From contig NZ_KQ948424.1 in the NCBI RefSeq assembly GCF_001514065.1, forward strand, positions 469,568-533,567: a stretch of DNA of 64,000 nt. The letters are read 5' to 3'. The DNA comes from Streptomyces antibioticus. Lineage in GTDB: Bacteria; Actinomycetota; Actinomycetes; Streptomycetales; Streptomycetaceae. The notes under the pieces are model-generated. The model had not been told where the DNA came from. It did no database searches and worked only from the letters and a program-made list of their open reading frames with translations. Of this stretch, positions 1 to 64,000 are shown one piece after another; the first letter of the stretch is position 1, and each line of letters begins with the position of its first letter. A program made the position numbers and the translations under genes.

Positions 1-1600
1 CCTTGCCGTCGAGGCGCTCGACGATCCACTTCAGGACGCGGCTGTTCTCACCGAAGCCGGGCCAGACGAACTTGCCCGCGTCGTTCTTGCGGAACCAGTT
101 GACGTAGTAGATCTTCGGGAGCTTCGCGGCGTCCTTGTCCTTGGCCACGTCGACCCAGTGACCCATGTAGTCGCCCATGTTGTAGCCGCAGAACGGCAGC
201 ATGGCGAACGGGTCGCGGCGCAACTCGCCGACCTTGCCCTCGGCGGCGGCGGTCTTCTCGGAGGCCACGTTGGCGCCGAGGAAGACGCCGTGGTTCCAGT
301 CGAAGGACTCCGTCACCAGCGGCACGGCCGAGGCGCGGCGGCCGCCGAAGAGGATCGCCGAGATCGGCACGCCCTTGGGGTCCTCCCACTCCGGCGCGAT
401 GATCGGGCACTGGGAGGCGGGGGTGGTGAAGCGGGCGTTGGGGTGGGCGGCCGGGGTCCCGGACTCCGGCGTCCAGTCGTTGCCCTTCCAGTCCGTCAGG
501 TGGGCCGGAGTCTCCTCCGTCATGCCCTCCCACCAGATGTCGTTGTCGTCCGTCAACGCCACGTTGGTGAAGACGGAGTTGCCCCACAGGGTCTTCATCG
601 CGTTGGCGTTGGTGTGCTCACCGGTGCCGGGCGCGACGCCGAAGAAGCCGGCCTCGGGGTTGATGGCGTAGAGGCGGCCGTCCTCGCCGAAGCGCATCCA
701 GGCGATGTCGTCGCCGATCGTCTCGACGGTCCAGCCGGAGATCGTGGGCTCCAGCATGGCGAGGTTGGTCTTGCCGCAGGCCGAAGGGAAGGCCGCCGCC
801 ACGTACTTGGACTCACCCTGCGGCGGGGTGAGCTTGAGGATCAGCATGTGCTCGGCGAGCCAGCCCTCGTCCCGGGCCATCACCGACGCGATGCGCAGGG
901 CGTAGCACTTCTTGCCGAGCAGGGCGTTGCCGCCGTAGCCGGAACCGTAGGACCAGATCTCGCGGCTCTCGGGGAAGTGCGAGATGTACTTGGTGGAGTT
1001 GCACGGCCAGGGGACGTCCGCCTCGCCCTCCGCGAGGGGTGCGCCGAGGGTGTGCACGGCCTTCACGAAGAAGCCGTCGGAGCCGAGTTCGTCGAGGACC
1101 GGCTGGCCCATGCGGGTCATGGTGCGCATGGAGACGGCGACGTACGCCGAGTCGGTGATCTCGACGCCGATCGCGGAGAGGTCCGAGCCGAGGGGGCCCA
1201 TGCAGAACGGGACGACGTACATCGTCCGGCCCTTCATCGAGCCGCGGAAGACGCCCTTCTCGCCGGCGAAGATCTCCCGCATCTCGGCGGGGGCCTTCCA
1301 GTGGTTGGTCGGGCCCGCGTCCTCCTCCTTCTCGGAGCAGATGAAGGTGCGGTCCTCGACGCGCGCGACGTCGGTCGGGTCGGAGGCCGCGTAGTAGGAG
1401 TTGGGGCGCTTGATCGGGTCGAGCTTCTTGAACGTGCCCTTCGCGACGAGCTCCTCGCACAGGCGCTCGTACTCGGCCTCGGATCCGTCACACCAGACCA
1501 CGTTGTCCGGCTGGGTCAGTTCGGCGATCTCGTTCACCCACGAGATCAGTTCCTGGTGCTTGGTGGGGATGACGGGGGGAGCCGCGATGTCGCGCGCCAC
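1..1600 (-). CDS. pckG: Phosphoenolpyruvate carboxykinase (GTP), C-terminus cut by window edge
   Basis: Converts oxaloacetate plus GTP to phosphoenolpyruvate, CO2 and GDP in the cytoplasm, at the entry to gluconeogenesis and PEP anaplerosis. About 533 residues are visible; the family has roughly 600, so only the C-terminal tail lies outside. The kinase-1a P-loop FPSACGKTN of GTP-type PEPCKs sits near residues 270-278, and the N-terminal part ([19 protein letters not shown]) is typical of the family. The start is a GTG (1598-1600) preceded by AGGAG six bases upstream. The gene is read leftwards, divergent from the membrane protein at 1931. The frame is intact throughout. Confidence 0.97.
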
Positions 1601-1930
1601 GATTGCTCCTAAATGAGGGATTTTTTGTTGGAGGCCCCGTGGGGGCTGCGGCCCGGATGCGTCCAGCGCCTCTCGGTGGTGACCATGGCGCTCATCCGGT
1701 GCCGACCGCACTCATCTGATCATCCGTCCCGAGTGCCCATCTGTCCAGAAGGCATCACAGGTGAGCGGAGTGAGCATTGCCACGTGTCGGAGTGTTGCCA
1801 TGCGTGCACTTTGAGTTCGCTTGACGGTCCCTTGACCGCGTCCCCACGTGGTCAACTCCCGTGAGATGATGGCCACTCTCGGCCGTTTCCCGGCCCCTAC
1901 TCATCCGCAACTTACGGGTCCGTAGGTACG
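1601..1930. promoter_or_regulatory. Divergent intergenic region pckG / trhA with inverted repeat
   Basis: This 330-base gap holds no convincing gene. It must carry the pckG promoter (leftward) and that of the membrane protein (rightward). The clearest structure is TTGACC (1832-1837), 12 bases, then GGTCAA (1850-1855), with a CACGTG core at 1845-1850; a further TTGACG lies just upstream at 1821. This looks like a dimeric operator or an overlapping pair of -35 elements, but no regulator can be named from sequence alone. Confidence 0.4.
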
Positions 1931-2653
1931 ATGCAGGGCATGACTGCGTCCGCCTCCGACGCGCCCTTGGACCCCTCGGCCGCCGGCCGTGGGCCCGTGG
2001 CGCTCTCCCTACCGCACCCGGTCAAGCCCAAGCTCCGCGGCTGGCTGCATCTCGGGATGTTCCCGGCCGTACTCATCGCGGGCCTGGTGCTCACCGCCCT
2101 CGCCGACTCGACCCGGGGCCGGATCGCCTGCGGCATCTTCGCCCTGACGGCCTGCCTGCTGTTCGGCGTGAGCGCCCTCTACCACCGCGGCAACTGGAGC
2201 CCGCGCATGGACGGTGTCCTGCGCAGACTCGATCACGCCAACATCTTCCTGATCATCGCGGGCACCTACACCCCGCTGACGATGCTGCTCCTGCCCGGCG
2301 CGAAGGGGCAGTGGCTGCTGTGGGGCATCTGGGGCGCGGCCCTCGCCGGCATCGCCTTCCGGGTGTTCTGGGTCGGCGCCCCGCGCTGGCTCTACACCCC
2401 CTGCTACATCGCGATGGGCTGGGCGGCGGTCTTCTTCCTGCCGGACTTCATGCGCGCCGGCGGCATCGCCGTCCTGGTGCTGGTGATCGTCGGCGGCCTG
2501 CTCTACAGCGCCGGTGGCGTCATCTACGGCATCAAGCGCCCGAACCCGTCCCCGCGCTGGTTCGGCTTCCACGAGGTCTTCCACTCGCTCACGCTGGCGG
2601 CGTTCGTCACCCACTACGTGGGGATCTCCCTGGTGGCCTACCAGCACGGATAG
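1931..2653 (+). CDS. trhA: Hemolysin III / PAQR-type membrane protein (TrhA family)
   Basis: A 240-residue polytopic membrane protein with seven predicted hydrophobic segments. Family hallmarks are visible: SALYHRGNWSP, then RRLDHANIFLIIAGTYTP in the first half and a FHEVFHSLTLAAFVTHY block near the C-terminus, which carry the conserved His/Asp/Ser metal-site residues of the PAQR/HlyIII superfamily. Bacterial members are linked to membrane-fluidity homeostasis rather than true haemolysis. The start may be ATG 1931 or ATG 1940; neither has a strong Shine-Dalgarno. It is a single transcription unit closed by the terminator at 2678-2708. Confidence 0.9.
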   Translation: MQGMTASASDAPLDPSAAGRGPVALSLPHPVKPKLRGWLHLGMFPAVLIAGLVLTALADSTRGRIACGIFALTACLLFGVSALYHRGNWSPRMDGVLRRLDHANIFLIIAGTYTPLTMLLLPGAKGQWLLWGIWGAALAGIAFRVFWVGAPRWLYTPCYIAMGWAAVFFLPDFMRAGGIAVLVLVIVGGLLYSAGGVIYGIKRPNPSPRWFGFHEVFHSLTLAAFVTHYVGISLVAYQHG

Positions 2654-2677
2654 CGCCCCCCTCCCCCATCTCCCGAA

Positions 2678-2708
2678 GGGCCACGGCTTGCGAGCCGTGG
2701 CCCTTTTT
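2678..2708 (+). terminator. Rho-independent terminator after trhA
   Basis: Perfect 11-bp stem GGGCCACGGCT / AGCCGTGGCCC with a TGCG loop, followed by TTTTT at 2704-2708. It lies 25 bases beyond the stop codon and insulates the downstream MFS/TetR operon. Confidence 0.9.
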
Positions 2709-2752
2709 CGTGCGCCTTTTCGCGCACCCGATCTCATGACACACGATCCCTA

Positions 2753-2783
2753 TTGACAGGCACCCTATTTTGACAGCTACTCT
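2753..2783 (+). promoter_or_regulatory. Putative promoter of the MFS-TetR operon, possibly leaderless
   Basis: TTGACA (2753-2758) and TACTCT (2778-2783) are spaced by 19 bases, long but usable. Transcription from this -10 would start about at 2790, the A of the ATG, and no Shine-Dalgarno precedes it, so a leaderless mRNA is likely. The region contains two GACAG copies (2755-2759 and 2772-2776) that may be part of the TetR operator. The assignment is inference from motif spacing. Confidence 0.45.
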
Positions 2784-2789
2784 CATTTC

Positions 2790-4328
2790 ATGGACACCTT
2801 CACTCCGGACCCCCGTCGCTGGTGGGCCCTCGGCGCCCTGGTCGCGAGCATGCTGACCCTCGGCTTCGACATGACGATCCTCAACGTGGCACTGCCGACC
2901 ATGGCCGCCGACCTCGGCGCGACCACCGGCGAACAGCAGTGGATGGCGGACGCGTACGTCGTCGTCTTCGCCGCGCTGATGCTCCCCGCCGGCCTCCTCG
3001 GCGACCGGTTCGGCCGGCGCCGGATGCTCGTCGTGGGCCTCGGCATCTTCCTCGCCGCGTCCCTGCTGGGCGCCCTCGCCGACGACGTGAACTGGGTCGT
3101 CGCCGCCCGCGCCCTGATGGGCATCGGCGGTGCCCTCGTCACCCCGCTCGCGCTGTCCGTACTGCCCTCGCTGTTCGGCGCCGACGAGCGCGCCAAGGCC
3201 GTCGGCATCGTCTCCGCCGCCAGCGCGCTCGGCCTGCCGCTCGGCCCGATCATGGGCGGCTGGCTCCTCAACCACTTCTGGTGGGGCTCGGTCTTCCTCA
3301 TCAACGTCCCGATGGCCGCGATCGGCATCGTCGCCTGCGTGCTGCTGCTCCCCGAGAGCCGCGACCCCGCCTCCCCCGAGGTCGACACCGTCTCCACCGC
3401 GCTCACCGCGACCGGCCTCGGCGCCCTGATCTACGCGATCATCGAGGCCCCCACCCGGGGCTGGACCGACGCGCTGGTGCTCGGCATGCTCGCGGGCTCG
3501 GCCGTCCTGCTGACCGCCCTGGTCCTGCGGGAGCGCCGGCAGTCCCGGCCGATGCTCGACATGACGCTGCTCGCCCACCGCGGCTTCCTGTTCAACACCC
3601 TCGCCGCGACCCTGGTGATGTTCGTCCTGTCCGGCCTGCTGTTCGTGCTGCCGCCCTACCTCCAGGCCGTCCTCGGCAACGACGCGCTCGGCACCGGCGT
3701 GCGGCTGCTGCCGATGATGGGCGGCCTGCTCGTCGCCTCCCGCCTCGCCCCGCAGGTCGTCACCCGCTTCGGCGCCCGGGCCACCGTGAGCGCCGGACTG
3801 GTGGTGCTGGCGTTCGCCGCCTTCCTCGGCAGCCGTACGACGACCGACTCCGGCTACGGCTTCACCGCGCTGTGGCTCTCGGTCACCGGCCTCGGCTTCG
3901 GCCTCTCCCTCATCCCCGCCATGAACGGCGCCCTCGGCGCCCTGCCCCGCGACCGCGCCGGCAGCGGCTCCGGGCTGCTGATGACGCTGCGCCAGGTCGG
4001 CGGCGCGATCGGCATCGCCCTCCTCGGCAGCCTGCTCGCGGGCATCTTCCGGGACCGGCTCGACGTCACCGGGCTGCCCGCCCAAGCCGCCGACACCGCC
4101 GGGGACTCCGTGATCGCCGCCCACCTCGTGGCCCGGGAGACCGGCTCCGCCGACCTGCTGGCCTCCGCGAACAGCGCCTACGTCCACGGCATGGGCGTCA
4201 TCCTGCTGGTCTGCGGCGCCGCCGCCCTCGTAGCGGCCCTCCTGGCGGCGGCCTTCCTGCCCACAACCCCGAAGACCGACGGGACCGCGACCACCCCGGA
4301 CATGGCTCCCGCGCCCGCGGATGCCTGA
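2790..4328 (+). CDS. MFS drug exporter, DHA2 (EmrB/QacA) family
   Basis: A 512-residue integral membrane protein with about 14 hydrophobic segments, as expected for DHA2 proton-driven multidrug antiporters. Motifs seen: the TM1 stretch FDMTILNVALPTM, the loop 2-3 motif A at residues about 70-80 (GLLGDRFGRRRML), and the TM5 signature around GLPLGPIMGGWLL. It probably exports a hydrophobic or cationic compound. The following TetR gene begins two bases after its stop, so the pair is co-transcribed and the exporter is most likely under local repressor control. Substrate unknown. Confidence 0.94.
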   Translation: MDTFTPDPRRWWALGALVASMLTLGFDMTILNVALPTMAADLGATTGEQQWMADAYVVVFAALMLPAGLLGDRFGRRRMLVVGLGIFLAASLLGALADDVNWVVAARALMGIGGALVTPLALSVLPSLFGADERAKAVGIVSAASALGLPLGPIMGGWLLNHFWWGSVFLINVPMAAIGIVACVLLLPESRDPASPEVDTVSTALTATGLGALIYAIIEAPTRGWTDALVLGMLAGSAVLLTALVLRERRQSRPMLDMTLLAHRGFLFNTLAATLVMFVLSGLLFVLPPYLQAVLGNDALGTGVRLLPMMGGLLVASRLAPQVVTRFGARATVSAGLVVLAFAAFLGSRTTTDSGYGFTALWLSVTGLGFGLSLIPAMNGALGALPRDRAGSGSGLLMTLRQVGGAIGIALLGSLLAGIFRDRLDVTGLPAQAADTAGDSVIAAHLVARETGSADLLASANSAYVHGMGVILLVCGAAALVAALLAAAFLPTTPKTDGTATTPDMAPAPADA

Positions 4329-4330
4329 CA

Positions 4331-4969
4331 ATGGCCTCCATGACACCCGCACGTACCTCTCCGCCCACGGACGTCCCCCAGCTGGGACTCCGTGAGCGGA
4401 AGAAGATCAAGACCCGGACGGCGATCCGCGACGCGACGTACGCCCTCATCGAGGAACAGGGCTACGACGCCACCACGATCGAGCAGATCGCCGACCGCGC
4501 CGAGGTGTCGCCGTCCACGGTCTTCCGTTACTTCCCCACCAAGGAGGACATCGTCCTCACGGACGAGGAGGACGCGCTCATCCTGGAGGAGCTGAAGGCC
4601 CGGCCGAAGGACGAGCCGTGGACGGAATCCGTGCGGGCCATCATGCAGAAGGCCGTCCGCCTCGGCCATGAGCAACAACCCGAGATCACCCGGCTCCGCG
4701 CGCACCTCATGGCCCAGGTCCCGGCGGTGCGCGCCCGGATGATGGAGAGCATGTCGGTCGCCTCCCACATGCTCGCCGAGGGCATCGCGGAACGCACCGG
4801 ACGCGACGTGGACAGCCTGGAAGTACGCGTCTACACGATGTCCGTGGTCGCGGGCCTCGCGGAGATCTCCCAGTACTGGGCGGAGAACGACTTCCAGGAC
4901 GATCTCTCCGAGCTCCTCGACCGCGCCCTGGACGTCCTCGCCAACGGCCTCACCCCGGAAAACACCTGA
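4331..4969 (+). CDS. TetR-family transcriptional regulator of the MFS exporter
   Basis: A 212-residue protein with an N-terminal TetR helix-turn-helix at residues about 18-65 (TIEQIADRAEVSPSTVFRYFPTKED) and a helical ligand-binding C-terminal domain. The ATG at 4331 lies two bases beyond the exporter stop; a second in-frame ATG is at 4340. A repressor co-encoded behind a drug exporter normally autoregulates the operon by binding near the promoter at 2753-2783. The inducing ligand cannot be inferred. Confidence 0.93.
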   Translation: MASMTPARTSPPTDVPQLGLRERKKIKTRTAIRDATYALIEEQGYDATTIEQIADRAEVSPSTVFRYFPTKEDIVLTDEEDALILEELKARPKDEPWTESVRAIMQKAVRLGHEQQPEITRLRAHLMAQVPAVRARMMESMSVASHMLAEGIAERTGRDVDSLEVRVYTMSVVAGLAEISQYWAENDFQDDLSELLDRALDVLANGLTPENT

Positions 4970-5002
4970 GGCCACGGGCACCGGCCGTGACATCCTGACC
5001 GG

Positions 5003-5728
5003 GTGAACGGACCGGAGATCCACCTCGAAGTCGCCCCCGAACTGGCCCTGTTCGTCCCGCACGGACGCCGGTCCGGAGCCACCCCCGTCACCACCGACGG
5101 CGTCTCCACCCTGGGCCATGTCGTCGAGTCCCTCGGCGTCCCGCTGCCCGAGGCCGGGACGCTGCTGGTCGACGGCCGCGAGGTGCCGCCGTCGTACGTC
5201 CCCGTGGCGGGCGACCAGGTGGAGGTCCGGCCCGTCACCCGGCCCCAGCGGGTCCCCGGCGCCCCGCTCCGCTTCCTCCTCGACGTCCACCTCGGCACCC
5301 TCGCCCGCCGGCTGCGGCTGCTCGGCGTGGACACGGCGTACGAGTCCACGGACCTCGGCGACCCGGCCCTCGCCGCGCTCTCCGCCGCCGAACGGCGCGT
5401 CCTGCTCAGCCGCGACCGGGGGCTGCTGCGGCGCCGCGAACTGTGGGCCGGCGCGTACGTCTACAGCACCCGCCCCGAGGAGCAGCTCCACGACATCCTC
5501 GACCGCTTCCGCCCCGAGCTGCGCCCCTGGACCCGCTGCACCGCCTGCAACGGCCTGCTCAAGGAGGCCACGAAGGAGGAGGTCGCGGACCAGCTGGCGG
5601 GCGGCACGCACCGGTCGTACGACGTCTTCGCGCAGTGCACGGACTGCGGGCGGGCGTACTGGAAGGGCGCGCACCACGAACAGCTGGAAGCCATCGTGGA
5701 GCGCGCCCTCGAAGAGTTCGCCGACTAG
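5003..5728 (+). CDS. Ubiquitin-like / Mut7-C RNase domain protein
   Basis: 241 residues. The first about 75 residues resemble the ThiS/MoaD-like beta-grasp that precedes Mut7-C domains in bacteria; the C-terminal part is the Mut7-C (former DUF82) PIN-fold putative RNase, with the acidic start FLLDVHLGTLARRLRLLG, LSRDRGLL and a zinc ribbon RCTACNG ... CTDCGRAYWKG. The GTG at 5003 is the best start. Family members are predicted ribonucleases but their RNA substrates are unknown. It is convergent with the oxidase gene, whose stop begins four bases after its own. Confidence 0.88.
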   Translation: MNGPEIHLEVAPELALFVPHGRRSGATPVTTDGVSTLGHVVESLGVPLPEAGTLLVDGREVPPSYVPVAGDQVEVRPVTRPQRVPGAPLRFLLDVHLGTLARRLRLLGVDTAYESTDLGDPALAALSAAERRVLLSRDRGLLRRRELWAGAYVYSTRPEEQLHDILDRFRPELRPWTRCTACNGLLKEATKEEVADQLAGGTHRSYDVFAQCTDCGRAYWKGAHHEQLEAIVERALEEFAD

Positions 5729-5731
5729 CGG

Positions 5732-8131
5732 CTACCCCTTTCTGACGTCCGCCTTTCCGCAGGCGGTCCCGTCCTTGTTCCGGTCAAGACCCAGCGGGTC
5801 GTCCTTGCCGTTGACCTTCAGGCGGCCGTAGTCGTTCTTCTTCAGCCAGGCGCAGCGGGAGGCCGTCGTCGCCTTCACCTCCTTCGGGAACGCCGTCGGC
5901 ACGCAGACGTTGATCGAGCCGTAGTGGCGGTCGCAGCCGGAGACGGTCGGGCTGACCTTCTGCGAGGTGCGCTTCTTGCCGGGGCCGGTGACCTTGCCGG
6001 AGAGGTCGTCGGCGAAGGAGTGGACGTGGGCCGAGGCATCCGTCGCGCTCAGCGCGGCGGGTCCTTGCAGGTGCACCCACTTGGCCACCGACGGCACCCC
6101 GTTGGCGTCCACCGCGAAGAGCATGTACCAGCCGGGCGGCGCCAGGTTGGGGTTGCTCGTCACGTTCAGGTCGACGTTGTTGCCGTTCACGGAGAGCGGC
6201 AGGTCCACGAACCGCTGGTTGGGGTCGGAGGAGTGCGTCACCGCGGCCGGGCGGATCAACTCGGCCTTGGCGATGGGCCGGTCGACGGTGATGCGCTGGG
6301 TGTCGCCGTAGTTCCACTCGGTGTCGATGACCGAAGTGATCGACGGCCGCGTGCCCTTGAGCAGATAGGGCGGCGTGTAGATCGACACGTTGTGGTTCCA
6401 GGTGCCGTTGCCCGGGTTGTCGCCGGTCGCCATGACCCGGCCGTCGGGCAGCAGGAACGCGGACGAGTGGTAACCGCGGGCCTCGGGGTCGGCGGCGACG
6501 GGATCGAAGGTGTTGCTGTCAGGGTCGTAGATCGACGCCTCGAAGACCGGGTTGGCCCGGTTGTGCAGACCGCCACCGGTCTCCAGCACCTTGCCGTCGG
6601 GCAGCAGTACGGCGGAGACGTACATCTTGCCCTGGTTGCCGGTCTCGGGGACCTTGCCGTTGCCGAGGTCGACCGTGCCCTGCGGGAGCGGAGGCCCGGC
6701 GACGTACGCCGGGTTGGCCTGCTTGAGGTCGATGACGTCGGTGAGGCGGTTGCCCTCCGGGTTGGAGTCGATGTTGCCGCCGCCGATGGTGAGGACCTTC
6801 TGGTTCTGCGCCGGGGGCAGCAGCACGCTCGCGGACTGGTCGCGCTGGTCCTTGTTCTGCAGGCCCGGGATCTGGGTGATCGTGTTGGCGTTGTAGTCGT
6901 AGACCGCCGAGCCGGTGCCCGGGATGTTGTTGCCGAAGACATGGCTGCCGGAGTAGAAGAGGCGGCCGTCCTGCATCAGGATCATCGACGGGTACAGACC
7001 CCAGTACGACCAGGTCTGGTTGACCTGCCACAGCGCCAGCCACTTCTGCTGGGCGTCCGACCAGTACTCGGCGGTCACCGAGCCGGTCGAGTCCTCGCGC
7101 AGCCCGCCGAAGGAGATGACGTCACCGTTGCCGAGCTCGGTCGCCGAGGGGTACCAGTGGCCGTCGTTGAGGTCGTTGGTCTTGCTGTAGGTCTCGGTGA
7201 CCGGGTCGAAGATGTACGAGTCCTTGTAGCCCTCGTAGCCGTGCCCGCCCGCGACCGGGAACGCCTTGTTGCCGCTCATCACCAGGACCCGGCCGTCCTG
7301 GAGCTGGATGTGCCCGGCGCAGAACATGTCCTTGGGGGTGGGGATGACCTTGTAGGTGCCGGTGGCCGGGTTGTAGACGGCCGAGGTGAAGGTGCCCGCG
7401 TTGAACTGCTCCTCGCTGTTGCCGGAGCCCGCGATGAGCAGCACCTTGCCATTGTTGAGGACGACGGAGTGCATGGAGCGCACCGGGTTCTGCGTGGGCA
7501 GCACGTCCCAGCGGCCGTTGGCGCACTGGTCCGCGGTGCCGGTGCAGGTGGCGGGCGGCGTGACGTCCGGGACCTGTTCCATCGTGTAGTCGTCGGTGGT
7601 CGCGGAGCCGGTGCCGTAGACGGAGACGCCCCAGGTGATCCGGTCGGTGCCGGTGGGGACCTCGGGGGTGCGGACGCTCGCCTGCGTCCAACTGCCCGCC
7701 ATGTCCAGGGTCTTCAGATCCGTCCAGTACTGCCAGCCGGCGGTGGTGTCGTGCCGGAAGAGGGTGACGGCGGTGTCCGGGGTCGTCGACTTGTACCAGA
7801 GGCTCAGGTCGTACTGCTTGCCCGGCGTCACGCCCGGCGCGCACTCGGCGGACTCGGTGATCAGCGCCTTGCGGTCGCCCTCGACCCGGCGGGTGAGCGC
7901 GACCTTCATGGCCTTGGAGCCGGAGTGGGCGTCGGAGGTGGTGGTGAACGTGAAGTCGTTGTCGCCCCAGCCGGACTTCTCCCAGCAGTACGGCATGTCG
8001 CCGGTGCCGGCGGTCTCGAAGCCGGGGTTCTTGATGAGGTTGGCGGCGGAGGCGGGTTGCGGTGTGGCGAGGAGGAGACCGGCCGTGAGGGCGGTCACCC
8101 CCAGCAGAGCGGGTCTGCGGCGGTTCTTCAT
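5732..8131 (-). CDS. Secreted galactose-oxidase-like copper radical oxidase (kelch/DUF1929, GlxA-like)
   Basis: A 799-residue exported protein. Signal peptide residues 1-29 (cleavage after ASA), then a carbohydrate-binding-like beta-sandwich (NLIKNPGFE, about 31-190), a seven-bladed kelch propeller (about 205-590), a DUF1929-type C-terminal domain to about 690, and a C-terminal Excalibur-like motif (DRNKDGTACG). All active-site positions of galactose oxidase have counterparts: Cys271 and Tyr327 (the Tyr-Cys cofactor pair), Tyr554 and His555 in YHSS, and His633 in THSSDPNQR. It should therefore be a mononuclear copper enzyme oxidising a primary alcohol, perhaps a sugar, to an aldehyde with release of H2O2. 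Last gene of the four-gene glycan operon; start overlaps the upstream stop by four bases. Confidence 0.9.
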   Translation of the reverse strand: MKNRRRPALLGVTALTAGLLLATPQPASAANLIKNPGFETAGTGDMPYCWEKSGWGDNDFTFTTTSDAHSGSKAMKVALTRRVEGDRKALITESAECAPGVTPGKQYDLSLWYKSTTPDTAVTLFRHDTTAGWQYWTDLKTLDMAGSWTQASVRTPEVPTGTDRITWGVSVYGTGSATTDDYTMEQVPDVTPPATCTGTADQCANGRWDVLPTQNPVRSMHSVVLNNGKVLLIAGSGNSEEQFNAGTFTSAVYNPATGTYKVIPTPKDMFCAGHIQLQDGRVLVMSGNKAFPVAGGHGYEGYKDSYIFDPVTETYSKTNDLNDGHWYPSATELGNGDVISFGGLREDSTGSVTAEYWSDAQQKWLALWQVNQTWSYWGLYPSMILMQDGRLFYSGSHVFGNNIPGTGSAVYDYNANTITQIPGLQNKDQRDQSASVLLPPAQNQKVLTIGGGNIDSNPEGNRLTDVIDLKQANPAYVAGPPLPQGTVDLGNGKVPETGNQGKMYVSAVLLPDGKVLETGGGLHNRANPVFEASIYDPDSNTFDPVAADPEARGYHSSAFLLPDGRVMATGDNPGNGTWNHNVSIYTPPYLLKGTRPSITSVIDTEWNYGDTQRITVDRPIAKAELIRPAAVTHSSDPNQRFVDLPLSVNGNNVDLNVTSNPNLAPPGWYMLFAVDANGVPSVAKWVHLQGPAALSATDASAHVHSFADDLSGKVTGPGKKRTSQKVSPTVSGCDRHYGSINVCVPTAFPKEVKATTASRCAWLKKNDYGRLKVNGKDDPLGLDRNKDGTACGKADVRKG

Positions 8132-9300
8132 GCGGTGCGGCTCCTGTTGCGGCGGGTTCTACGCGGGAGATAGACCAGCGCTTCGGTCCCGACGAAGCGC
8201 AGGACGAACGTGATGACCAGGGCCAGCGCGGTGGCGGGCAGCGCCGACAGGCCGAAGTGGGTGACCAGCAGCGCGATCAGCGGGATGCGCAGCACCAGGT
8301 CGGCGTTGGCGAGCAGCGCGAACCGGACCGTGCGGTCGGCCCAGTGCCGGTGGCGGCGCCGGTCGCGGAAGAGCACCTTCTCGATGAGGTAGAAGTTCCA
8401 GGCCACGCCGAACTGGTTGGCGACGATCTCGGCGGGCAGGTAGTGCAGGCCCAGGTGCGTGAGCGCCCACAGGGCGACCAGGTTGGGCACGAATCCCGTG
8501 AGCCCGATCAGCCCGAACACGACCATGCGGGCCAGCGGGGTCGCCGTGCGCAGCCCGGCGAGGTGGCGCAGGAAGCGGCGCCCCTCCACGGCCGTGGACT
8601 TGGACTCGCCCGCGAACCGCTCCTGGAACACGAACGGCACCTCGGTGACCGCGCGCGGCCGGCTCCGCACCGCCAGCTCCAGCAGGATCTTGTAGCCGAG
8701 CGGCTGGAGGACCTCCGCCGTGATGTCGCTGCGCCGGATCGCGAAGAAGCCGCTCATCGGGTCGCTGATGCCGTGCAGCCGGCGCGGGAAGAGGGACTTG
8801 GTCAGCCAGGTCGCCCCGCGGGAGACGGCCACGCGGTAGCTGCCCGCGAGCCCGGCGCGGCTGCCGCCCTTGATGTACCGGGAGGCGACGACGAGCCCGG
8901 CGTTCGCCCGCTGCCCGGTGGCCACCAGCTCCGGTACCAGGGACGGCGGGTGCTGGCAGTCGCCGTCCATGACGACGATCCAGTCCGACCCGGCCGCCTT
9001 CATGCCCTCCACGACCGCCCCGCCGAGTCCGCCGACCGGCTCGTCCCGGTGCAGGACGGTCACCGGGAAGGGGCAGTCCTTCGCGGCATCGCGGATCACC
9101 TGGGGGGTGTCGTCGGTGGAGTCGTCCACGAAGACGACCTCGCAGGGCAGCCGGCCGGGCACCGACTCGGTGATCTGGTGCAGGAGTTCGCGGACGTTCG
9201 CGGACTCGTTGTACGTCGGTACGACGATGGTGACGGCGGCCGGTTCGGGTACCTCGGAGGTCGTCAGATCCGGTACGGGTGCGGTGTACTCGTGAGTCAT
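8128..9300 (-). CDS. Glycosyltransferase family 2 - GtrA fusion (polyprenol-phosphate sugar synthase type)
   Basis: 390 residues. The GT2 domain (about 20-240) has VPTYNES and the metal-binding DGD motif in VMDGDCQHPP, like dolichol/polyprenol-phosphate mannose or glucose synthases. The C-terminal GtrA domain (about 250-385, four hydrophobic segments, starting VVFGLIGLTGFVPNL) fits flipping or anchoring of a lipid-linked sugar. ATG 9300 was chosen because it overlaps the upstream stop (ATGA); the frame stays open further upstream but that sequence belongs to another gene. Likely supplies the polyprenol-phosphate-sugar donor for the GT39-like enzyme at 9297-10907. Confidence 0.9.
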   Translation of the reverse strand: MTHEYTAPVPDLTTSEVPEPAAVTIVVPTYNESANVRELLHQITESVPGRLPCEVVFVDDSTDDTPQVIRDAAKDCPFPVTVLHRDEPVGGLGGAVVEGMKAAGSDWIVVMDGDCQHPPSLVPELVATGQRANAGLVVASRYIKGGSRAGLAGSYRVAVSRGATWLTKSLFPRRLHGISDPMSGFFAIRRSDITAEVLQPLGYKILLELAVRSRPRAVTEVPFVFQERFAGESKSTAVEGRRFLRHLAGLRTATPLARMVVFGLIGLTGFVPNLVALWALTHLGLHYLPAEIVANQFGVAWNFYLIEKVLFRDRRRHRHWADRTVRFALLANADLVLRIPLIALLVTHFGLSALPATALALVITFVLRFVGTEALVYLPRRTRRNRSRTA

Positions 9301-10907
9301 CGGACGCCTCCGGTGGCGTTCTGGATCTGCCTGATCTCGATCCGGTCCGCGCCGGTGCCGAAGACGGCGACCGGCGTCGAGTGCTGGATGGCGGCCTTGA
9401 CGTTGGGCAGGTCGACCGCGTCGCGTCGCACGGTCGGCGAGGCCACGACGTAGTCGAGGTCCTTCCATCCGTGCGGCATCGTCTTCGTGACCGCCGGGTC
9501 GAGGTCGGCCTTGTAGAACCAGATGACGCCGAGCCCGGGCCGGTACCCGGAGTGCACCAGGTCCAGCCAGAGCGCGTCGTCGACGAGTACCCGCGTCTTC
9601 TCGGGCTGTGCCACCTCGCTCCCCAGCCACTTCGCGGCCGCCCGGTAGGGGGCGTTGGCGTCGGCGGTGACGGCGGTGCGGTCACCGTCGTACCAGCGCG
9701 GTACGACGTACCCGCAGGCGGCGACGGCGAGGACCGCCGCGATGCCGTAACGGCCCACCCAGCGCATCCGGTTGAGGACGGCGTGGGCGACCGAGGCGGT
9801 GCCGCCGGCGAGGACGAGGGCGAGGAAGGGCAGCGCCTGGATGATGTACATCGCGGGCAGGTAGCCGCTGGGCCGCATGGCGACCAGGGCCAGGATGCCC
9901 ACGGCCAGCGCGGGTCCGGCGAGCGCGCGGGCGGTGACGGACCAGCGCCAGGTGGCCAGGAGCAGCAGGGCGCCGGCGAGTCCGCCGAGGGGCAGGACCC
10001 GGTCGTAGTAGAGCCACGAGGTGAGCACCCCGTGCGAGCCGGAGCCGTCGTCGAGGATGAAGCCCGAACCGGGCCTGGTCATCTGGTACTTGATGCCGTC
10101 CCACAGCGAGACGTGTCCGCCGCCGGGGAGCAACTCGCCCTTCAGCAGGGCGAAGAGGGGGTACGACAGGCCGATCAGGGCGCAGGCGGTGACCGCGCCG
10201 GTCAGGGCGAACTTGCGGGTCTCGCGGTGGCTGTGCCGCCACATGGTGACGAAGACCGCGGGGAGGACGAAGATCATCGTCTCCTTGGTCAGCACGGCCG
10301 CCGCGGCCGCGATGCCCGCGCCGAAGTGGTGCCAGAGGTGGCGGCTCGGGGACGCGGCGAGAGTGAACGCCACGAGCGTCCACATCACCGCGAGGTTGTC
10401 GAGGAAGATCTCCCGCTGGAGGACGACGGAGAGCGGGGAGAGCCCGAACAGGGCCATGCCGAGCCCGGCGGCCCAGCGGGGCAGGGACAGCCGCCGTCCG
10501 ATCACATAGACGAGGACCGCGCTGATGGCGCTGATCAGCAGCATCACCACGCGCATCGAGCCGACGGTCATCGAGTCGGGGCTCAGCAGCTTCGGTATCC
10601 AGGTGAGCAGGGCGAGCTGGATCCAGCCGAGCGGCGGGTGGTCGTACCAGTAGGTGTAGTGGGCGAGGCCCTTGTGCTCCTGGACGGCCCAGGCCTGGGC
10701 GAGGTAGGTGCCCTCGTCGTCGCTGAGGGTGGGGTAGTCGGCGATGTTCCAGCCCTGTACGACGAGGATCGCGACGAGGAGGGCACCGCAGAGGAGGAGG
10801 TCGGGACGCCTGGACGGGGTCGTTCGACTGGTCGAACGCTCATCAGGCGCAGGCTGCCGCTGCGCGGGGACCTTCGGAGCGGTCACCGCGGGAAGGGTGG
10901 AGGTCAC
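9297..10907 (-). CDS. GT39/PMT-like membrane glycosyltransferase
   Basis: A 536-residue polytopic protein with a cytoplasmic N-terminal tail of about 35 residues and 10-12 hydrophobic segments. After TM1 comes LSDDEGTYLAQAW, the acidic motif of GT39/ArnT-type enzymes that use polyprenol-phosphate sugars on the outer face of the membrane, followed by WYDHPPLGW. A soluble C-terminal domain lies outside. It should transfer a sugar from a lipid donor to a glycan or protein acceptor. Its start overlaps the previous gene by four bases (ATGA) and its stop overlaps the next in the same way. Confidence 0.87.
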   Translation of the reverse strand: MTSTLPAVTAPKVPAQRQPAPDERSTSRTTPSRRPDLLLCGALLVAILVVQGWNIADYPTLSDDEGTYLAQAWAVQEHKGLAHYTYWYDHPPLGWIQLALLTWIPKLLSPDSMTVGSMRVVMLLISAISAVLVYVIGRRLSLPRWAAGLGMALFGLSPLSVVLQREIFLDNLAVMWTLVAFTLAASPSRHLWHHFGAGIAAAAAVLTKETMIFVLPAVFVTMWRHSHRETRKFALTGAVTACALIGLSYPLFALLKGELLPGGGHVSLWDGIKYQMTRPGSGFILDDGSGSHGVLTSWLYYDRVLPLGGLAGALLLLATWRWSVTARALAGPALAVGILALVAMRPSGYLPAMYIIQALPFLALVLAGGTASVAHAVLNRMRWVGRYGIAAVLAVAACGYVVPRWYDGDRTAVTADANAPYRAAAKWLGSEVAQPEKTRVLVDDALWLDLVHSGYRPGLGVIWFYKADLDPAVTKTMPHGWKDLDYVVASPTVRRDAVDLPNVKAAIQHSTPVAVFGTGADRIEIRQIQNATGGVR

Positions 10908-12172
10908 GCAGGGACGTCCTCTCGGATAACCGCCGTGTTGTTGAGATGGGCGCCCACGTGGCTGGTCAACTCCCAGTCGGTGCGGCCGCGTTGCTCACGC
11001 CATACGGCGCGCATCGCAGCCCCGGCGAGGAGGAGCTGGTAGAAGGGGCCGCCCACGATCAGCTTGAGGTAGTGCACGAAGCGCACCCGCAGGCCGTACT
11101 GCTTGCCGAAGTCGTGCAGGCCGACGATCTCGAAGACGAAGGTCACCAGTGCCGTGACGGCCGGCAGGAAGGTGACGAAGGCGATGCCGACGGGCACGTC
11201 GAGGAAGAGCGCGATCGCCACGTTGAGCGGGATGATCACGCCGGTGAAGGCCTGGAGGAACGGGGTCATGAGGGTGTACCGGGCGAGCAACCGCTGCCCG
11301 AAGCTCGGGAGTTGCTTCCAGTCCTTCTTCCGGTAGACCTGAAGGAAGCCCTGGTTCCAGCGGGTGCGCTGCTTGAGCAGGGACATCAGGCTGCCCGGGG
11401 TCTCCTCGCGGGTGACCATGTCGGAGTCGTAGGCGACGACGACCTTCTTGCCGACGGACGACAGCCGCACCCCGAGGTCGCAGTCCTCGGCGAGGCACTC
11501 GGAGTCCCAGCCGTCGGCCTCCCTCAGGACGTCCGTGCGGACGAAGACGGTGTTGCCGCCGAGCGGAATGAACCCCTTCTGCGCGTGCAGATGGAGCCGG
11601 GAGCGGAACCAGAAGAAGTACTCCAGGCAGTTGCGCAGGGAGTACCAGCTGGAGTGGAAGTTGATGAGCTGGACGCCGCCCTGGACGACGTCGGCCCCGG
11701 TGGTCCGGAAGGCGTGGTCGACGTGGGCGAGGAGCTCCGGGTGGACCTGGTCCTCGGCGTCGAAGACCCCGACGACGTCGCCGCGGCAGTGCGGCAGCGC
11801 CGTGTTCATCGCCTTCGGCTTGTTCTTCTTCTCGTGGGTGTCGACGACGACCCGGACGCGCGGATCGCGCTCGGCGGCCGCTTCGGCCACCGCCGTGGTC
11901 TCGGGGTCGTCGTGCCCGACGATGACGATGATCTCGAAGTCGGTGTGGCTGGATTCCAGCAGGCGCCGGATGGTGTGGTCGAGGACGGCCTGCTCGTGCC
12001 GCGCGGGCAGCAGGAGCGAGAACGAGACATGTTCACCCCCGTCCGGTCTGCTGAACCGGGTGGAGGCCAGCACCTCGGGCGTACGCCAGGCGTGCATTTG
12101 CCACCACAGAGTGAACGCTGCCATCCAGAACAGGGCCAGAGAAACGGCAACGATAAGGACAGACGTGAGCAA
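10904..12172 (-). CDS. Processive-type glycosyltransferase family 2 (cellulose-synthase-like)
   Basis: 422 residues with one N-terminal and about three C-terminal hydrophobic segments around a cytoplasmic GT2-A catalytic domain. The D, D, D, QxxRW set of BcsA/NAG-type synthases is visible: LLLPARHEQ, VVGVFDAED, CLAEDCDLG and KQRTRWNQG. It should polymerise an NDP-sugar and export the chain. The start is TTG at 12172, chosen because GGGGGGA lies five bases upstream and no better start exists. First gene of the coupled operon reading to 5732; an inverted repeat at 12203-12229 sits in its leader. Confidence 0.9.
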   Translation of the reverse strand: MLTSVLIVAVSLALFWMAAFTLWWQMHAWRTPEVLASTRFSRPDGGEHVSFSLLLPARHEQAVLDHTIRRLLESSHTDFEIIVIVGHDDPETTAVAEAAAERDPRVRVVVDTHEKKNKPKAMNTALPHCRGDVVGVFDAEDQVHPELLAHVDHAFRTTGADVVQGGVQLINFHSSWYSLRNCLEYFFWFRSRLHLHAQKGFIPLGGNTVFVRTDVLREADGWDSECLAEDCDLGVRLSSVGKKVVVAYDSDMVTREETPGSLMSLLKQRTRWNQGFLQVYRKKDWKQLPSFGQRLLARYTLMTPFLQAFTGVIIPLNVAIALFLDVPVGIAFVTFLPAVTALVTFVFEIVGLHDFGKQYGLRVRFVHYLKLIVGGPFYQLLLAGAAMRAVWREQRGRTDWELTSHVGAHLNNTAVIREDVPA

Positions 12173-12202
12173 AGATCCCCCCAGATCCTGAAAACCCCCT
12201 GT

Positions 12203-12229
12203 CGTGGCAGGACTGTTACTCCTGCCACG
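12203..12229. promoter_or_regulatory. Perfect inverted repeat upstream of the glycan operon
   Basis: Arms CGTGGCAGGA (12203-12212) and TCCTGCCACG (12220-12229) with a 7-base loop, 31 bases before the TTG start. No T-run follows on either strand, so it is more likely an operator or a leader hairpin than a terminator. A second imperfect repeat, ACTATG-TTT-CGTAGT, lies at about 12286-12300 farther upstream. Confidence 0.5.
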
Positions 12230-12311
12230 TCACTGTGGAGAGGTTATGGGTGATCTGTGAAGTGCGAGAGATCTTCCGATAAATACTATGTTTCGTAGTG
12301 GTGTGGTGACT

Positions 12312-14354
<2,043 letters not shown>

Positions 14355-14387
14355 CCTGCCGCAGTACCCCGGGCGTCATGCGGCAGG
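14355..14387. promoter_or_regulatory. Inverted repeat in the yyaL / STAND divergent region
   Basis: Nine-base perfect arms CCTGCCGCA (14355-14363) and TGCGGCAGG (14379-14387) separated by 15 bases, directly abutting the start codon of the YyaL-type gene. It could be an operator controlling one or both divergent genes, or a leader hairpin masking ribosome access. Function is inferred. Confidence 0.4.
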
Positions 14388-14483
14388 CGTGTCGCAGAAG
14401 GTGATCCTCCGGCCCTCTCCCCACAGCGGCCCGTCCGCAGCACACTTGACCAAGGAACCGTTGTCGTCGGAGGGGGACGAGAC

Positions 14484-17400
14484 ATGCGGGACAGCCATCG
14501 GATGGACGCCGAGCGGCTGGTGGCCCGGGCCGTGGAGGAGGAGGTGCGGCGGTCGGGCGGGCGGATCGACGGGGGTGTGCTGCTGTCGCGGGCCCGCGGT
14601 GCGCTGGACGCCATGGCCGAGACGGCCGCCGAGGAGTACGCGGCCTACACGCGCGCGCTGGACGAGGCGGCGGCCGGGCAGCTGACGTTCGGGCAGCGGT
14701 ACGCCCGGCAGGGCGGCGGAACTCCCTTACTCGTGGCCGGAGTCGCCGCCGCGGCGGCCGTCGTCGCCGATCTGGCGCTGGGGACCGGCGCGGGGACGGC
14801 CCTCGGTGCCGGGGTGACCGTGGGTGTCGTAGGGGCCGCGGCGACCGTGGTGAAGGTCGCCGGGTCGCATCTGCCGGCCGCGCATCACCAGGCGGGCGCG
14901 GCGAGTCAGCCGGGCGGGCCCGAGCAGCTGCGGCTGTCGTGGCTGACCGCGCTCGAGGTGCGGGGCATCCGGCCGTTCCTGGACCAGCAGCGGGTGCTGA
15001 GCGCGTCGACCGGTCCGAAGAAGACGGGCCCGCGGCTGAAGGGCGCCGACAAGAGCGCGGCGGCCCGCGGGCGGAACGTACTGGAGCAGTCGTTCGGTCA
15101 ACTCCCGAATCCGGTCGCGGAGTTCGCGGGTCGGCGGCAGGAGCTGGGGCGGATCAGGCAGTGGGTGCAGTCGGCGCGGGCCAGCACCGAGACCCGGCCG
15201 ACGGTGGTCGTGCTGCACGGTCCGTCCGGCAGCGGCCGTTCGGCGCTCGCGCTGCATGCCGCGCACGATCTGCGGGACTACTTCCGCGGCGCGTGCGTGG
15301 TGGACCTGCGCGGTGACAGCTCGGAGGAGCCGCCGCTGTCCACCCGCGACGCCCTGCTGCATCTGCTGAACCGGCTCGGCGCGCCCCGCGAGCAACTGCT
15401 GTTCCGGGAGCGTTCATCCCCGGACCAGCAGGTCAAGCGGCTGAGCGAGCTGTACCACCAGCATCTGACGGGCCTGCCGGTGACGGTCGTCCTGGACGAC
15501 GCCTCGGACCCGGAGCAGGTCCGCATCCTCGTACCCGAGCGTTCGGACAGCCTGGTCCTGGTCACGAGCCGCACCGCCTTGCGGCTGCCCGCCGATCTGC
15601 CGGCCTGGGTGCACCATCTGCCGGTCGAGGCCCTGGACCCGGCGGGCGCGGAGGAGCTGCTGGCCGCGACCGCGCAGGACAAGCCGGAACCGTACGACGC
15701 CGAATCCGCCGACCGGATCCGGGAGTTGTGCGGTGGGCTGCCGCTCGCGCTGCGCATCGCGGGCTCGGCCCTGGGCCCGCGTTCACCGCGTCAACTGGCC
15801 GCGGACCTGGGTGCGTACGGCCCGGTGGAGCCGATCGAGCGGGTGCTGTGGCTGCGGTACACCGACCAGTCGGACACGGCCCGCCGTCTGCTGCGCCGCC
15901 TGGCGCTGGCGGGCCGGGCGTCCCTGGGCGCGGCAGCGGCGGCGGCGCTGCTGGCCACCGATCAGTCGGAGGCGACCCGGCAGCTCGTCGCGCTCTCCCG
16001 GGCGGGCCTGCTCGACCAGGTCCGCGGGGACCGCTACCGCCTGCACGACCTGGTCCGTGCCTTCGCCCAGGCCCGTCTCCTCGACGAGGAGGAACCGGCG
16101 GAGCGCACCTCGGCGCAGGAACGTCTCATCGTGAACTACGCCGAGCTCGCGGACTCGGTGCTGCGCCTGGTCGACGGCAACATGTCGACCCGCTCGGACC
16201 GCTTCAGTCCGCACGGCTTCACCTCGCTGGACGAGGCGCTGCGCTGGCTGGACGACGAGTCGAGCTTCATCACCTCGACGCTGCGGCACGCGGAGGGGGT
16301 GAACCAGGCGGCGGTGCTGAGCCTGCTGGGCGCCCTGTGCGACTACTGCCTGCTGCGCGGCGACCTCTACCGTCTCGGCGAGATCAGCGAGCTGGCGCAG
16401 GCCGTCGACCAGGGCCTGCTGGTGCGCTCGGTCCAGTGGCGCACCGGCATCGCGGCCCGTCAGCTCGGCGAGCTGGACAAGGCGCGCACGACGTTGACCT
16501 CGGTGGTCGACCTGTACATGGAGGCCCATCACGACGCGGGCGCGGCGAGGGCCCTGTGCTCCCTCGGCATCACCCTGCACCACCAGGGCAATCTGACGGA
16601 GGCGGCTGCCAAGCTGCACGAGGCGCTGGACCTCCAGGCGTCGCCCGAGCTGGCGACGGACCGTGCCTGGACGATGCACGCGCTGGCGGCGGTGGAACGC
16701 GACCGCGCCCACCTCTCCGAGGCCATGGACCTGCTCACCCAGTCCCTGGTCCTGCATCACGCGGGCGAGTCCGTGCACGGCGAGGCCTGGGCCCACTTCC
16801 AGCTCGGCCAGCTGGGGCTGCGCATGGGCGACGTGCCCAGAGCGGAGCAGGAGCTGCGCACGGCCCTGGATCTCTACGGCCGCACGCGCGACGCCCGCGG
16901 CGAGGCCTGGGCCCTGACCCAGCTGGCCCGCGCCCGTCTCGTGGCCGGCGATCCCTCCCCGGCGGTGGACGGGCTGCGCCAGGCGGCGTCCCGGCACCGC
17001 GAGAACGAGGACGCGCGGGGCGAGGCCTGGTCGGTCTACTACCTGGGCCAGGCGCTGGAGGAGACGGGCAACCTGGACCTGGCGGTCCGCGAGCTGGAAC
17101 GCTCCCGGCAGATGTTCTCCCGCATCCGGGACGTGTACGGCCTGGCCTGCGCCCGGCACCACTCGGCCCGCGTGACACGTGACCAGCGGGCGGCCCAGAC
17201 GGGTTCCCTGCGCAACTCGGGTTTTGCGCGGCAGTTGCTGGTCGACGCCCGCGCCGACTTCCAGCGCATCGGCGTCGCGCACGGCGAGGCGTGGACGTGC
17301 CTGGAGCTGGCGGTGGTGGACGCGGGCAACGCCCGCACCCCGCAGGCGCTGGCCCTGTGCGACGAGGCGATCGGCCTGTTCACCTCGTACGGCGACCGCC

Positions 17401-17684
17401 GCGGCGAGGACTGGGCCCGCTTCCTGCGCTGCACCCTGCTGCCCTACGCGGCCCCGGGCGGCGTGGAGATCGGTACGGCGGTGGCGCAGGAGGAGCTGTC
17501 ACAGCTGTCCCGCGCCGGCCATCCGTCCCGGGACGAGAAGCTGGACGACTACGTCGAGGCGTATCTGCTGCTTCTGGAACGGGGCATCAGCCTGGAGTCC
17601 GGCTGGCAGGCCTGGCGTCTCGGGATGGTCCCGAACCGGCATGCGCGGGAGGTCATGGGGGTGGTGGTGGCGGCCAGAAGCTGA
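14484..17684 (+). CDS. STAND-type NTPase with NB-ARC-like domain and C-terminal TPRs
   Basis: 1066 residues from ATG 14484, chosen because AGGGGGA stands six bases before it; the frame is open far upstream but only opposite the yyaL-type gene. An N-terminal helical region (1-75) is followed by two glycine/alanine-rich hydrophobic segments (about 80-126), then an NTPase domain: Walker A GPSGSGRSA near 245, Walker B VTVVLDDASD near 333, VLVTSR sensor, and GGLPLALRIAG. A winged-helix region and then about seven TPR-like repeats (630-985) follow, several with a recurring (R/H)GEAW motif. STAND proteins are ATP-gated signal switches; here the ligand and output are unknown. Probably membrane-attached. 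Confidence 0.85.
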   Translation: MRDSHRMDAERLVARAVEEEVRRSGGRIDGGVLLSRARGALDAMAETAAEEYAAYTRALDEAAAGQLTFGQRYARQGGGTPLLVAGVAAAAAVVADLALGTGAGTALGAGVTVGVVGAAATVVKVAGSHLPAAHHQAGAASQPGGPEQLRLSWLTALEVRGIRPFLDQQRVLSASTGPKKTGPRLKGADKSAAARGRNVLEQSFGQLPNPVAEFAGRRQELGRIRQWVQSARASTETRPTVVVLHGPSGSGRSALALHAAHDLRDYFRGACVVDLRGDSSEEPPLSTRDALLHLLNRLGAPREQLLFRERSSPDQQVKRLSELYHQHLTGLPVTVVLDDASDPEQVRILVPERSDSLVLVTSRTALRLPADLPAWVHHLPVEALDPAGAEELLAATAQDKPEPYDAESADRIRELCGGLPLALRIAGSALGPRSPRQLAADLGAYGPVEPIERVLWLRYTDQSDTARRLLRRLALAGRASLGAAAAAALLATDQSEATRQLVALSRAGLLDQVRGDRYRLHDLVRAFAQARLLDEEEPAERTSAQERLIVNYAELADSVLRLVDGNMSTRSDRFSPHGFTSLDEALRWLDDESSFITSTLRHAEGVNQAAVLSLLGALCDYCLLRGDLYRLGEISELAQAVDQGLLVRSVQWRTGIAARQLGELDKARTTLTSVVDLYMEAHHDAGAARALCSLGITLHHQGNLTEAAAKLHEALDLQASPELATDRAWTMHALAAVERDRAHLSEAMDLLTQSLVLHHAGESVHGEAWAHFQLGQLGLRMGDVPRAEQELRTALDLYGRTRDARGEAWALTQLARARLVAGDPSPAVDGLRQAASRHRENEDARGEAWSVYYLGQALEETGNLDLAVRELERSRQMFSRIRDVYGLACARHHSARVTRDQRAAQTGSLRNSGFARQLLVDARADFQRIGVAHGEAWTCLELAVVDAGNARTPQALALCDEAIGLFTSYGDRRGEDWARFLRCTLLPYAAPGGVEIGTAVAQEELSQLSRAGHPSRDEKLDDYVEAYLLLLERGISLESGWQAWRLGMVPNRHAREVMGVVVAARS

Positions 17685-17706
17685 CCGCCACCCGCCATGA
17701 CCGGGG

Positions 17707-17961
17707 TCAGCTCTGGCCGGCGCCGGGCTTGGCCGAGGCCGTCTCGGGGGCGGTCTCGGCCTCCGGGTCAGCGGTCTCCTTGAAGTCGACCTTCCCCAGC
17801 TGCCGGCTCATGCTCTTCATCAGGCCCCACACCGCCAGTGCCATCACCGCGAAGACGATGAAGCCGAGGACGCCGGGGGTGACCTTGTTCTCGTCCACCT
17901 CCTTGGCGAGGGGGACGAGGTGCGTCATTGCCAGGCTCACGCTTGCGCTCATGTCAGGCAT
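17707..17961 (-). CDS. Small single-span membrane protein downstream of mca
   Basis: 84 residues with one hydrophobic helix (about 28-48, GVLGFIVFAVMALAVWGLM) and a charged Ala/Glu/Pro-rich C-terminal tail. Its ATG at 17961 overlaps the last eight bases of mca (ATGCCTGA); a second ATG at 17952 lies just after the mca stop. The overlap suggests translational coupling, so it may accompany the amidase, but no function is known. Confidence 0.75.
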   Translation of the reverse strand: MPDMSASVSLAMTHLVPLAKEVDENKVTPGVLGFIVFAVMALAVWGLMKSMSRQLGKVDFKETADPEAETAPETASAKPGAGQS

Positions 17962-18835
17962 TGTCGCGGATGCCCGCGAAGAGGTCGTCCTCGGGGAGGG
18001 AGGTATCGACGAGGGACTTGGCGAGCTCGTACTCCTCCGTCGGCCAGACCTCCTTCTGGACCTCCATGGGGACCTTGAACCAGCCGCCGTCGGGGTCGAT
18101 CTGCGTGGCGTGCGCGATCAGGGCCTTGTCGCGGATCTCGAAGAACTCGGCGCACGGGATGTGCGTGGTCAGGGTGCGCTCGGTGCGCTCGATCTCGTTC
18201 CAGCGCTTGAGCCAGTCCCCGTACGGCGACTCCAGGCCGCGGTCCAGCATCGCCTGGTGCAGCGCCTCGGTGCGGGGGCGGTTGAAGCCCTGGTTGTAGT
18301 AGAGCTTCTGCGCCTGGTGGGCGGGGCCGAACTCCGCCTCCGGGTACTTCTCGGTGTCCGCCGCGCCCTCGAACGCCACCATCGAGATCTTGTGGGTCAT
18401 GATGTGGTCGGGGTGCGGGTAGCCGCCGTTCTCGTCGTAGGTGGTGATCACCTGGGGACGGAAGGAGCGGATCTGCTTCACCAGCTCACCGGCCGCCTTG
18501 TCGACGTCCTCCAGGGCGAAGCAGCCCTCGGGGAGCGGGGGCAGCGGGTCGCCCTCGGGCAGGCCGGAGTCGACGAAGCCGAGCCACTCCTGCTTGACGC
18601 CGAGGATCTCGCGGGCCTCGTCCATCTCCTTCTTGCGTACCTCGTGGATGTGTTCCTCGATGTACTTGTCGCCCTGCAGCTTCGGATTGAGGATGGAGCC
18701 GCGCTCCCCACCCGTGCAGGTCACGACCAGCACGTCCACCCCCTCGGACACGTACTTCGCCATGGTGGCCGCGCCCTTGCTCGACTCGTCGTCGGGGTGC
18801 GCGTGAACGGCCATCAGTCGCAGCTGGTCAGTCAA
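17954..18835 (-). CDS. mca: Mycothiol S-conjugate amidase
   Basis: 293 residues, cytoplasmic zinc hydrolase. It cleaves mycothiol S-conjugates to GlcN-inositol and a mercapturate for export, the actinobacterial counterpart of glutathione detoxification. Zinc site: HAHPDDE with His13 and Asp16, and HPDH with His144; GGERG and the C-terminal LAKSLVDTSLPEDDLF tail fit Mca rather than the paralogous deacetylase MshB. The start is TTG at 18835 with GAGGA about seven bases upstream. Followed without a gap by the small membrane protein; DUF4307 and greA lie divergently upstream. Confidence 0.95.
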   Translation of the reverse strand: MTDQLRLMAVHAHPDDESSKGAATMAKYVSEGVDVLVVTCTGGERGSILNPKLQGDKYIEEHIHEVRKKEMDEAREILGVKQEWLGFVDSGLPEGDPLPPLPEGCFALEDVDKAAGELVKQIRSFRPQVITTYDENGGYPHPDHIMTHKISMVAFEGAADTEKYPEAEFGPAHQAQKLYYNQGFNRPRTEALHQAMLDRGLESPYGDWLKRWNEIERTERTLTTHIPCAEFFEIRDKALIAHATQIDPDGGWFKVPMEVQKEVWPTEEYELAKSLVDTSLPEDDLFAGIRDNA

Positions 18836-19029
18836 GACTCAATCCTCAGTAAGTCGGCGCCCCGGTGTCTTCGGACGCAATTCAACAGGTGCCGTCCCGC
18901 AGGGACGTCGTTGAGGGGTGGTGGTCGGGTGGCGGGCGGGGGCTTCTATAGTGACCGAATCGGGGGACGAATAATTCCGGGGTCCGGCTGCGACCCGGTT
19001 TCCGTCCGGTTTCTGCCGAGAGGACGATC

Positions 19030-19428
19030 ATGAGCGCGTCGACCACGCGACTGCCCGAGGGCCGTTACGGGCGTTCCTCGGACGAGCGCGCCGACCGCAA
19101 GCTCAGGATCGCCGCCGTCGTGCTCGGGGCCCTGCTGGTCGCGCTGATGGGCTATTTCGCCTGGCACTACGTCGCCAAGAACGAGATCAGCGCCGAAGTG
19201 ATCACCTTCGAGCCCGGGAAGAACGCGGTGCAGGTGCATCTGGAGGTCCGCAAGGACTCCGGCACGAGCGGCTACTGCACGATCCGCTCCCAGGCCGAGA
19301 ACGGCGCCGAGGTGGGCCGGGCCGATTTCCGCTTCTCCGGCGACGCCACCCGCATCGACAAGGTCGTCACGCTCCGTACGACGTCCCCGGGCACCACGGC
19401 CGAGCTGCTGGGCTGCCACGCCGACTGA
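19030..19428 (+). CDS. DUF4307 single-span membrane protein
   Basis: 132 residues. A short cytoplasmic basic N-terminus, one hydrophobic helix (about 27-48, IAAVVLGALLVALMGYFAWHYV) and an extracytoplasmic domain of about 80 residues containing two cysteines (SGYCTIRSQ, LLGCHAD) that could form a disulfide. This matches the actinobacterial DUF4307 family, which commonly sits between mca and greA. Function unknown. A GAGAGGACG Shine-Dalgarno precedes ATG 19030. Confidence 0.85.
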   Translation: MSASTTRLPEGRYGRSSDERADRKLRIAAVVLGALLVALMGYFAWHYVAKNEISAEVITFEPGKNAVQVHLEVRKDSGTSGYCTIRSQAENGAEVGRADFRFSGDATRIDKVVTLRTTSPGTTAELLGCHAD

Positions 19429-19596
19429 GTTCAGCCGCATTACGTAGGGGCTGACCTGCGTTGACATGATTCTGATGGCTTATGTCCTCCCCCTTGGGCC
19501 GCTGAATTGTTAGGCTCGTGGTTTCGCCCATCCGTGAAGGAACATTCTTCTGGGTAGGGCGATGCTTTGTATTCCCAGTACCTACGAGGAGCACCT

Positions 19597-20097
19597 GTGA
19601 CCCAGACCAGCGAAGACGTCACCTGGCTTACGCAGGAGGCGTACACCAAGCTCAAGGAAGAGCTGGCGTACCTGTCTGGTCCCGCGCGCGAGGAAGTGAC
19701 CGCGAAGATCGCGGCCGCGCGCGAGGAGGGCGACCTGCGCGAGAACGGCGGGTACCACGCGGCCAAGGAAGAGCAGGGCAAGCAGGAGCTCCGCATCCGC
19801 CAGCTGACCCAGCTCCTGGAGAAGGCCAAGGTCGGCGAGGCGCCGGCGTCCGCGGACGGCGCGGTGGCCCCCGGCATGGTCGTGACGATCGCCTTCGACG
19901 GCGACGAGGACGACACGATGACCTTCCTGCTCGCCTCCCGCGAGTACGCCAGCTCCGACATCGAGACCTACTCGCCGCAGTCCCCGCTGGGCTCCGGCGT
20001 GATCGGCCACAAGGTCGGCGAGGACGCGGAGTACGAGCTGCCCAACGGCAGGAAGGCGTCCGTGAAGATCCTCAAGGCGGAGCCCTACAACGGCTGA
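19597..20097 (+). CDS. greA: Transcription elongation factor GreA
   Basis: 166 residues. Binds the secondary channel of RNA polymerase and stimulates cleavage of backtracked RNA. The N-terminal coiled coil has the paired acidic tip (REEGDLRENGGYHAAKEEQ, about residues 40-58); the C-terminal FKBP-like domain ends SPLGSGVIGHKVGE ... VKILKAEPYNG. The GTG at 19597 was chosen over an upstream in-frame ATG because GAGGAGCA lies just before it and homologues begin near TQTSEDVTWLTQEAY. A terminator follows. Confidence 0.96.
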   Translation: MTQTSEDVTWLTQEAYTKLKEELAYLSGPAREEVTAKIAAAREEGDLRENGGYHAAKEEQGKQELRIRQLTQLLEKAKVGEAPASADGAVAPGMVVTIAFDGDEDDTMTFLLASREYASSDIETYSPQSPLGSGVIGHKVGEDAEYELPNGRKASVKILKAEPYNG

Positions 20098-20122
20098 GGC
20101 GGCTGCACCCCGTCCGTGACGG

Positions 20123-20154
20123 CCCCCGGTGTCCCCTGGGACACCGGGGGTTTT
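20123..20154 (+). terminator. Rho-independent terminator after greA
   Basis: Perfect 12-bp stem CCCCCGGTGTCC / GGACACCGGGGG with a CCTG loop and TTTT tail. It also lies at the 3' end of the convergent ABC permease gene. Confidence 0.9.
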
Positions 20155-20155
20155 G

Positions 20156-21013
20156 TCATGCGGTCGCCGAGCGGTACTTCCTGACCGACAGCGTTCTGAA
20201 GACGGCGATGATCAGGATCGAGTAGATCAGTGACGCCCATACCGGGTGCTGCATCGGCCAGGCCTCGGAGGTCGAGACCCCCGGGTTGCCGAACAGCTCC
20301 CGGCAGGCCTGGACCGTGGCGCTGAACGGGTTCCAGTCGGCGATGTGGCGCAGCCACGGGGTCATGTGGCTGGTGTCCACGAACGCGTTCGAGATGAACG
20401 TGACCGGGAAGAGCCAGATCAGGCCGCTGGAGGTGGCGGCCTCGGGGGTGCGGACGGACATGCCGATCAGGGCGCCGATCCAGGTGAAGGCGTACCCGAG
20501 CAGGAGCAGCAGCCCGAAGGCTCCCAGCACCTTGCCGGCGTTGGTGGGTGCGTCCGATCCGACGCGCCAGCCGACCAGCAGGGCGACCACCGCGAGGACG
20601 ACCAGGGTGAGCGCGGTCTGGACGAGGTCGGCGAAGGTGCGCCCGGTGAGCACCGCGCCTCTGGCCATGGGCAGGGAGCGGAAGCGGTCGATGAGCCCCT
20701 TGTGCATGTCGTCGGCGATGCCCGCGCCGGAGCTGGCGGTGGCGAACGTGACGGTCTGCGCGAAGATGCCGGCCATCAGGAAGTTCTTGTAGTCGGTGGC
20801 GCTGGTGCTGCCGCCGATCTGCATGGAGCCGCCGAAGACGTACGTGAACAGCACCACGAACATGATGGGCTGGATCAGCCCGTAGATGATCATCTCGGGG
20901 ATGCGGGACATCCGGATCAGGTTGCGCTGGGCGACGACCATGGAGTCCCGGATGGACTGGCTGACCGGGTTGCCGGCCGGTGCGATGCGTGCGCTGTCGC
21001 TGACGGTGCTCAT
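20156..21013 (-). CDS. ABC-2 type transporter permease (DrrB family)
   Basis: 285 residues with six hydrophobic segments and the ABC-2 layout of daunorubicin-resistance permeases (LIRMSRIPEMIIYGLIQPIMFVV at the first segment; EAWPMQHPVWASLIYS near the end). Its ATG overlaps the stop of the ATPase gene by four bases (ATGA), so the two form one exporter: two permeases plus two ATPases. Substrate not predictable; no resistance or biosynthesis genes are adjacent. Confidence 0.93.
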   Translation of the reverse strand: MSTVSDSARIAPAGNPVSQSIRDSMVVAQRNLIRMSRIPEMIIYGLIQPIMFVVLFTYVFGGSMQIGGSTSATDYKNFLMAGIFAQTVTFATASSGAGIADDMHKGLIDRFRSLPMARGAVLTGRTFADLVQTALTLVVLAVVALLVGWRVGSDAPTNAGKVLGAFGLLLLLGYAFTWIGALIGMSVRTPEAATSSGLIWLFPVTFISNAFVDTSHMTPWLRHIADWNPFSATVQACRELFGNPGVSTSEAWPMQHPVWASLIYSILIIAVFRTLSVRKYRSATA

Positions 21014-21987
21014 TTCTTGACGTCCTCCTCGTTGCTCGTGACGGCCTCCTCGGCGACATGGCCGGTCAGGGAGAGGAAGACGTCGTCGAGGGTGGGGCGG
21101 CGCAGTCCGATGTCGTCTATCTCGATCCCCCGGGTGTCGAGTTCGCGGATGACCTCGGCGAGCAGCTTGGCGCCGCCGGTGACGGGGACGGTGAGCTTGC
21201 GGGTGTGGTCCTCGACCGTGGTCTCCCCCTTGCCGAAGCCGCGCAGGACCTCGGAGGCGGTCGCGATGTCGTCGCGCTCATGGACGACGACCTCGACGCG
21301 CTCGCCGCCGGTGCGGGCCTTGAGCTGGTCGGAGGTGCCCTGGGCGATGAGCCGGCCGTGGTCGACGACGGCGATGTCATGGGCGAGGTGGTCGGCCTCT
21401 TCGAGGTACTGCGTGGTCAGCAGCAGGGTCGTACCGCCGGAGACCAGGCGCTTGATGACGTCCCACAGCAGCTGGCGGTTGCGGGGGTCCAGGCCGGTCG
21501 TCGGTTCGTCCATGAACATCACGGGCGGGGAGACGACCAGGGCGGCCGCGAGGTCGAGGCGGCGGCGCATGCCGCCGGAGTAGGTCTTGGTGGGGCGGTC
21601 GGCGGCGTCGGCGAGGTCGAACTGCTCCAGCAGCTCGGCCGCCCGGGCCTTCGCGGCCTTCGCCCTCATCTGGTAGAGCCGGCCGACCATCTGGAGGTTC
21701 TCGCGGCCGGTCAGATATTCGTCGACCGCCGCGAACTGGCCGGACAGTCCGATGGAGCGGCGCACGGCGTCGGGATGCTTGAGGACGTCGATGCCCGCGA
21801 CGACCGCCGAGCCGCTGTCGGGTCGCAGGAGGGTGGTCAGACATCGGACAGCTGTCGTCTTGCCCGCGCCGTTCGGCCCGAGCAGGCCCAGGACCGTGCC
21901 TTCCGGCACGTCGAGGTCGACGCCGTCCAGAGCCCTTACGTCACCGAAGGTCTTCACCAGGCCTTCGGCATAGATGGCGCCTGGCAT
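21010..21987 (-). CDS. ABC transporter ATP-binding protein (DrrA family)
   Basis: 325 residues. Walker A GPNGAGKTT (about 36-44), Q-loop, signature YSGGMRRRLDLA, Walker B MFMDEPTTGLD, H-loop, and the C-terminal extension of DrrA-type drug exporters (LTGHVAEEAV). ATG 21987 is preferred over GTG 21999 because GGAG lies six bases before the ATG and nothing suitable precedes the GTG. First gene of the two-gene exporter operon. Confidence 0.94.
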   Translation of the reverse strand: MPGAIYAEGLVKTFGDVRALDGVDLDVPEGTVLGLLGPNGAGKTTAVRCLTTLLRPDSGSAVVAGIDVLKHPDAVRRSIGLSGQFAAVDEYLTGRENLQMVGRLYQMRAKAAKARAAELLEQFDLADAADRPTKTYSGGMRRRLDLAAALVVSPPVMFMDEPTTGLDPRNRQLLWDVIKRLVSGGTTLLLTTQYLEEADHLAHDIAVVDHGRLIAQGTSDQLKARTGGERVEVVVHERDDIATASEVLRGFGKGETTVEDHTRKLTVPVTGGAKLLAEVIRELDTRGIEIDDIGLRRPTLDDVFLSLTGHVAEEAVTSNEEDVKK

Positions 21988-22163
21988 ATGAGTCTCCACG
22001 TCGTCGGGGATTCTTCGAGAAGCCTAGGTTTGCGCTGGTGGTGTCGCCCGTTGTTTTCTCTCGCCCCATCGCGACTCCTCTCGACGCACCATAACGCGAT
22101 GTATCGCGAGTCTCAACGGATTTTCCCGAAAGGGTGAACCCAAGCCGCTGACCTCGGTTGACC

Positions 22164-23402
22164 TCAGTCGATGACCGTGTAACCCGCGTTCCGCAGGGCC
22201 TGGCCGACCTCGGCGCAGTGCTCGGGACCCTTGGTCTCCAGGTGCAGCTCGACCTCCGCCTCCGTGAACCCGAGCCGGGGATCGGTCCGCACATGGCTCA
22301 CGTCGAGGACATTAGCGTCGACCACTGACAACACCCCGAGGAGCGTGGCGAGGGCGCCGGGACGGTCGGTGAGGCGCAGGCGTACGGCCAGGTAGCGGCC
22401 CTGCGCGGCCATGCCGTGCCGCAGGACGCGTTGCAGCAGCACGGGGTCGACGTTGCCGCCGGACAGCACCGCGACGACCGGCCCCTCGAAGGCACCGGCG
22501 TCGCTCAGCAGCGCCGCGACGGGGCTCGCGCCGGCCGGCTCGACGACCAGCTTGGCCCGCTCCAGGCTCAGCAGCAGCGCCGCGGACAGCTCGTCCTCGC
22601 TGACCGTACGCACCTCGTCGACGAGTTCGCCCACGATCTCGAACGGCACGTCGCCGGGCCGCCCGACCTTCATGCCGTCGGCCATCGTCGCCGGGTTCTC
22701 GATCGACATCGGCCGCCCGGCCGCCAGCGAGGGCGGGTACGCCGCAGCGCCCGCCGCCTGGACGCCCACGATCCGCACGTCGGGCCGCAGCGACTTCACC
22801 GCGACCGCGACCCCGGCGGCGAGACCGCCGCCGCCGATGCCGAGGACGATCGTGCGCACCTCCGGGCACTGCTCCAGGATCTCCAGGCCGACCGTGCCCT
22901 GGCCGGCGATGACGTCCGGGTGGTCGAAGGGGTGGATGAACACCGCGCCCGTCTGCTCCGCGTACTCCTGCGCGGCGGCCAGCGTCTCGTCGACCACCTG
23001 CCCGTGCAGCCTCACCTCGGCGCCGTACTCGCGGGTCGCGCTGATCTTGGGCAGCGGGGCGCCCTTCGGCATGAACACCGTCGACCGCACGCCCAGCAGC
23101 GACGACGCCAGCGCGACGCCCTGTGCGTGGTTGCCCGCGCTCGCGGCGACGACCCCGGCCGCGCGCTCCTCGGGCAGCAGGCCGGCGATCCGGACGTAGG
23201 CGCCGCGCAGCTTGAAAGACCCCGTGCGCTGGAGGTTCTCGCACTTGAAGTGCACCGGTGCGCCCACCAGCTGGGAGAGGTGCCGGCTGCCCTCCATCGC
23301 GGTCACCCGCGCCACGCCCGTGAGCATCTTCTGGGCGCCGCGCACATCGTCCAGGGTGACGGGCCGCAGGGAGTGCAAGGAGTCAGCCGTGCCATAGCTC
23401 AT
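22164..23402 (-). CDS. ilvA: Threonine ammonia-lyase (threonine deaminase)
   Basis: 412 residues. PLP enzyme making 2-oxobutanoate and ammonia from threonine, the committed step to isoleucine; 2-oxobutanoate also feeds propionyl-CoA. PLP-lysine motif GSFKLRGA near residue 58, phosphate-binding GGGGLAAG near 180, and one C-terminal ACT-like domain (about 330-412, LTDRPGALATLLGVL) as in short bacterial forms. ATG 23402 (MSYGTADSLHSLRPVTLDDV) is the family start; the longer open frame runs opposite the MarR gene and is not coding. Shine-Dalgarno is weak. Confidence 0.94.
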   Translation of the reverse strand: MSYGTADSLHSLRPVTLDDVRGAQKMLTGVARVTAMEGSRHLSQLVGAPVHFKCENLQRTGSFKLRGAYVRIAGLLPEERAAGVVAASAGNHAQGVALASSLLGVRSTVFMPKGAPLPKISATREYGAEVRLHGQVVDETLAAAQEYAEQTGAVFIHPFDHPDVIAGQGTVGLEILEQCPEVRTIVLGIGGGGLAAGVAVAVKSLRPDVRIVGVQAAGAAAYPPSLAAGRPMSIENPATMADGMKVGRPGDVPFEIVGELVDEVRTVSEDELSAALLLSLERAKLVVEPAGASPVAALLSDAGAFEGPVVAVLSGGNVDPVLLQRVLRHGMAAQGRYLAVRLRLTDRPGALATLLGVLSVVDANVLDVSHVRTDPRLGFTEAEVELHLETKGPEHCAEVGQALRNAGYTVID

Positions 23403-23547
23403 GACACAAGCATCGCAGTTCACAGGCGCGGGCGGCCGCTGTGACCAACCTCCGAGACCGGTTTGCGCAGCGCCGGTACGGCCCGCCTTCCGGCCGCGTA
23501 CCCTGTCCCCCAACCCAGCACCCTTTACCTGAAGCGAGCCCCCGGCC

Positions 23548-24072
23548 ATGCCCACAACACCTGAAATGTCGATGGACATGACGACCGTCGGTGACACCGG
23601 TCTCCTCGACACGCTCCAGCACGAGGTCGCGGTCTTCGCCCGTCGTGCCGAACAGACCCGGCTCGGCGGGGTGGGGCAGGTGCGCAACTCCATGGACCGC
23701 GCCGCATACCTGCTGCTCAACCGCCTCGACAAGGAAGGCCCGATGGGCGTCAAGGCGCTCGCCGCGAGCATGGGCATCGACTCGTCGACGGTCACCCGGC
23801 AGGTGGCGCCGCTCGTGGACACCGGGCTCGTCAAGCGCACCTCGCACCCGGAGGACGGGCGCGCGGTGGTGCTCCAGCTGTCCCCGCGCGGGCTGTCGCG
23901 CCTGGAGGAAGTGCGTTCCTCCCGGCGTCAGTTGATGGCAGAGCTGACACACGACTGGGCGCCGGAGGAGCGCGAGGCCTTCTGCACGCTCCTCACGCGC
24001 TTCAACACCGCGCTCTCCTCCCGGATGGCGGCACAGGGGCTGCCGGGGGCGGACGCGCCGACGGCTTCCTGA
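23548..24072 (+). CDS. MarR-family transcriptional regulator
   Basis: 174 residues. Winged helix with LAASMGIDSSTVTRQVAPLVDTGLVKRTSHPEDGRAVVL as recognition helix and wing (about 68-112), flanked by dimerisation helices. MarR proteins are dimeric repressors released by small phenolic or oxidising ligands. Divergent from ilvA; the palindrome at 24155-24170, upstream of the next gene, is a possible target but this is inference. Confidence 0.93.
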   Translation: MPTTPEMSMDMTTVGDTGLLDTLQHEVAVFARRAEQTRLGGVGQVRNSMDRAAYLLLNRLDKEGPMGVKALAASMGIDSSTVTRQVAPLVDTGLVKRTSHPEDGRAVVLQLSPRGLSRLEEVRSSRRQLMAELTHDWAPEEREAFCTLLTRFNTALSSRMAAQGLPGADAPTAS

Positions 24073-24154
24073 AGGACGCCGGAGGGCTCCCGCCTTCCGG
24101 TGCGCACCCGCCGGGGCGGAACGGCGCGCGGCCCTTGACCGAAAGGCCACCCCT

Positions 24155-24170
24155 GGCCTCATATGAGACC
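24155..24170. promoter_or_regulatory. Near-perfect palindrome over a putative -10 region
   Basis: GGCCTCATATGAGACC matches its reverse complement at 14 of 16 positions. A TTGACC hexamer lies at 24135-24140, so the palindrome overlaps the expected -10 of a promoter reading to the sigma-like gene at 24256. It is the size of a MarR or TetR operator. Confidence 0.4.
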
Positions 24171-24255
24171 GGGTCCCGAGTCGCACACGGTTCCGTATTC
24201 CGTACGCGACCGGGGTCAGGTTCCCTCGTACGGTCGGCCTGAGGCGGGAGGCGCG

Positions 24256-24759
24256 GTGCGACCACGGCATGCGTCGCAAGACGCCCGCCGAGCCCGGGAG
24301 TTCAAGTCGTTCGTCGCGGGCGCGGCCGGGCGGCTGCTGCATGCCGCGACGCTCCTCACGGCGGAGGCCCCGGACGACAACCCGCGCGCGCGGCGCCTGC
24401 TCACGCTGGCGCTGGCGCACACGTACGCGTGCTGGGACGGACTGCACGGCGAGGACCCGTACGACCGCACCCGCCAGTACCTGGCCACCCGCTTCGCCCG
24501 CGGCGCGTGGCACCAGTACGGCGGCCTGTTCGGCACCCGCCCCCATCCCGCGAGTCCGCTGGCCGGCCTGGCCCCGCAGGAGCGGCTCGTCCTCGTCCTG
24601 AGGCTCTACGAAGGGGTCGCCGAGGAACAGACGGCGGCCCTCCTCGGCCTGCCGACGGAGCGCGTCCACACGATCTGCGACCGGGCGACGGCGACACTGC
24701 TCCACCCACCACGGGGCCCGGCTCCGACGGTGGGCGGAGCGAAGGTGGCGGCGTCGTGA
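24256..24759 (+). CDS. Sigma-70-like helix-turn-helix protein (degenerate ECF sigma type)
   Basis: 167 residues. The N-terminal half (REFKSFVAGAAGRLLHAATLLTAEAPDDNPRARRLL) resembles a SigE-type ECF sigma region 2, and the C-terminal part (LAPQERLVLVLRLYEGVAEEQTAALLGLPTERVHTICDRAT) resembles region 4 with its HTH. Conserved region 2 core-binding residues are not clear, so it may be a degenerate sigma factor or DNA-binding protein. GTG 24256 is preferred, with GGGAGG four bases upstream; the open frame extends to 24163 but that part reads as promoter sequence. A small membrane protein follows, as for anti-sigma factors. Confidence 0.7.
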   Translation: MRPRHASQDARRAREFKSFVAGAAGRLLHAATLLTAEAPDDNPRARRLLTLALAHTYACWDGLHGEDPYDRTRQYLATRFARGAWHQYGGLFGTRPHPASPLAGLAPQERLVLVLRLYEGVAEEQTAALLGLPTERVHTICDRATATLLHPPRGPAPTVGGAKVAAS

Positions 24760-25013
24760 GGGGGCCGAGGCGGGGCGATGACGGCGGCGTGACGAGAGGG
24801 CCGCGGCGGATCGGCGCGCGGAGCGAAGGCGGCGTCGGTGAGAAGGCCGGCCCCGACGGGGGGCACAGCGAAGGTGGCGGCGTCATGAGAGGGCCGCGGC
24901 GGGGCGATGACGGCGGCGTGACGAGAGGGCCGCGGCGGATCGGCGGGCGGAGCGAAGGCGGCGCCATGAGACGGCCGGGGCGGATCGGCGGCCCGGTCGG
25001 GAGGGGGCGGCGG
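24738..25013 (+). repeat. Tandem 129-bp repeat made of stop/start junction units
   Basis: Two copies with a 129-base period (from about 24738 and 24867) share long identical runs, for example GATGACGGCGGCGTGACGAG in both. Within them, a smaller unit containing GGCGGCG, then a GTGA or ATGA, then GRGGGCCG, recurs about six or seven times at 35-47 base spacing. The first unit overlaps the stop of the sigma-like gene and the last supplies GGGGGCGGCGGTGA, the start of the next gene. 129 is divisible by three, so frame is kept between copies. Confidence 0.8.
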
Positions 25014-25016
25014 TGA
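24756..25016 (+). CDS. Possible Arg/Gly-rich small protein within the repeat array
   Basis: An 86-codon open frame starts with GTG overlapping the previous stop (GTGA) and ends in a TGA overlapping the next start (GTGA). The product is very basic, with RGPRRGDDGG and RSEGG repeated, low complexity and no family resemblance. The positions fit a coupled three-gene operon, but the frame may merely result from duplicated junctions. Treat as doubtful. Confidence 0.25.
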   Translation: MRGPRRGDDGGVTRGPRRIGARSEGGVGEKAGPDGGHSEGGGVMRGPRRGDDGGVTRGPRRIGGRSEGGAMRRPGRIGGPVGRGRR

Positions 25017-25261
25017 ATCGGCCCGAGCGGGAGGCCGCGGTGCGGCGGGTCATGGACCAGGTGCCGCCGGTGGTGCCGCCGGACCTGCATGCCGAGGTGG
25101 TGCGCCGGGGTGCCCGGATGCTGCGGCGCAGGCGGGCTGCCCGCCGCGTGCTGTGGTTCCTGCTGTTCGCGGCGAGCGTGGCGTTCGTGGTGTGGGCGGT
25201 GATGGCCCGCCCCTGGGTGGAGCCGCCGTCGGAGACGACTCCACCCCTGACCGGTTGGTGA
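25013..25261 (+). CDS. Small single-span membrane protein behind the sigma-like gene
   Basis: 82 residues: a charged cytoplasmic segment (EREAAVRRVMDQVPPVVPPDLHAE) of about 50 residues, one hydrophobic helix (about 46-66, VLWFLLFAASVAFVVWAVM), and a short proline/threonine-rich outer tail. Position behind a sigma-like gene and topology are those of a miniature anti-sigma factor, but no zinc-binding HxxxCxxC motif is present, so this is only a suggestion. GTG start with GGGAGGGGGCG upstream. Confidence 0.7.
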   Translation: MNRPEREAAVRRVMDQVPPVVPPDLHAEVVRRGARMLRRRRAARRVLWFLLFAASVAFVVWAVMARPWVEPPSETTPPLTGW

Positions 25262-25271
25262 GCCGGGCGGG

Positions 25272-26429
25272 TTACCTGCCCAGCGCCTGCTGGAGGTCCT
25301 CCAGCAGATCGTCGACGTTCTCGATGCCCACGGAGAGGCGCACCAGGTCGGCGGGCACCTCCAGGGCGCTGCCCGCCACGGACGCGTGCGTCATGCGGCC
25401 GGGGTGCTCGATCAGGGACTCGACGCCGCCCAGGGACTCGCCCAGCGTGAAGACCTTGGCGCGGTTGCAGACCTCGACGGCCGCCTCCTCGCCGCCCTCG
25501 ACCTGGAACGACACCATGCCGCCGAACGCGCGCATCTGCTTGGCGGCGACCTCGTGCCCGGGGTGGTCCTCCAGGCCCGGGTAGAGGACCTTCGTCACGC
25601 GCGCGTGCCGGGTCAGCATGTCGGCGACCTTGGTGGCGTTCTCGCTGTGCCGGTCCATGCGCACCGACAGCGTCTTGGTGCCGCGCAGCACCAGCCAGGA
25701 GTCGAAGGGGCCGGCGACCGCGCCCATGGCGTTCTGGTGGTACGCCAGCTCCTCGCCGAGCGCCTCGTCACCGACGACGAGCGCGCCGCCGACGACGTCG
25801 GAGTGGCCGCCCATGTACTTGGTCAGGGAGTGCACGACGATGTCGGCGCCGAGCGCCAGCGGCTGCTGGAGGTACGGCGTGGCGAAGGTGTTGTCGACGA
25901 CGAGCCGCGCGCCCGCGTCCCGGGCGATCTGCGCGACGGCGGCGATGTCGGTGATGCCGAGCAGCGGGTTGGAGGGGGTCTCCACCCACACGGCCTTGGT
26001 CTTCGGGGTGATGGCGGCCCGTACGGCGGCGGGGTCGCTGGTGTCGGCGACCGACCACTCCACGCCCCAGCGGGCGACGACCTTGGCGAAGAGGCGGAAC
26101 GTGCCGCCGTACGCGTCGTTCGGGATGACCACGTGGTCGCCGGGGCTGAGCAGCGTACGCAACAGGCAGTCCTCGGCCGCCAGTCCGGACGCGAACGCGA
26201 GACCCCGGCGGCCGCCTTCGAGGGCGGCGAGGTTCTCCTCCAGGGCGGTGCGGGTGGGGTTGGCGCTGCGGCTGTACTCGTAGCCGCCGCGGAGCCCGCC
26301 GACGCCGTCCTGCTTGTAGGTGGAGACCTGGTAGATCGGCGGGACGACCGCGCCGGTCAGGGGATCGGCGGTATTGCCCGCGTGGATCGCGAGGGTCTCG
26401 AAGTGCTGACTGATGTGCCTGTCGCTCAT
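25272..26429 (-). CDS. metB: Cystathionine gamma-synthase / gamma-lyase (Cys/Met PLP family)
   Basis: 385 residues, fold type I PLP enzyme. PLP lysine in [11 protein letters not shown] near residue 205; other family blocks are [25 protein letters not shown] and the C-terminal [13 protein letters not shown]. Sequence separates CGS (O-acyl-homoserine plus cysteine to cystathionine) poorly from CGL, and actinobacterial members can show both activities; a role in methionine/cysteine interconversion is certain, the direction is not. Convergent with the small membrane protein, stop codons ten bases apart. Confidence 0.92.
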
Positions 26430-26561
26430 GGGCCCCGAGCGTAGTCCGCATTCCGGACCGATGTCGGCGCTGAGGTGTCCATGCCACGTTCATGCCATGG
26501 CTTGTTCACAGGCCGGGGGCCTGGTTGGCCAATTGTCGGCGGCGTCTGGAACGCTTGTGGC

Positions 26562-27680
26562 ATGGAGATTCTCTGGGTCCTGATGGCCGTGGTCATGCTG
26601 GGCTTCGTGGTGCTGCCCGTCCTGAGGCGCCGGCGGGGCATGATCGAGCAGGTCCCGCCGGGCCACCCCGACGCCGCGGACCCGGCGGACTACGGCTTCG
26701 TACGGCAGGAGGAGCTGGACGTCCGGATGCCCGGCCCCGACCAGGACCTGCTGGACGTCCTGGACCTGGTGCAGCGCACCCAGGACCACCGCGCGGCCTC
26801 CCAGCTCCTCGCCGGCACCGAGGCGGCGGGCGAGCTGCGCTGGCAGCGGGTGCAGGCCTTCGCGGGGGCGGCCTCCCTGGAGCTGGCCCGACGGCCCGGC
26901 GGGGTGAGCGAGACGCCGGGCGGGCAGTGGCTGCGGGTGTGGCGCGCCGAGGCGCCGAAGGACGCGGGCGGCGCGGCGGTGCACGCGGAGTTCCTGGTGC
27001 AGCAGGCGTGGCGGACGGCGACGCCGGGCACGGACGACTTCCGGATCATCATGGAGGAGGCGAAGGCGGCGTGCGGCGAGGCGGCACTGCTGGCTCCGGG
27101 TGACCCGATCCCGTACATCGTCGAGCTGTCGGTGGCGCGCGGACTCGCCTACCCCCGTGAGGAGTTCGAGCAGCTCTGGCTGAAGATCCTGGACCGCGCG
27201 CCGGCGCACATGGGCGCGCATCTGGCGGCGCTGCACTACTGGTGCGAGAAGTGGCACGGTTCGCGCGAGCAGGCGATGTCCTTCGCGGAGGCGGCCGCGG
27301 CCCGCGCGCCCCAGGGTTCCCTCCTCTCGGCGATGCCGCTGTTCGCGGTCTTCGAGCACCTGCCGGAGGTCAACCTGGTCGCCGGCTTCTACCAGAGCGA
27401 GGTCGTGACGAAGGCGATACACGGCGCCCTGCACGCCGTGCACTCGGCCCGCGCGGACGACCCGATGCTGGCGCACGTACGGCACATGCTGGTGTTCTTC
27501 CTGGTCCGCGGCGAGCGCTGGGCGGAGGCCATGAACCAGCTCCTGCACATCGACGGCCATGTGGGCGCCCTGCCCTGGACCCTGTCCCCCGACCCGGCGG
27601 CGGAGTTCGCGGTCTACCGGGCGCTGGCGGTGGCGGGTTACGAGGCGAACGGCGGCAGCCCGGCGACGCTTCCGCACTGA
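26562..27680 (+). CDS. Membrane-anchored helical-repeat protein of unknown function
   Basis: 372 residues. One N-terminal hydrophobic helix (about 2-19, EILWVLMAVVMLGFVVLPVL) followed by RRRR, then a soluble, helix-rich cytoplasmic domain with TPR-like pairs (for example WLKILDRAPAHMGAHLAALHYWCEKW). It resembles actinobacterial proteins labelled DUF4034, an assignment made from memory and not verified. ATG 26562 places the hydrophobic helix at the very N-terminus; an upstream GTG at 26475 would add a non-conserved stretch. Function not known. Confidence 0.75.
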   Translation: MEILWVLMAVVMLGFVVLPVLRRRRGMIEQVPPGHPDAADPADYGFVRQEELDVRMPGPDQDLLDVLDLVQRTQDHRAASQLLAGTEAAGELRWQRVQAFAGAASLELARRPGGVSETPGGQWLRVWRAEAPKDAGGAAVHAEFLVQQAWRTATPGTDDFRIIMEEAKAACGEAALLAPGDPIPYIVELSVARGLAYPREEFEQLWLKILDRAPAHMGAHLAALHYWCEKWHGSREQAMSFAEAAAARAPQGSLLSAMPLFAVFEHLPEVNLVAGFYQSEVVTKAIHGALHAVHSARADDPMLAHVRHMLVFFLVRGERWAEAMNQLLHIDGHVGALPWTLSPDPAAEFAVYRALAVAGYEANGGSPATLPH

Positions 27681-27683
27681 GCG

Positions 27684-27752
27684 GCGGCGCCGCATGCGGG
27701 ACGGCGGGCCGGTACCGAGCGCGGCGCCGGAATGCGGTGACGGCGGGCCGGT
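27684..27752 (+). repeat. Two-copy GC-rich direct repeat upstream of msrA
   Basis: GCGGCGCCG ... TGCGG ... CGGCGGGCCGGT occurs at 27684-27713 and again at 27721-27752 with small indels, starting just after the previous stop codon. It sits 45 bases before the msrA start and may reflect local slippage duplication or a paired protein-binding site. Confidence 0.6.
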
Positions 27753-27796
27753 GTTGACGGCTGTGCCGCCCTCCCCCGACGAAGGAGCACGCCACC

Positions 27797-28465
27797 ATGC
27801 TGTTCGGCCGTACCCCGGTCCTCCCCACGCCCGAACAAGCGCTGCAGGGCCGCCCCGAGCCGCTGTACCGTCTCCCCGATCACCACACGGTGCTCGGCAC
27901 CCCGCTGCTGGGCCCCTACCCCGAGGGTCTGGAGATCGCCGACTTCGGCCTGGGCTGCTTCTGGGGAGCCGAGCGCAAGTTCTGGCAGCTCCCGGCCGGC
28001 GTCTACACGACGCTGGTCGGCTACCAGGGCGGCCACACGGAGAACCCCACCTACGAGGAGGTGTGTTCGGGCCTCACCGGCCACACGGAGGTGGTCCGCG
28101 TGGTCTTCGACCCGACCGTCCTCTCGTACGGCCGTCTCCTGAGGACCTTCTGGGAATCCCACGACCCCACCCAGGGCTTCCGCCAGGGAAACGACGTGGG
28201 CACCCAGTACCGCTCGGCGATCCACACCCACACGCCCGCCCAGGCCGAAACGGCACTGTCCTCCCGCGACACCTACCAGAAGGCCCTGACGGCATCGGGC
28301 CACCGCCGCACGATCACCACGGAGATCCTCCCGGCGGAGGGCCGCCCGTTCTACGCGGCCGAGGCATATCACCAGCAGTACCTCGACAAGAACCCGGCGG
28401 GGTACTGCGGCATCGGTGGCACCGGGGTGTCGTGTCCGATCGGTGTCGCCCGGGCCGAAGGCTGA
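27797..28465 (+). CDS. msrA: Peptide-methionine (S)-S-oxide reductase MsrA
   Basis: 222 residues. Reduces the S-epimer of methionine sulfoxide in oxidised proteins, regenerated by thioredoxin. Catalytic Cys54 in [31 protein letters not shown] loop, and [23 protein letters not shown] near the C-terminus with a resolving cysteine. About 45 N-terminal residues before the core are typical of actinobacterial MsrA. A GAAGGAG Shine-Dalgarno precedes ATG 27797. Confidence 0.96.
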
Positions 28466-28737
28466 CGTCACCGGGTGGGACCCGGAACGTACCTCCCGAA
28501 TGGGGTTGATCGCCGCCGTGGCCGACCGGCACTCGGCCTTCCAGTGCCGCCCGTACCCCGACCGGACGGCAATTGAGCGCCGACACGGTTCATTCCACCT
28601 CCGTCCGGTGAAGTGACTGGGCCTCCGCCGCGAGGCCCAGCTTTCATCGTTGCTGCTTGCGCTCGGACTCCCCGCTGCTACTTTCTCGCCAAGGCCGACG
28701 CGTCCGTGTCGGCAGCCGTGCGGGGCAGGGGGAACCC

Positions 28738-29286
28738 GTGTGGAAAACAGCTGCACGCCGGTGTCTTCTCGCTGTTGCCGTCCTCGCGCCGATACTCGGT
28801 GCCACTGCGTGCTCCTCGGAAAACGCGCCCGACGCACCTCAAGTCGCGACGACGACAACGCCGGTCACGGCCTCGGCGCGGACCTCCGAGACCGCCGCCG
28901 GTGAAAGGGAGCGTGTGCTCCCCGCCGCTCTCGTGGGCTCCTGGCAGAGCCTCGAAGAGACAGGCGACGCGGCCACCATCGCCTACCGCTTCACCGGTGA
29001 CGGTCGGTACAAGTACGCGGGCCTGATCAGCTATCCGGTCCCTGAGGGCGTCGTGAAGATCACCTTCGTCGCCGAGGGCACAGCGCGGGTGGACGGCAGT
29101 GAGCTCCGCCTCCGACCCGTCACGGCAACCCGTTCCATGGAGGATCCACGCGCCCCGCAGGACAACTACACCGACAAGCCTTCGTCGCTCGATCCCGAGC
29201 GGTACGTATGGCAGGTGACGGCGGGCGTGCTCGGTCTGACCGGTGATGACGGGAACACGGTCCGGTACCGGAGGACAGAACAGTGA
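28738..29286 (+). CDS. Putative lipoprotein / secreted protein of unknown function
   Basis: 182 residues from GTG 28738 (GGGGGAAC upstream). Basic N-terminus and hydrophobic stretch (LLAVAVLAPILGATAC) end in a cysteine with an imperfect lipobox, so lipidation is likely but not certain. The mature part has a Thr/Ala linker, then a small beta-rich domain (VGSWQSLEETGDAATIAYRF ... TGDDGNTVRYRRTEQ) reminiscent of lipocalin-like folds. The stop overlaps the next start (GTGA), so it is coupled to the membrane protein gene at 29283. Confidence 0.7.
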   Translation: MWKTAARRCLLAVAVLAPILGATACSSENAPDAPQVATTTTPVTASARTSETAAGERERVLPAALVGSWQSLEETGDAATIAYRFTGDGRYKYAGLISYPVPEGVVKITFVAEGTARVDGSELRLRPVTATRSMEDPRAPQDNYTDKPSSLDPERYVWQVTAGVLGLTGDDGNTVRYRRTEQ

Positions 29287-30536
29287 GCGCCGAGCGGAAG
29301 CGCTTCAGCCTGCGCATCCGGATCCAGATCGCTCTGATCACCGCCGCGACCGCGGCAACGCTTGCGGCCACCTGGCAGTTCAGCCAGGCGGGCGGCTCCT
29401 ACCAGGGCGCCGTACGGCAGGAGATCAAACGCCAGGCCGGGGTGCAGGAGGACGTACGGCAGGTCTACGGTGTCGACGCGCCGCAGGCGTTCCACGTGGC
29501 CGCGGCCCAGGCCGAGGCCGACGCACTGGTCCCGCTCAAGAACGACGGGCAGGTGGCAGCCGCCGAGTACACCATCGCCTCGCAGACCGCGTTCGTGCTG
29601 CGGAACTCGACGGGCGGCCTCACCGAGGCCTACTTCCGGGCCGGTCTCGGCTATGACATCCCACGCCGCCTGGCCGACGTCCAGGCCGCGTCGCCCGGCG
29701 TCTACGCCCTGGACCCTGAGGAGCAACTGCGGTCCGGGGACCGCTGGGCGGCCTGGGCGCTGGGCTCGGTCGCGGTCGCCGGCTTGGCCGTGCTCGCCGT
29801 ACTGATCACCGCGAACGTCCTGCGTCCCGTGGCGTGGCGCCACCCTCCCGCCCCTTCCGCGCCCCGCGTGCTCAGGAAACTGGAGTTGATCCCGCAGCCG
29901 GCGACGGCGCCGCCCGGTACCCGACTCGCCGTACAGCTTCACCTTCTGGTCATCGCCCTGTTGCTCCTGCTGCCGCTCGGGCAGGCGTACGCCGCCGGCG
30001 TCGAGCAGCGGGCGCAGGCCGAGGCAGCGCGGCGGGCCGTGCAGGTCCGGACGGACATCGCGGTGAGCGGGCAGCGCCACGCCTTTCTGGCCCTCGGTCT
30101 ACAGGCCTCCCTCCGCACCCACGTGCGGGCGATCTCTCGCGAGCTCGCGGCTGTCGACGCGGCAGACCCGGGTGTCGCCCGCCAGGAGTCACAGGTGGCG
30201 GCCGTCGAGAGCGCCGTCGCGAACACAGTGCGGGATCTGGCCGTGTACATGGCCCGGCCGCCCGCCCCCGCCGACGCGGTCGACCCGGCGACCGCGAGCG
30301 CGCTGCGGTCCGATCCCGCGAACCAGCCGAAGCTCGTAGCCGATCAGAACCACCAGGTGGACCTCGCCCAGCGCAGCGGCAACCGGGCCCTGCTTCTCGC
30401 GGTGGCCACTGCCTTCGCCGTCGTCGCCGAAGTGCTCGCCGCGTCCGCGCTGGTGGCCGAGCGGCGCAAGTGGGTGCTGTGGCCGGCGGCGGCGCTGGGT
30501 GTGTCCCTGCTCGTCACCGGGGTCGCGGTGCTGTGA
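29283..30536 (+). CDS. Polytopic membrane protein, coupled to the lipoprotein gene
   Basis: 417 residues. Hydrophobic segments near 12-30, 155-180, 218-240, 360-385 and 398-417, with two large Ala/Gln/Glu-rich extracytoplasmic helical domains (about 32-150 and 240-355) that look like paired sensor or coiled-coil regions (for example QRAQAEAARRAVQVRTDI). No kinase, HAMP or catalytic motif was found. Start GTG overlaps the preceding TGA. Together the pair forms a two-gene surface unit of unknown role next to the Shedu gene. Confidence 0.7.
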   Translation: MSAERKRFSLRIRIQIALITAATAATLAATWQFSQAGGSYQGAVRQEIKRQAGVQEDVRQVYGVDAPQAFHVAAAQAEADALVPLKNDGQVAAAEYTIASQTAFVLRNSTGGLTEAYFRAGLGYDIPRRLADVQAASPGVYALDPEEQLRSGDRWAAWALGSVAVAGLAVLAVLITANVLRPVAWRHPPAPSAPRVLRKLELIPQPATAPPGTRLAVQLHLLVIALLLLLPLGQAYAAGVEQRAQAEAARRAVQVRTDIAVSGQRHAFLALGLQASLRTHVRAISRELAAVDAADPGVARQESQVAAVESAVANTVRDLAVYMARPPAPADAVDPATASALRSDPANQPKLVADQNHQVDLAQRSGNRALLLAVATAFAVVAEVLAASALVAERRKWVLWPAAALGVSLLVTGVAVL

Positions 30537-30540
30537 CCGG

Positions 30541-30630
30541 TCAGTCCTGGTGGACGCCGTCCGGAAGCCGGTACGTGTACGAACCGTCGGCGAGCGAGCA
30601 GGTCTCGTAGGTGCCGATCCCGACGTTGTA
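30541..30630 (-). pseudogene. Possible 3' remnant of a minus-strand gene
   Basis: Read leftwards, this stretch gives YNVGIGTYETCSLADG followed by SYTYRLPDGVHQD and a TGA stop, a plausible protein C-terminus with natural composition. No start or N-terminal part is present: the frame decays into Arg-rich sequence from about 30631 and runs into the Shedu promoter. It may be a gene fragment left by the event that brought in the Shedu gene. The reading is tentative. Confidence 0.3.
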
Positions 30631-30646
30631 CCCCCGTCGGCCCCCT

Positions 30647-30703
30647 CGTCTGTCGAGCCCTCGGTGAGACCGTCTGTCGAACGTTGAAGCGGCCCCAGAT
30701 AAT
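30647..30703 (+). promoter_or_regulatory. Putative promoter and direct repeats of the Shedu gene
   Basis: GATAAT at 30698-30703 resembles a -10 element; the region 17 bases upstream is TGTCGA (30675-30680), part of the second copy of a 10-base direct repeat CGTCTGTCGA (30647-30656 and 30671-30680). Transcription from this -10 would begin at about 30710-30711, exactly at the GTG start, so the mRNA would be leaderless. The repeats could be an operator. All inferred from spacing. Confidence 0.4.
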
Positions 30704-30710
30704 CGCGTCC

Positions 30711-31916
30711 GTGGATGTGAGATCTGACTTCGCGCTCAGGCTGCAACTGGATCATGTGGCCGAGCAAGCCGGCGACCCCAAGGTCAAGGACGCCCTGGAA
30801 GCGGTCGTCCGGCACATGAACAGCGGCAGAAGCCCCTACCGGGGTGGCAGCACGCTCGTCGCGCTGTTGAAGGAAGTGCGTTCCACCGCGGCCGCGTTGG
30901 ACGAATGGCAGGTCGTGCGCCTCGTGCAGGACTCCCTGGACTACGCCGAAGGACGCATCCTCCGACCGGACTTCGAAGAGCGGTACCGGCTCTTCCAACG
31001 GTCGGCGGAACCCCTCAGCTCGCATCAGGACTACCTGGCCCGAACCCTCTCCGCGACGCTCGCCTTCTTCATGCAGCTCGGCGACGCATACCTGGCCCAG
31101 CATCCCGACGCGGGCGCGACCGAAGTGCTCACCCATGTGAAGGGCGTTGCACAGGACGCGCGTTACATGCAGCAGTCGCAGGAACGGACGGGTCGTTATC
31201 GCATCCTGCGGGGCAGCGCCGAGGTGGCGGCCTGGCTCGAACAGGTCTTCCAGGAACGGCTGGACGTGGAGGACCCGGAAGCCACCGCTCGCCGCATCGT
31301 GATGTCGCCGGAGTCCCTCGCGGTTCTGGCGGCGGACCGGGACGGGCAACTCCTGCTGCGCGCCGCGGAGGTCCAGCGGCGTCGGCGGGGTCTCAAGGCC
31401 CTGCGTGGGGCGGTGGAGGACCCGGAAGCGAGTGAGAGAGATCTGCAGCGTGCGCTGGACGGCCAACACTGGATCTTCGGCGGGCAGTTCGTGAGCCAGG
31501 CGGTCCAGCGGAGGCTGGTGCCGGGCGATGAGGTCGACATCCCTCTGATACGTGGGGACGGCGCGCTGCACATCGTCGAGCTGAAGCGCTCGATGAGCCT
31601 CAAGGGCTCCCTCGTCAAACGACACCGCGGGTGTTGGGTGCCGACCGCCGAGGTCCACGACGCGGTGAGCCAAGCGGTGAACTACCTTGTCGGCCTGGAC
31701 GAACACCGGCAGCGCATCAGAGACGAACTCGGCATCGAGACGCGCCGGGCGAGCGCGCTGGTCCTGATCGGACACCCTTCCGTGCAACCGGACGTGGCCG
31801 AGGAACACATCAACGAGGCCCTGCGCACCCTCAACACCCACATGAGTCGCGTCGAGGCCGTGACGTACAAGGAATTGGTGGACAACGCGGAACGGGCGCT
31901 GGGAGGTTGGCGGTGA
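30711..31916 (+). CDS. sduA: Shedu anti-phage nuclease SduA (DUF4263)
   Basis: 401 residues. The C-terminal half (about 235-390) carries the Shedu PD-(D/E)xK signature: HWIFGGQF (about 253), then Asp276 in DEVDIPL, Glu290-x-Lys292 in HIVELKRS and a downstream Gln-rich helix (SQAVNYLVGL). Shedu is a single-gene bacterial defence system with nickase/endonuclease activity. The N-terminal about 230 helical residues match no domain I recognise and probably sense infection or regulate the nuclease, as N-termini of this family vary. Start is uncertain: TTG 30684 in the same frame is possible, but GTG 30711 fits a leaderless transcript. A small gene follows after three bases. Confidence 0.82.
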   Translation: MDVRSDFALRLQLDHVAEQAGDPKVKDALEAVVRHMNSGRSPYRGGSTLVALLKEVRSTAAALDEWQVVRLVQDSLDYAEGRILRPDFEERYRLFQRSAEPLSSHQDYLARTLSATLAFFMQLGDAYLAQHPDAGATEVLTHVKGVAQDARYMQQSQERTGRYRILRGSAEVAAWLEQVFQERLDVEDPEATARRIVMSPESLAVLAADRDGQLLLRAAEVQRRRRGLKALRGAVEDPEASERDLQRALDGQHWIFGGQFVSQAVQRRLVPGDEVDIPLIRGDGALHIVELKRSMSLKGSLVKRHRGCWVPTAEVHDAVSQAVNYLVGLDEHRQRIRDELGIETRRASALVLIGHPSVQPDVAEEHINEALRTLNTHMSRVEAVTYKELVDNAERALGGWR

Positions 31917-31919
31917 GGG

Positions 31920-32258
31920 ATGGCTGAGGGACTGTCGTCCGGTGCCGCGGCAACGCTACGGACACTGTTGTCCGGATCGGATCCGGTGAGCAGGGCGTTG
32001 CTGGCTCAGGTTCCCCATGTACGGGTGGTGGGACGGTGCGGCTGTGGTTGCGTGACGGTCGATCTGGAGGTGGACCGTACGGCGGTGGAACCCGCGCCGG
32101 TGCACGACAACCCGGTCGTGGCAGCCGCGTACACCCACCCGGGCTCGGCCGGGCTCCTTGTCTTCACCGAGAACGGCTATCTCTCGCTCCTGGAGATCTA
32201 CTCGGTTTCCGACGAACCGATCAGCGCCTGGCCGGACCCTCGCTTCATCGAGCGGTGA
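31920..32258 (+). CDS. Small protein tightly linked to Shedu, unknown function
   Basis: 112 residues, three bases after the sduA stop, so co-transcribed. Cytoplasmic by composition. The notable features are VVGRCGCGCVTVDLEV (three closely spaced cysteines, a possible metal site) and a C-terminal GLLVFTENGYLSLLEIYSV pattern seen in several small actinobacterial proteins. I do not recognise a named family. It could be a Shedu partner or immunity-like factor, or a chance passenger. Confidence 0.7.
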   Translation: MAEGLSSGAAATLRTLLSGSDPVSRALLAQVPHVRVVGRCGCGCVTVDLEVDRTAVEPAPVHDNPVVAAAYTHPGSAGLLVFTENGYLSLLEIYSVSDEPISAWPDPRFIER

Positions 32259-32275
32259 GCCTTACCCGCCAGTTC

Positions 32276-32890
32276 ATGGATCATGGCGGCGTGGATGCTC
32301 TCACCCCCTACCAACAGTCTCTGCGCGACCGGCTCCTCGCCGCCCCCGTGCTGCCCGCGCCCGCACCCTGGCAGCCCGTCTTCCCCCCTCGCCACGCCTC
32401 CTGCGCACCGGTCGGCGGGCTGCTCGGCATCGGGTTCGCGACGCATCCCGACAGTGGGAACGACCTGGTCATGGTCGTCTCGCAGGACGGGCACGGGCTC
32501 TTCGACGCCGTCAGCGGGGAGAAGATCGCCCGGGACCGGGATCCCGACGACGAGGACTGCACCCCGGACGGGACCGACGACCTGGCCTGCCCGGGGCTCG
32601 GTCCGGTCGCCGGTGCCAGGGTGCACATCGCCGGGATCTACGGCGGTGGACTGCACATGACGGCCGCCGGCGGATGGGGACTTGAGGTCGTGTACCCCGC
32701 CTGGCCCCACGAGCGGGTCCTGCTCACCCACGGCAGCGGCATGCCGCACCGGGAACCGCACGGCGACGGATGGTGGCACATCTTCCACTCTCACTACAGC
32801 GAGCTACGGGCCGTCGGCTTCTCCCCCTCCGGCCGCACCCTCGCCGTCGCCACGAGCAGCGACCTCACCCTCTGGACCCGCACCCACTGA
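32276..32890 (+). CDS. Hypothetical protein with propeller-like repeats
   Basis: 204 residues from ATG 32276 (GTG 32291 also possible). Soluble; contains several beta-hairpin blocks such as VVSQDGHGLFDAVSGEKIA and the WD40-like ending VGFSPSGRTLAVATSSDLTLW, suggesting a partial beta-propeller or SMI1/KNR4-adjacent type protein. No catalytic motif. Spaced 17 bases from the previous gene in the same direction, in the accessory island. Function unknown. Confidence 0.65.
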   Translation: MDHGGVDALTPYQQSLRDRLLAAPVLPAPAPWQPVFPPRHASCAPVGGLLGIGFATHPDSGNDLVMVVSQDGHGLFDAVSGEKIARDRDPDDEDCTPDGTDDLACPGLGPVAGARVHIAGIYGGGLHMTAAGGWGLEVVYPAWPHERVLLTHGSGMPHREPHGDGWWHIFHSHYSELRAVGFSPSGRTLAVATSSDLTLWTRTH

Positions 32891-32952
32891 AGGCACCGGG
32901 CGGCGGAAAAACAGATGGCCTTCCCCCGGCTGCCGACCCCACCCTGTACGGC

Positions 32953-33546
32953 ATGGAAGTACCCCAACACCAGATCCGCGCCGTCCACACCCCGTCCACG
33001 GTCACCGTCTACCAGGCCTACTCCCCGGCGATCGGCCTCCCCGCCGCCCGCGACGGACGTTTCCCCGCCGCCTGGAAGCGCGACCGTATGACCTGGATCA
33101 AGCCCAGCTTCCTGTGGATGATGTACCGCTGTGGATGGGGCGCCAAGGAAGGCCAGGAGACCGTCCTGGCCGTGGAGATCACCCGCGACGGCTTCGAGTG
33201 GGCCCTGCGGAACTCGTGCCTGTCGAGCTACGTCCGCGAGGTGCACCCCGACCGGGCCACCTGGCAACGGCAGTTGAAGCGCTCCCCGGCCCGTGTGCAG
33301 TGGGATCCCGAACGGGACCTGCGGCTACGGCCCCTGCCGTACCGCTCCCTGCAACTCGGCCTGTCCGGCGATGCGGCCCGACGCTACGCCGACGAGTGGA
33401 CGGTGGCCATCAGCGATGTGACACCGCTCGCCCATGAGATCCACGCGCTGGTCAAGGACGGCGATCTCGACTCCGCGGCGCGGCTGCTGCCGCCCGAGCG
33501 CCCCTTTCCCACCCCGGAACCGCCGTTCCCCAGCCCGGAGCGGTGA
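32953..33546 (+). CDS. DUF4291 domain protein
   Basis: 197 residues. The characteristic blocks QIRAVHTPSTVTVYQAYSPAI, FPAAWKRDRMTWIKPSFLWMMYR and ITRDGFEWAL identify the DUF4291 family. The family is widespread, soluble and without experimentally assigned function. The start is ATG 32953; the frame is open upstream but overlaps the previous gene. The C-terminal 15 residues are proline repeats (PFPTPEPPFPSP). Convergent with the next gene. Confidence 0.85.
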   Translation: MEVPQHQIRAVHTPSTVTVYQAYSPAIGLPAARDGRFPAAWKRDRMTWIKPSFLWMMYRCGWGAKEGQETVLAVEITRDGFEWALRNSCLSSYVREVHPDRATWQRQLKRSPARVQWDPERDLRLRPLPYRSLQLGLSGDAARRYADEWTVAISDVTPLAHEIHALVKDGDLDSAARLLPPERPFPTPEPPFPSPER

Positions 33547-33619
33547 CCCGTCCCGGCCCTGAGTAATCACGGGGCCACCGGGAAGGGCGCTCGACCGTCG
33601 ACCCCGAGCCGCCCCACCG

Positions 33620-34384
33620 TCAAACCCGCCCCGCCAAGAACTCCCCCCACGTCCGCTTGCCCTTCTCCGCTCCCTCCAGCGTGAGGTTCGCCCCCGCCCG
33701 ATACGCCTTCCCGGCCTTCCCCGGAATCCGGACCGGCACCCTCAACCGACCGCGCCCACCCCGGAGTTCGAGATAGGGCCGGGCCAGCTCGGCGATGTCG
33801 TACACCTCCGGCCCGGCCATGTCCGGGACCAGCCTCGCCGGCTCCCCCAGCGTCAACTCGACCAGTCTCGACGCCACTTCCGCCGAGTCGACCGGCTGGA
33901 GGCGCAGGCCGCCCGGTACCGGCAGGACCGGGAGCTTCGTCATCTTCTCGATCATCGTCAGGGTCAGGTCGTGGAACTGGGCCGCCCGCAGGGTCGTCCA
34001 GGGGATGCCCGAGTCGGCGATCGCGCGCTCCGAGTCCAGCTTGGTGCGCAGCCAGGCCAGCGGGACACGGTCCGCGCCGATGACCGAGATGTAGACGAGG
34101 TGGCGGACTCCGGCCGCCCGAGCCGCCCGTACCAGCGTGCGGGTCGCCTCGTCGTCGCCCTTGGGACCGCCGGCGAGGTGGAGGACCGTGTCGACCCCGG
34201 CCAGTGCCGCGTCGATGCCCTCGCCCGTCATCAGGTCGCCGGTGACGTACTCGATGCCGTCCGCGCCCTGGCGCCCTCGGCGGGTCAGGACCCGTACCGG
34301 GCGCCCAGCCGCCCGCAGCAGCGGTACCGCGTGGCCGCCCAGGGTGCCCGTGCCGCCGGTGACCAGGATGGGGGTCGTCGTCAT
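33620..34384 (-). CDS. NAD(P)H-binding atypical SDR (NmrA/NDUFA9-like)
   Basis: 254 residues. Rossmann motif TGGTGTLGGH at residues 9-18, LHLAGG, and YISVIGADRVPLAWLRTKLDSE in the catalytic region without the classical Tyr-x3-Lys of SDRs, as in atypical NAD(P)-binding proteins. The substrate is not predictable. ATG 34384 is preceded by GGAG at seven bases. Minus strand, downstream of the VOC gene, but a strong hairpin between them argues for separate transcription. Confidence 0.88.
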   Translation of the reverse strand: MTTTPILVTGGTGTLGGHAVPLLRAAGRPVRVLTRRGRQGADGIEYVTGDLMTGEGIDAALAGVDTVLHLAGGPKGDDEATRTLVRAARAAGVRHLVYISVIGADRVPLAWLRTKLDSERAIADSGIPWTTLRAAQFHDLTLTMIEKMTKLPVLPVPGGLRLQPVDSAEVASRLVELTLGEPARLVPDMAGPEVYDIAELARPYLELRGGRGRLRVPVRIPGKAGKAYRAGANLTLEGAEKGKRTWGEFLAGRV

Positions 34385-34464
34385 GACTACTCCAGTTTCG
34401 TTAGCCGTGGAAGCCGTAGAACTGCCTTCGCGGACATGACGCGAGGGACTGGAGCGATGTGACA

Positions 34465-34499
34465 GCCGGGGCGGATTCTGTTGCGAAATCCGCCCCGGC
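34465..34499 (-). terminator. Hairpin terminator behind the VOC gene
   Basis: Perfect 13-bp stem GCCGGGGCGGATT / AATCCGCCCCGGC with a 9-base loop, 13 bases beyond the stop of the minus-strand VOC gene. The T-tract is poor, as is common in Streptomyces. Confidence 0.7.
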
Positions 34500-34511
34500 A
34501 TTCTTCAGATG

Positions 34512-34895
34512 TCAGCCGCCACTGCCGTAGGGCCTGGTCAGGATCTCCAGGTTGTGGCCGTTCGGGTCGTCGAAGTACGTACCGCGGCCGCCGTCGTTGT
34601 GGTTGATCTCGCCCCGCTGTCGGTGGAACGGGTCCGCCCAGTACGCCAGACCCCGCTTCTCGATACGGCCGAAGATCGTGTCGAAGTCGTCCTCCGACAC
34701 CAGGAACGCGTAGTGCTGCGGCTTGATGTCCCCGGACGCCTCCATGAAGTCCAGGGTCACTCCGTTGGGAATCTCGACGGGGATGAAGGGGCCGTACTGC
34801 GGGCCCACGTCCAGTCCCAGGATGTCGGCGAGGAACCGGGCCGACGCCTGCTTGTCGTGTGCGGCGACGATGGTGTGGTTCAGCTGAACGGTCAT
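34512..34895 (-). CDS. VOC-family (glyoxalase/dioxygenase fold) protein
   Basis: 127 residues forming one pair of beta-alpha-beta3 modules (MTVQLNHTIVAAHDKQASARFLADILGL and the second half ending TYFDDPNGHNLEILTRPY). His7 and Glu120-type metal ligands are at the expected places. Members include glyoxalases, resistance proteins and dioxygenases; the substrate cannot be called. A GAGGAGG Shine-Dalgarno precedes ATG 34895. Confidence 0.88.
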   Translation of the reverse strand: MTVQLNHTIVAAHDKQASARFLADILGLDVGPQYGPFIPVEIPNGVTLDFMEASGDIKPQHYAFLVSEDDFDTIFGRIEKRGLAYWADPFHRQRGEINHNDGGRGTYFDDPNGHNLEILTRPYGSGG

Positions 34896-34953
34896 CGTGT
34901 TGGCCTCCTCGGTCCGACCCTACTCTCGCCGGTCGCCGGACCCGCTGGGGCCG

Positions 34954-34977
34954 GTGGGCCGGGACACCCCGGCCCAC
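34954..34977 (-). terminator. Hairpin terminator behind the alcohol dehydrogenase
   Basis: Perfect 10-bp stem GTGGGCCGGG / CCCGGCCCAC with an ACAC loop between the stop of the minus-strand dehydrogenase and the VOC gene. No T-run, so efficiency is uncertain. Confidence 0.6.
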
Positions 34978-34993
34978 ACCGTCGCCTGAGGTG

Positions 34994-36034
34994 TCAGATC
35001 GTCGCCGCGTCGATCACGAACCGGTACCGGACGTCGCTCGCCAGCACCCGCTCGTACGCCTCGTTGATCTCCGAGGCGCTGATCAGCTCGATCTCGGCGC
35101 CGAAACCGTGCTCCGCGCAGAAGTCCAGCATCTCCTGGGTCTCCTGGATGCCGCCGATACCGGAACCGGCGAGGGTCTTGCGGCCGCCGATCACCGAGAA
35201 GAGGTTGAGCTTGACCGGCTCCTCGGGGGCGCCGACGTTCACGAAGGCGCCGTCCGTCCTCAGCAGGGACAGATAGGCGTCGAGGTTCAGCGGGGCCGAG
35301 ACCGTCGACAGGATCAGGTCGAAGGTGCCCGCCAGTTCCTTGAAGGTCGCCTCGTCGCTGGTGGCGTAGTAGTGGTCGGCGCCCAGCTTCAGACCGTCGT
35401 CCTTCTTGCGCAGGGACTGGGAGAGGACGGTCACCTCGGCGCCCAGCGCGTGCGCGATCTTGACGCCCATGTGGCCGAGGCCGCCCATGCCGAGGATCGC
35501 GACCTTCTTGCCGGGGCCGGCGTTCCAGTGCTTGAGCGGGGAGTACGTGGTGATCCCGGCGCACAGGAGCGGGGCGGCCTCGTCGAGGGAGAGGCCGTCC
35601 GGGATGCGGACGACGAAGTTCTCGTCGACGACGACCTTCTCCGAGTAGCCGCCGTAGGTGGGCTCGCCGTCCTTGCCGACGCCGTTGTACGTGGGGACAC
35701 TGCCGCCGGTGCAGTACTGCTCCAGGCCGGCCTTGCAGTTGTCGCACTCCCGGCAGGAGTCGACGAGGCAGCCGACGCCCACCCGGTCGCCGACGGTGTA
35801 CTTGGTGACGCCGGGGCCGACCTCGGAGACGACGCCCGCGATCTCGTGACCGGGGACCATCGGGAAGATCGCCTCGCCCCAGCCCTCGCGGGCCTGATGG
35901 ATGTCGGAGTGGCAGATGCCGGCGAACTTGATGTCGATCAGGACGTCGAACTCGCCGACCGGGCGTCGCTCGATGGTGGTCCGCTCCAGCGGGGCCTTCG
36001 CGGCGGGGGCGGCGTACGCGGCAACGGTGGTCAT
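34994..36034 (-). CDS. Zinc-dependent NAD(P)(H) alcohol dehydrogenase (MDR, CAD/YahK-like)
   Basis: 346 residues. Catalytic zinc ligands in CHSDIHQ (Cys38) and GHEIAGVV (His/Glu 62-63), structural zinc site [15 protein letters not shown] (about 95-109), and nucleotide-binding [11 protein letters not shown] (about 176-186). It resembles broad-specificity NADP-dependent aldehyde/cinnamyl-alcohol reductases. Divergent from the XRE regulator at 36205, which may control it. Confidence 0.95.
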
Positions 36035-36204
36035 GCGGGGGTCTCCTCAAGAGCGGGGTCGCACCCGGCTGCCTTCCGGCCGGGCACGATGTCCAGCGTG
36101 CCCGGGCGATCGCCGTCCACCCAGGTCACAGCTTTGCGTACGTTCGCTGGTCCTACCACTGACGGGGACAGGATGGGGGACGTACGACCGTGAATACTTG
36201 ACGT

Positions 36205-37143
36205 ATGGACGAGAGCGCCGAGAGGGCGAGGGAACAGGGCGGAGCCGGTGGCACGCTGGACCGGCGGGCCGAGCTCAGCGAGTTCCTGCGCACCCGGCGG
36301 GCCCGGCTGAAGCCGGAGGACGTGGGGCTGCCGGACTTCGGGCGGCACCGGCGGGTGCCGGGGCTGCGGCGCGAGGAGCTGGCGCAGCTGGCGGGCGTCT
36401 CGGTGGCGTACTACACCCGCCTTGAGCAGGGCAACGGGCGGAACGTGTCGGCGGAGGTCCTCGACGCCATCGCCCGCGCGCTGCGGCTGAGCGACGCCGA
36501 GCACGCGCACCTCACCCATCTCGCGAAGCCGAAGCAGCAGAAGAAGAAGCAGACGGCGCGTGCGGAGCAGGTGCGCGGGGCGCTGGGGCAGCTGCTGGAC
36601 GCGATGGACGGCGTCCCGGCGTACATCACCGGCCGGCGCTCCGACATCCTCGTCTGGAACCGGATGGCCGCCGCCGTCTTCGGCGACTGGTCGGAGCTGC
36701 CGCCGCAGGAGCGGAACTGGGCGCGGCTGGTGTTCCTGCGGCCCGAGTACCGCGACCTGTTCATGGAGTGGGACCAGAAGGCGTACGACATGGTCAGCTT
36801 CCTGCGCATGGACGCGGGCTGCCACCCCGACGACCCGCGCCTCGCCGCTCTCGTCGGTGAACTCTCCGTCAAGAGCGAGGACTTCAGGCGGCTGTGGGCC
36901 ACCCACGACGTCAAGGAGAAGAGTTACGGCGTCAAGCACCTGATGCACCCGCTCGTCGGCGAACTCACCCTGAACTTCGAGTCGTTCCACCTGGCGGACG
37001 GCACGGACCAGGCCCTGATCACCTACTCCGCCGAGCCGGGCTCCCCGTCCGCCGAGGCCCTGCGCCTGCTGGCGAGCTGGGGCACGGACGCGACGCGGGT
37101 GGGCCAGGACTCGGCGGCACCCCAGCCCCGCCCCCGGACCTGA
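36205..37143 (+). CDS. XRE-family regulator with MmyB-like ligand-binding domain
   Basis: 312 residues. The HTH is at about 47-95 (RREELAQLAGVSVAYYTRLEQGNGRNVSAEVLDAIARAL), followed by the MmyB-like domain (about 120-300: VPAYITGRRSDILVWNRMAAAVFGDW ... YGVKHLMHPLVGELTL) thought to bind small ligands such as fatty acids. In Streptomyces such genes typically sit divergently beside an oxidoreductase that they regulate; here the alcohol dehydrogenase is the obvious partner. Confidence 0.93.
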   Translation: MDESAERAREQGGAGGTLDRRAELSEFLRTRRARLKPEDVGLPDFGRHRRVPGLRREELAQLAGVSVAYYTRLEQGNGRNVSAEVLDAIARALRLSDAEHAHLTHLAKPKQQKKKQTARAEQVRGALGQLLDAMDGVPAYITGRRSDILVWNRMAAAVFGDWSELPPQERNWARLVFLRPEYRDLFMEWDQKAYDMVSFLRMDAGCHPDDPRLAALVGELSVKSEDFRRLWATHDVKEKSYGVKHLMHPLVGELTLNFESFHLADGTDQALITYSAEPGSPSAEALRLLASWGTDATRVGQDSAAPQPRPRT

Positions 37144-37152
37144 CCCTGCGCG

Positions 37153-37923
37153 TCATCCCCGGTACGGCGGCGCCACCCCCCAGCCCCACGCGGGCACCGG
37201 CTGCTCCGCCGGCGGCTTGGCGTCGGGGCCGGAGAAGTACACGGCGAGCCGCGTGCCCCACTCCAGGTACGCGAGGAACGCCGAGCGGAACTCGGCGTCC
37301 GTCGGCAGGCCCGCCTCGTCGGCCGCGTCCTGGATCAGGTTCACCCAGCGGCGCCGCTGCGGCTCGGTGATGCCGCGCCCCATGTGCTTGGCGACCATGT
37401 GACCGTGGCCGCCCTGGGTCTCGGAGTACGTCGCCGGGCCGCCGAAGACCTCCCCGAGCCACATCGCCACATGCGAGGCGTGCTCGGGCGCGAGCCCCTC
37501 GAAGACCGGGGCGAGCAGGTCGTCCCTGAGCACCTTCTCGTAGAACACCGACGTCAGCCGCGCGAAGGCCTCCGCGCCGCCCGCCCATGCGTACAGCGTG
37601 GGCACGGCCGCGCCCGTCCCCCGTACCGCCGTCGGCTTGTAGTGCCGCATCTCCTCGATGTCGCCGACGTAGGGACGGATCTCGGCGAGGAAGTCGGCGA
37701 ACAGCTCGGACTTGCGGAAGCCCTCGGTGTGGTCGTGCGTGGACGTCCAAGTGATGCGCAGGACGTAGTGCTCGAAGTCCTCCTCGCAGCGGGCGAGTTC
37801 GTAGTCGACGCACTGCGGGGCGGCCGCCAGTTGCGCGGCGGCGCGGGTGTAGGCGGACAGGAACTCGGCCGAACGGTCTTCCGGGATGCGGTAACGGATG
37901 TACTCGACGGTCTCTGCGGTCAT
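37153..37923 (-). CDS. ABM monooxygenase domain - group II truncated haemoglobin fusion
   Basis: 256 residues. Residues 1-100 form an antibiotic-biosynthesis-monooxygenase-like (ABM) ferredoxin fold (VEYIRYRIPEDRSAEFLSAYTRAA ... YVLRITWTSTHDHTEGFRKS); residues about 110-240 form a 2-on-2 globin with a B10-type Tyr (VFYEKVLRDD), proximal His in HMVAKHMGRGI and G8 Trp in RRRWVNLIQ, placing it in group II. Such a chimera has been described in Streptomyces and Frankia. It may couple haem-bound oxygen to a cofactor-free oxidation. ATG 37923 chosen. Confidence 0.9.
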   Translation of the reverse strand: MTAETVEYIRYRIPEDRSAEFLSAYTRAAAQLAAAPQCVDYELARCEEDFEHYVLRITWTSTHDHTEGFRKSELFADFLAEIRPYVGDIEEMRHYKPTAVRGTGAAVPTLYAWAGGAEAFARLTSVFYEKVLRDDLLAPVFEGLAPEHASHVAMWLGEVFGGPATYSETQGGHGHMVAKHMGRGITEPQRRRWVNLIQDAADEAGLPTDAEFRSAFLAYLEWGTRLAVYFSGPDAKPPAEQPVPAWGWGVAPPYRG

Positions 37924-38072
37924 GACCCCACACAAACACGCCCTGCGCGCCGGACGCTGCCGCTCCGCCTGACAGGTGCGTACGGGTCCTCTCCTGGCCC
38001 ACGGACAGTCTTCTCATCCTTCTCTTATTTCAGCCTTATCCAGCCATCACGAGCCGTACCTACGTTGCGGCC

Positions 38073-39524
38073 ATGTTCTTCACCTACCTGAGGCGCGAAC
38101 TGCGCCGCCGCAGAAAGGCGGCCCTCGTCGTCGCCTCCGGGCTCGCGCTCGGCATCGCGCTGGTCATCGTGGTCAACTCCGTGTCCTCGGGCATGGGCAA
38201 GGCCCAGGACAAGGTCCTGGAGTCCCTCTACGGTCTCGGCACGGACATGACGGTCACCAAGGCCGCCCCCGCGCAGTCGAGCGACAACGCGCAGCAGCGC
38301 CCGCGCTTCGACTTCGACGCGCAGGACAGCGACTCCGACGCGGAACAGAGCAGCGACATCGTGATGCCGCAGGGCTTCCAGACGCTGGCCGCCTCCACCG
38401 TCACCAAGGTCGGTGAGCAGAACGGGGTCTCGGACGCCGTCGGAGGTCTGAGCCTCCAGGTCATCAAGGTCAACGGCCAGTTCACCCGCGGCCAGTTCCA
38501 GCAGAACGGTGACGGTGGCCGGCAGGGCGGTCCCGGCGGTGGTACGGGCCAGCCGCAGGGTGAAGTACAGGGCGGCGGCGCGAACTTCGACGTCAACAAC
38601 TACTCCGTCTACGGCACCGACGTCACCGAGCTGACCGCCGGTCCGCTGACCTCCTCCAAGATCACCAGCGGCCGTACGTTCAAGTCCACGGAGACCGACG
38701 CCAAGGTCGTCGTCGTCGACTCGGCGTACGCCAAGGAGAAGGAGCTCAAGGTCGGCTCCACGGTCACGATCAAGAAGGTCAAGTTCAAGGTGATCGGCAT
38801 CGCGACCGCGGACAGCGGTGACGCGGCCGCCAACCTGTACGTCCCGCTCAAGCAGGCGCAGACGATCAGCGACCAGAAGAACAAGGTCACGACGATCTAC
38901 GTCAAGGCGACCGACTCCCAGCAGATCGACACCGTCAAGTCGACCATCCAGAAGAACATCTCCGGTACGACGGTGACGACCTCCGCCGACCTCGCCGACA
39001 CCGTCTCCGGCTCCCTCTCCACGGCGTCCTCCCTCGCGACGAACGTCGGCAAGTGGCTGTCGATCGCGGTCCTGGTGGCCGCGTTCCTGGTCGCCGGCCT
39101 GCTCACCTCGTCCGCGGTCTCCCGCCGCGTCCGCGAGTTCGGCACGCTCAAGGCCCTCGGCTGGCGCTCGGGCCGGGTCACCCGGCAGGTGGTCGGCGAG
39201 GCGATGGTCAACGGCCTCCTCGGCGGCGCACTGGGTATCGCCCTGGGCCTGGCGGGCGCGTACGTCGTCACGGCCATCAGCCCCACGCTGGAAGCCCAGC
39301 TGGGCGGGGGTGGCGGCACGGGTGGCCCCGGCGGCGGCTTCGGCGGCCCCGGTCGCCGGGCGGCGGCCAAGACGCTGGACGTGGCCCTGACGGCTCCCGT
39401 GAGCGCGACGACGGTGGCGATCGCGGTGGGCCTGGCGGTGGCGGGCGGCCTGATCGCGGGCGCGTTCGGCGGCTGGCGGGCGTCGAGGCTGAGGCCGGCG
39501 GACGCACTGCGCCGCGTCGAGTAG
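38073..39524 (+). CDS. ABC transporter permease, MacB/FtsX type
   Basis: 483 residues. N-terminal TM (about 12-35), a large MacB-like periplasmic-core domain (about 36-325) with a Gly/Gln-rich insertion (NGDGGRQGGPGGGTGQPQG) and many lysines, then three TMs of the FtsX domain (from about 328). A second glycine-rich stretch (GGGGGTGGPGGGFGGPG) lies between TM3 and TM4. It should act as a mechanotransmitter for the ATPase encoded at 39630, exporting or releasing lipoproteins, peptides or drugs. The pair is separated by a dispersed repeat. Confidence 0.92.
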   Translation: MFFTYLRRELRRRRKAALVVASGLALGIALVIVVNSVSSGMGKAQDKVLESLYGLGTDMTVTKAAPAQSSDNAQQRPRFDFDAQDSDSDAEQSSDIVMPQGFQTLAASTVTKVGEQNGVSDAVGGLSLQVIKVNGQFTRGQFQQNGDGGRQGGPGGGTGQPQGEVQGGGANFDVNNYSVYGTDVTELTAGPLTSSKITSGRTFKSTETDAKVVVVDSAYAKEKELKVGSTVTIKKVKFKVIGIATADSGDAAANLYVPLKQAQTISDQKNKVTTIYVKATDSQQIDTVKSTIQKNISGTTVTTSADLADTVSGSLSTASSLATNVGKWLSIAVLVAAFLVAGLLTSSAVSRRVREFGTLKALGWRSGRVTRQVVGEAMVNGLLGGALGIALGLAGAYVVTAISPTLEAQLGGGGGTGGPGGGFGGPGRRAAAKTLDVALTAPVSATTVAIAVGLAVAGGLIAGAFGGWRASRLRPADALRRVE

Positions 39525-39542
39525 CGCTGCGATCGCCGACCA

Positions 39543-39588
39543 AGGGGCGCGGGGAACTGCGCGGCCAGCCCCCACAGACCCGCAGCCG
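39543..39588 (+). repeat. Dispersed repeat, short version (copy 1)
   Basis: Core GGGGCGCGGGGAACTGCGCG followed by GCCAGCCCCCACA and CCCGCAGCCG. It lies in the 105-base gap between permease and ATPase genes. Copies are also at 50356, 56272 and 63561. GGGGC/GCCCC and GCGC/GCGC can pair to a hairpin. Confidence 0.85.
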
Positions 39589-39629
39589 AAAACGATCCGT
39601 ACCACCCCCGAACCTCTTCAGGAGTCACC

Positions 39630-40313
39630 GTGTACGAACTCAAAAGCGTCACCAAGCGCTACACCCGAGGCAAAGAAACCGTGGACGCCCTCGCCGGGGT
39701 AGACCTCACCATCGCCGACGGCGACCGCCTGGTCATTCAAGGCCCCACCGGTGGCGGAAAATCCACCCTTCTCCAAATGCTCGGCGGCCTGGACAAGCCC
39801 ACCGCCGGCGAAGTCGTCCTGGACGGAACCGACTTGGCGAGGCTGTCCGAGGCCAAGCTCACCAAGGTCCGCAGCGAGAACATCGGCTTCGTCTTCCAGA
39901 GCTTCAATCTCATCCCCACCCTCACCGCCCAGGAGAACGTGGAGACGGCCCTCGTCCCGCTCGGCGTCAAGGTGAAGGACCGCAGGGAACGAGCAGCGGA
40001 GGCCCTCAAGTCGGTCGGCCTGGGCGAGCGCCTCGCGCATCTCCCCTCCGAGATGTCCGGAGGCCAGCAGCAGCGCGTCGCCATCGCCCGCGCCCTGGTC
40101 AAGCAGCCGAAGGTGCTGCTCGCCGACGAACCGACCGGCAACCTCGACGAGTCGATGCGCGACGAGATCATGGACGTACTCGAACGTATGTGGAAGGAGC
40201 TCGGGCTGACCTTCATCATGGTCACGCACGACTCCGCGATCGCGAAGAAGGCCCCGCGGCTGGCCACCATTCGCAAGGGAAAGATCACGGTGAAGGAGAA
40301 CGCGAGTTCGTGA
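39630..40313 (+). CDS. ABC transporter ATP-binding protein, LolD/MacB type
   Basis: 227 residues. Walker [10 protein letters not shown] (about 37-45), Q-loop [10 protein letters not shown], signature [15 protein letters not shown], Walker [14 protein letters not shown], and His in VTHD. GTG 39630 with CAGGAG seven bases before it. Pairs with the MacB-type permease upstream. Confidence 0.94.
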
Positions 40314-40394
40314 GAAGGAGAATGCGAACTCCTGATTATGAGCATCGCGTAACAGTCCGAGCCTGTGCGTCACCTGTCCCTTGAGGTGCCTGAT

Positions 40395-40427
40395 CACCCC
40401 CCGGCATACTGCGTGATCCGGGGGGTG
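40395..40427 (+). terminator. Strong hairpin between the ABC operon and the S8 protease
   Basis: Perfect 10-bp stem CACCCCCCGG / CCGGGGGGTG with a 13-base loop. No T-run follows; it lies 82 bases after the ABC stop and 76 bases before the protease start. It may be a Streptomyces-type terminator or a leader structure of the protease mRNA. Confidence 0.55.
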
Positions 40428-40502
40428 CACGCTTGTCTGTGCGGGACCACCCCCGGCCGGGTGAACGGGGAATTTCACCCGGAACTTCAGCAAGGGGGAA
40501 TC

Positions 40503-43500
40503 TTGCGCAGACAAGTGAAAAGAGTTTGTGCTGCCACCGTGGCCACGGGGGCGGCGGTCGCTCTGGCCGCGGGCATGACCAGCCCGGCGGCGGCGAAGCC
40601 GGAGGCTCAGGCCAAGCCGGCGGCCTGGTCGGGCTCGCCGTTCAGCGCTCATCACCGCATCACCTTGATCACGGGTGACCGGGTCGCCGTCGACGCCAAG
40701 GGGCGGGTCGTCGGTGTGGAGCGGGCGAAGGGGCGGGAGCACATACCGTTCCAGGTCCGCAAGGCCGACGGGCACACCCTGGTGATACCGGGTGACGCGG
40801 CCCGTCTGGTCGCCGCCGGCAAGCTGGACCAGCGACTGTTCGACGTCACCGAGCTCAACAAGTCCGACACCCGCAAGTCGCAGGCCAAGGGCCTGAAGGT
40901 GATCGTCGGCTACAAGGGCGCCGCCACCGGCGCGAAGGACGACGTCCGCGACGCGGGCACCCTGCGCCGCACCCTGAAGACGCTCAACGCGGACGCGGTG
41001 CAGACGTCGCCGAAGCAGACGCCGGAGCTGTGGGACGCCGTCACCAACGGCGACAAGACGGCCTCGGGCATTGCGCACGTCTGGCTCGACGGCATCTCCA
41101 AGGCCAGCCTCGACAAGTCCGTCCCGCAGATCGGCGCCCCGAAGGCCTGGGCCGCCGGCTACGACGGCAAGGGCATCAAGATCGCCGTCCTGGACACCGG
41201 TGTCGACGCCACGCACCCGGACCTCAAGGACCAGGTGATCGACAGCAAGAACTTCTCCACGGCCGCCGACGCCACCGACCACTTCGGCCATGGCACGCAC
41301 GTCGCGTCCATCGCGGCGGGCACCGGCGCCAAGTCCGGCGGCAAGTACAAGGGCGTCGCGCCCGGTGCCAAGATCCTCAACGGCAAGGTCCTCGACGACG
41401 AGGGCTCGGGTGACGACTCCGGCATCATCGCCGGCATGGAGTGGGCGGCCGCGCAGGGCGCCGACGTCGTCAACCTCAGCCTCGGCCGCGGGGACACCCC
41501 GGGCGTCGACCCGCTGGAGGAGACGGTCAACAGGCTCTCCGCCGAGAAGGGCACGCTCTTCGCGATCGCGGCGGGCAACGGCGGTCCGGAGTCGATCGGC
41601 GCGCCGGGCAGCGCGGAGGCGGCGCTCACCGTCGGCGCCGTCGACAAACAGGACAAGCTGGCCTACTTCTCCTCCACCGGCCCGCGCGTCGGCGACGGCG
41701 CGATCAAGCCGGACGTGACCGCGCCGGGCGTGGACATCACGGCCGCCGCCGCCAAGGGCAGCGTCATCGACCAGGAGGTCGGGGAGAACCCGGAGGGCTA
41801 CCTGACGATCTCGGGTACGTCGATGGCGACGCCGCATGTGGCGGGCGCGGCGGCGATCCTGAAGCAGGAGCACCCGGACTGGACGTACACCGAACTGAAG
41901 GGTGCCCTCACGGGCTCCACGAAGGGCGGCAAGTACACCCCGTTCGAGCAGGGTTCGGGCCGGATCCAGGTCGACAAGGCCATCAAGCAGACCGTAATCG
42001 CCGACCCGGTGTCGGTGAGCTTCGGTACGCAGCAGTGGCCGCACACCGACGACACCCCGGTCACCAAGAAGCTGACGTACCGCAACCTCGGTACGGCGGA
42101 CGTCACGCTGAAGCTGTCCTCGACGGCCACCAACCCCACGGGCGCGGCGGCTCCGGCGGGCTTCTTCAAGCTCGGCGCCACCTCGGTGAAGGTCCCGGCG
42201 GGCGGCACCGCCTCGGTGGACTTCACCGTCAACACCAAGCTGGGCGGCACGGTCGACGGCGCGTACTCCGCGTACGTGACGGCGACGGGCGGCGGCCAGA
42301 CGGTGCGTACGGGCGCCGCGGTGCAGCGTGAGGTGGAGTCGTACGACCTCACCGTCAAGCACATCGACAGGGACGGCAAGCCGACCCCGGACTACAACAC
42401 CGTCGCGTTCGGCTACACCGGTCTGGCCAAGGACCGCGCGTACCAGGTGACGATCGACGAGTCCGGCACCACCAAGATGCGGCTGCCCAAGGGCACGTAC
42501 GTGCTGGACGCCTGGATCGCCAAGGACTGGGTCACCTTCGAGGGCGGCCTCGACTGGGTGATGCAGCCGAAGCTGAGCCTGACCAAGAACCGCTCGGTGA
42601 CGATCGACGCCCGCAAGACCAAGGCGGCGGACATCACGGTGCCGGACGCCTCGGCCAAGCCGCTGTCCGCGATGATCAGCTACTTCTACGAGCCCGCGCT
42701 GCTGCCGGTCGGCGTCAACATGGACTCCTTCGCGAACATCCGGATCGCGGCCCTCGGTGCCGATGTCTCCGGCGGCCTGACCCAGACCTGGTACGGGCAG
42801 TGGGCCAAGGGTGCGAACGCCGAGTACAACGTGGCGACCCAGGCCAAGGTCAAGCACCTGACGGGTGACAAGGTCAAGCACTACAAGGCGAGCGACTTCG
42901 CCACGGTCAAGGCCAACATGGGTGCCGCGGCGAGCGGCAAGACCGGTGCGATCAGCCCGTGGGGCGAGCTGCCCGAGGACGGTGTCTTCGGTACGGTCGT
43001 CGAGCAGAAGGTGCCGAGCACCCGCACGCTGTTGCTGTCGACGGGTGACCAGATCAAGTGGGGCCTGGACTTCCTGCAGTACGGGGGAGCCAAGGACGAG
43101 CAGGGCAACTCGATCCCGGAGGCCGGCTACACGCTGGGGAACCCGCAGACCTTCAAGGCGGGCACCACGTACAAGAAGACCTTCAACACCGCGGTCTTCG
43201 GCCCGCACCTCAACAAGAACTACGGCGTCTTCCGCGAGGGCAACTACCTCTACGGGTCGCTGCCGCTGTTCGCGGACGGGGCGCAGCACGCGGGCTCGTC
43301 GGACTTCACCTCGGTGAAGACCGAGCTGTACCGCAACGGCACGAAGATCGGCTCCAACCAGGACCCGCTCTTCGGTGACGTGTTCACGGTTCCCGCCGCG
43401 AACGCCGAGTACAAGCTGACGTCGTCCGTGAAGCGGAGCGTCAAGCTGGCGGCGGCCTCGACGCGGATCGACGTGAGCTTCACGTTCCACTCGAAGAAGG

Positions 43501-43826
43501 CGGCCACCGAGGACCAGGTCACGCTGCCGGCCTCCACGGTCCGCTTCAACGCCAAGACCGGCCTCGACAGCCGCGTCAAGGCGGGCGAGACGGTGAAGAT
43601 CCCGGTCACCGTCGAGGGCGCGGCCAAGGGCTCCAACCTCAAGTCCCTGACGGTGTACGTGTCGTACGACTACGGCCAGACCTGGAAGAAGGTCACGGTC
43701 ACGAACGGCAAGATCACCGTGAAGAACCCGGACGCGGGCAAGGCCATCTCGTTCCACGCCAAGATCACCGACAAGAAGAACAACAAGTCGACGGTCTCGA
43801 TCTACAACGCGTACTACGGCAAGTAG
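40503..43826 (+). CDS. Large secreted subtilisin-like serine protease (S8)
   Basis: 1107 residues from TTG 40503, chosen because AAGGGGGAA sits directly upstream and a signal peptide follows (basic RRQVKRV, hydrophobic ATVATGAAVALAAG, cleavage near PAAA at about residue 31). Propeptide about 32-205; catalytic domain about 215-480 with Asp231 (VLDTGVDATHP), His263 (GHGTHVAS) and Ser440 (GTSMATPHVAG). The remaining 600 residues are beta-sandwich and accessory domains, ending KITDKKNNKSTVSIYNAYYG, lysine-rich and possibly cell-wall binding. A typical extracellular multidomain Streptomyces protease. A hairpin follows. Confidence 0.94.
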   Translation: MRRQVKRVCAATVATGAAVALAAGMTSPAAAKPEAQAKPAAWSGSPFSAHHRITLITGDRVAVDAKGRVVGVERAKGREHIPFQVRKADGHTLVIPGDAARLVAAGKLDQRLFDVTELNKSDTRKSQAKGLKVIVGYKGAATGAKDDVRDAGTLRRTLKTLNADAVQTSPKQTPELWDAVTNGDKTASGIAHVWLDGISKASLDKSVPQIGAPKAWAAGYDGKGIKIAVLDTGVDATHPDLKDQVIDSKNFSTAADATDHFGHGTHVASIAAGTGAKSGGKYKGVAPGAKILNGKVLDDEGSGDDSGIIAGMEWAAAQGADVVNLSLGRGDTPGVDPLEETVNRLSAEKGTLFAIAAGNGGPESIGAPGSAEAALTVGAVDKQDKLAYFSSTGPRVGDGAIKPDVTAPGVDITAAAAKGSVIDQEVGENPEGYLTISGTSMATPHVAGAAAILKQEHPDWTYTELKGALTGSTKGGKYTPFEQGSGRIQVDKAIKQTVIADPVSVSFGTQQWPHTDDTPVTKKLTYRNLGTADVTLKLSSTATNPTGAAAPAGFFKLGATSVKVPAGGTASVDFTVNTKLGGTVDGAYSAYVTATGGGQTVRTGAAVQREVESYDLTVKHIDRDGKPTPDYNTVAFGYTGLAKDRAYQVTIDESGTTKMRLPKGTYVLDAWIAKDWVTFEGGLDWVMQPKLSLTKNRSVTIDARKTKAADITVPDASAKPLSAMISYFYEPALLPVGVNMDSFANIRIAALGADVSGGLTQTWYGQWAKGANAEYNVATQAKVKHLTGDKVKHYKASDFATVKANMGAAASGKTGAISPWGELPEDGVFGTVVEQKVPSTRTLLLSTGDQIKWGLDFLQYGGAKDEQGNSIPEAGYTLGNPQTFKAGTTYKKTFNTAVFGPHLNKNYGVFREGNYLYGSLPLFADGAQHAGSSDFTSVKTELYRNGTKIGSNQDPLFGDVFTVPAANAEYKLTSSVKRSVKLAAASTRIDVSFTFHSKKAATEDQVTLPASTVRFNAKTGLDSRVKAGETVKIPVTVEGAAKGSNLKSLTVYVSYDYGQTWKKVTVTNGKITVKNPDAGKAISFHAKITDKKNNKSTVSIYNAYYGK

Positions 43827-43851
43827 TCCGCGCGGCACCTGCTCGAACTGA

Positions 43852-43893
43852 ACACCGACGGCGTCTTCCGGTTGCGGAGGGTGCCGTCGGTGT
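43852..43893 (+). terminator. Hairpin after the S8 protease gene
   Basis: Perfect 11-bp stem ACACCGACGGC / GCCGTCGGTGT with a 20-base loop, 25 bases past the stop codon. The following TACTTT is only weakly T-rich. Confidence 0.65.
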
Positions 43894-44147
43894 ACTTTCC
43901 TAGAAGAAGCCCCCGCCACGGCGGGCACCGTGACAGGGGCTTCGGCTCAACAGGAGCTTTGGTGGGAGGTCCCTAAATGAGCTGGGGATCTCCCGCTACC
44001 TGCCGAGCCACCAGATCCACCACCTCCTCACGCGCTTGGCCCACTGTTCCGGCAGACACCGGGTGAGCCGACACACGAGAGTTGGTTTCGGTCTGGCGTG
44101 ACGTCCCATAGGTGCGCCTCCCTTTCTACAGGGAGGCGGCCTTTTTC
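43894..44147 (+). ncRNA. Candidate small RNA between convergent genes
   Basis: The 438-base gap 43894-44331 between the protease and the L,D-transpeptidase has no long gene, yet a textbook plus-strand terminator stands at 44115-44146, after the protease has already met its own hairpin. A separate rightward transcript of up to about 220 bases is the simplest reading. Within it is a possible 29-codon ORF (ATG at 43977, GGGAGG upstream, product beginning MSWGSPATCR). The 5' end is unknown. The rest of the gap (44148-44266) holds one more GC hairpin (CCGGGCCCC / GGGGGCCCGG, about 44172-44195). Confidence 0.35.
44115..44146 (+). terminator. Orphan rho-independent terminator
   Basis: Stem CGCCTCCC / GGGAGGCG with an 8-base loop, followed by GCC and TTTTT (44142-44146). 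Oriented rightwards, about 290 bases past the protease stop and facing the convergent transpeptidase gene; it suggests an unannotated transcript. Confidence 0.8.
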
Positions 44148-44266
44148 GTTGCCCGGAACCGCCTCGCTTCGGGCCGGGCCCCGAGGAGAGGGGGCCCGGA
44201 ACAAGGGAGGCGCACCCGAAGGCGCGTCACGTGCCGGACATTACCGGCAACTCCCTCACGCGAGGC

Positions 44267-44305
44267 AAAAGTTGAGGGCGGCCACCCGTTCAGGTGACCG
44301 CCCTC
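44267..44305 (-). terminator. Terminator of the L,D-transpeptidase gene
   Basis: 13-bp stem with one wobble, GGTGACCGCCCTC / GAGGGCGGCCACC, loop of six; on the minus strand it is followed by AACTTTT. It lies 27 bases beyond the stop codon. Confidence 0.85.
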
Positions 44306-44331
44306 GATCGGTTTACGTCAGGCGTTCGGCG

Positions 44332-45597
44332 TCAGACCGCCGACCCCGCCTTCCAGTCCGCCCAGCTCAGGTTCCAGCCGTTGAGGCCGTTGTCCGGGGC
44401 CACCGTCTTGTCGCCGGTGTTCTTGACGATCACCACGTCGCCGATGATCGAGTTGTTGTAGAACCAGTAGCCGGCCGTGCCCTTGTCGTTGGCGCCCTTG
44501 GTGTCGGAGAGGCCGACGCAGCCGTGGCTGGTGTTGACGCTGCCGAAGATGGACTTCGCGCCCCAGTAGTTGCCGTGCACGAAGGTGCCGGAGTTGGTGA
44601 GACGGATGGCGTGCGGCACGTCCTTGATGTCGTACTCGCCCTTGCCGTCGTTGTCGGTGAAGCCCACGGTCGCGCCGTTCATGCGCGTCTCCTTGAACTT
44701 CTCCGACATCACCATGATGCCCTCGTACGTCTTGTTCTCAGGAGAGCCCGCGGAGATCGGGATCGTCTTGATCGTCTTGCCGTCCTGCGTGACCTTCATC
44801 TGCTTGGTCTTCGCGTCGACGTAAGTGATCTGGTTGCGGCCGATCTTGAAGGTGACCGTCTTCTGCTGGACGCCGTAGACACCGTTCGCGCCCTCGACAC
44901 CGTCGAGCGCGAGCTTCAGCGTGACGGTGGAGTTCTCGGTCCAGTAGTCCTCGGGGCGGAAGTCGAGGCGGTTGGCGTTGAACCAGTGCCCGACGACCTC
45001 CTGGCCGCTGGAGGAGGAGACGGTGATGCCCTTCTGGACGGCCGCCTTGTTGGTGATCGCCTTGTCGAAGTTGATCGACACCGGCATGCCGACGCCGACC
45101 GTGGAGCCGTCGTCCGGAGTGAAGTAGCCGAGGAAGCTGTTGGACGGGGAGACGGTCGTGAAGGACGCGTTCTCGTGGGCGACGCGGCCCTCGGAGTCCT
45201 TCGCCTCCGCGTTGACCTTGTAGGTGGTCGACCGCTCCAGCTGGGCGCTGGGCTTCCAGCTGGTCTTGTCCGCGGATATCTCGCCGCTGACCGCGGCGCC
45301 GTCGGCGGTGGTCATCTTGACGTCGGTGAGCGTGCCCTTGCTCACGGTGACGGCCGCGGAGTTGTTGATGGAGGCGTTCTCGGAGCCGTCCTTGGGCGTG
45401 ATCTTGATGTCGGCCTCGGACGTCTTCTTGGCCGCGGCCTCGTCGGCCTTGGCCTGTGAGGTGTCCTTACTGCCGCTGCCGGAGGCGTCGTCGTCGCCAC
45501 CGGAACAGGCCGAGAGCACCAGCACTCCGCCGAGCAGTGCGGACGCGACCGCCAGGCCCCTGCGCCGCTTACTGTCCGTCATCACACGCTTCTCCAT
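44332..45597 (-). CDS. L,D-transpeptidase lipoprotein (YkuD, Ig-like domains)
   Basis: 421 residues. Lipoprotein signal with lipobox LVLSAC (Cys about 31); two Ig-like domains (about 60-260) and a YkuD catalytic domain (about 270-395) with Cys360 in SHGCVGLSD and the upstream HGNYWG histidine. It forms 3-3 cross-links in peptidoglycan or attaches proteins to it, on the outer face of the membrane. The HGCVGL form, with Gly after Val rather than HGCIRM, is common in actinobacterial Ldts. Start ATG 45597 or ATG 45582 (MTDSKRRRG). Confidence 0.94.
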   Translation of the reverse strand: MEKRVMTDSKRRRGLAVASALLGGVLVLSACSGGDDDASGSGSKDTSQAKADEAAAKKTSEADIKITPKDGSENASINNSAAVTVSKGTLTDVKMTTADGAAVSGEISADKTSWKPSAQLERSTTYKVNAEAKDSEGRVAHENASFTTVSPSNSFLGYFTPDDGSTVGVGMPVSINFDKAITNKAAVQKGITVSSSSGQEVVGHWFNANRLDFRPEDYWTENSTVTLKLALDGVEGANGVYGVQQKTVTFKIGRNQITYVDAKTKQMKVTQDGKTIKTIPISAGSPENKTYEGIMVMSEKFKETRMNGATVGFTDNDGKGEYDIKDVPHAIRLTNSGTFVHGNYWGAKSIFGSVNTSHGCVGLSDTKGANDKGTAGYWFYNNSIIGDVVIVKNTGDKTVAPDNGLNGWNLSWADWKAGSAV

Positions 45598-45805
45598 CGT
45601 CGCCGATTCCCCAAAGAGCCGGGAGTCCCGCCGAACCCGCGAGCCGACCCGCGAGTCGGCCCGGAAGTCGAACCCGGGATTCCCGTCAATGAAAACTAAA
45701 CGCTACGACCGGTTCGTCCCGTTCCACATTCTCGGAACGTGTGGGGCACACCACGTCCGCCGTGGCGGATGGTGCGCAGCTCGGTCCGTGCGCCCCCTGA
45801 GACGA

Positions 45806-45836
45806 CGAAACCCCGGACGGCGGTTGCCACCCGGGG
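45806..45836 (-). terminator. Hairpin behind the acidic protein gene
   Basis: CCCCGG / CCGGGG stem with a GC-rich 14-base interior, 22 bases beyond the stop codon at 45858; on the minus strand it is followed by TTTCGTCGTC. Confidence 0.6.
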
Positions 45837-45857
45837 CCACAAGTTCCCCAAGAGCGC

Positions 45858-46202
45858 TCAGCCGACCGCCTCTTCGTCGTCGTCCGCGCCCTCATCATCC
45901 TCGTCGAGGTCCCACTCCGGCGAATCCGGGTCGTAGTCGATCCGCTCGCTGGACCAGGAGGCCTGCACGAGCTCGACCCCGGGCACCTCGCTGACCAGGT
46001 CGAACGGGTCGACGAGATACGCGAGGGCCTCCGCGGTGTCTTCCGTCACAGCGCCCTCGGCGTGCGCCTGCTCGTCGGCCGGCATCTCGGGATCGTCGGC
46101 GATCCGCTCCAACGCGGCCTTGGTGACGGCGTCCTCGTTGTCGACCTCCACCACCAATTCCACCCGAAGCCGCACAAACCGTGAAGTCTCTTCAGTGCTC
46201 AT
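45858..46202 (-). CDS. Small acidic protein of unknown function
   Basis: 114 residues, cytoplasmic. A beta-alpha-beta region (RFVRLRVELVVEVDNEDAVTKAALERI) is followed by PFDLVSEVPGVELVQASWSSERIDYDP and an extremely acidic tail (residues about 98-112, Asp/Glu-rich). It resembles conserved Streptomyces hypothetical proteins; no function is assigned. ATG 46202 gives the natural N-terminus. Divergent from the LAxTG gene. Confidence 0.78.
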   Translation of the reverse strand: MSTEETSRFVRLRVELVVEVDNEDAVTKAALERIADDPEMPADEQAHAEGAVTEDTAEALAYLVDPFDLVSEVPGVELVQASWSSERIDYDPDSPEWDLDEDDEGADDDEEAVG

Positions 46203-46312
46203 GCACCGGAGAGTACGGCCCTTTTCTCCCGTGACTTTCCCGTGACCCGCGCCTTTCACTAACATCGGCCCACACGGCCAATTCGCCAGCGCCACAAGGG
46301 GATCGATATTCC

Positions 46313-46603
46313 GTGTCATCCGCTCGCCGTCCGTTGCTGACCGCCACCGCCGCAGGCACGCTCCTGTGCGCCCTGTGGTTCGTCCCGTCCGCGGGTGCGA
46401 CCCAGGAGGAACCGGCGAGATCGCAGGTCACGCAGCAGGCCAGGGTGACCACCGTCACCACCCAGGACTCCGTCGAGGGCACCCGTCTCGCCGACACCGG
46501 AAGCTTCGACACGACCCCGTACGTGGTCGGCGGCACGGCGTTCCTCGCGCTCGGTGCCGGGTTCGTCACATACTCGGTACGCCGGGAACGTCACGGTTTT
46601 TGA
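46313..46603 (+). CDS. Small LAxTG sortase-substrate surface protein
   Basis: 96 residues. N-terminal signal peptide (RRPLLTATAAGTLLCALWFVPSAGA), a mature region of only about 35 residues rich in Gln/Thr/Val, and a C-terminal sorting signal LADTG (about 62-66) followed by a hydrophobic helix and RRER. LAxTG is the motif used by class E sortases of Streptomyces. A very short anchored protein with no obvious domain; function unknown. GTG start. Confidence 0.8.
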   Translation: MSSARRPLLTATAAGTLLCALWFVPSAGATQEEPARSQVTQQARVTTVTTQDSVEGTRLADTGSFDTTPYVVGGTAFLALGAGFVTYSVRRERHGF

Positions 46604-46645
46604 ATCGACTTGACGGACGTTTGACCAAAACCTCATAGTCCGCTC

Positions 46646-47431
46646 ATGAAGAGATCATCGGGGGCCCGCATAGGCGCCACGCTCGCAGTGAGCGCGCTGT
46701 CGCTCGCCCTCATCACCGGCTGCTCCGACAACGGCTCGGACGACGCCAAGGGCAGCGACGCGAAGGAGTCCGGCGCCTCGTCGGCGCCGGCCGCGAAGGC
46801 ACTGACCTCCGCCGAGCTGGAGAAGCTGCTGCTCGCCAAGGGCGACGTCAAGGACTTCGAGGCCCAGTCGGGCGACGACACCCTGCCCAAGTCCAAGAGC
46901 GAAGTGAAGACCGACAAGGCGGCCTGCGACCCGCTGGCCTGGGCGACGGCCGCGCTGGCCCCGGGCGACACGGACGCGAACGCCAGCAACACCCTCACCG
47001 CGAAGCCCGCGGCGTCCTCCAAGGACCCGTCGAAGCTGACCGATGCCGACATCGAGAACGCCTTCGACGTCAGCATCACGTTCGTCGGCCTGTCCTCCTA
47101 CGACGGCGACGGCGCCGAGAAGGCCCTCAAGGCCGTCTCCGACGGTGTGACGGCCTGCTCCGGCGGCTACGGCCTCAAGGCCGAGGACGAGAGCTCCAAG
47201 GTCACCAAGGTCAGCACGGCGAAGAGCTCCGGCGCCGGTGACGAGTCGGTGGCGTTCGCCGAGGACGTCGACATGGACGGCGAGGGCACGGCCACGTTCC
47301 TCACCGAGGTGGTCCGCAAGGGCAACACCGTCGCCACGTTCTACTCGGTCAACCTGGCCGCGGTGAGCAAGGGCGGCAAGACCGAGATCCCGGCCGAGCT
47401 CGTCACGGCCCAGGTCGCGAAGCTGAAGTAA
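46646..47431 (+). CDS. Putative lipoprotein
   Basis: 261 residues. Signal peptide with lipobox LITGC (Cys about 27), an Asp/Ser/Lys-rich linker, then a soluble domain (about 45-261: LTSAELEKLLLAKGDVKDFEAQ ... DEVSVAFAED-type blocks) like the sensor or LpqN/LpqT-type lipoproteins of actinomycetes. Substrate unknown. Follows the LAxTG gene by 42 bases and may be co-transcribed. A strong terminator follows. Confidence 0.82.
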   Translation: MKRSSGARIGATLAVSALSLALITGCSDNGSDDAKGSDAKESGASSAPAAKALTSAELEKLLLAKGDVKDFEAQSGDDTLPKSKSEVKTDKAACDPLAWATAALAPGDTDANASNTLTAKPAASSKDPSKLTDADIENAFDVSITFVGLSSYDGDGAEKALKAVSDGVTACSGGYGLKAEDESSKVTKVSTAKSSGAGDESVAFAEDVDMDGEGTATFLTEVVRKGNTVATFYSVNLAAVSKGGKTEIPAELVTAQVAKLK

Positions 47432-47445
47432 GCGGCACAGCAGTC

Positions 47446-47476
47446 GGGGCCCCGTCGGAAAACCGACCGGGGCCCC
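47446..47476 (+). terminator. Terminator between lipoprotein gene and hutH
   Basis: GGGGCCCCGTCGG / CCGACCGGGGCCCC stem (one bulged base) with an AAAA loop; it can serve both the rightward lipoprotein gene and the leftward hutH. Confidence 0.85.
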
Positions 47477-47503
47477 TCTCCGTATCTCTGTCTCTGTCTA
47501 CGT

Positions 47504-49048
47504 CTACTGCAACGGCCCCGTCACCGACTCCGCCGCCGCCACCAGCTGCCCGCTGCGCACGAACGCGTCCGCCGCGGCCAGGTCGGGCGCCAGGAACCGG
47601 TCCGGGCCCGGGCCCTGCACCCCGGCCTTCCGGACGGCCTCGATGACGGCCCGCGAGGCCGGCGCCGGGGTCAGTCCCTCGCGCAGCTCGACGGCGCGCG
47701 TGGCGGCGTACAGCTCGACGGCGACGACCCGGGTGAGGTTGTCGACGGCGGTGCGCAGCTTGCGCGCGGCCGACCAACCCATCGAGACGTGGTCCTCCTG
47801 CATGGCGGAGGACGGGATGGAGTCCGCGGAGGCCGGTACGGCGAGCCGCTTCAGCTCGCTCACCAGCGCGGCCTGCGTGTACTGGGCGATCATCAGCCCG
47901 GAGTCGACACCGGCGTCGTCGGCGAGGAACGGCGGCAGCCCGTGCGACCGGTTCTTGTCGAGGAGCCGGTCGGTACGCCGTTCCGCGATGGACGCGAGGT
48001 CGGCGGCGGCGATGGCGAGGAAGTCGAGGACGTAAGCCACGGGCGCGCCATGGAAGTTGCCGTTGGACTCGACGCGCCCGTCGGGCAGCACGACCGGGTT
48101 GTCGACGGCGGCGGCCAGCTCGCGCTCGGCGACGAGCCGCGCGTGCGCCATGGTGTCGCGTCCGGCACCGGCGACCTGGGGGGCGCAGCGCACCGAGTAG
48201 GCGTCCTGGACGCGCGGGGCGTCGTCCTGGTGGTGCCCGGTGAGCTGGGAGTCCTTCAGTACGGCGAGCATGTTGGCGGCGCTGGCGGCCTGACCCGGGT
48301 GCGGGCGGATGGCGTGCAGTTCGGGCGCGAGGACCTTGTCCGTCCCGAGGAGACCCTCCATGGACAGCGCGGCCGTGATGTCGGCCGACTTGTAGAGCGT
48401 GTCGAGGTCGGCGAGGGCCATGATCAGCATGCCGAGCATGCCGTCGGTGCCGTTGAGGAGCGCGAGGCCCTCCTTCTCGCGCAGTTCGACGGGCGCGATG
48501 CCGTGCTCGGCGAGCAGCTCACCGGCCGGACGCACGACCCCGTCCGGGCCCTCGGCGTCGCCCTCGCCCATCAGCGTCAGGGCGCAGTGCGAGAGCGGCG
48601 CGAGGTCGCCGGAGCAGCCGAGGGAGCCGTACTCGTGCACGACGGGGGTGATCCCGGCGTTCAGCACGTCGGCCATGGTCTGCGCGACCTCGGGCCGCAC
48701 ACCGGTGTGTCCCGAGCAGACGGTCTTCAGCCGCAGGAACATCAGGGCCCGTACGACCTCCCGCTCGACGCGCGGCCCCATGCCGGCGGCGTGCGAGCGG
48801 ACGATGTTGCGCTGCAACTGAGCGCGGAGCTCGGTGCTGATGTGCCGGGTCGCCAGGGCGCCGAAACCGGTGCTGACGCCGTAGACGGGGTCGGGCTTGG
48901 CGGCCAGCGCGTCCACGATCTCGCGGGCGGCGGCGAGGGCCGCGACCGCCTCCGCGGAGAGCTCGACCCGGGCGCCGTCGCGCGCCACGGCGAGAACGTC
49001 GGACGCGGTCACCCCGGACGTCCCCACCACCACAGTGTGCATATCCAT
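47504..49048 (-). CDS. hutH: Histidine ammonia-lyase
   Basis: 514 residues, a homotetrameric MIO enzyme deaminating histidine to urocanate, first step of histidine utilisation. The MIO-forming triad is Cys-Ser-Gly in GSLGCSGDLAPLSH rather than the usual Ala-Ser-Gly. Other blocks: YGVSTGFGALA, GLALLNGTDGML and QEDHVSMG. ATG 49048 (MDMHTVVVG) or ATG 49042; the upstream extension of the open frame overlaps the GGDEF gene and is not coding. No other hut genes are in the window. Confidence 0.96.
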   Translation of the reverse strand: MDMHTVVVGTSGVTASDVLAVARDGARVELSAEAVAALAAAREIVDALAAKPDPVYGVSTGFGALATRHISTELRAQLQRNIVRSHAAGMGPRVEREVVRALMFLRLKTVCSGHTGVRPEVAQTMADVLNAGITPVVHEYGSLGCSGDLAPLSHCALTLMGEGDAEGPDGVVRPAGELLAEHGIAPVELREKEGLALLNGTDGMLGMLIMALADLDTLYKSADITAALSMEGLLGTDKVLAPELHAIRPHPGQAASAANMLAVLKDSQLTGHHQDDAPRVQDAYSVRCAPQVAGAGRDTMAHARLVAERELAAAVDNPVVLPDGRVESNGNFHGAPVAYVLDFLAIAAADLASIAERRTDRLLDKNRSHGLPPFLADDAGVDSGLMIAQYTQAALVSELKRLAVPASADSIPSSAMQEDHVSMGWSAARKLRTAVDNLTRVVAVELYAATRAVELREGLTPAPASRAVIEAVRKAGVQGPGPDRFLAPDLAAADAFVRSGQLVAAAESVTGPLQ

Positions 49049-49121
49049 ATTCAGGAGCGTACGCAGTGAAGACAGAGATGTCACGAGTGGGGGCGGGGTT
49101 CGCCCCTTACTTGTGCGTACG

Positions 49122-50276
49122 TCACAGTCGGCGCCCGCGGAAACGACGGCGCTCCCCGTGCGCCTCCCGCTCGCCCGAGGGCGCGTCCGCGAGCCGTACG
49201 ACGGGATCGTCGGGCCCTTCCCGTCCCGCGACGACCGGCTGGGCGGCGCGCTCGGCCTTGGCACGGTACTGGGCCGCGTCGGCCAGCCGGAACAGCCGCC
49301 GGGCCGAGCGCACCGGCCCGATGGGGTCCTCGGTGGAGGCGACCCCGCAGGCCACGCCCTCCCCCAGCTCCAACTCCGCGGCACGGCGGCAGAGTTCGTC
49401 GGCCGCTTTGACGACGTCGTCGGCGGGCGGCCCGACCGCGAGCAGACAGAACTCGTCACCCCCGAGCCGCGCGGCCAGCGCCCCCGGCAGCATCGCCCCG
49501 CACAGCGACAGCACGGAACCGAACCGTTCCAGCAGCCGGTCGCCGACGGCGTGCCCGAGGGTGTCGTTGACCCGCTTGAGCCCGTTGAGGTCGCACACGA
49601 CGAGGCTGACGACGACACCCTCCCGCTTGTGCCGCTCGACGGCCTCGTCGAGGCGTACGTCGACGGCACGGCGGTTGGCCAGCCCGGTGAGGGCGTCGGT
49701 GAACGCCAGCCGCCGCGCCTCCTCCAGCCGCTCGGCCTGCGCGATCCCGGCCGCGACCACGGCGGCCAGGACGGTGGCGAAGTCGGCGTCGGCCCGGTCG
49801 AAGACGGGGTCGCCGGCCGCGCGGGCCACGTACAGCTCGCCCCAGGCGCGGCCGTTCAGCACGATCGGCGCGACGACACAGCAGCCGCGGCCTCTCCTGC
49901 GGAGGGCGGCGACGCGCTGATGGACGTACCCGGGACGGCGTCCCGCGGCCGGGCCCTCCGCCGTTTCCACCCAGGCGTTGGGCTCCCCGCCCCCCGCCCA
50001 CCGCTCGTGCAGGAACTCGGTGATCTCCGGGAACTGGTGCACGGGGTAGGCCTCGGCGTCGGGGAACTCGTCCTCGTCGGGCGCGCGGTCCCCGACGTTG
50101 ACCAGGACGCGGAGCCGCCCCAGCTCGCGCTCCCACACCGACAGGGCGGCGAAGCTGCCGCTCAGGGCGCGGCAGGCGCCGGTCGCTGCCGCGCGCCAGG
50201 CCTCGCGTGAGCCGTGGGCTGCGGCCATGCCCTGCGCCAGCGCGACGACTGCCGTGAGCCGCGTGTCCTCCGCCAT
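49122..50276 (-). CDS. GAF-GGDEF diguanylate cyclase
   Basis: 384 residues. N-terminal GAF-like sensor (about 5-175) and GGDEF domain (about 190-345) with an intact active-site motif RLGGDEFCLL and metal-binding Asp in VVCDLNGLKRVND, so c-di-GMP synthesis is expected. The RxxD inhibitory site upstream of GGDEF is absent (GALAARLGG). The C-terminal 35 residues are Arg-rich and disordered. c-di-GMP governs development through BldD in Streptomyces. Downstream of, and in the same direction as, enoyl-CoA hydratase. Confidence 0.92.
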   Translation of the reverse strand: MAEDTRLTAVVALAQGMAAAHGSREAWRAAATGACRALSGSFAALSVWERELGRLRVLVNVGDRAPDEDEFPDAEAYPVHQFPEITEFLHERWAGGGEPNAWVETAEGPAAGRRPGYVHQRVAALRRRGRGCCVVAPIVLNGRAWGELYVARAAGDPVFDRADADFATVLAAVVAAGIAQAERLEEARRLAFTDALTGLANRRAVDVRLDEAVERHKREGVVVSLVVCDLNGLKRVNDTLGHAVGDRLLERFGSVLSLCGAMLPGALAARLGGDEFCLLAVGPPADDVVKAADELCRRAAELELGEGVACGVASTEDPIGPVRSARRLFRLADAAQYRAKAERAAQPVVAGREGPDDPVVRLADAPSGEREAHGERRRFRGRRL

Positions 50277-50355
50277 TGCTCCAGGTTAGGGAGGTTTTGG
50301 GGGATTGGCGGTGTTGGAGGGCGCCAAGGGTGACGAGGGGGTTGGGCTGTTTGGC

Positions 50356-50403
50356 GACTGCGGGTGGGTGGGGGCTGGTCGCGCAGTTCCCCGCGCCCCC
50401 AGG
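50356..50403 (-). repeat. Dispersed repeat, short version (copy 2)
   Basis: Minus-strand copy with GGGGCGCGGGGAACTGCGCG and ACCAGCCCCCACCC, lying between the GGDEF and enoyl-CoA hydratase genes, immediately beyond the stop of the latter. Confidence 0.85.
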
Positions 50404-50408
50404 TATCT

Positions 50409-51203
50409 CTACTCACCCGGCCATTCAGGTTTCCGCTTCTCGTTAAAAGCCGCTACGCCCTCCGCCCTGTCCCCCGAGAACGCCACCGAGCGCCAGGCCG
50501 CGTCCTCGACCTCCAGGCCCGCCCGCAAGTCCAGGCCGTGACCGAGCCGCAGGGCCTTCTTCGCCGCCCGCAAGCCCACCGGTGAATTGGCCGCGATCCT
50601 GGCGCCCAGCGCGAGGGCCTCCTCCCGGTCCTTCCCCTCTTCCACCAGTACGTCCACAAGGCCCAACTCCCGCGCCTCCGCCGCCTCCACCCGCCTCGCC
50701 GTGAAGATCAGCTCGGCGGCGCGGGCCGCGCCCACGCGGCGCGGCAGGAGCTGGGTGCCGCCGCCGCCCGGGATCACGCCCACCGACACCTCGGGCAGGC
50801 CCACGACGGCCGTCGCGTCGGCCACGATCACGTCGCAGGACAGGGCCAGCTCGAAGCCGCCGCCCAGTGCGAAGCCGTGGACGGCGGCGACGGTCGGTAC
50901 GGGGAGTTCCAGTACGCCGGTGTAGGCGCCGCGCGCGACGGGCCGCTGCCGGACCAGATCGGCGTCCGTGAAGGAGTTCCGCTCCTTCAGGTCGGCGCCG
51001 ACGCAGAACGCCCGCTCATGGGTCGACGTCACCACGACCGCCCGTACGTCCTTGTCCTCGCCCAGGGCGGTGCAGGCGGCCGCGATCGAGCGGGCCATCT
51101 CCGTCGACACGGCGTTCATGGCCTTCGGCCGGTCCAGGGCGAGTTCCGCGACGTGCCCGTGCCGCCGCACCAGCACGAACTCCCCGTACCGTTCCTCGCT
51201 CAT
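50409..51203 (-). CDS. Enoyl-CoA hydratase/isomerase family protein
   Basis: 264 residues, crotonase fold. Oxyanion-hole blocks RAFCVGADLKERN and HGFALGGGFELALSCD; the catalytic position reads PEVSVGVIPGGGGTQLLPRRVG with a Val-Gly in place of the second crotonase Glu, the first Glu being in ELALSCD-P region. It therefore may act in beta-oxidation or amino-acid degradation, but substrate is open. ATG 51203 has GGAGGG upstream. Confidence 0.9.
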   Translation of the reverse strand: MSEERYGEFVLVRRHGHVAELALDRPKAMNAVSTEMARSIAAACTALGEDKDVRAVVVTSTHERAFCVGADLKERNSFTDADLVRQRPVARGAYTGVLELPVPTVAAVHGFALGGGFELALSCDVIVADATAVVGLPEVSVGVIPGGGGTQLLPRRVGAARAAELIFTARRVEAAEARELGLVDVLVEEGKDREEALALGARIAANSPVGLRAAKKALRLGHGLDLRAGLEVEDAAWRSVAFSGDRAEGVAAFNEKRKPEWPGE

Positions 51204-51427
51204 GACACCCTCCAGTTAACGTGGGTTAACAGACTTCACCGGGCCCGATCATCGCAGCCCGGCCCGGGGGACGAAAGGGCGGGCGCGGGGCCCGGTTCCC
51301 TTGTCGCCTCCCGACACCCCGTTCGAGTGACATCCCGCCCAACTCCGCCCCCATCGCCCACAGGAGCGCATAGCGTGCGCTCCGCCACGGCGCACAGGGG
51401 GCGCGAGCGCATCGGGGAGGGGTCGCC

Positions 51428-52057
51428 ATGACGACGTTGACGGACACGCAGGCCACGGCCGCCGAGGCGGCGATTCCCGACGCCTTGGACGCCGTACCGC
51501 AGCGCCTCTTCGGCTCGCGCGGCCGGCACCGTCGCCCGCGGCCTCGCAAGGTTCTCCTGGCCGTCGGCGGACTGGCCGTGGCGGCCGGCGCGCTGAGTCT
51601 CGTCCGCATGGCTCCCGAGGGGGGCCTGGGCGGCGGCCTCGGCACCGCGGAGGCCGAACCCCGCCTCGGCGATCCGCACGCGGGCTCGGGCACGGACCAC
51701 GCGACCAACGCCGCCGCCACGATCCCGGCCACCCCGAAGGTGAGCCCGTCGGCGACCTCGCCCATGGGCGGGGTGAGCGCGCTGCCGACGCCGGGGGTGA
51801 GCGTCGTGCCGGTGCCGTCGTCGACACCGGCGGGGGCTGGTGCGGTGGACGCGCCCGGTCCCACGACGATCCCGGACGCCCCGAACCCGACGAGTGCGGC
51901 CCCGCAGCCGACGCATACCCCGTCACCGGCTCCGAGCCAGAGCACGTACACGCCGCCACCGGCGCCGACACCGACTCCGCAGCCGACTCAGCCCGGCGGC
52001 GGCGGTGGTGTGTGCGTGCCGGTCATCGGCCTGTGCGTGGGCCCGCTGGTTCGGTGA
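51428..52057 (+). CDS. Membrane-anchored Pro/Thr/Ser-rich wall protein
   Basis: 209 residues. A basic N-terminal segment (FGSRGRHRRPRPRK), one hydrophobic helix (about 41-60, VLLAVGGLAVAAGALSLVRM), then about 130 residues of Pro/Thr/Ser/Ala-rich sequence (TPSPAPSQSTYTPPPAPTPT) and a short C-terminal VCVPVIGLCVGPLV with two cysteines. Probably an extracellular, wall-spanning, possibly glycosylated stalk. Function unknown. Confidence 0.75.
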   Translation: MTTLTDTQATAAEAAIPDALDAVPQRLFGSRGRHRRPRPRKVLLAVGGLAVAAGALSLVRMAPEGGLGGGLGTAEAEPRLGDPHAGSGTDHATNAAATIPATPKVSPSATSPMGGVSALPTPGVSVVPVPSSTPAGAGAVDAPGPTTIPDAPNPTSAAPQPTHTPSPAPSQSTYTPPPAPTPTPQPTQPGGGGGVCVPVIGLCVGPLVR

Positions 52058-52064
52058 ACGCCCC

Positions 52065-52121
52065 CAGGGGCGCGGGGCTGTATCGATATGCGGCTCCGCC
52101 GCGTGGGCGCGAGCAACCACG
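52065..52121 (+). repeat. Dispersed repeat, long version (copy 1, flanks cya)
   Basis: Begins CAGGGGCGCGGGG, then a hairpin-rich insert with GCGGCTCCGCCGCGTGGGCG and ends ACCACG. 51 of 57 bases match the copy at 53409-53465, which has the opposite orientation; the two bracket the adenylate cyclase gene. Confidence 0.85.
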
Positions 52122-52160
52122 ACCTTGCCGCACCCGCCCGACAGCCCCACCGGCACACCC

Positions 52161-53276
52161 TCAGGCGCTCGGCTCACTCCGCCGAGTGAGCAACCAGGGC
52201 TCGACCACCCCAAGCCCTCGCACCGGCCGCTGCCACATCGGCTGAAGCGCGAAGCGATACGTCGGCGGCTCCTCGCCCTCCTTCTCCGCGGCAGCCGCGG
52301 CCTCGGCCGCCTCCGCCTCGGAGGCCGGCGCCTCCCCGGTACGGATCAGTTCCTGGGCGAAGTCGCTGTCGACGAGGACGGCGTCACGAGGGGCTATCGA
52401 GGTGAGCCGGGAGGCCAGATTGACGGTCGTGCCGAAGACATCGCCCATCCGGGTGGTGACCGTGCCGAAGGCGATGCCGACCCGCAGCTCGGGCATGGTC
52501 TCGTCGTTCGCCATGGTCTCGATGAGGCGCAGCGCGATCTCCGCGGCGACGCCGGCGTCGTCGGCGGCGTAGAGCACCTCGTCGCCGAGGGTCTTGATGA
52601 GGCGCCCGCCGTGCGCGGCGACCAGGTCGGCGGCGGTGGTCTCGAAGGCCTCGACGAGCTCGCCGAGCTCCTCCTCCTCCATGCGCCGGGTGAGGCGGGT
52701 GAACCCGACCAGATCGGCGAAGCCGACGGCGAGGCGCCGGTCGACCATCTCCTCGTCGTCGGCGGCCTGCACGACCCGCCCCGCGGACGCGGCGAGCTGG
52801 CGGCGCCAGACGTAGACGAGGAACTCCTCCAGCTCGGGCAGGAGCAGCTCGATGATCGGGTACGTCACCTCGGTACGGGTCATCCCCGGCTCGGGCGGCT
52901 CGGTCAGCCCCTCCAGGAACGAGTCGATCTGCCACTCGGCGAGGCGGGCGGTGGTCTGTCCGGTGGACCGGGCGACCTGCACGGCCATGGCCTCGCTGAG
53001 CAGCCCGGCCTCGACGAGACCGGCGAGGCGCCGCAGGGCGAGGACGTCCGCCTCGGTGAAGGCCTTGGCCTGGCCGACGTCGGCGAAGCCCATGGCCCGC
53101 CAGAAGCGGGTGGCCAGCTCCATGGAGACACCGGCGGTACGGGCCGCCTGAAAGGGCGTGTAGCGCCGCTCGGCACCGAGGATCAGCGCTTCGAGACGCA
53201 CGGCGAGCGGGTGCGGGGCCTCTCCGGGGTCGGCGCCGTTCGACTCCGCGCCGGAACCCGTGTCGTCGACGGTCAC
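52161..53276 (-). CDS. cya: Class III adenylate cyclase
   Basis: 371 residues. An N-terminal MerR-like helical region (about 35-75, YTPFQAARTAGVSMELATRFW) and a C-terminal class III cyclase domain (about 170-330): metal Asp in VGFADLVGFTRL, substrate-recognition KTLGDEVLY, and transition-state Asn/Arg in VNLASRL. No membrane segment. It makes cAMP, which in Streptomyces affects germination and antibiotic production. The Glu/Ala-rich insert near residue 320 is variable. Confidence 0.95.
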   Translation of the reverse strand: MTVDDTGSGAESNGADPGEAPHPLAVRLEALILGAERRYTPFQAARTAGVSMELATRFWRAMGFADVGQAKAFTEADVLALRRLAGLVEAGLLSEAMAVQVARSTGQTTARLAEWQIDSFLEGLTEPPEPGMTRTEVTYPIIELLLPELEEFLVYVWRRQLAASAGRVVQAADDEEMVDRRLAVGFADLVGFTRLTRRMEEEELGELVEAFETTAADLVAAHGGRLIKTLGDEVLYAADDAGVAAEIALRLIETMANDETMPELRVGIAFGTVTTRMGDVFGTTVNLASRLTSIAPRDAVLVDSDFAQELIRTGEAPASEAEAAEAAAAAEKEGEEPPTYRFALQPMWQRPVRGLGVVEPWLLTRRSEPSA

Positions 53277-53408
53277 GCGTGCTGCCCTTCCGATCTGTCA
53301 CGGTCAGGTATCGACCGGCCTTCACTTTACGGCAGGTGTGCGGTAGCTCACTCCTGTGGAGCCGACAGTAGAGGGGTGGCTGGTCGTCGTCCTCGGCTGC
53401 GGGTGCTC

Positions 53409-53465
53409 CGTGGTCTGTCGCGCCCACGCGGCGGAGCCGCACATCGACACAACCCCGCGCCCCTG
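53409..53465 (-). repeat. Dispersed repeat, long version (copy 2, flanks cya)
   Basis: Minus-strand partner of the copy at 52065-52121, located between the cya start and the birA stop. Six differences in 57 bases. Confidence 0.85.
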
Positions 53466-53477
53466 AGGGCAATCCAC

Positions 53478-54338
53478 TCACGCCGGTCGCAAGTGGACGA
53501 TGTCTCCCGCTCCCACCGGTTCCTGTACCCCCTTCTCGGTTGCGATCACCAAGCGGCCGTCGCCGTCCACCGCCACCGCCTCCCCCGTGATCGACCGATC
53601 ACCCGGCAGCTCGGCCCGCACGACCCGCCCCAGCGTCGCGCACCCCGCCGCGTACGTCTCCTGGAGCCCGCTGGCCGCCGGATCGCCCTCGGCCCGCTGC
53701 CACCGCCCGTACCACTCCTCCAGCGACCGCAGCACCGCCCGCAGCAGCGGGTCCCGGTCGGTCGTGACCGCCCCGGCCAGCGCCAGCGACCCCGCGCCGG
53801 GCACCGGCAGCTCGTCCTCGCGCAGGGTGACGTTGATGCCGACCCCGACGACAACGCCGTCCTCCCCGGCCCGCTCGGCGAGAATCCCGCCGGTCTTGCG
53901 TTCCTCGCCGTCCACGGTCACCAGCAGGTCGTTGGGCCACTTGAGTGCCGTGTCCACGCCCGCGGCCCGGGAAAGGCCCGTGGCGACCGCCACGCCCGTC
54001 AGCAGCGGCAGCCAGCCCCAGCGGGCCACCGGCACCCCGGCCGGCTTCAGCAGGACGGAGAAGAACAGTCCGGAGCGGGCCGGCGCCGTCCACTGCCGGT
54101 CGAGCCGCCCCCGGCCCGCCGTCTGCTCCTCGGCGACGAGGACCGCGCCCTCCTCGGCGTCCCCCTTGACGGCCAGGCCCACCAGATCGTTGTTGGTCGA
54201 CCCGGTGCGCTGGACGACGTCCACATCGCAGTACAGCCCGCCGTCGCGCACCAGTCCGCGCCGCAGCGCGGCACCGTTGAGCGGCGGCCGGTCCAGGTTC
54301 GACCAGCGGTTGTCGTCCGAAGCATCTCGCGGCGTCAT
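53478..54338 (-). CDS. birA: Biotin--[acetyl-CoA-carboxylase] ligase
   Basis: 286 residues. Activates biotin with ATP and attaches it to the carboxylase biotin-carrier lysine, here that of AccA2. Motifs: RTGSTNNDLV, biotin/ATP-binding TAGRGRLDRQW, KWPNDLLV, and the C-terminal SH3-like domain. No N-terminal helix-turn-helix, so it is a monofunctional ligase, not a repressor. ATG 54338 (MTPRDA) preferred with GGTGG upstream; ATG 54347 is in frame. Divergent from pccB. Confidence 0.95.
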   Translation of the reverse strand: MTPRDASDDNRWSNLDRPPLNGAALRRGLVRDGGLYCDVDVVQRTGSTNNDLVGLAVKGDAEEGAVLVAEEQTAGRGRLDRQWTAPARSGLFFSVLLKPAGVPVARWGWLPLLTGVAVATGLSRAAGVDTALKWPNDLLVTVDGEERKTGGILAERAGEDGVVVGVGINVTLREDELPVPGAGSLALAGAVTTDRDPLLRAVLRSLEEWYGRWQRAEGDPAASGLQETYAAGCATLGRVVRAELPGDRSITGEAVAVDGDGRLVIATEKGVQEPVGAGDIVHLRPA

Positions 54339-54448
54339 GCAAGCCACCCTAGGTGTGTCCTACGCCGCACTGCTGATTGGTAGGCCCGCCACTACTCTAC
54401 GGATGAGTAACCGTCCCCCCTTTTGAGCAGGCAGGGAGCCGCGACCCG

Positions 54449-56044
54449 ATGTCCGAGCCGGAAGAGATCGACATCCACACCACCGCGGGCAAGCTCGCGG
54501 ACCTCCAGCGCCGCATCGACGAGGCGACGCACGCCGGCTCCGCACGTGCCGTGGAGAAGCAGCACGCCAAGGGCAAGTTGACGGCCCGTGAGCGGATCGA
54601 GCTGCTGCTCGACGAGGGGTCGTTCGTCGAGCTGGACGAGTTCGCCCGGCACCGGTCCACCAATTTCGGGCTGGAGAACAACCGCCCGTACGGGGACGGC
54701 GTCGTCACCGGGTACGGCACGGTCGACGGCCGCCCGGTCGCGGTCTTCTCCCAGGACTTCACCGTCTTCGGCGGCGCCCTCGGCGAGGTCTACGGCCAGA
54801 AGATCGTCAAGGTCATGGACTTCGCGCTGAAGACCGGCTGCCCGGTCATCGGCATCAACGACTCCGGCGGCGCCCGCATCCAGGAGGGCGTGGCGTCCCT
54901 GGGCGCCTACGGCGAGATCTTCCGCCGCAACACCCACGCCTCCGGCGTGATCCCCCAGATCAGCCTGGTCGTGGGCCCCTGTGCGGGCGGCGCGGTGTAC
55001 TCCCCGGCGATCACCGACTTCACCGTCATGGTCGACCAGACCTCGCACATGTTCATCACCGGCCCGGACGTCATCAAGACCGTCACCGGTGAGGACGTCG
55101 GCTTCGAGGAGCTGGGCGGCGCCCGCACCCACAACTCCGTCTCCGGCGTGGCCCACCACATGGCCGGCGACGAGAAGGACGCCGTCGAGTACGTCAAGCA
55201 GCTGCTGTCGTACCTGCCGTCCAACAACCTCTCCGAGCCGCCGGTCTACCCGGAGGAGGCGGACCTCACCGTCACCGCCGAGGACCTGGAGCTGGACACG
55301 CTCGTCCCGGACAGCGCCAACCAGCCGTACGACATGCACACGGTGATCGAACACGTCCTGGACGACGCCGAGTTCTTCGAGACACAGCCGCTGTTCGCCC
55401 CGAACATCCTCACCGGCTACGGTCGGGTGGAGGGCCGCCCGGTCGGCATCGTCGCCAACCAGCCGATGCAGTTCGCCGGTTGCCTCGACATCCAGGCCAG
55501 CGAGAAGGCCGCCCGCTTCGTGCGGACCTGCGACGCCTTCAACATCCCCGTCATCACCTTCGTCGACGTCCCCGGCTTCCTGCCCGGCGTCGACCAGGAG
55601 CACGACGGCATCATCCGCCGCGGCGCCAAGCTGATCTACGCCTACGCCGAGGCGACGGTCCCGCTCATCACCGTCATCACCCGCAAGGCCTTCGGCGGCG
55701 CCTACGACGTCATGGGCTCCAAGCACCTCGGCGCCGACCTCAACCTCGCCTGGCCGACCGCCCAGATCGCCGTCATGGGCGCCCAGGGCGCGGTCAACAT
55801 CCTGCACCGCCGCACCCTCGCCGAGGCCGAGGCCAACGGCGAGGACCTGGAGGCGGTGCGCGCCCGGCTGATCCGGGAGTACGAGGACACCCTCCTCAAC
55901 CCCTACGTCGCGGCCGAGCGCGGCTACATCGACTCCGTCGTGATGCCGTCGGACACCCGCCGCCACATCGTCCGCGGCCTGCGCCAGCTGCGCACCAAGC
56001 GGGAGTCCCTGCCCCCGAAGAAGCACGGCAACATCCCCCTCTAG
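54449..56044 (+). CDS. pccB: Propionyl-CoA carboxylase beta subunit (carboxyltransferase)
   Basis: 531 residues, full family length, forming a hexamer that transfers CO2 from carboxybiotin to acyl-CoA. Crotonase-like halves with [13 protein letters not shown] and [17 protein letters not shown] oxyanion regions. Asp420 in [10 protein letters not shown] corresponds, from memory, to Asp422 of S. coelicolor PccB, which favours propionyl-CoA over acetyl-CoA. An overlapping operon with pccE (8-base gap). A GCAGGGAG element precedes ATG 54449. Its alpha partner is accA2 at 59117. Confidence 0.96.
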
Positions 56045-56052
56045 GAGTCGCC

Positions 56053-56262
56053 ATGACGATCAAGGTCGTACGGGGCAACCCCACCCCCGAGGAGCTCGCC
56101 GCCGCCCTGGCGGTGGTCCGAGCCCGCGCCGCGGCGGCAGCGGAAACGCCGCCCGGCGCCCCCGAGCAGCGGGACGGGTGGTCGGACCCGTCCCGCATCG
56201 CAACACGCCGCTTGCCGCAGCCGGGCCCAACAACGTGGGCACGTTCCTACTGGCCTAGCTAG
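56053..56262 (+). CDS. pccE: Acyl-CoA carboxylase epsilon subunit PccE
   Basis: 69 residues, too short for routine calls. Sequence pattern VVRGNPTPEELAAALAVVRAR at the N-terminus and a C-terminal WSDPSR ... WARSYWPS identify the actinobacterial epsilon subunits that bind the beta hexamer and enhance activity. It starts eight bases after pccB (GGAGTCGCC upstream of ATG 56053), so is coupled to it. Confidence 0.93.
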   Translation: MTIKVVRGNPTPEELAAALAVVRARAAAAAETPPGAPEQRDGWSDPSRIATRRLPQPGPTTWARSYWPS

Positions 56263-56271
56263 AGAGGCCTA

Positions 56272-56315
56272 AGGGGCGCGGGGAACTGCGCGCCAAGCCC
56301 CCACCGGCCCGCGGC
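56272..56315 (+). repeat. Dispersed repeat, short version (copy 3)
   Basis: GGGGCGCGGGGAACTGCGCG followed by CCAAGCCCCCACC and CCGCGGC, between pccE and the convergent SGNH gene; its end touches the SGNH stop codon at 56315. Confidence 0.85.
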
Positions 56316-57397
56316 TACAAACAACGCGACACGGCTTCGGCCATCACCTCGTACCCCTCGTCATTGGGGTGCAGATGATCGCCGAAGTCGTACGCGGGGT
56401 GCAACCGGTCCGGATCCCCCGGATCGGCCATCACCCGCCCCAGATCCACCACCGAGTCGAACTCCCCCGCGCACCGGATCCACTCGTTCACCTCATGGCT
56501 CACCTTGGCCGCATGCTCCCCCCAGTGGTCCGAGCCCCCGAACGGCAGCAGCGTGCAGCCCACGACCCTGAGGTCACCCGCCTGCCGTATCAACTCCCGA
56601 TACCCGGCGATGAGTTCATCCGCCTCCACCACCGGCGCCGGCTTGTACGTGGGCTGCTCGTCCGTCTCGCTGAACCCGATGTCGTTCAGCCCGAGCAGCA
56701 CGACGACCGTGTCCACCCCGGCCTGACCGAGCACGTCCCGCCCGAATCGCCGCACGCCCTTCTCCCCGTACCACGCGGAGTCGTTGAGCAGCAGGTTCCC
56801 GCCGATCCCGGCGTTGAGCACGGGCCGCCCGGTCAGCCGGGCCAGCGCGTCCGACCACCGCCGGTCGGCGCCGACCGTCGACCCGAAGCCGTCGGTGAGC
56901 GAGTCACCGAAGAGCACCACCCCGTCGCCGCGCCCGGCGTCCACCTCCACCGCGCTCAGGAAGTACCAGGACTCCGACACCGCGTCGAAGCCCTCGGCGG
57001 ACTCCAGCAGGTCCCCCTCCCCGCGCAGGCTGGGCGCGAAGGCCTGCGCATGGAACGTCGCCGGTCCGGTCGCCGCCTCGAAGTACAGCGTGACCGCCAC
57101 CGACTCCCCCGCCGCGACGGCGACTTGGGCGGGGTCGCTGACGACCTCCCCGCGCGCCGGGATCTCCACGCCACCACCGCCCCCGAAGCACAGGCGTCGC
57201 CCGTCCACGGCCGCCCCGGCGACCCGCACCGGCGAGGTGCCGTACGCGTTCGACAGCCGTATCCGCACCCGTTCCCCGCCCCCGGTCAGCGGGACGACCT
57301 GTCGCAGTGACTGGCGCCAGAAGCCCTCCCGCGACCAGTTGGGCGTGAAGCCCTCGCTCGGCGGCTGGGGCGAGGCGGCCCAGACAGTGGTGAACAT
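56315..57397 (-). CDS. SGNH/GDSL-family hydrolase
   Basis: 360 residues. An N-terminal beta-sandwich (about 1-145) precedes the SGNH esterase domain (about 148-360) with VLFGDSLTDGFGS (nucleophile Ser about 153), GIGGNLLLND, VLLGLNDIG and catalytic DHLHPND near residue 340. No signal peptide, so probably intracellular or non-classically placed. Substrate unknown (carbohydrate esterase-like). ATG 57397, GGAAGG upstream; the open frame upstream is not coding. Confidence 0.9.
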   Translation of the reverse strand: MFTTVWAASPQPPSEGFTPNWSREGFWRQSLRQVVPLTGGGERVRIRLSNAYGTSPVRVAGAAVDGRRLCFGGGGGVEIPARGEVVSDPAQVAVAAGESVAVTLYFEAATGPATFHAQAFAPSLRGEGDLLESAEGFDAVSESWYFLSAVEVDAGRGDGVVLFGDSLTDGFGSTVGADRRWSDALARLTGRPVLNAGIGGNLLLNDSAWYGEKGVRRFGRDVLGQAGVDTVVVLLGLNDIGFSETDEQPTYKPAPVVEADELIAGYRELIRQAGDLRVVGCTLLPFGGSDHWGEHAAKVSHEVNEWIRCAGEFDSVVDLGRVMADPGDPDRLHPAYDFGDHLHPNDEGYEVMAEAVSRCL

Positions 57398-57478
57398 GGC
57401 AGCACGACCTTCCAAACGGGACCAGGGTTCCTTTAGCAACAGACACACTAACGGAACCACAGACCCTTTTGGTGAAGT

Positions 57479-57494
57479 TGAGTACGCGTACTCA
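57479..57494. promoter_or_regulatory. Perfect 16-bp palindrome in divergent promoter region
   Basis: TGAGTACGCGTACTCA lies 36 bases before the small membrane protein start and 82 bases before the SGNH start. Its first half with the preceding T gives TTGAGT, which may double as a -35 element. A perfect palindrome of this length is a strong operator candidate. Confidence 0.6.
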
Positions 57495-57529
57495 GGCGCC
57501 GCCCCACCCCGCCGTCGCACGCTGGACAC

Positions 57530-57658
57530 ATGCTCTGGTCCGACCCCGAGAACGAACCGCCCAAGGAACTGCGCGACATGCAGGAGATGTTGCGCAGACT
57601 GGGTCTGTTCCTGGCGTTGGCCATGGTGCTGGCGATGATCGTGCTCGGCATGAAGTGA
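57530..57658 (+). CDS. 42-residue membrane protein upstream of maf
   Basis: Short gene: an N-terminal charged segment ([19 protein letters not shown]) and one long hydrophobic helix (about 25-41, [16 protein letters not shown]). No Shine-Dalgarno match beyond weak purines. It sits between pccE/SGNH and maf, 22 bases before the maf start, so it is probably co-transcribed with maf. Small conserved membrane proteins of this kind occur in Streptomyces; function unknown. Confidence 0.7.
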
Positions 57659-57680
57659 CGGGCGCCGATACCCTGACGGC

Positions 57681-58298
57681 ATGACTGATCAGCCGCGCCG
57701 CCGACTCGTCCTCGCCTCCCAGTCCCCCGCCCGGCTGAATCTGCTGCGGCAGGCCGGACTGGCCCCGGAGGTGATCGTGAGCGGCGTCGACGAGGACGCC
57801 GTCACCGCCCCCACCCCCGCCGATCTGGCGCTCGCGCTCGCCGAGGCGAAGGCCTCCGTGGTGTCGGCGAAGCCCGCGGTCAAGGGTGCGATCGTGATCG
57901 GCTGCGACTCCGTGCTCGACCTCGACGGCCAGGCACTCGGCAAGCCCGCGGACGCCGAGGAGGCCACCGCCCGCTGGAAGGCCATGCGCGGGCGCGCGGG
58001 CACACTCCAGACCGGCCACTGCATCTACGACACCGTCACCGGCCGGTACGCCTCGGCCGTCGCCTCGACCGTCGTCCGCTTCGGCGAGCCGTCCGACGAG
58101 GAGGTCGCCGCGTACGTCGCCTCCGGCGAACCCCTCTACGTCGCCGGGGCGTTCACCCTCGACGGCCGCAGCGCGCCGTTCATCGACGGCATCGACGGCG
58201 ACCACGGCAACGTGATCGGCATCAGCCTGCCCCTCGTACGGAAGCTGCTGGCCGAACTGGGCGTCGGGATCACGGAGTTGTGGGCGCCGGCGGAGTAG
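57681..58298 (+). CDS. maf: Maf-family nucleoside triphosphate pyrophosphatase
   Basis: 205 residues. House-cleaning hydrolase of non-canonical (d)NTPs, typically dTTP/UTP-like substrates. Blocks LASQSPARL at residues 10-18, [11 protein letters not shown] near 70, the [18 protein letters not shown] loop and the C-terminal [20 protein letters not shown]. Ends 29 bases inside the convergent membrane protein gene. Confidence 0.94.
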
Positions 58299-58752
58299 CG
58301 ACCGGGCCGTTGTCGCCCCCGGAGCCCCCGGTCTCGCGGGGGGCGGCGTCGGCGGGCTCCTTGGGACTGTCGTACGTCATCAGGAGCAGCACGATCAGCG
58401 CCAGCACGACCACCATGAACACGAACTCGGCCGGGCCCAGCAGGCCCCACGCGAACGCGCCCAGCAGGGCGTGCACCACGGCCGCGCTGATCAGCAGGAT
58501 GCGGCCGAAGCCGGCCGGGGCGCGGTCGCGCAGGGCGACCAGCAGCGCCACCAGGCCGCAGAAGGCGAAGTAGAGCCCGAAGACGATGCCGCCGATCTTC
58601 GAGGACGTCGACATCATGTCGGGGTCGAGGCCGGCCAGGGACATGTCCTGACGGTCGACGACCACCCCGAGGAACCAGTTGACCGCCGCGATCCCGAACG
58701 CCTCCGCGAAGAGCACGATCGCCACGATCCACGCCACCGGCCTGCGCACCAC
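58270..58752 (-). CDS. Membrane protein, four predicted segments
   Basis: 160 residues from GTG 58752 (a second GTG is at 58749; the frame opens further upstream but lacks homology-like sequence). Hydrophobic segments around 8-28, 54-78, 90-112 and 118-138, a Thr/Pro/Gly tail ([20 protein letters not shown]). The tail overlaps the maf 3' end antisense by 29 bases. Function unknown; it resembles uncharacterised actinobacterial membrane proteins. Confidence 0.65.
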
Positions 58753-59061
58753 CGGTCCCCACCCACTCTCCAGCCGAGCCCTGGTTACCCCAAGTACGTT
58801 CGATACACGGCGAACGCTACTAACGGGTAAACCCAGGGACAAGGGTTCTGCGAACGGCAAAGAATCATTGGGCCATTCGTAGGGACTCCACAAAGAAACC
58901 GAGTGGCCCGCAGCACGTGGTGACAGAGACCTTGACCACAAGGGCGGGCTAGGGTTTTCCGGAGGAGTCCTGCGTACCGAAGCGTGACAAGGGATTTCGC
59001 GGATCCAGCGATCCTCGAATCACGCTCCGTGTGGGCAAGCTCACCATTGGGGACGGGTCGA
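58753..59061. other. Intergenic region, inverted repeat only
   Basis: No gene found in this roughly 310-base stretch between the leftward membrane gene and the accA2 promoter. A small inverted repeat CGTTCG (58797-58802) / CGAACG (58811-58816), with eight bases between, lies about 45 bases upstream of the GTG 58752 start and is a candidate operator for that gene. The rest shows nothing clear. Confidence 0.4.
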
Positions 59062-59087
59062 ACTGCCGTGTCGGCAGTCCCTAAACT
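59062..59087 (+). promoter_or_regulatory. Inverted-repeat operator and -10 element of accA2
   Basis: ACTGCCG (59062-59068) TGT CGGCAGT (59072-59078) is a perfect palindrome lying directly upstream of TAAACT (59082-59087), a good -10 hexamer. The expected -35 would fall on the left arm, so a protein bound here would block RNA polymerase. Transcription would start at about 59094 and the leader contains AAGGAGGG before GTG 59117. Confidence 0.5.
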
Positions 59088-59116
59088 CGGCTTGTTTCAA
59101 GGAGGGAGCCTCAATC

Positions 59117-60889
59117 GTGCGCAAGGTGCTCATCGCCAACCGTGGCGAAATCGCTGTCCGCGTGGCCCGGGCCTGCCGGGATGCCGGTATCGCGAGCGTG
59201 GCCGTCTACGCCGACCCGGACCGGGACGCTCTGCATGTCCGCGCCGCGGATGAGGCGTTCGCCCTGGGCGGTGACACCCCGGCCACCAGCTACCTGGTCA
59301 TCGACAAGATCCTGAACGCGGCCAGGGAGTCGGGGGCCGACGCCGTCCACCCCGGCTACGGCTTCCTGTCGGAGAACGCCGAGTTCGCGCAGGCGGTCCT
59401 GGACGCGGGCCTGATCTGGATCGGCCCGCCGCCGCAGGCCATCCGCGACCTCGGTGACAAGGTCGCCGCCCGGCACATCGCCCAGCGCGCCGGCGCGCCG
59501 CTGGTCGCCGGTACGCCCGACCCGGTCTCCGGCGCGGAGGAGGTCGTGGCCTTCGCCGAGGAGCACGGCCTGCCGATCGCCATCAAGGCCGCCTTCGGCG
59601 GCGGTGGCCGTGGTCTGAAGGTCGCCCGGACCCTGGAAGAGGTCCCGGAGCTGTACGAGTCCGCGGTCCGTGAGGCCGTGGCCGCGTTCGGCCGGGGCGA
59701 GTGCTTCGTCGAGCGCTACCTGGACAAGCCGCGGCACGTGGAGACCCAGTGCCTGGCCGACACCCACGGCAACGTAGTCGTCGTGTCCACCCGTGACTGC
59801 TCGCTCCAGCGCCGCCACCAGAAGCTGGTCGAGGAGGCCCCCGCGCCGTTCCTCTCCGAGGCCCAGGTCGCCGAGCTGTACTCGTCGTCGAAGGCCATCC
59901 TCAAGGAGGCCGGCTACGTCGGCGCCGGAACCGTCGAGTTCCTGGTCGGCATGGACGGCACGATCTCCTTCCTGGAGGTCAACACCCGTCTCCAGGTGGA
60001 GCACCCGGTCACCGAGGAGGTCGCCGGCATCGACCTCGTCCGCGAGATGTTCCGCATCGCCGACGGCGAGGAGCTCGGCTACAGCGACCCGGAGCTGCGC
60101 GGCCACTCCTTCGAGTTCCGCATCAACGGCGAGGACCCGGGCCGCAACTTCCTCCCGGCCCCCGGCACCGTCACCACCTTCGCCCCGCCGACCGGCCCGG
60201 GCGTCCGCCTGGACGCGGGCGTCGAGTCCGGCAGCGTCATCGGCCCGGCCTGGGACTCCCTGCTGGCCAAGCTGATCGTCACCGGCGCCACCCGCGAGCA
60301 GGCGCTCCAGCGGGCCGCTCGCGCCCTGGAGGAGTTCCAGGTCGAGGGCATGGCGACGGCGATCCCGTTCCACCGCGCGGTCGTCAAGGACCCGGCGTTC
60401 GCCCCCGAACTCACCGGCTCCGCCGACCCGTTCACGGTCCACACCCGCTGGATCGAGACCGAGTTCGTCAACGAGATCAAGCCCTTCGCCGCCCCCGCCG
60501 ACGCGGAGACGGACGAGGAGGCGGGCCGCGAGACGGTCGTCGTCGAGGTCGGCGGCAAGCGCCTGGAGGTCTCCCTCCCGGTCTCGCTCGGCATGTCGCT
60601 GGCCCGCACCGGCCTCGCGGCGGGCGCCAAGCCCAAGCGCCGCGCGGCCAAGAAGTCCGGCCCCGTCGCCTCCGGCGACACCCTCGCCTCCCCGATGCAG
60701 GGCACGATCGTCAAGATCGCGGTCGAGGAGGGCCAGGAGGTCAAGGAGGGCGACCTGGTCGTCGTCCTGGAGGCCATGAAGATGGAGCAGCCCCTCAACG
60801 CGCACAAGTCCGGCACCATCAAGGGCCTGTCCGCGGACGTCGGCGCGTCGATCACGTCCGGCGCGGCGATCTGCGAGATCAAGGACTGA
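59117..60889 (+). CDS. accA2: Biotinylated acyl-CoA carboxylase alpha subunit (AccA2)
   Basis: 590 residues. Biotin carboxylase domain (1-450, ATP-grasp motif [10 protein letters not shown] near 160) and a C-terminal biotin carrier domain with LEAMKMEQP, biotinylated Lys555. In Streptomyces one alpha chain serves both acetyl- and propionyl-CoA carboxylases; with PccB and PccE here it would give methylmalonyl-CoA. BirA at 53478 should biotinylate Lys555. A linker (about 480-515) is rich in Glu, Lys and Arg. Start GTG 59117. A perfect terminator follows. Confidence 0.96.
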
Positions 60890-60913
60890 GCGGGTCCCGT
60901 ACGACATCCCGGG

Positions 60914-60950
60914 GCGCCCGGCGGACTGGAGCAGTCAGTCCGCCGGGCGC
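60914..60950 (+). terminator. Terminator after accA2
   Basis: Perfect 15-bp stem GCGCCCGGCGGACTG / CAGTCCGCCGGGCGC, loop GAGCAGT, followed by TCCGTGTTT; it also separates the convergent membrane gene at 60976. Confidence 0.9.
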
Positions 60951-60975
60951 TCCGTGTTTCCCCCGAGGCGATGGT

Positions 60976-61674
60976 CTACGAGGTGCTGCGGACCCATCCC
61001 GTGCCGTGCCGGACGAAGGCGAGGGCCGCATAGCCGAAGGGCACGGCGAGCATCACGAACGACAGGACGGTCAGCGGTTCGATGCCGCCCGCGTAGCCGG
61101 CGACGTTGAACGGCATGGCCAGGATCAGCAGCCAGGCGGCCCAGACCGGCACGGTCCGGCTGCGCAGCAGGGCGACGCCCAGCAGGATGGCGCCGATGAC
61201 GTGCGCGGCGACGAAGTAGAGGATCGGCACGCCCACCACGAGCAGGTCGTTGGTGCCCTTCCCGATCTTCGCCAGGGTGTCGACGTCGACGCCCTTGTCG
61301 AGTGCGCCGAGGGCGACGGTGTCGAGCGACGGGGTCGCGGTGATCGCGAGCAGCCCGGTGCCGAAGAGGACCGAGCCCCACAGGCCGAGTTTGGCGGACC
61401 GCGCGGTGGCCAGCAGTCCGACGGCGATCAGGCCCGGAGCGAGGACGAGGGTCCCGACCGTCCACAGCCACACGGACGCCTCCGTGGCGCCCTGGTGGGC
61501 GGCGATGACCCGGGCGATCTCGTCGGCGTCGGCATTGGTGTCGTACGGGCTGATCAGGAACGCCGCGGCGAGCAGCAGCGGCCCCAGCACGGCCGCCAGC
61601 CCTGCGAGCCGCCGCGCGGTCCCGGCGGGCGGCGCCTCGGTGGTGGCGGGCGGGTGTGACGACGTAGTGGCCAT
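60976..61674 (-). CDS. Polytopic membrane protein of unknown function
   Basis: 232 residues with six hydrophobic segments (from about 22 onward: LAGLAAVLGPLLLAAAFL, WLWTVGTLVLAPGLIAVGLL, and others) and no known catalytic motif; it resembles DUF4386-like or DUF998-like proteins only in shape. ATG 61674 is preceded by GGGGGA at five bases. In the same direction as the LuxR gene, separated by about 105 bases. Confidence 0.7.
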   Translation of the reverse strand: MATTSSHPPATTEAPPAGTARRLAGLAAVLGPLLLAAAFLISPYDTNADADEIARVIAAHQGATEASVWLWTVGTLVLAPGLIAVGLLATARSAKLGLWGSVLFGTGLLAITATPSLDTVALGALDKGVDVDTLAKIGKGTNDLLVVGVPILYFVAAHVIGAILLGVALLRSRTVPVWAAWLLILAMPFNVAGYAGGIEPLTVLSFVMLAVPFGYAALAFVRHGTGWVRSTS

Positions 61675-61778
61675 GAGAGTCCCCCTGAGGTCGCGTCTTG
61701 CGGAGCGCCTCAAGCCAGTGAACCGAGCGGACCCGGCTGATGACCACACGTCAATTCTGGGGGTTGCGAGGGCCGGGC

Positions 61779-62768
61779 TCAGTCGGTCAGCAGCCCCAGA
61801 TCCCGCCCCCGCCGCAGCAGCGCCGCGGTGTGGCCGGCCTCCAGCTTCCGGTGCAGGGAGGCGATGTAGCCGCGCACGGTGGTCGGCGACAGCCCCATCC
61901 GCCGGGCCGCCTCCGTCGCCGTACGGCCCTCGTGGAGGTGGCGCAGCGTCCGGTACTCCTGCTCGGTCACCCCGAACACCCGGGCGAGGGTCCGCCCCCG
62001 GGCGAGGTCGCGGAGCAGCAGCAGGACGGGCAGTCCGGGGGCGGCCGACGGCACGGGCCGCACCTCGACGTCCCGGACGGTGAACGGCTGCTCCCGGCCC
62101 AGCCGGGGATCGTCCCGTACGACGGCCAGGAGTTCGGCGGCGAGGGCGTTCAGCGGCTCCGCCCGACCGCCCTCGCCGAGCACGGCCACCCCCCACCCCT
62201 GGCTCGCGGCGAGGCCCAGGGCGGCCGCGGAGAGCGCGAAGAGCCGCTGACGTTCACCCAACCGCTCTTCCACCCGGGCGAGTTGGAGCTGGGCGAAGCC
62301 GAGCAGATCGCGCTCCCGTTCGCTGAAGTCGGCGCCGGACCTCACCAGCGCGTACCCCTCGACCGCGCCCCCGCCCGATCCGGCCGTCGCCACCAGGTGC
62401 CGGCGCAGTCCGAAGGGCCGGAAGTCCAGGTTGTAGCAGTGGGTGCGCTGCCACTGCCGGTCCCCGGCGACATCGCTGACCCGCCAGGCCTGCGAGGTGG
62501 GCGTCTCCAGCATGACGTCGGTGAGCGGGTGGTCCAGCGGATGGTCGTAGATCACCATCGGATCGGCGTGGAAGGAGTCCTCGGGCGCGGACAGCGCGAA
62601 GACCCCGCTCCCGTCGAGGGAGAGCCGGTACGCCTGCCCCGCGTCGGCCGGGATCAACTCCATCAGCGCCCCCAGCGCCCGCTCCCGCAACTGCCACTCC
62701 GACCCGGCGTCTTCCAGCTCGCTCGCGATCCCGAGCACCCGCCGCGCGTCCGCACCGGCGATCTCCAT
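61779..62768 (-). CDS. LuxR-type transcriptional regulator
   Basis: 329 residues. A GAF-like N-terminal sensory region (about 15-160) and a C-terminal LuxR helix-turn-helix (about 268-325, TEQEYRTLRHLHEGRTATEAARRMGLSPTTVRGYI). It has no AAA domain, so is of the simple sensor-HTH kind. ATG 62768, GGGAGAG upstream. Together with the downstream membrane gene it may form a regulatory pair; target unknown. Confidence 0.9.
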   Translation of the reverse strand: MEIAGADARRVLGIASELEDAGSEWQLRERALGALMELIPADAGQAYRLSLDGSGVFALSAPEDSFHADPMVIYDHPLDHPLTDVMLETPTSQAWRVSDVAGDRQWQRTHCYNLDFRPFGLRRHLVATAGSGGGAVEGYALVRSGADFSERERDLLGFAQLQLARVEERLGERQRLFALSAAALGLAASQGWGVAVLGEGGRAEPLNALAAELLAVVRDDPRLGREQPFTVRDVEVRPVPSAAPGLPVLLLLRDLARGRTLARVFGVTEQEYRTLRHLHEGRTATEAARRMGLSPTTVRGYIASLHRKLEAGHTAALLRRGRDLGLLTD

Positions 62769-62946
62769 ACGCTCTCTCCCGGCGCTGCTCTCGCCATGAG
62801 AAGTCCTGAGATGTCCGGGGAAACCCTGAGAAGGACACCCCTGAGAAGACGGTACGGCCTGAGGGCGCCCCGGCAAGCCCGGTCGGCGCGCTGTCGATGG
62901 CATCCTGGAGGCATCACGGGGGCGTGCGAGAGAGCAGGTGGGAGCC

Positions 62947-63561
62947 ATGGTGAGCGCGATCTCACGGGAGACCGCGGGGAACAGTGGGACCCCGGCACCC
63001 CCCGCACCCGCCCGCCCCATGCGCGCCGACGCCCGCCGCAACTACGAACGCCTCCTCACCGAGGCCCGCACGGCCTTCGCCACCCATGGCGCGGAGGCGT
63101 CCCTGGAGGACGTGGCGAGACGCGCGGGCGTGGGCATCGGCACCCTGTACCGCCACTTCCCCAACCGCAACGCCCTGCTGAGCGCGGTCTTCGAGGACGC
63201 GGTGGCGGACCTGCTGGCACGCTCCCGCGAACTGCTGGCCGCCCCGAACCCGTGCACGGCCCTGGTGACATGGCTGCGCGAGATCGTCACGCATGCGGGC
63301 GAATACCGGGGGCTGGCAAGGCAGTTGATGTCGGTGACATCCGACGACACGTCAGCACTGGCACGCTGTAGCGACCCGATCAGGGAGGCGGGCGGCGCAC
63401 TGCTGCGACGAGCACAGGAGGCGGGGGCGGTAAGGGAAGAGGTGGCGATCGCCGACCTGCTCCAACTGACCCATGCGATCGCGTTGGCGGCGGAGGAGGC
63501 ACCGGGAGACGAGCACTTGGCGGACAGACTGTTGCAACTAACGCTGCGTGGACTTACTTAG
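62947..63561 (+). CDS. TetR-family transcriptional regulator
   Basis: 204 residues. N-terminal TetR HTH (about 38-75, SLEDVARRAGVGIGTLYRHFPNRNALL) and a C-terminal TetR-type ligand domain. ATG 62947 (GGGAG directly upstream); GTG 62938 or 62950 also possible. Divergent from the LuxR gene. The TAG stop codon at 63559-63561 is at the boundary of a dispersed repeat whose typical sequence begins TAGGGGCG. Confidence 0.9.
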   Translation: MVSAISRETAGNSGTPAPPAPARPMRADARRNYERLLTEARTAFATHGAEASLEDVARRAGVGIGTLYRHFPNRNALLSAVFEDAVADLLARSRELLAAPNPCTALVTWLREIVTHAGEYRGLARQLMSVTSDDTSALARCSDPIREAGGALLRRAQEAGAVREEVAIADLLQLTHAIALAAEEAPGDEHLADRLLQLTLRGLT

Positions 63562-63590
63562 GGGCGCGGGGAACTGCGCGACCAGCCACA
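63561..63590 (+). repeat. Dispersed repeat, short version (copy 4)
   Basis: GGGGCGCGGGGAACTGCGCG followed by ACCAGCCAC. It joins the TetR stop codon directly, with the element's own first bases (TAG) forming the stop. Confidence 0.85.
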
Positions 63591-63642
63591 TACGACCTGC
63601 ACTCGCGCAATTACACGAACCCCTACGGCGACTGGGCCCCCG

Positions 63643-64000
63643 TCAACGCCGCCGCATGTCAGCAACCCGCGCCCGCTGCTGCTGCTCCGGACCGGCATCG
63701 GACGTCAACGTCCTCAACCCGGCCCCCGGAACCTGCCCCCGCCGAGGCCCCGGCAGGGCAACGTCACGGCGCGCTTGGCGCGGGGGGACGGAATCACCCC
63801 CCGAGGCCCCCGATACGCCGGAGTTTCCCGACGCCCCCGCGACAGCGATCTGCACGCCCTGGTCGGCCAGCGCCTGCAACTCCGTACCGGCACGATCGTC
63901 ATGCGCCGGCGGCTCATCCGTCACGAGCCGGGTGATCACATCGGTCGGCACGGTCTGGAACATGGTGTCCGTACCGAGCTTGGTGTGATCGGCGAGCACG
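63643..64000 (-). CDS. DeoR/GlpR-type regulator, N-terminus beyond right edge
   Basis: The last about 118 residues of a minus-strand gene. The visible start, VLADHTKLGTDTMFQTVPTDVITRLVTDE, matches the C-terminal DeoRC sugar-phosphate-sensing domain (LADHTKLG ... DVITRLVTDE); the N-terminal winged helix lies outside. The last about 45 residues (Gly/Ser/Arg/Gln-rich: GASGNSGVSGASGGD) are low complexity. Such regulators repress sugar-utilisation genes. The stop is at 63643. Confidence 0.82.
   Translation of the reverse strand, partial: VLADHTKLGTDTMFQTVPTDVITRLVTDEPPAHDDRAGTELQALADQGVQIAVAGASGNSGVSGASGGDSVPPRQARRDVALPGPRRGQVPGAGLRTLTSDAGPEQQQRARVADMRRR

Follow-up and report, generated by a model that had tools for sequence, protein, structure and literature searches.

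A candidate surface-glycan operon of Streptomyces with its own copper radical oxidase, distinct from the CslA-GlxA system

We identify a four-gene unit in Streptomyces antibioticus that joins a cellulose-synthase-like GT2 glycosyltransferase, a GT39-like glycosyltransferase, a polyprenyl-phosphate-sugar synthase fused to a GtrA membrane domain (GT2-GtrA) and a copper radical oxidase (CRO), in a gene arrangement far beyond chance. We propose, with a probability of about 55%, that these genes form a separate surface-glycan and copper-oxidase module, second to and distinct from the CslA-GlxA cellulose system. The first-pass annotation had suggested an outer-surface glycan oxidised by copper chemistry; gene linkage and an oxidase homologue distinct from GlxA sustain this idea, with the polymer and the oxidised sugar still presumptive. 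We infer the identity of the polymer, the acceptor, the substrate, the oxidation product, the anchoring roles and the biological purpose.

Operon architecture and retention among relatives

The window is the whole stretch of DNA analysed, 64,000 nucleotides of contig NZ_KQ948424.1, and the ORFs of the unit are found where first annotated, at 5732-12172 on the minus strand (Table 1). By ORF coordinates, all three reported 4-base overlaps are present, but their sequences are GTGA, ATGA and ATGA rather than ATGA throughout; the first junction is GTGA in the nearest relatives as well. Among the 80 fetched loci (the best 80 out of 276 relatives, and hence the closest), the sequence allows a 4-base overlap containing an in-frame start codon (ATG, GTG or TTG) at junctions 1, 2 and 3 in 75/79, 78/79 and 68/80 loci, respectively. 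These overlaps suggest that the four genes may be translated as one unit.

Table 1. Features of the operon and its leader, in window coordinates
Feature	Position	Strand	Remarks
GT2, cellulose-synthase-like, first gene	10904..12172	-	TTG start, 422 aa
GT39/PMT-like GT-C glycosyltransferase	9297..10907	-	536 aa; PF02366
DPMS-type polyprenyl-phosphate-sugar synthase with fused GtrA membrane domain	8128..9300	-	390 aa
Copper radical oxidase (CRO; AA5-like), secreted as judged by eye from its signal peptide	5732..8131	-	799 aa, all six active-site residues
N-terminal CBM_4_9-like domain of oxidase, about residues 31-190	7562..8041	-	21.9 bits
Galactose-oxidase-like early-set domain, residues 595-687	6071..6349	-	
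C-terminal Cys-containing, Excalibur-like tail of oxidase, about residues 730-799	5735..5944	-	
Leader hairpin CGTGGCAGGA/TCCTGCCACG, upstream of first gene (GT2)	12203..12229	-	covarying in main clade
Conserved upstream block GAAACA..TTTATC..GAA...CTTCACA..CACAGTG, presumed promoter/operator	12231..12294	-	role inferred

Linkage in relatives, which the first-pass annotation had named as a check, holds: the four genes stay together in 79 of these best 80 of 276 relatives, and the single locus lacking the full set is a 4.9-kb contig that ends there. S. lincolnensis and S. coeruleorubidus are among the carriers of the operon. Across 150 Streptomyces genomes, the long-form CRO and a close GT2 occur together in 55, more than one third of the sample. 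One genome has a CRO remnant without the GT2, one has the GT2 without a CRO (on a 4.9-kb contig), and 93 have neither the CRO nor a close GT2, with weaker GT2 matches in 5 of those 93. GT2, GT39 and CRO are all matched in 15/15 divergent Streptomyces loci, with altered order and strand in 8. The GT2-GtrA gene is missing from the operon at four loci (L176, L177, L194 and L196) and reduced to a remnant at one (L173), the other three genes being kept; this lipid-sugar step is therefore not obligatory in its operon-borne form. Chance linkage or artefact is ruled out by the 79/80 linkage, the overlaps, the retention in 15 divergent loci and the co-occurrence.

Glycosyltransferases and the lipid-sugar branch

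The GT2 protein carries the acidic (D, D, ED) and QxxRW motifs of cellulose-synthase-like processive GT2 enzymes; residues D89, D138, D141, E229, D230, Q268, R271 and W272 are invariant in 18/18 GT2 rows, and QRTRW starts at residue 268. Its model has one N-terminal and three C-terminal long helices. These motifs and the BcsA/HAS-like model make the annotated function, a polysaccharide synthase, likely but not proven, because the model matches the solved structures of PcManGT, BcsA and hyaluronan synthase (HAS) about equally. PcManGT, a small non-processive mannosyltransferase, is the top match by a narrow margin (E 1.1e-14 versus 1.4e-14 for BcsA). As the GT2 is as close to this smaller enzyme as to the processive synthases, a glycolipid product is possible.

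The other two enzymes would form a lipid-sugar branch. GT39 scores 40.0 bits against PF02366 (PMT; cut-off 22.7) and has the motifs DDEG at residue 63 and HPPLG at residue 90; D64 and E65 of its acidic first-loop motif, which presumably holds the catalytic residues, are invariant in 15 rows. GT2-GtrA matches both PF00535 and PF04138 (GtrA_DPMS_TM) above cut-off, and its closest solved structure by sequence is 5mlz, the Pyrococcus dolichyl-phosphate mannose synthase (E=1.1e-55). Both proteins combine a GT2 domain with a GtrA-type membrane part, but the one described here is bacterial and operon-borne, and its sugar and carrier may differ. The two annotated lipid-sugar steps thus survive in part: GT2-GtrA and GT39 fit a polyprenyl-phosphate-sugar donor route, but GT2-GtrA is dispensable. 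With its cytoplasmic glycosyltransferase, GtrA-type membrane protein and external GT-C enzyme, the operon resembles the CsbB/GtcA/YfhO and GtrABC systems of lipid-carrier glycosylation; unlike them, it includes another, synthase-like GT2 as well as a copper oxidase, and its dispensable GtrA part is fused to the synthase.

These parallels raise an alternative that we consider unlikely, namely that the module adds sugars to a protein or wall polymer instead of making a polysaccharide: a non-processive GT2 would build a lipid-linked sugar, GtrA would flip it, GT39 would transfer it outside and the oxidase would modify a short glycan. The narrow lead of PcManGT, the fusion of GtrA to the GT2 N-terminus at two loci (L217 and L222) and the membership of GT39 in the PMT family point this way, and the Ppm1/Pmt pathways are a further parallel for lipid-sugar transfer outside. 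Precedent also comes from the scheme proposed for teichoic-acid glycosylation in Listeria and Bacillus (compare CsbB/GtcA/YfhO), which a passage of PMC5836110 describes as a cytoplasmic glycosyltransferase, a flippase and an external GT-C enzyme. Against this, the QxxRW motif and BcsA/HAS-like fold, and the hydrolases of families GH5 and GH6 in the neighbourhood of related GT2-GT39 pairs, favour a beta-glycan polymer.

The copper radical oxidase and its relation to GlxA

The galactose-oxidase active site annotated for the CRO (Cys271, Tyr327, Tyr554, His555 and His633, to which we add Trp326) is present and identical in all 81 aligned CROs, comprising the window and the best 80 of 276 relatives. 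Residues Cys271/Trp326/Tyr327/Tyr554/His555/His633 align with Cys121/Trp288/Tyr289/Tyr501/His502/His589 of the same genome's GlxA; the Trp adjoins the Tyr as in GlxA, its counterpart in galactose oxidase being, we assume, Trp290. Family domains score above cut-off (PF09118, 92.9 bits against 25; PF07250, 42.5 against 37.5). By Foldseek, the model best matches 4unm (TMt 0.73), with fungal and bacterial galactose oxidases at TMt 0.61-0.65. It shares with these AA5 enzymes (for example 1gof and 9g43) the propeller, the early-set domain and the copper-site residues, but identity over the structural match is ~20% and rmsd is 21-27 across most of those alignments, which points either to a different domain arrangement or to a model unsuited to rigid comparison.

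Galactose oxidases usually have an N-terminal carbohydrate-binding domain. The corresponding CBM_4_9 match in the oxidase N-terminus lies under the Pfam cut-off (21.9 versus 25.9 bits), and this domain recurs elsewhere in GSDH and polysaccharide-deacetylase proteins. The annotated Excalibur tail exists as a Cys-containing tail, with four Cys identical in 81/81 CROs (window and best 80 of 276 relatives), but the Excalibur label itself is sub-threshold in Pfam (13.5 bits versus 22). Internal in-frame stops near the oxidase end in the 70% group were discarded as a signal; at L145, the one locus read, they are a normal end with a slightly shorter tail.

The CRO has an apparent signal peptide and no visible membrane anchor, both judged by eye. 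These features and the CBM-like domain, found also in secreted plant-biomass enzymes, would suit an enzyme that oxidises lignocellulose or sugars in the environment, or a source of H2O2, whose place in an operon of envelope genes would be incidental. Near-perfect co-occurrence with the GT2, retention through rearrangements and tight gene overlaps make this reading improbable.

The annotated pairing of CslA with GlxA at another locus is borne out in the same genome, where two GlxA genes (L004 and L005) adjoin cellulose-synthase-like GT2 genes. The CRO is not coupled to cslA: its neighbour is a different GT2, and cslA-glxA-like pairs lie elsewhere in the genome. Nor is it a GlxA orthologue. It scores 404.6 bits against NCBIfam NF052501 (GlxA; cut-off 800), with the genome's two GlxA proteins as positive controls at 1139 and 1052.8 bits; it falls in a separate clade (100/99 support); and it lacks GlxA Domain 2, an insertion given as AA 143-260 in a passage of PMC11022532, with ~115 residues missing in the long-form alignment rows. 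Because GlxA sits on a long branch that attaches to the long-form clade in the CRO tree, we do not rely on exact sisterhood.

Like CslA-GlxA(-CslZ, LpmP) of Streptomyces (SCO2836-2837), the operon couples a GT2 synthase to an extracellular copper radical oxidase, and both oxidases have the Cys-Tyr, Tyr-His and His site with a Trp beside the cross-linked Tyr. It differs in its GT2 (422 aa, modelled with four long helices), in its extra GT39 and DPMS-GtrA genes, and in an oxidase with an apparent signal peptide and CBM-like and Cys-containing domains. With no Domain 2 and, by eye, no membrane anchor, the CRO cannot associate with its GT2 in just the way that GlxA does with CslA. A mainly structural role beside the GT2, comparable to the support that GlxA gives to CslA activity, with the chemistry secondary, is highly improbable given the catalytic residues identical in 81/81 CROs (window and best 80 of 276 relatives), the copper-chaperone gene adjoining the oxidase in relatives and the lack of the transmembrane anchor by which GlxA is proposed to bind CslA.

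In the surface-glycan and copper-oxidase module that we favour, the GT2 would make, and probably extrude, a beta-linked glycan, and the DPMS-type GT2-GtrA would supply a lipid-linked sugar on the outer face, a task that may fall to a housekeeping polyprenyl-phosphate-sugar synthase where GT2-GtrA is missing. GT39 would move this sugar onto the nascent glycan or a wall partner. The CBM-like domain would bind the oxidase to the polymer and the Cys-containing tail would fix it at the wall. The oxidase would act on the sugars' primary alcohols, presumably converting C6-OH to aldehyde with release of H2O2, and could leave a surface able to cross-link or to signal. A passage of PMC11022532 leaves open which glucan is involved in vivo and what redox role GlxA plays, and a passage of PMC4736821 reports, from earlier work, that galactose and various mono-/disaccharides gave no significant GlxA-type activity. 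The operon offers an independent, genetically separable second test case for synthase-oxidase pairing: its secreted oxidase is apparently soluble, it has a lipid-sugar branch of its own and, in relatives, a copper-chaperone gene lies beside the oxidase.

Relatives outside Streptomyces and the upstream leader

In 3/3 non-Streptomyces genomes, an ORF of its own encodes the oxidase tail, and the next gene is an SCO1/SenC copper chaperone (E=1.2e-28, 1.3e-28 and 2.9e-23), an adjacency that lends support to copper dependence of the oxidase. These separate-tail genomes fall inside the long-form clade; as this placement has 92/76 support, we do not claim a single origin of the tail fusion, and fusion and fission are both possible.

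Outside Streptomycetales, the GT2-GT39 pair is kept in 9/9 loci having that GT2. A GSDH sugar dehydrogenase lies beside three and a GH5 cellulase beside two, and a carbohydrate enzyme was not identifiable at 4/9; GH6 genes, too, lie near some GT2-GT39 pairs elsewhere. The GSDH protein at L218 bears the oxidase's N-terminal domain, and the GSDH gene at L222 is on the opposite strand. The GSDH family was chosen after the adjacency was seen (n=9 loci), and genomes carry several GSDH genes (14, 7 and 4 matched stretches in G678, G434 and G893), so adjacency in 3/9 loci is suggestive. We tentatively raise the idea that an actinobacterial family of surface-glycan systems, so far unrecognised and sparse but broad in distribution, is built around the GT2-GT39 pair, and that each lineage might add its own secreted carbohydrate enzyme: in Streptomycetales a copper radical oxidase along with its Cys-containing partner and a copper chaperone, in others a GSDH-type dehydrogenase able to share the binding domain, or cellulases. 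Where that enzyme is the oxidase, a polymer with enzyme-installed aldehydes might cross-link or tune the outer coat. If the pair truly recruits different oxidoreductases by lineage, oxidative tailoring of surface glycans would be a recurring strategy and not a GlxA peculiarity.

Upstream of the GT2 gene, an Rfam search of 12500-11900 gave a sole, chance-level match inside that gene. A BldD-type operator is not claimed, as GTGA-N0-6-TCAC occurs in just 14/79 leaders (78 loci and the window, one leader of >600 bases having been dropped) at scattered positions; in the window, a GTGA..TCAC palindrome overlaps the dsbH end. In 18 divergent or outgroup loci inspected by eye upstream of the GT2, we recognised no counterpart of the leader hairpin and therefore assign it to the main clade alone. 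The innermost pair does not form in 33/52 sequences, and a perfect stem of at least 7 occurs somewhere in 47/79 leaders, so it is not universal; a possible role for the hairpin is that of a dsbH terminator.

Organization and conservation of the operon

The four-gene operon is real and conserved, and represents a new variant of the synthase-plus-copper-oxidase type. Its structural description in the first-pass annotation stands with two corrections. The 4-base overlaps between consecutive genes hold, but the junctions read GTGA, ATGA, and ATGA rather than ATGA throughout, and the Excalibur match of the oxidase tail is sub-threshold, although the Cys-containing tail itself is present. We read a GGGGGG stretch ahead of the GT2 start as its ribosome-binding site. 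Judged by titles and abstracts, no result of our PMC full-text searches describes the operon. By the oxidase, the nearest named relatives are Streptomyces sp. GKU 895 (98%), and S. justiciae and Streptomyces sp. Act143 (94%).

Features of the operon, its flanks, and the GlxA loci of the same genome
Feature	Position	Strand	Remark
GT2 glycosyltransferase	starts at 12172	-	first operon gene; TTG start
GT39/PMT enzyme		-	second operon gene
GT2-GtrA enzyme		-	third operon gene
Oxidase, 799 aa	ends at 5732	-	fourth operon gene
DUF255/DsbH-like gene (dsbH)	12312-14354	-	upstream of operon
Mut7-C gene (mut7C)	5003-5728	+	downstream of operon, convergent
GlxA gene paired with GT2	G000:C2:923472-927409		
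GlxA gene paired with GT2	G000:C3:41929-45702		

Linkage of the four genes in related genomes, on which the first-pass annotation had made its reading depend, was found in 79 of 80 loci (the best 80 of 276 relatives), the sole exception being a 4.9-kb contig (L039). The long-form oxidase occurs in 56 of 150 Streptomyces genomes, three of them partial (in pieces in G028 and G142, a remnant in G124); a 52% fragment in G043 was left out. The GT2 profile matched 61 of the 150 genomes at 1e-60, of which we took the 56 with E 8.4e-223 or better to hold close orthologues. We counted the remaining five as lacking GT2, namely G043 (fragment) and G055, G069, G089, and G096, whose matches (1e-121 to 1e-126) are distant paralogues. 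Oxidase and close GT2 are thus both present in 55 genomes and both absent from 93; G124 alone has only the oxidase and G073, on a 4.9-kb contig, only the GT2 (Fisher p 7e-39, uncorrected for shared ancestry). Among 293 genomes sampled at order level, a hand count gives 102 with the long form, 99 Streptomyces and three from two other genera.

GT2, GT39, and oxidase were also matched in all 15 divergent Streptomyces loci (L173-L180, L190-L196). Throughout the 60%-identity clade (L173-L180, 8/8) GT2 is divergent from GT39-oxidase; dsbH and mut7C both flank four of these loci (L173, L174, L177, L178), dsbH alone three, and neither the short contig L175. No match to GT2-GtrA was obtained in L176, L177, L194, or L196; L173 retains a remnant, and in L180 and L193 the gene is fragmented. 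Whole-genome searches located it outside the operon in G180, where a stop interrupts the match, and yielded nothing close in G111, G021, G002, or G407; we infer that the weaker GT2 match of these five genomes (best 1.5e-29 to 5e-24) is a housekeeping polyprenyl-phosphate-sugar synthase. Pairwise distances track those of the oxidase (Spearman 0.857 for GT2 over 21 loci, 0.787 for GT39 over 14, 0.904 for GtrA over 12), as would be expected for joint descent, these correlations being uncontrolled for the species tree. Two genomes retain decayed remnants: GT2, GT39, and oxidase fragments run together at L233:8820-10315, and GT39 and oxidase fragments at L234:8004-8827 still lie between dsbH and mut7C. 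At ~8780-10001 of L099, ~1.2 kb is inserted between GT2-GtrA and oxidase, breaking the usual overlap.

By eye, an MFS drug-transporter-like gene occupies 2790-4328 of the window, followed closely by the reading frame of a TetR-like regulator, which lies inside a 715-aa frame ending at 4969. A GGTGA-AG-TCACC palindrome (12305-12316) overlaps the dsbH stop codon; the closest relatives, L036-L038, are the only three to carry the same sequence there.

A predicted copper radical oxidase distinct from GlxA

The oxidase carries a galactose-oxidase early-set domain (92.9 bits) and a glyoxal-oxidase propeller (42.5 bits; Pfam). As the first-pass annotation had claimed, the galactose-oxidase active-site residues are present. 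Cys271, Trp326, Tyr327, Tyr554, His555, and His633 align with Cys121, Trp288, Tyr289, Tyr501, His502, and His589 of GlxA from the same genome, and all six are identical in 81 of 81 oxidases (the window and the best 80 of 276 relatives). GlxA (4unm) is also the closest structure to the AlphaFold2 model (mean pLDDT 81.2, pTM 0.70; TM by target 0.73), followed by galactose oxidases at TM 0.61-0.65 and rmsd 21-27, where superposition is good only in part. We nonetheless reject its identification as GlxA. It scores 404.6 bits on the GlxA model, whose cut-off is 800, forms its own supported clade (25 rows, support 100/99), and, unlike GlxA, aligns without Domain 2, whose limits we took from PMC11022532. 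Two true GlxA genes (1139 and 1052.8 bits) lie elsewhere in the genome, and a cellulose-synthase-like GT2 gene overlaps or abuts each of them. Within the 18 kb examined around each, an LPMO_10 gene (174.9 bits) lies beside the C2 pair, and inspection by eye revealed none next to the C3 pair. With three exceptions, 28 Streptomyces genomes are each reported to encode a single GlxA-architecture protein (PMC3543389); bacterial and plant AA5 enzymes are noted to belong to neither named subfamily (PMC11267884). In another actinobacterial class, a CRO-like protein (L184:4673-6157) lacks the Cys, the Trp, and both copper-site Tyr, and is probably a pseudoenzyme.

The N-terminal domain is CBM_4_9-like, below threshold (21.9 versus 25.9 bits). 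Related domains are found as tandem pairs in a GSDH protein (L199) and in a polysaccharide deacetylase (L202) whose gene is the second one away from a GT2. In the tail, four cysteines are identical in 81/81 (same set), and a genome search at E up to 0.01 returned no other copy. In G394 and G298, both from another genus of the family, and in G162, from another family of the order, the oxidase stops after the early-set domain and a separate tail ORF, by eye comprising a signal peptide, linker, and Cys-containing domain, starts one base past the stop; the G162 tail has neither the acidic Excalibur-like motif nor a Pfam match. A SCO1/SenC gene directly follows in all three (100.1, 100.2, and 82.7 bits, respectively; cut-off 22.8). 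In G298 the oxidase, Cys-containing protein, and Sco precede GT2, GT39, and GT2-GtrA; in G162 they follow them. In S. lividans, GlxA maturation under copper limitation requires Sco (PMC4736821), so this neighbour supports the predicted copper use. The copper-oxidised surface glycan proposed in the first-pass annotation would be a plausible function.

The GT2 enzyme and related GT2-GT39 pairs

In the GT2 model (pLDDT 87.9), one long helix lies at the N-terminus and three at the C-terminus. The model matches PcManGT (TM by target 0.75), BcsA (TM by query up to 0.69), and Chlorella-virus hyaluronan synthase (0.64-0.68). All 18 diverse rows compared keep the QxxRW and acidic motifs unchanged. The modelled fold would fit a processive synthase or a lipid-linked transferase alike, and cannot decide between them; cellulase-family genes near related GT2-GT39 pairs tip the balance toward a beta-glycan product.

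Outside the order the GT2-GT39 pair is sparse, as the GT2 profile (E up to 1e-60) matched only nine genomes of other actinobacterial classes: six in a phylum sample of 296, a further one among 66 and a further two among 198 in two class searches, and none added by a three-genome search. GT39 comes after GT2 in all nine loci. GtrA is fused to GT2 in L217 and L222, and a nearby gene matches GT2-GtrA in three further loci, in its GT2 part in L218 and L224 and across most of its length in L226. Pfam scanning of neighbours in seven loci (L217-L220, L222, L225, and L226) identified GSDH in L222, L226, and L218 (28.7 bits in the last, against a cut-off of 25), and GH5 in L220 and L225; the single ORF scanned in each of L217 and L219 had no match. 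The L218 GSDH protein opens with the domain found at the N-terminus of the oxidase (29% identity, E=2.6e-15). Streptomyces also holds a second, distant pair (L228-L232; G096, G055, G069, G089, G097), at 43-44% and 28-31% identity. In 5/5 loci this pair is followed by an acidic, uncharacterised protein of 479-550 aa that has an apparent membrane anchor and matches nothing in Pfam. GH5 is near the pair in 5/5 and GH6 in 3/3 scanned (L228, L229, L230); L228 also has an S8 peptidase nearby.

A conserved leader hairpin

A long stretch of the first gene's 5' leader is conserved (79 leaders compared). We assign a nine-pair hairpin to the main clade only; it forms in 88.2% of cells (52 sequences) versus 23-55% with a slid partner, and in 33 of the 52 the innermost pair is not formed. 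Two-sided changes number 43, compared with a mean of 13.5 after shuffling (0/500 as high), and pairs with such a change number six, compared with 4.0 (22/500 as high), the shuffle control being inflated by relatedness. A dsbH terminator is the alternative; our guess is a putative mRNA structure controlling translation.
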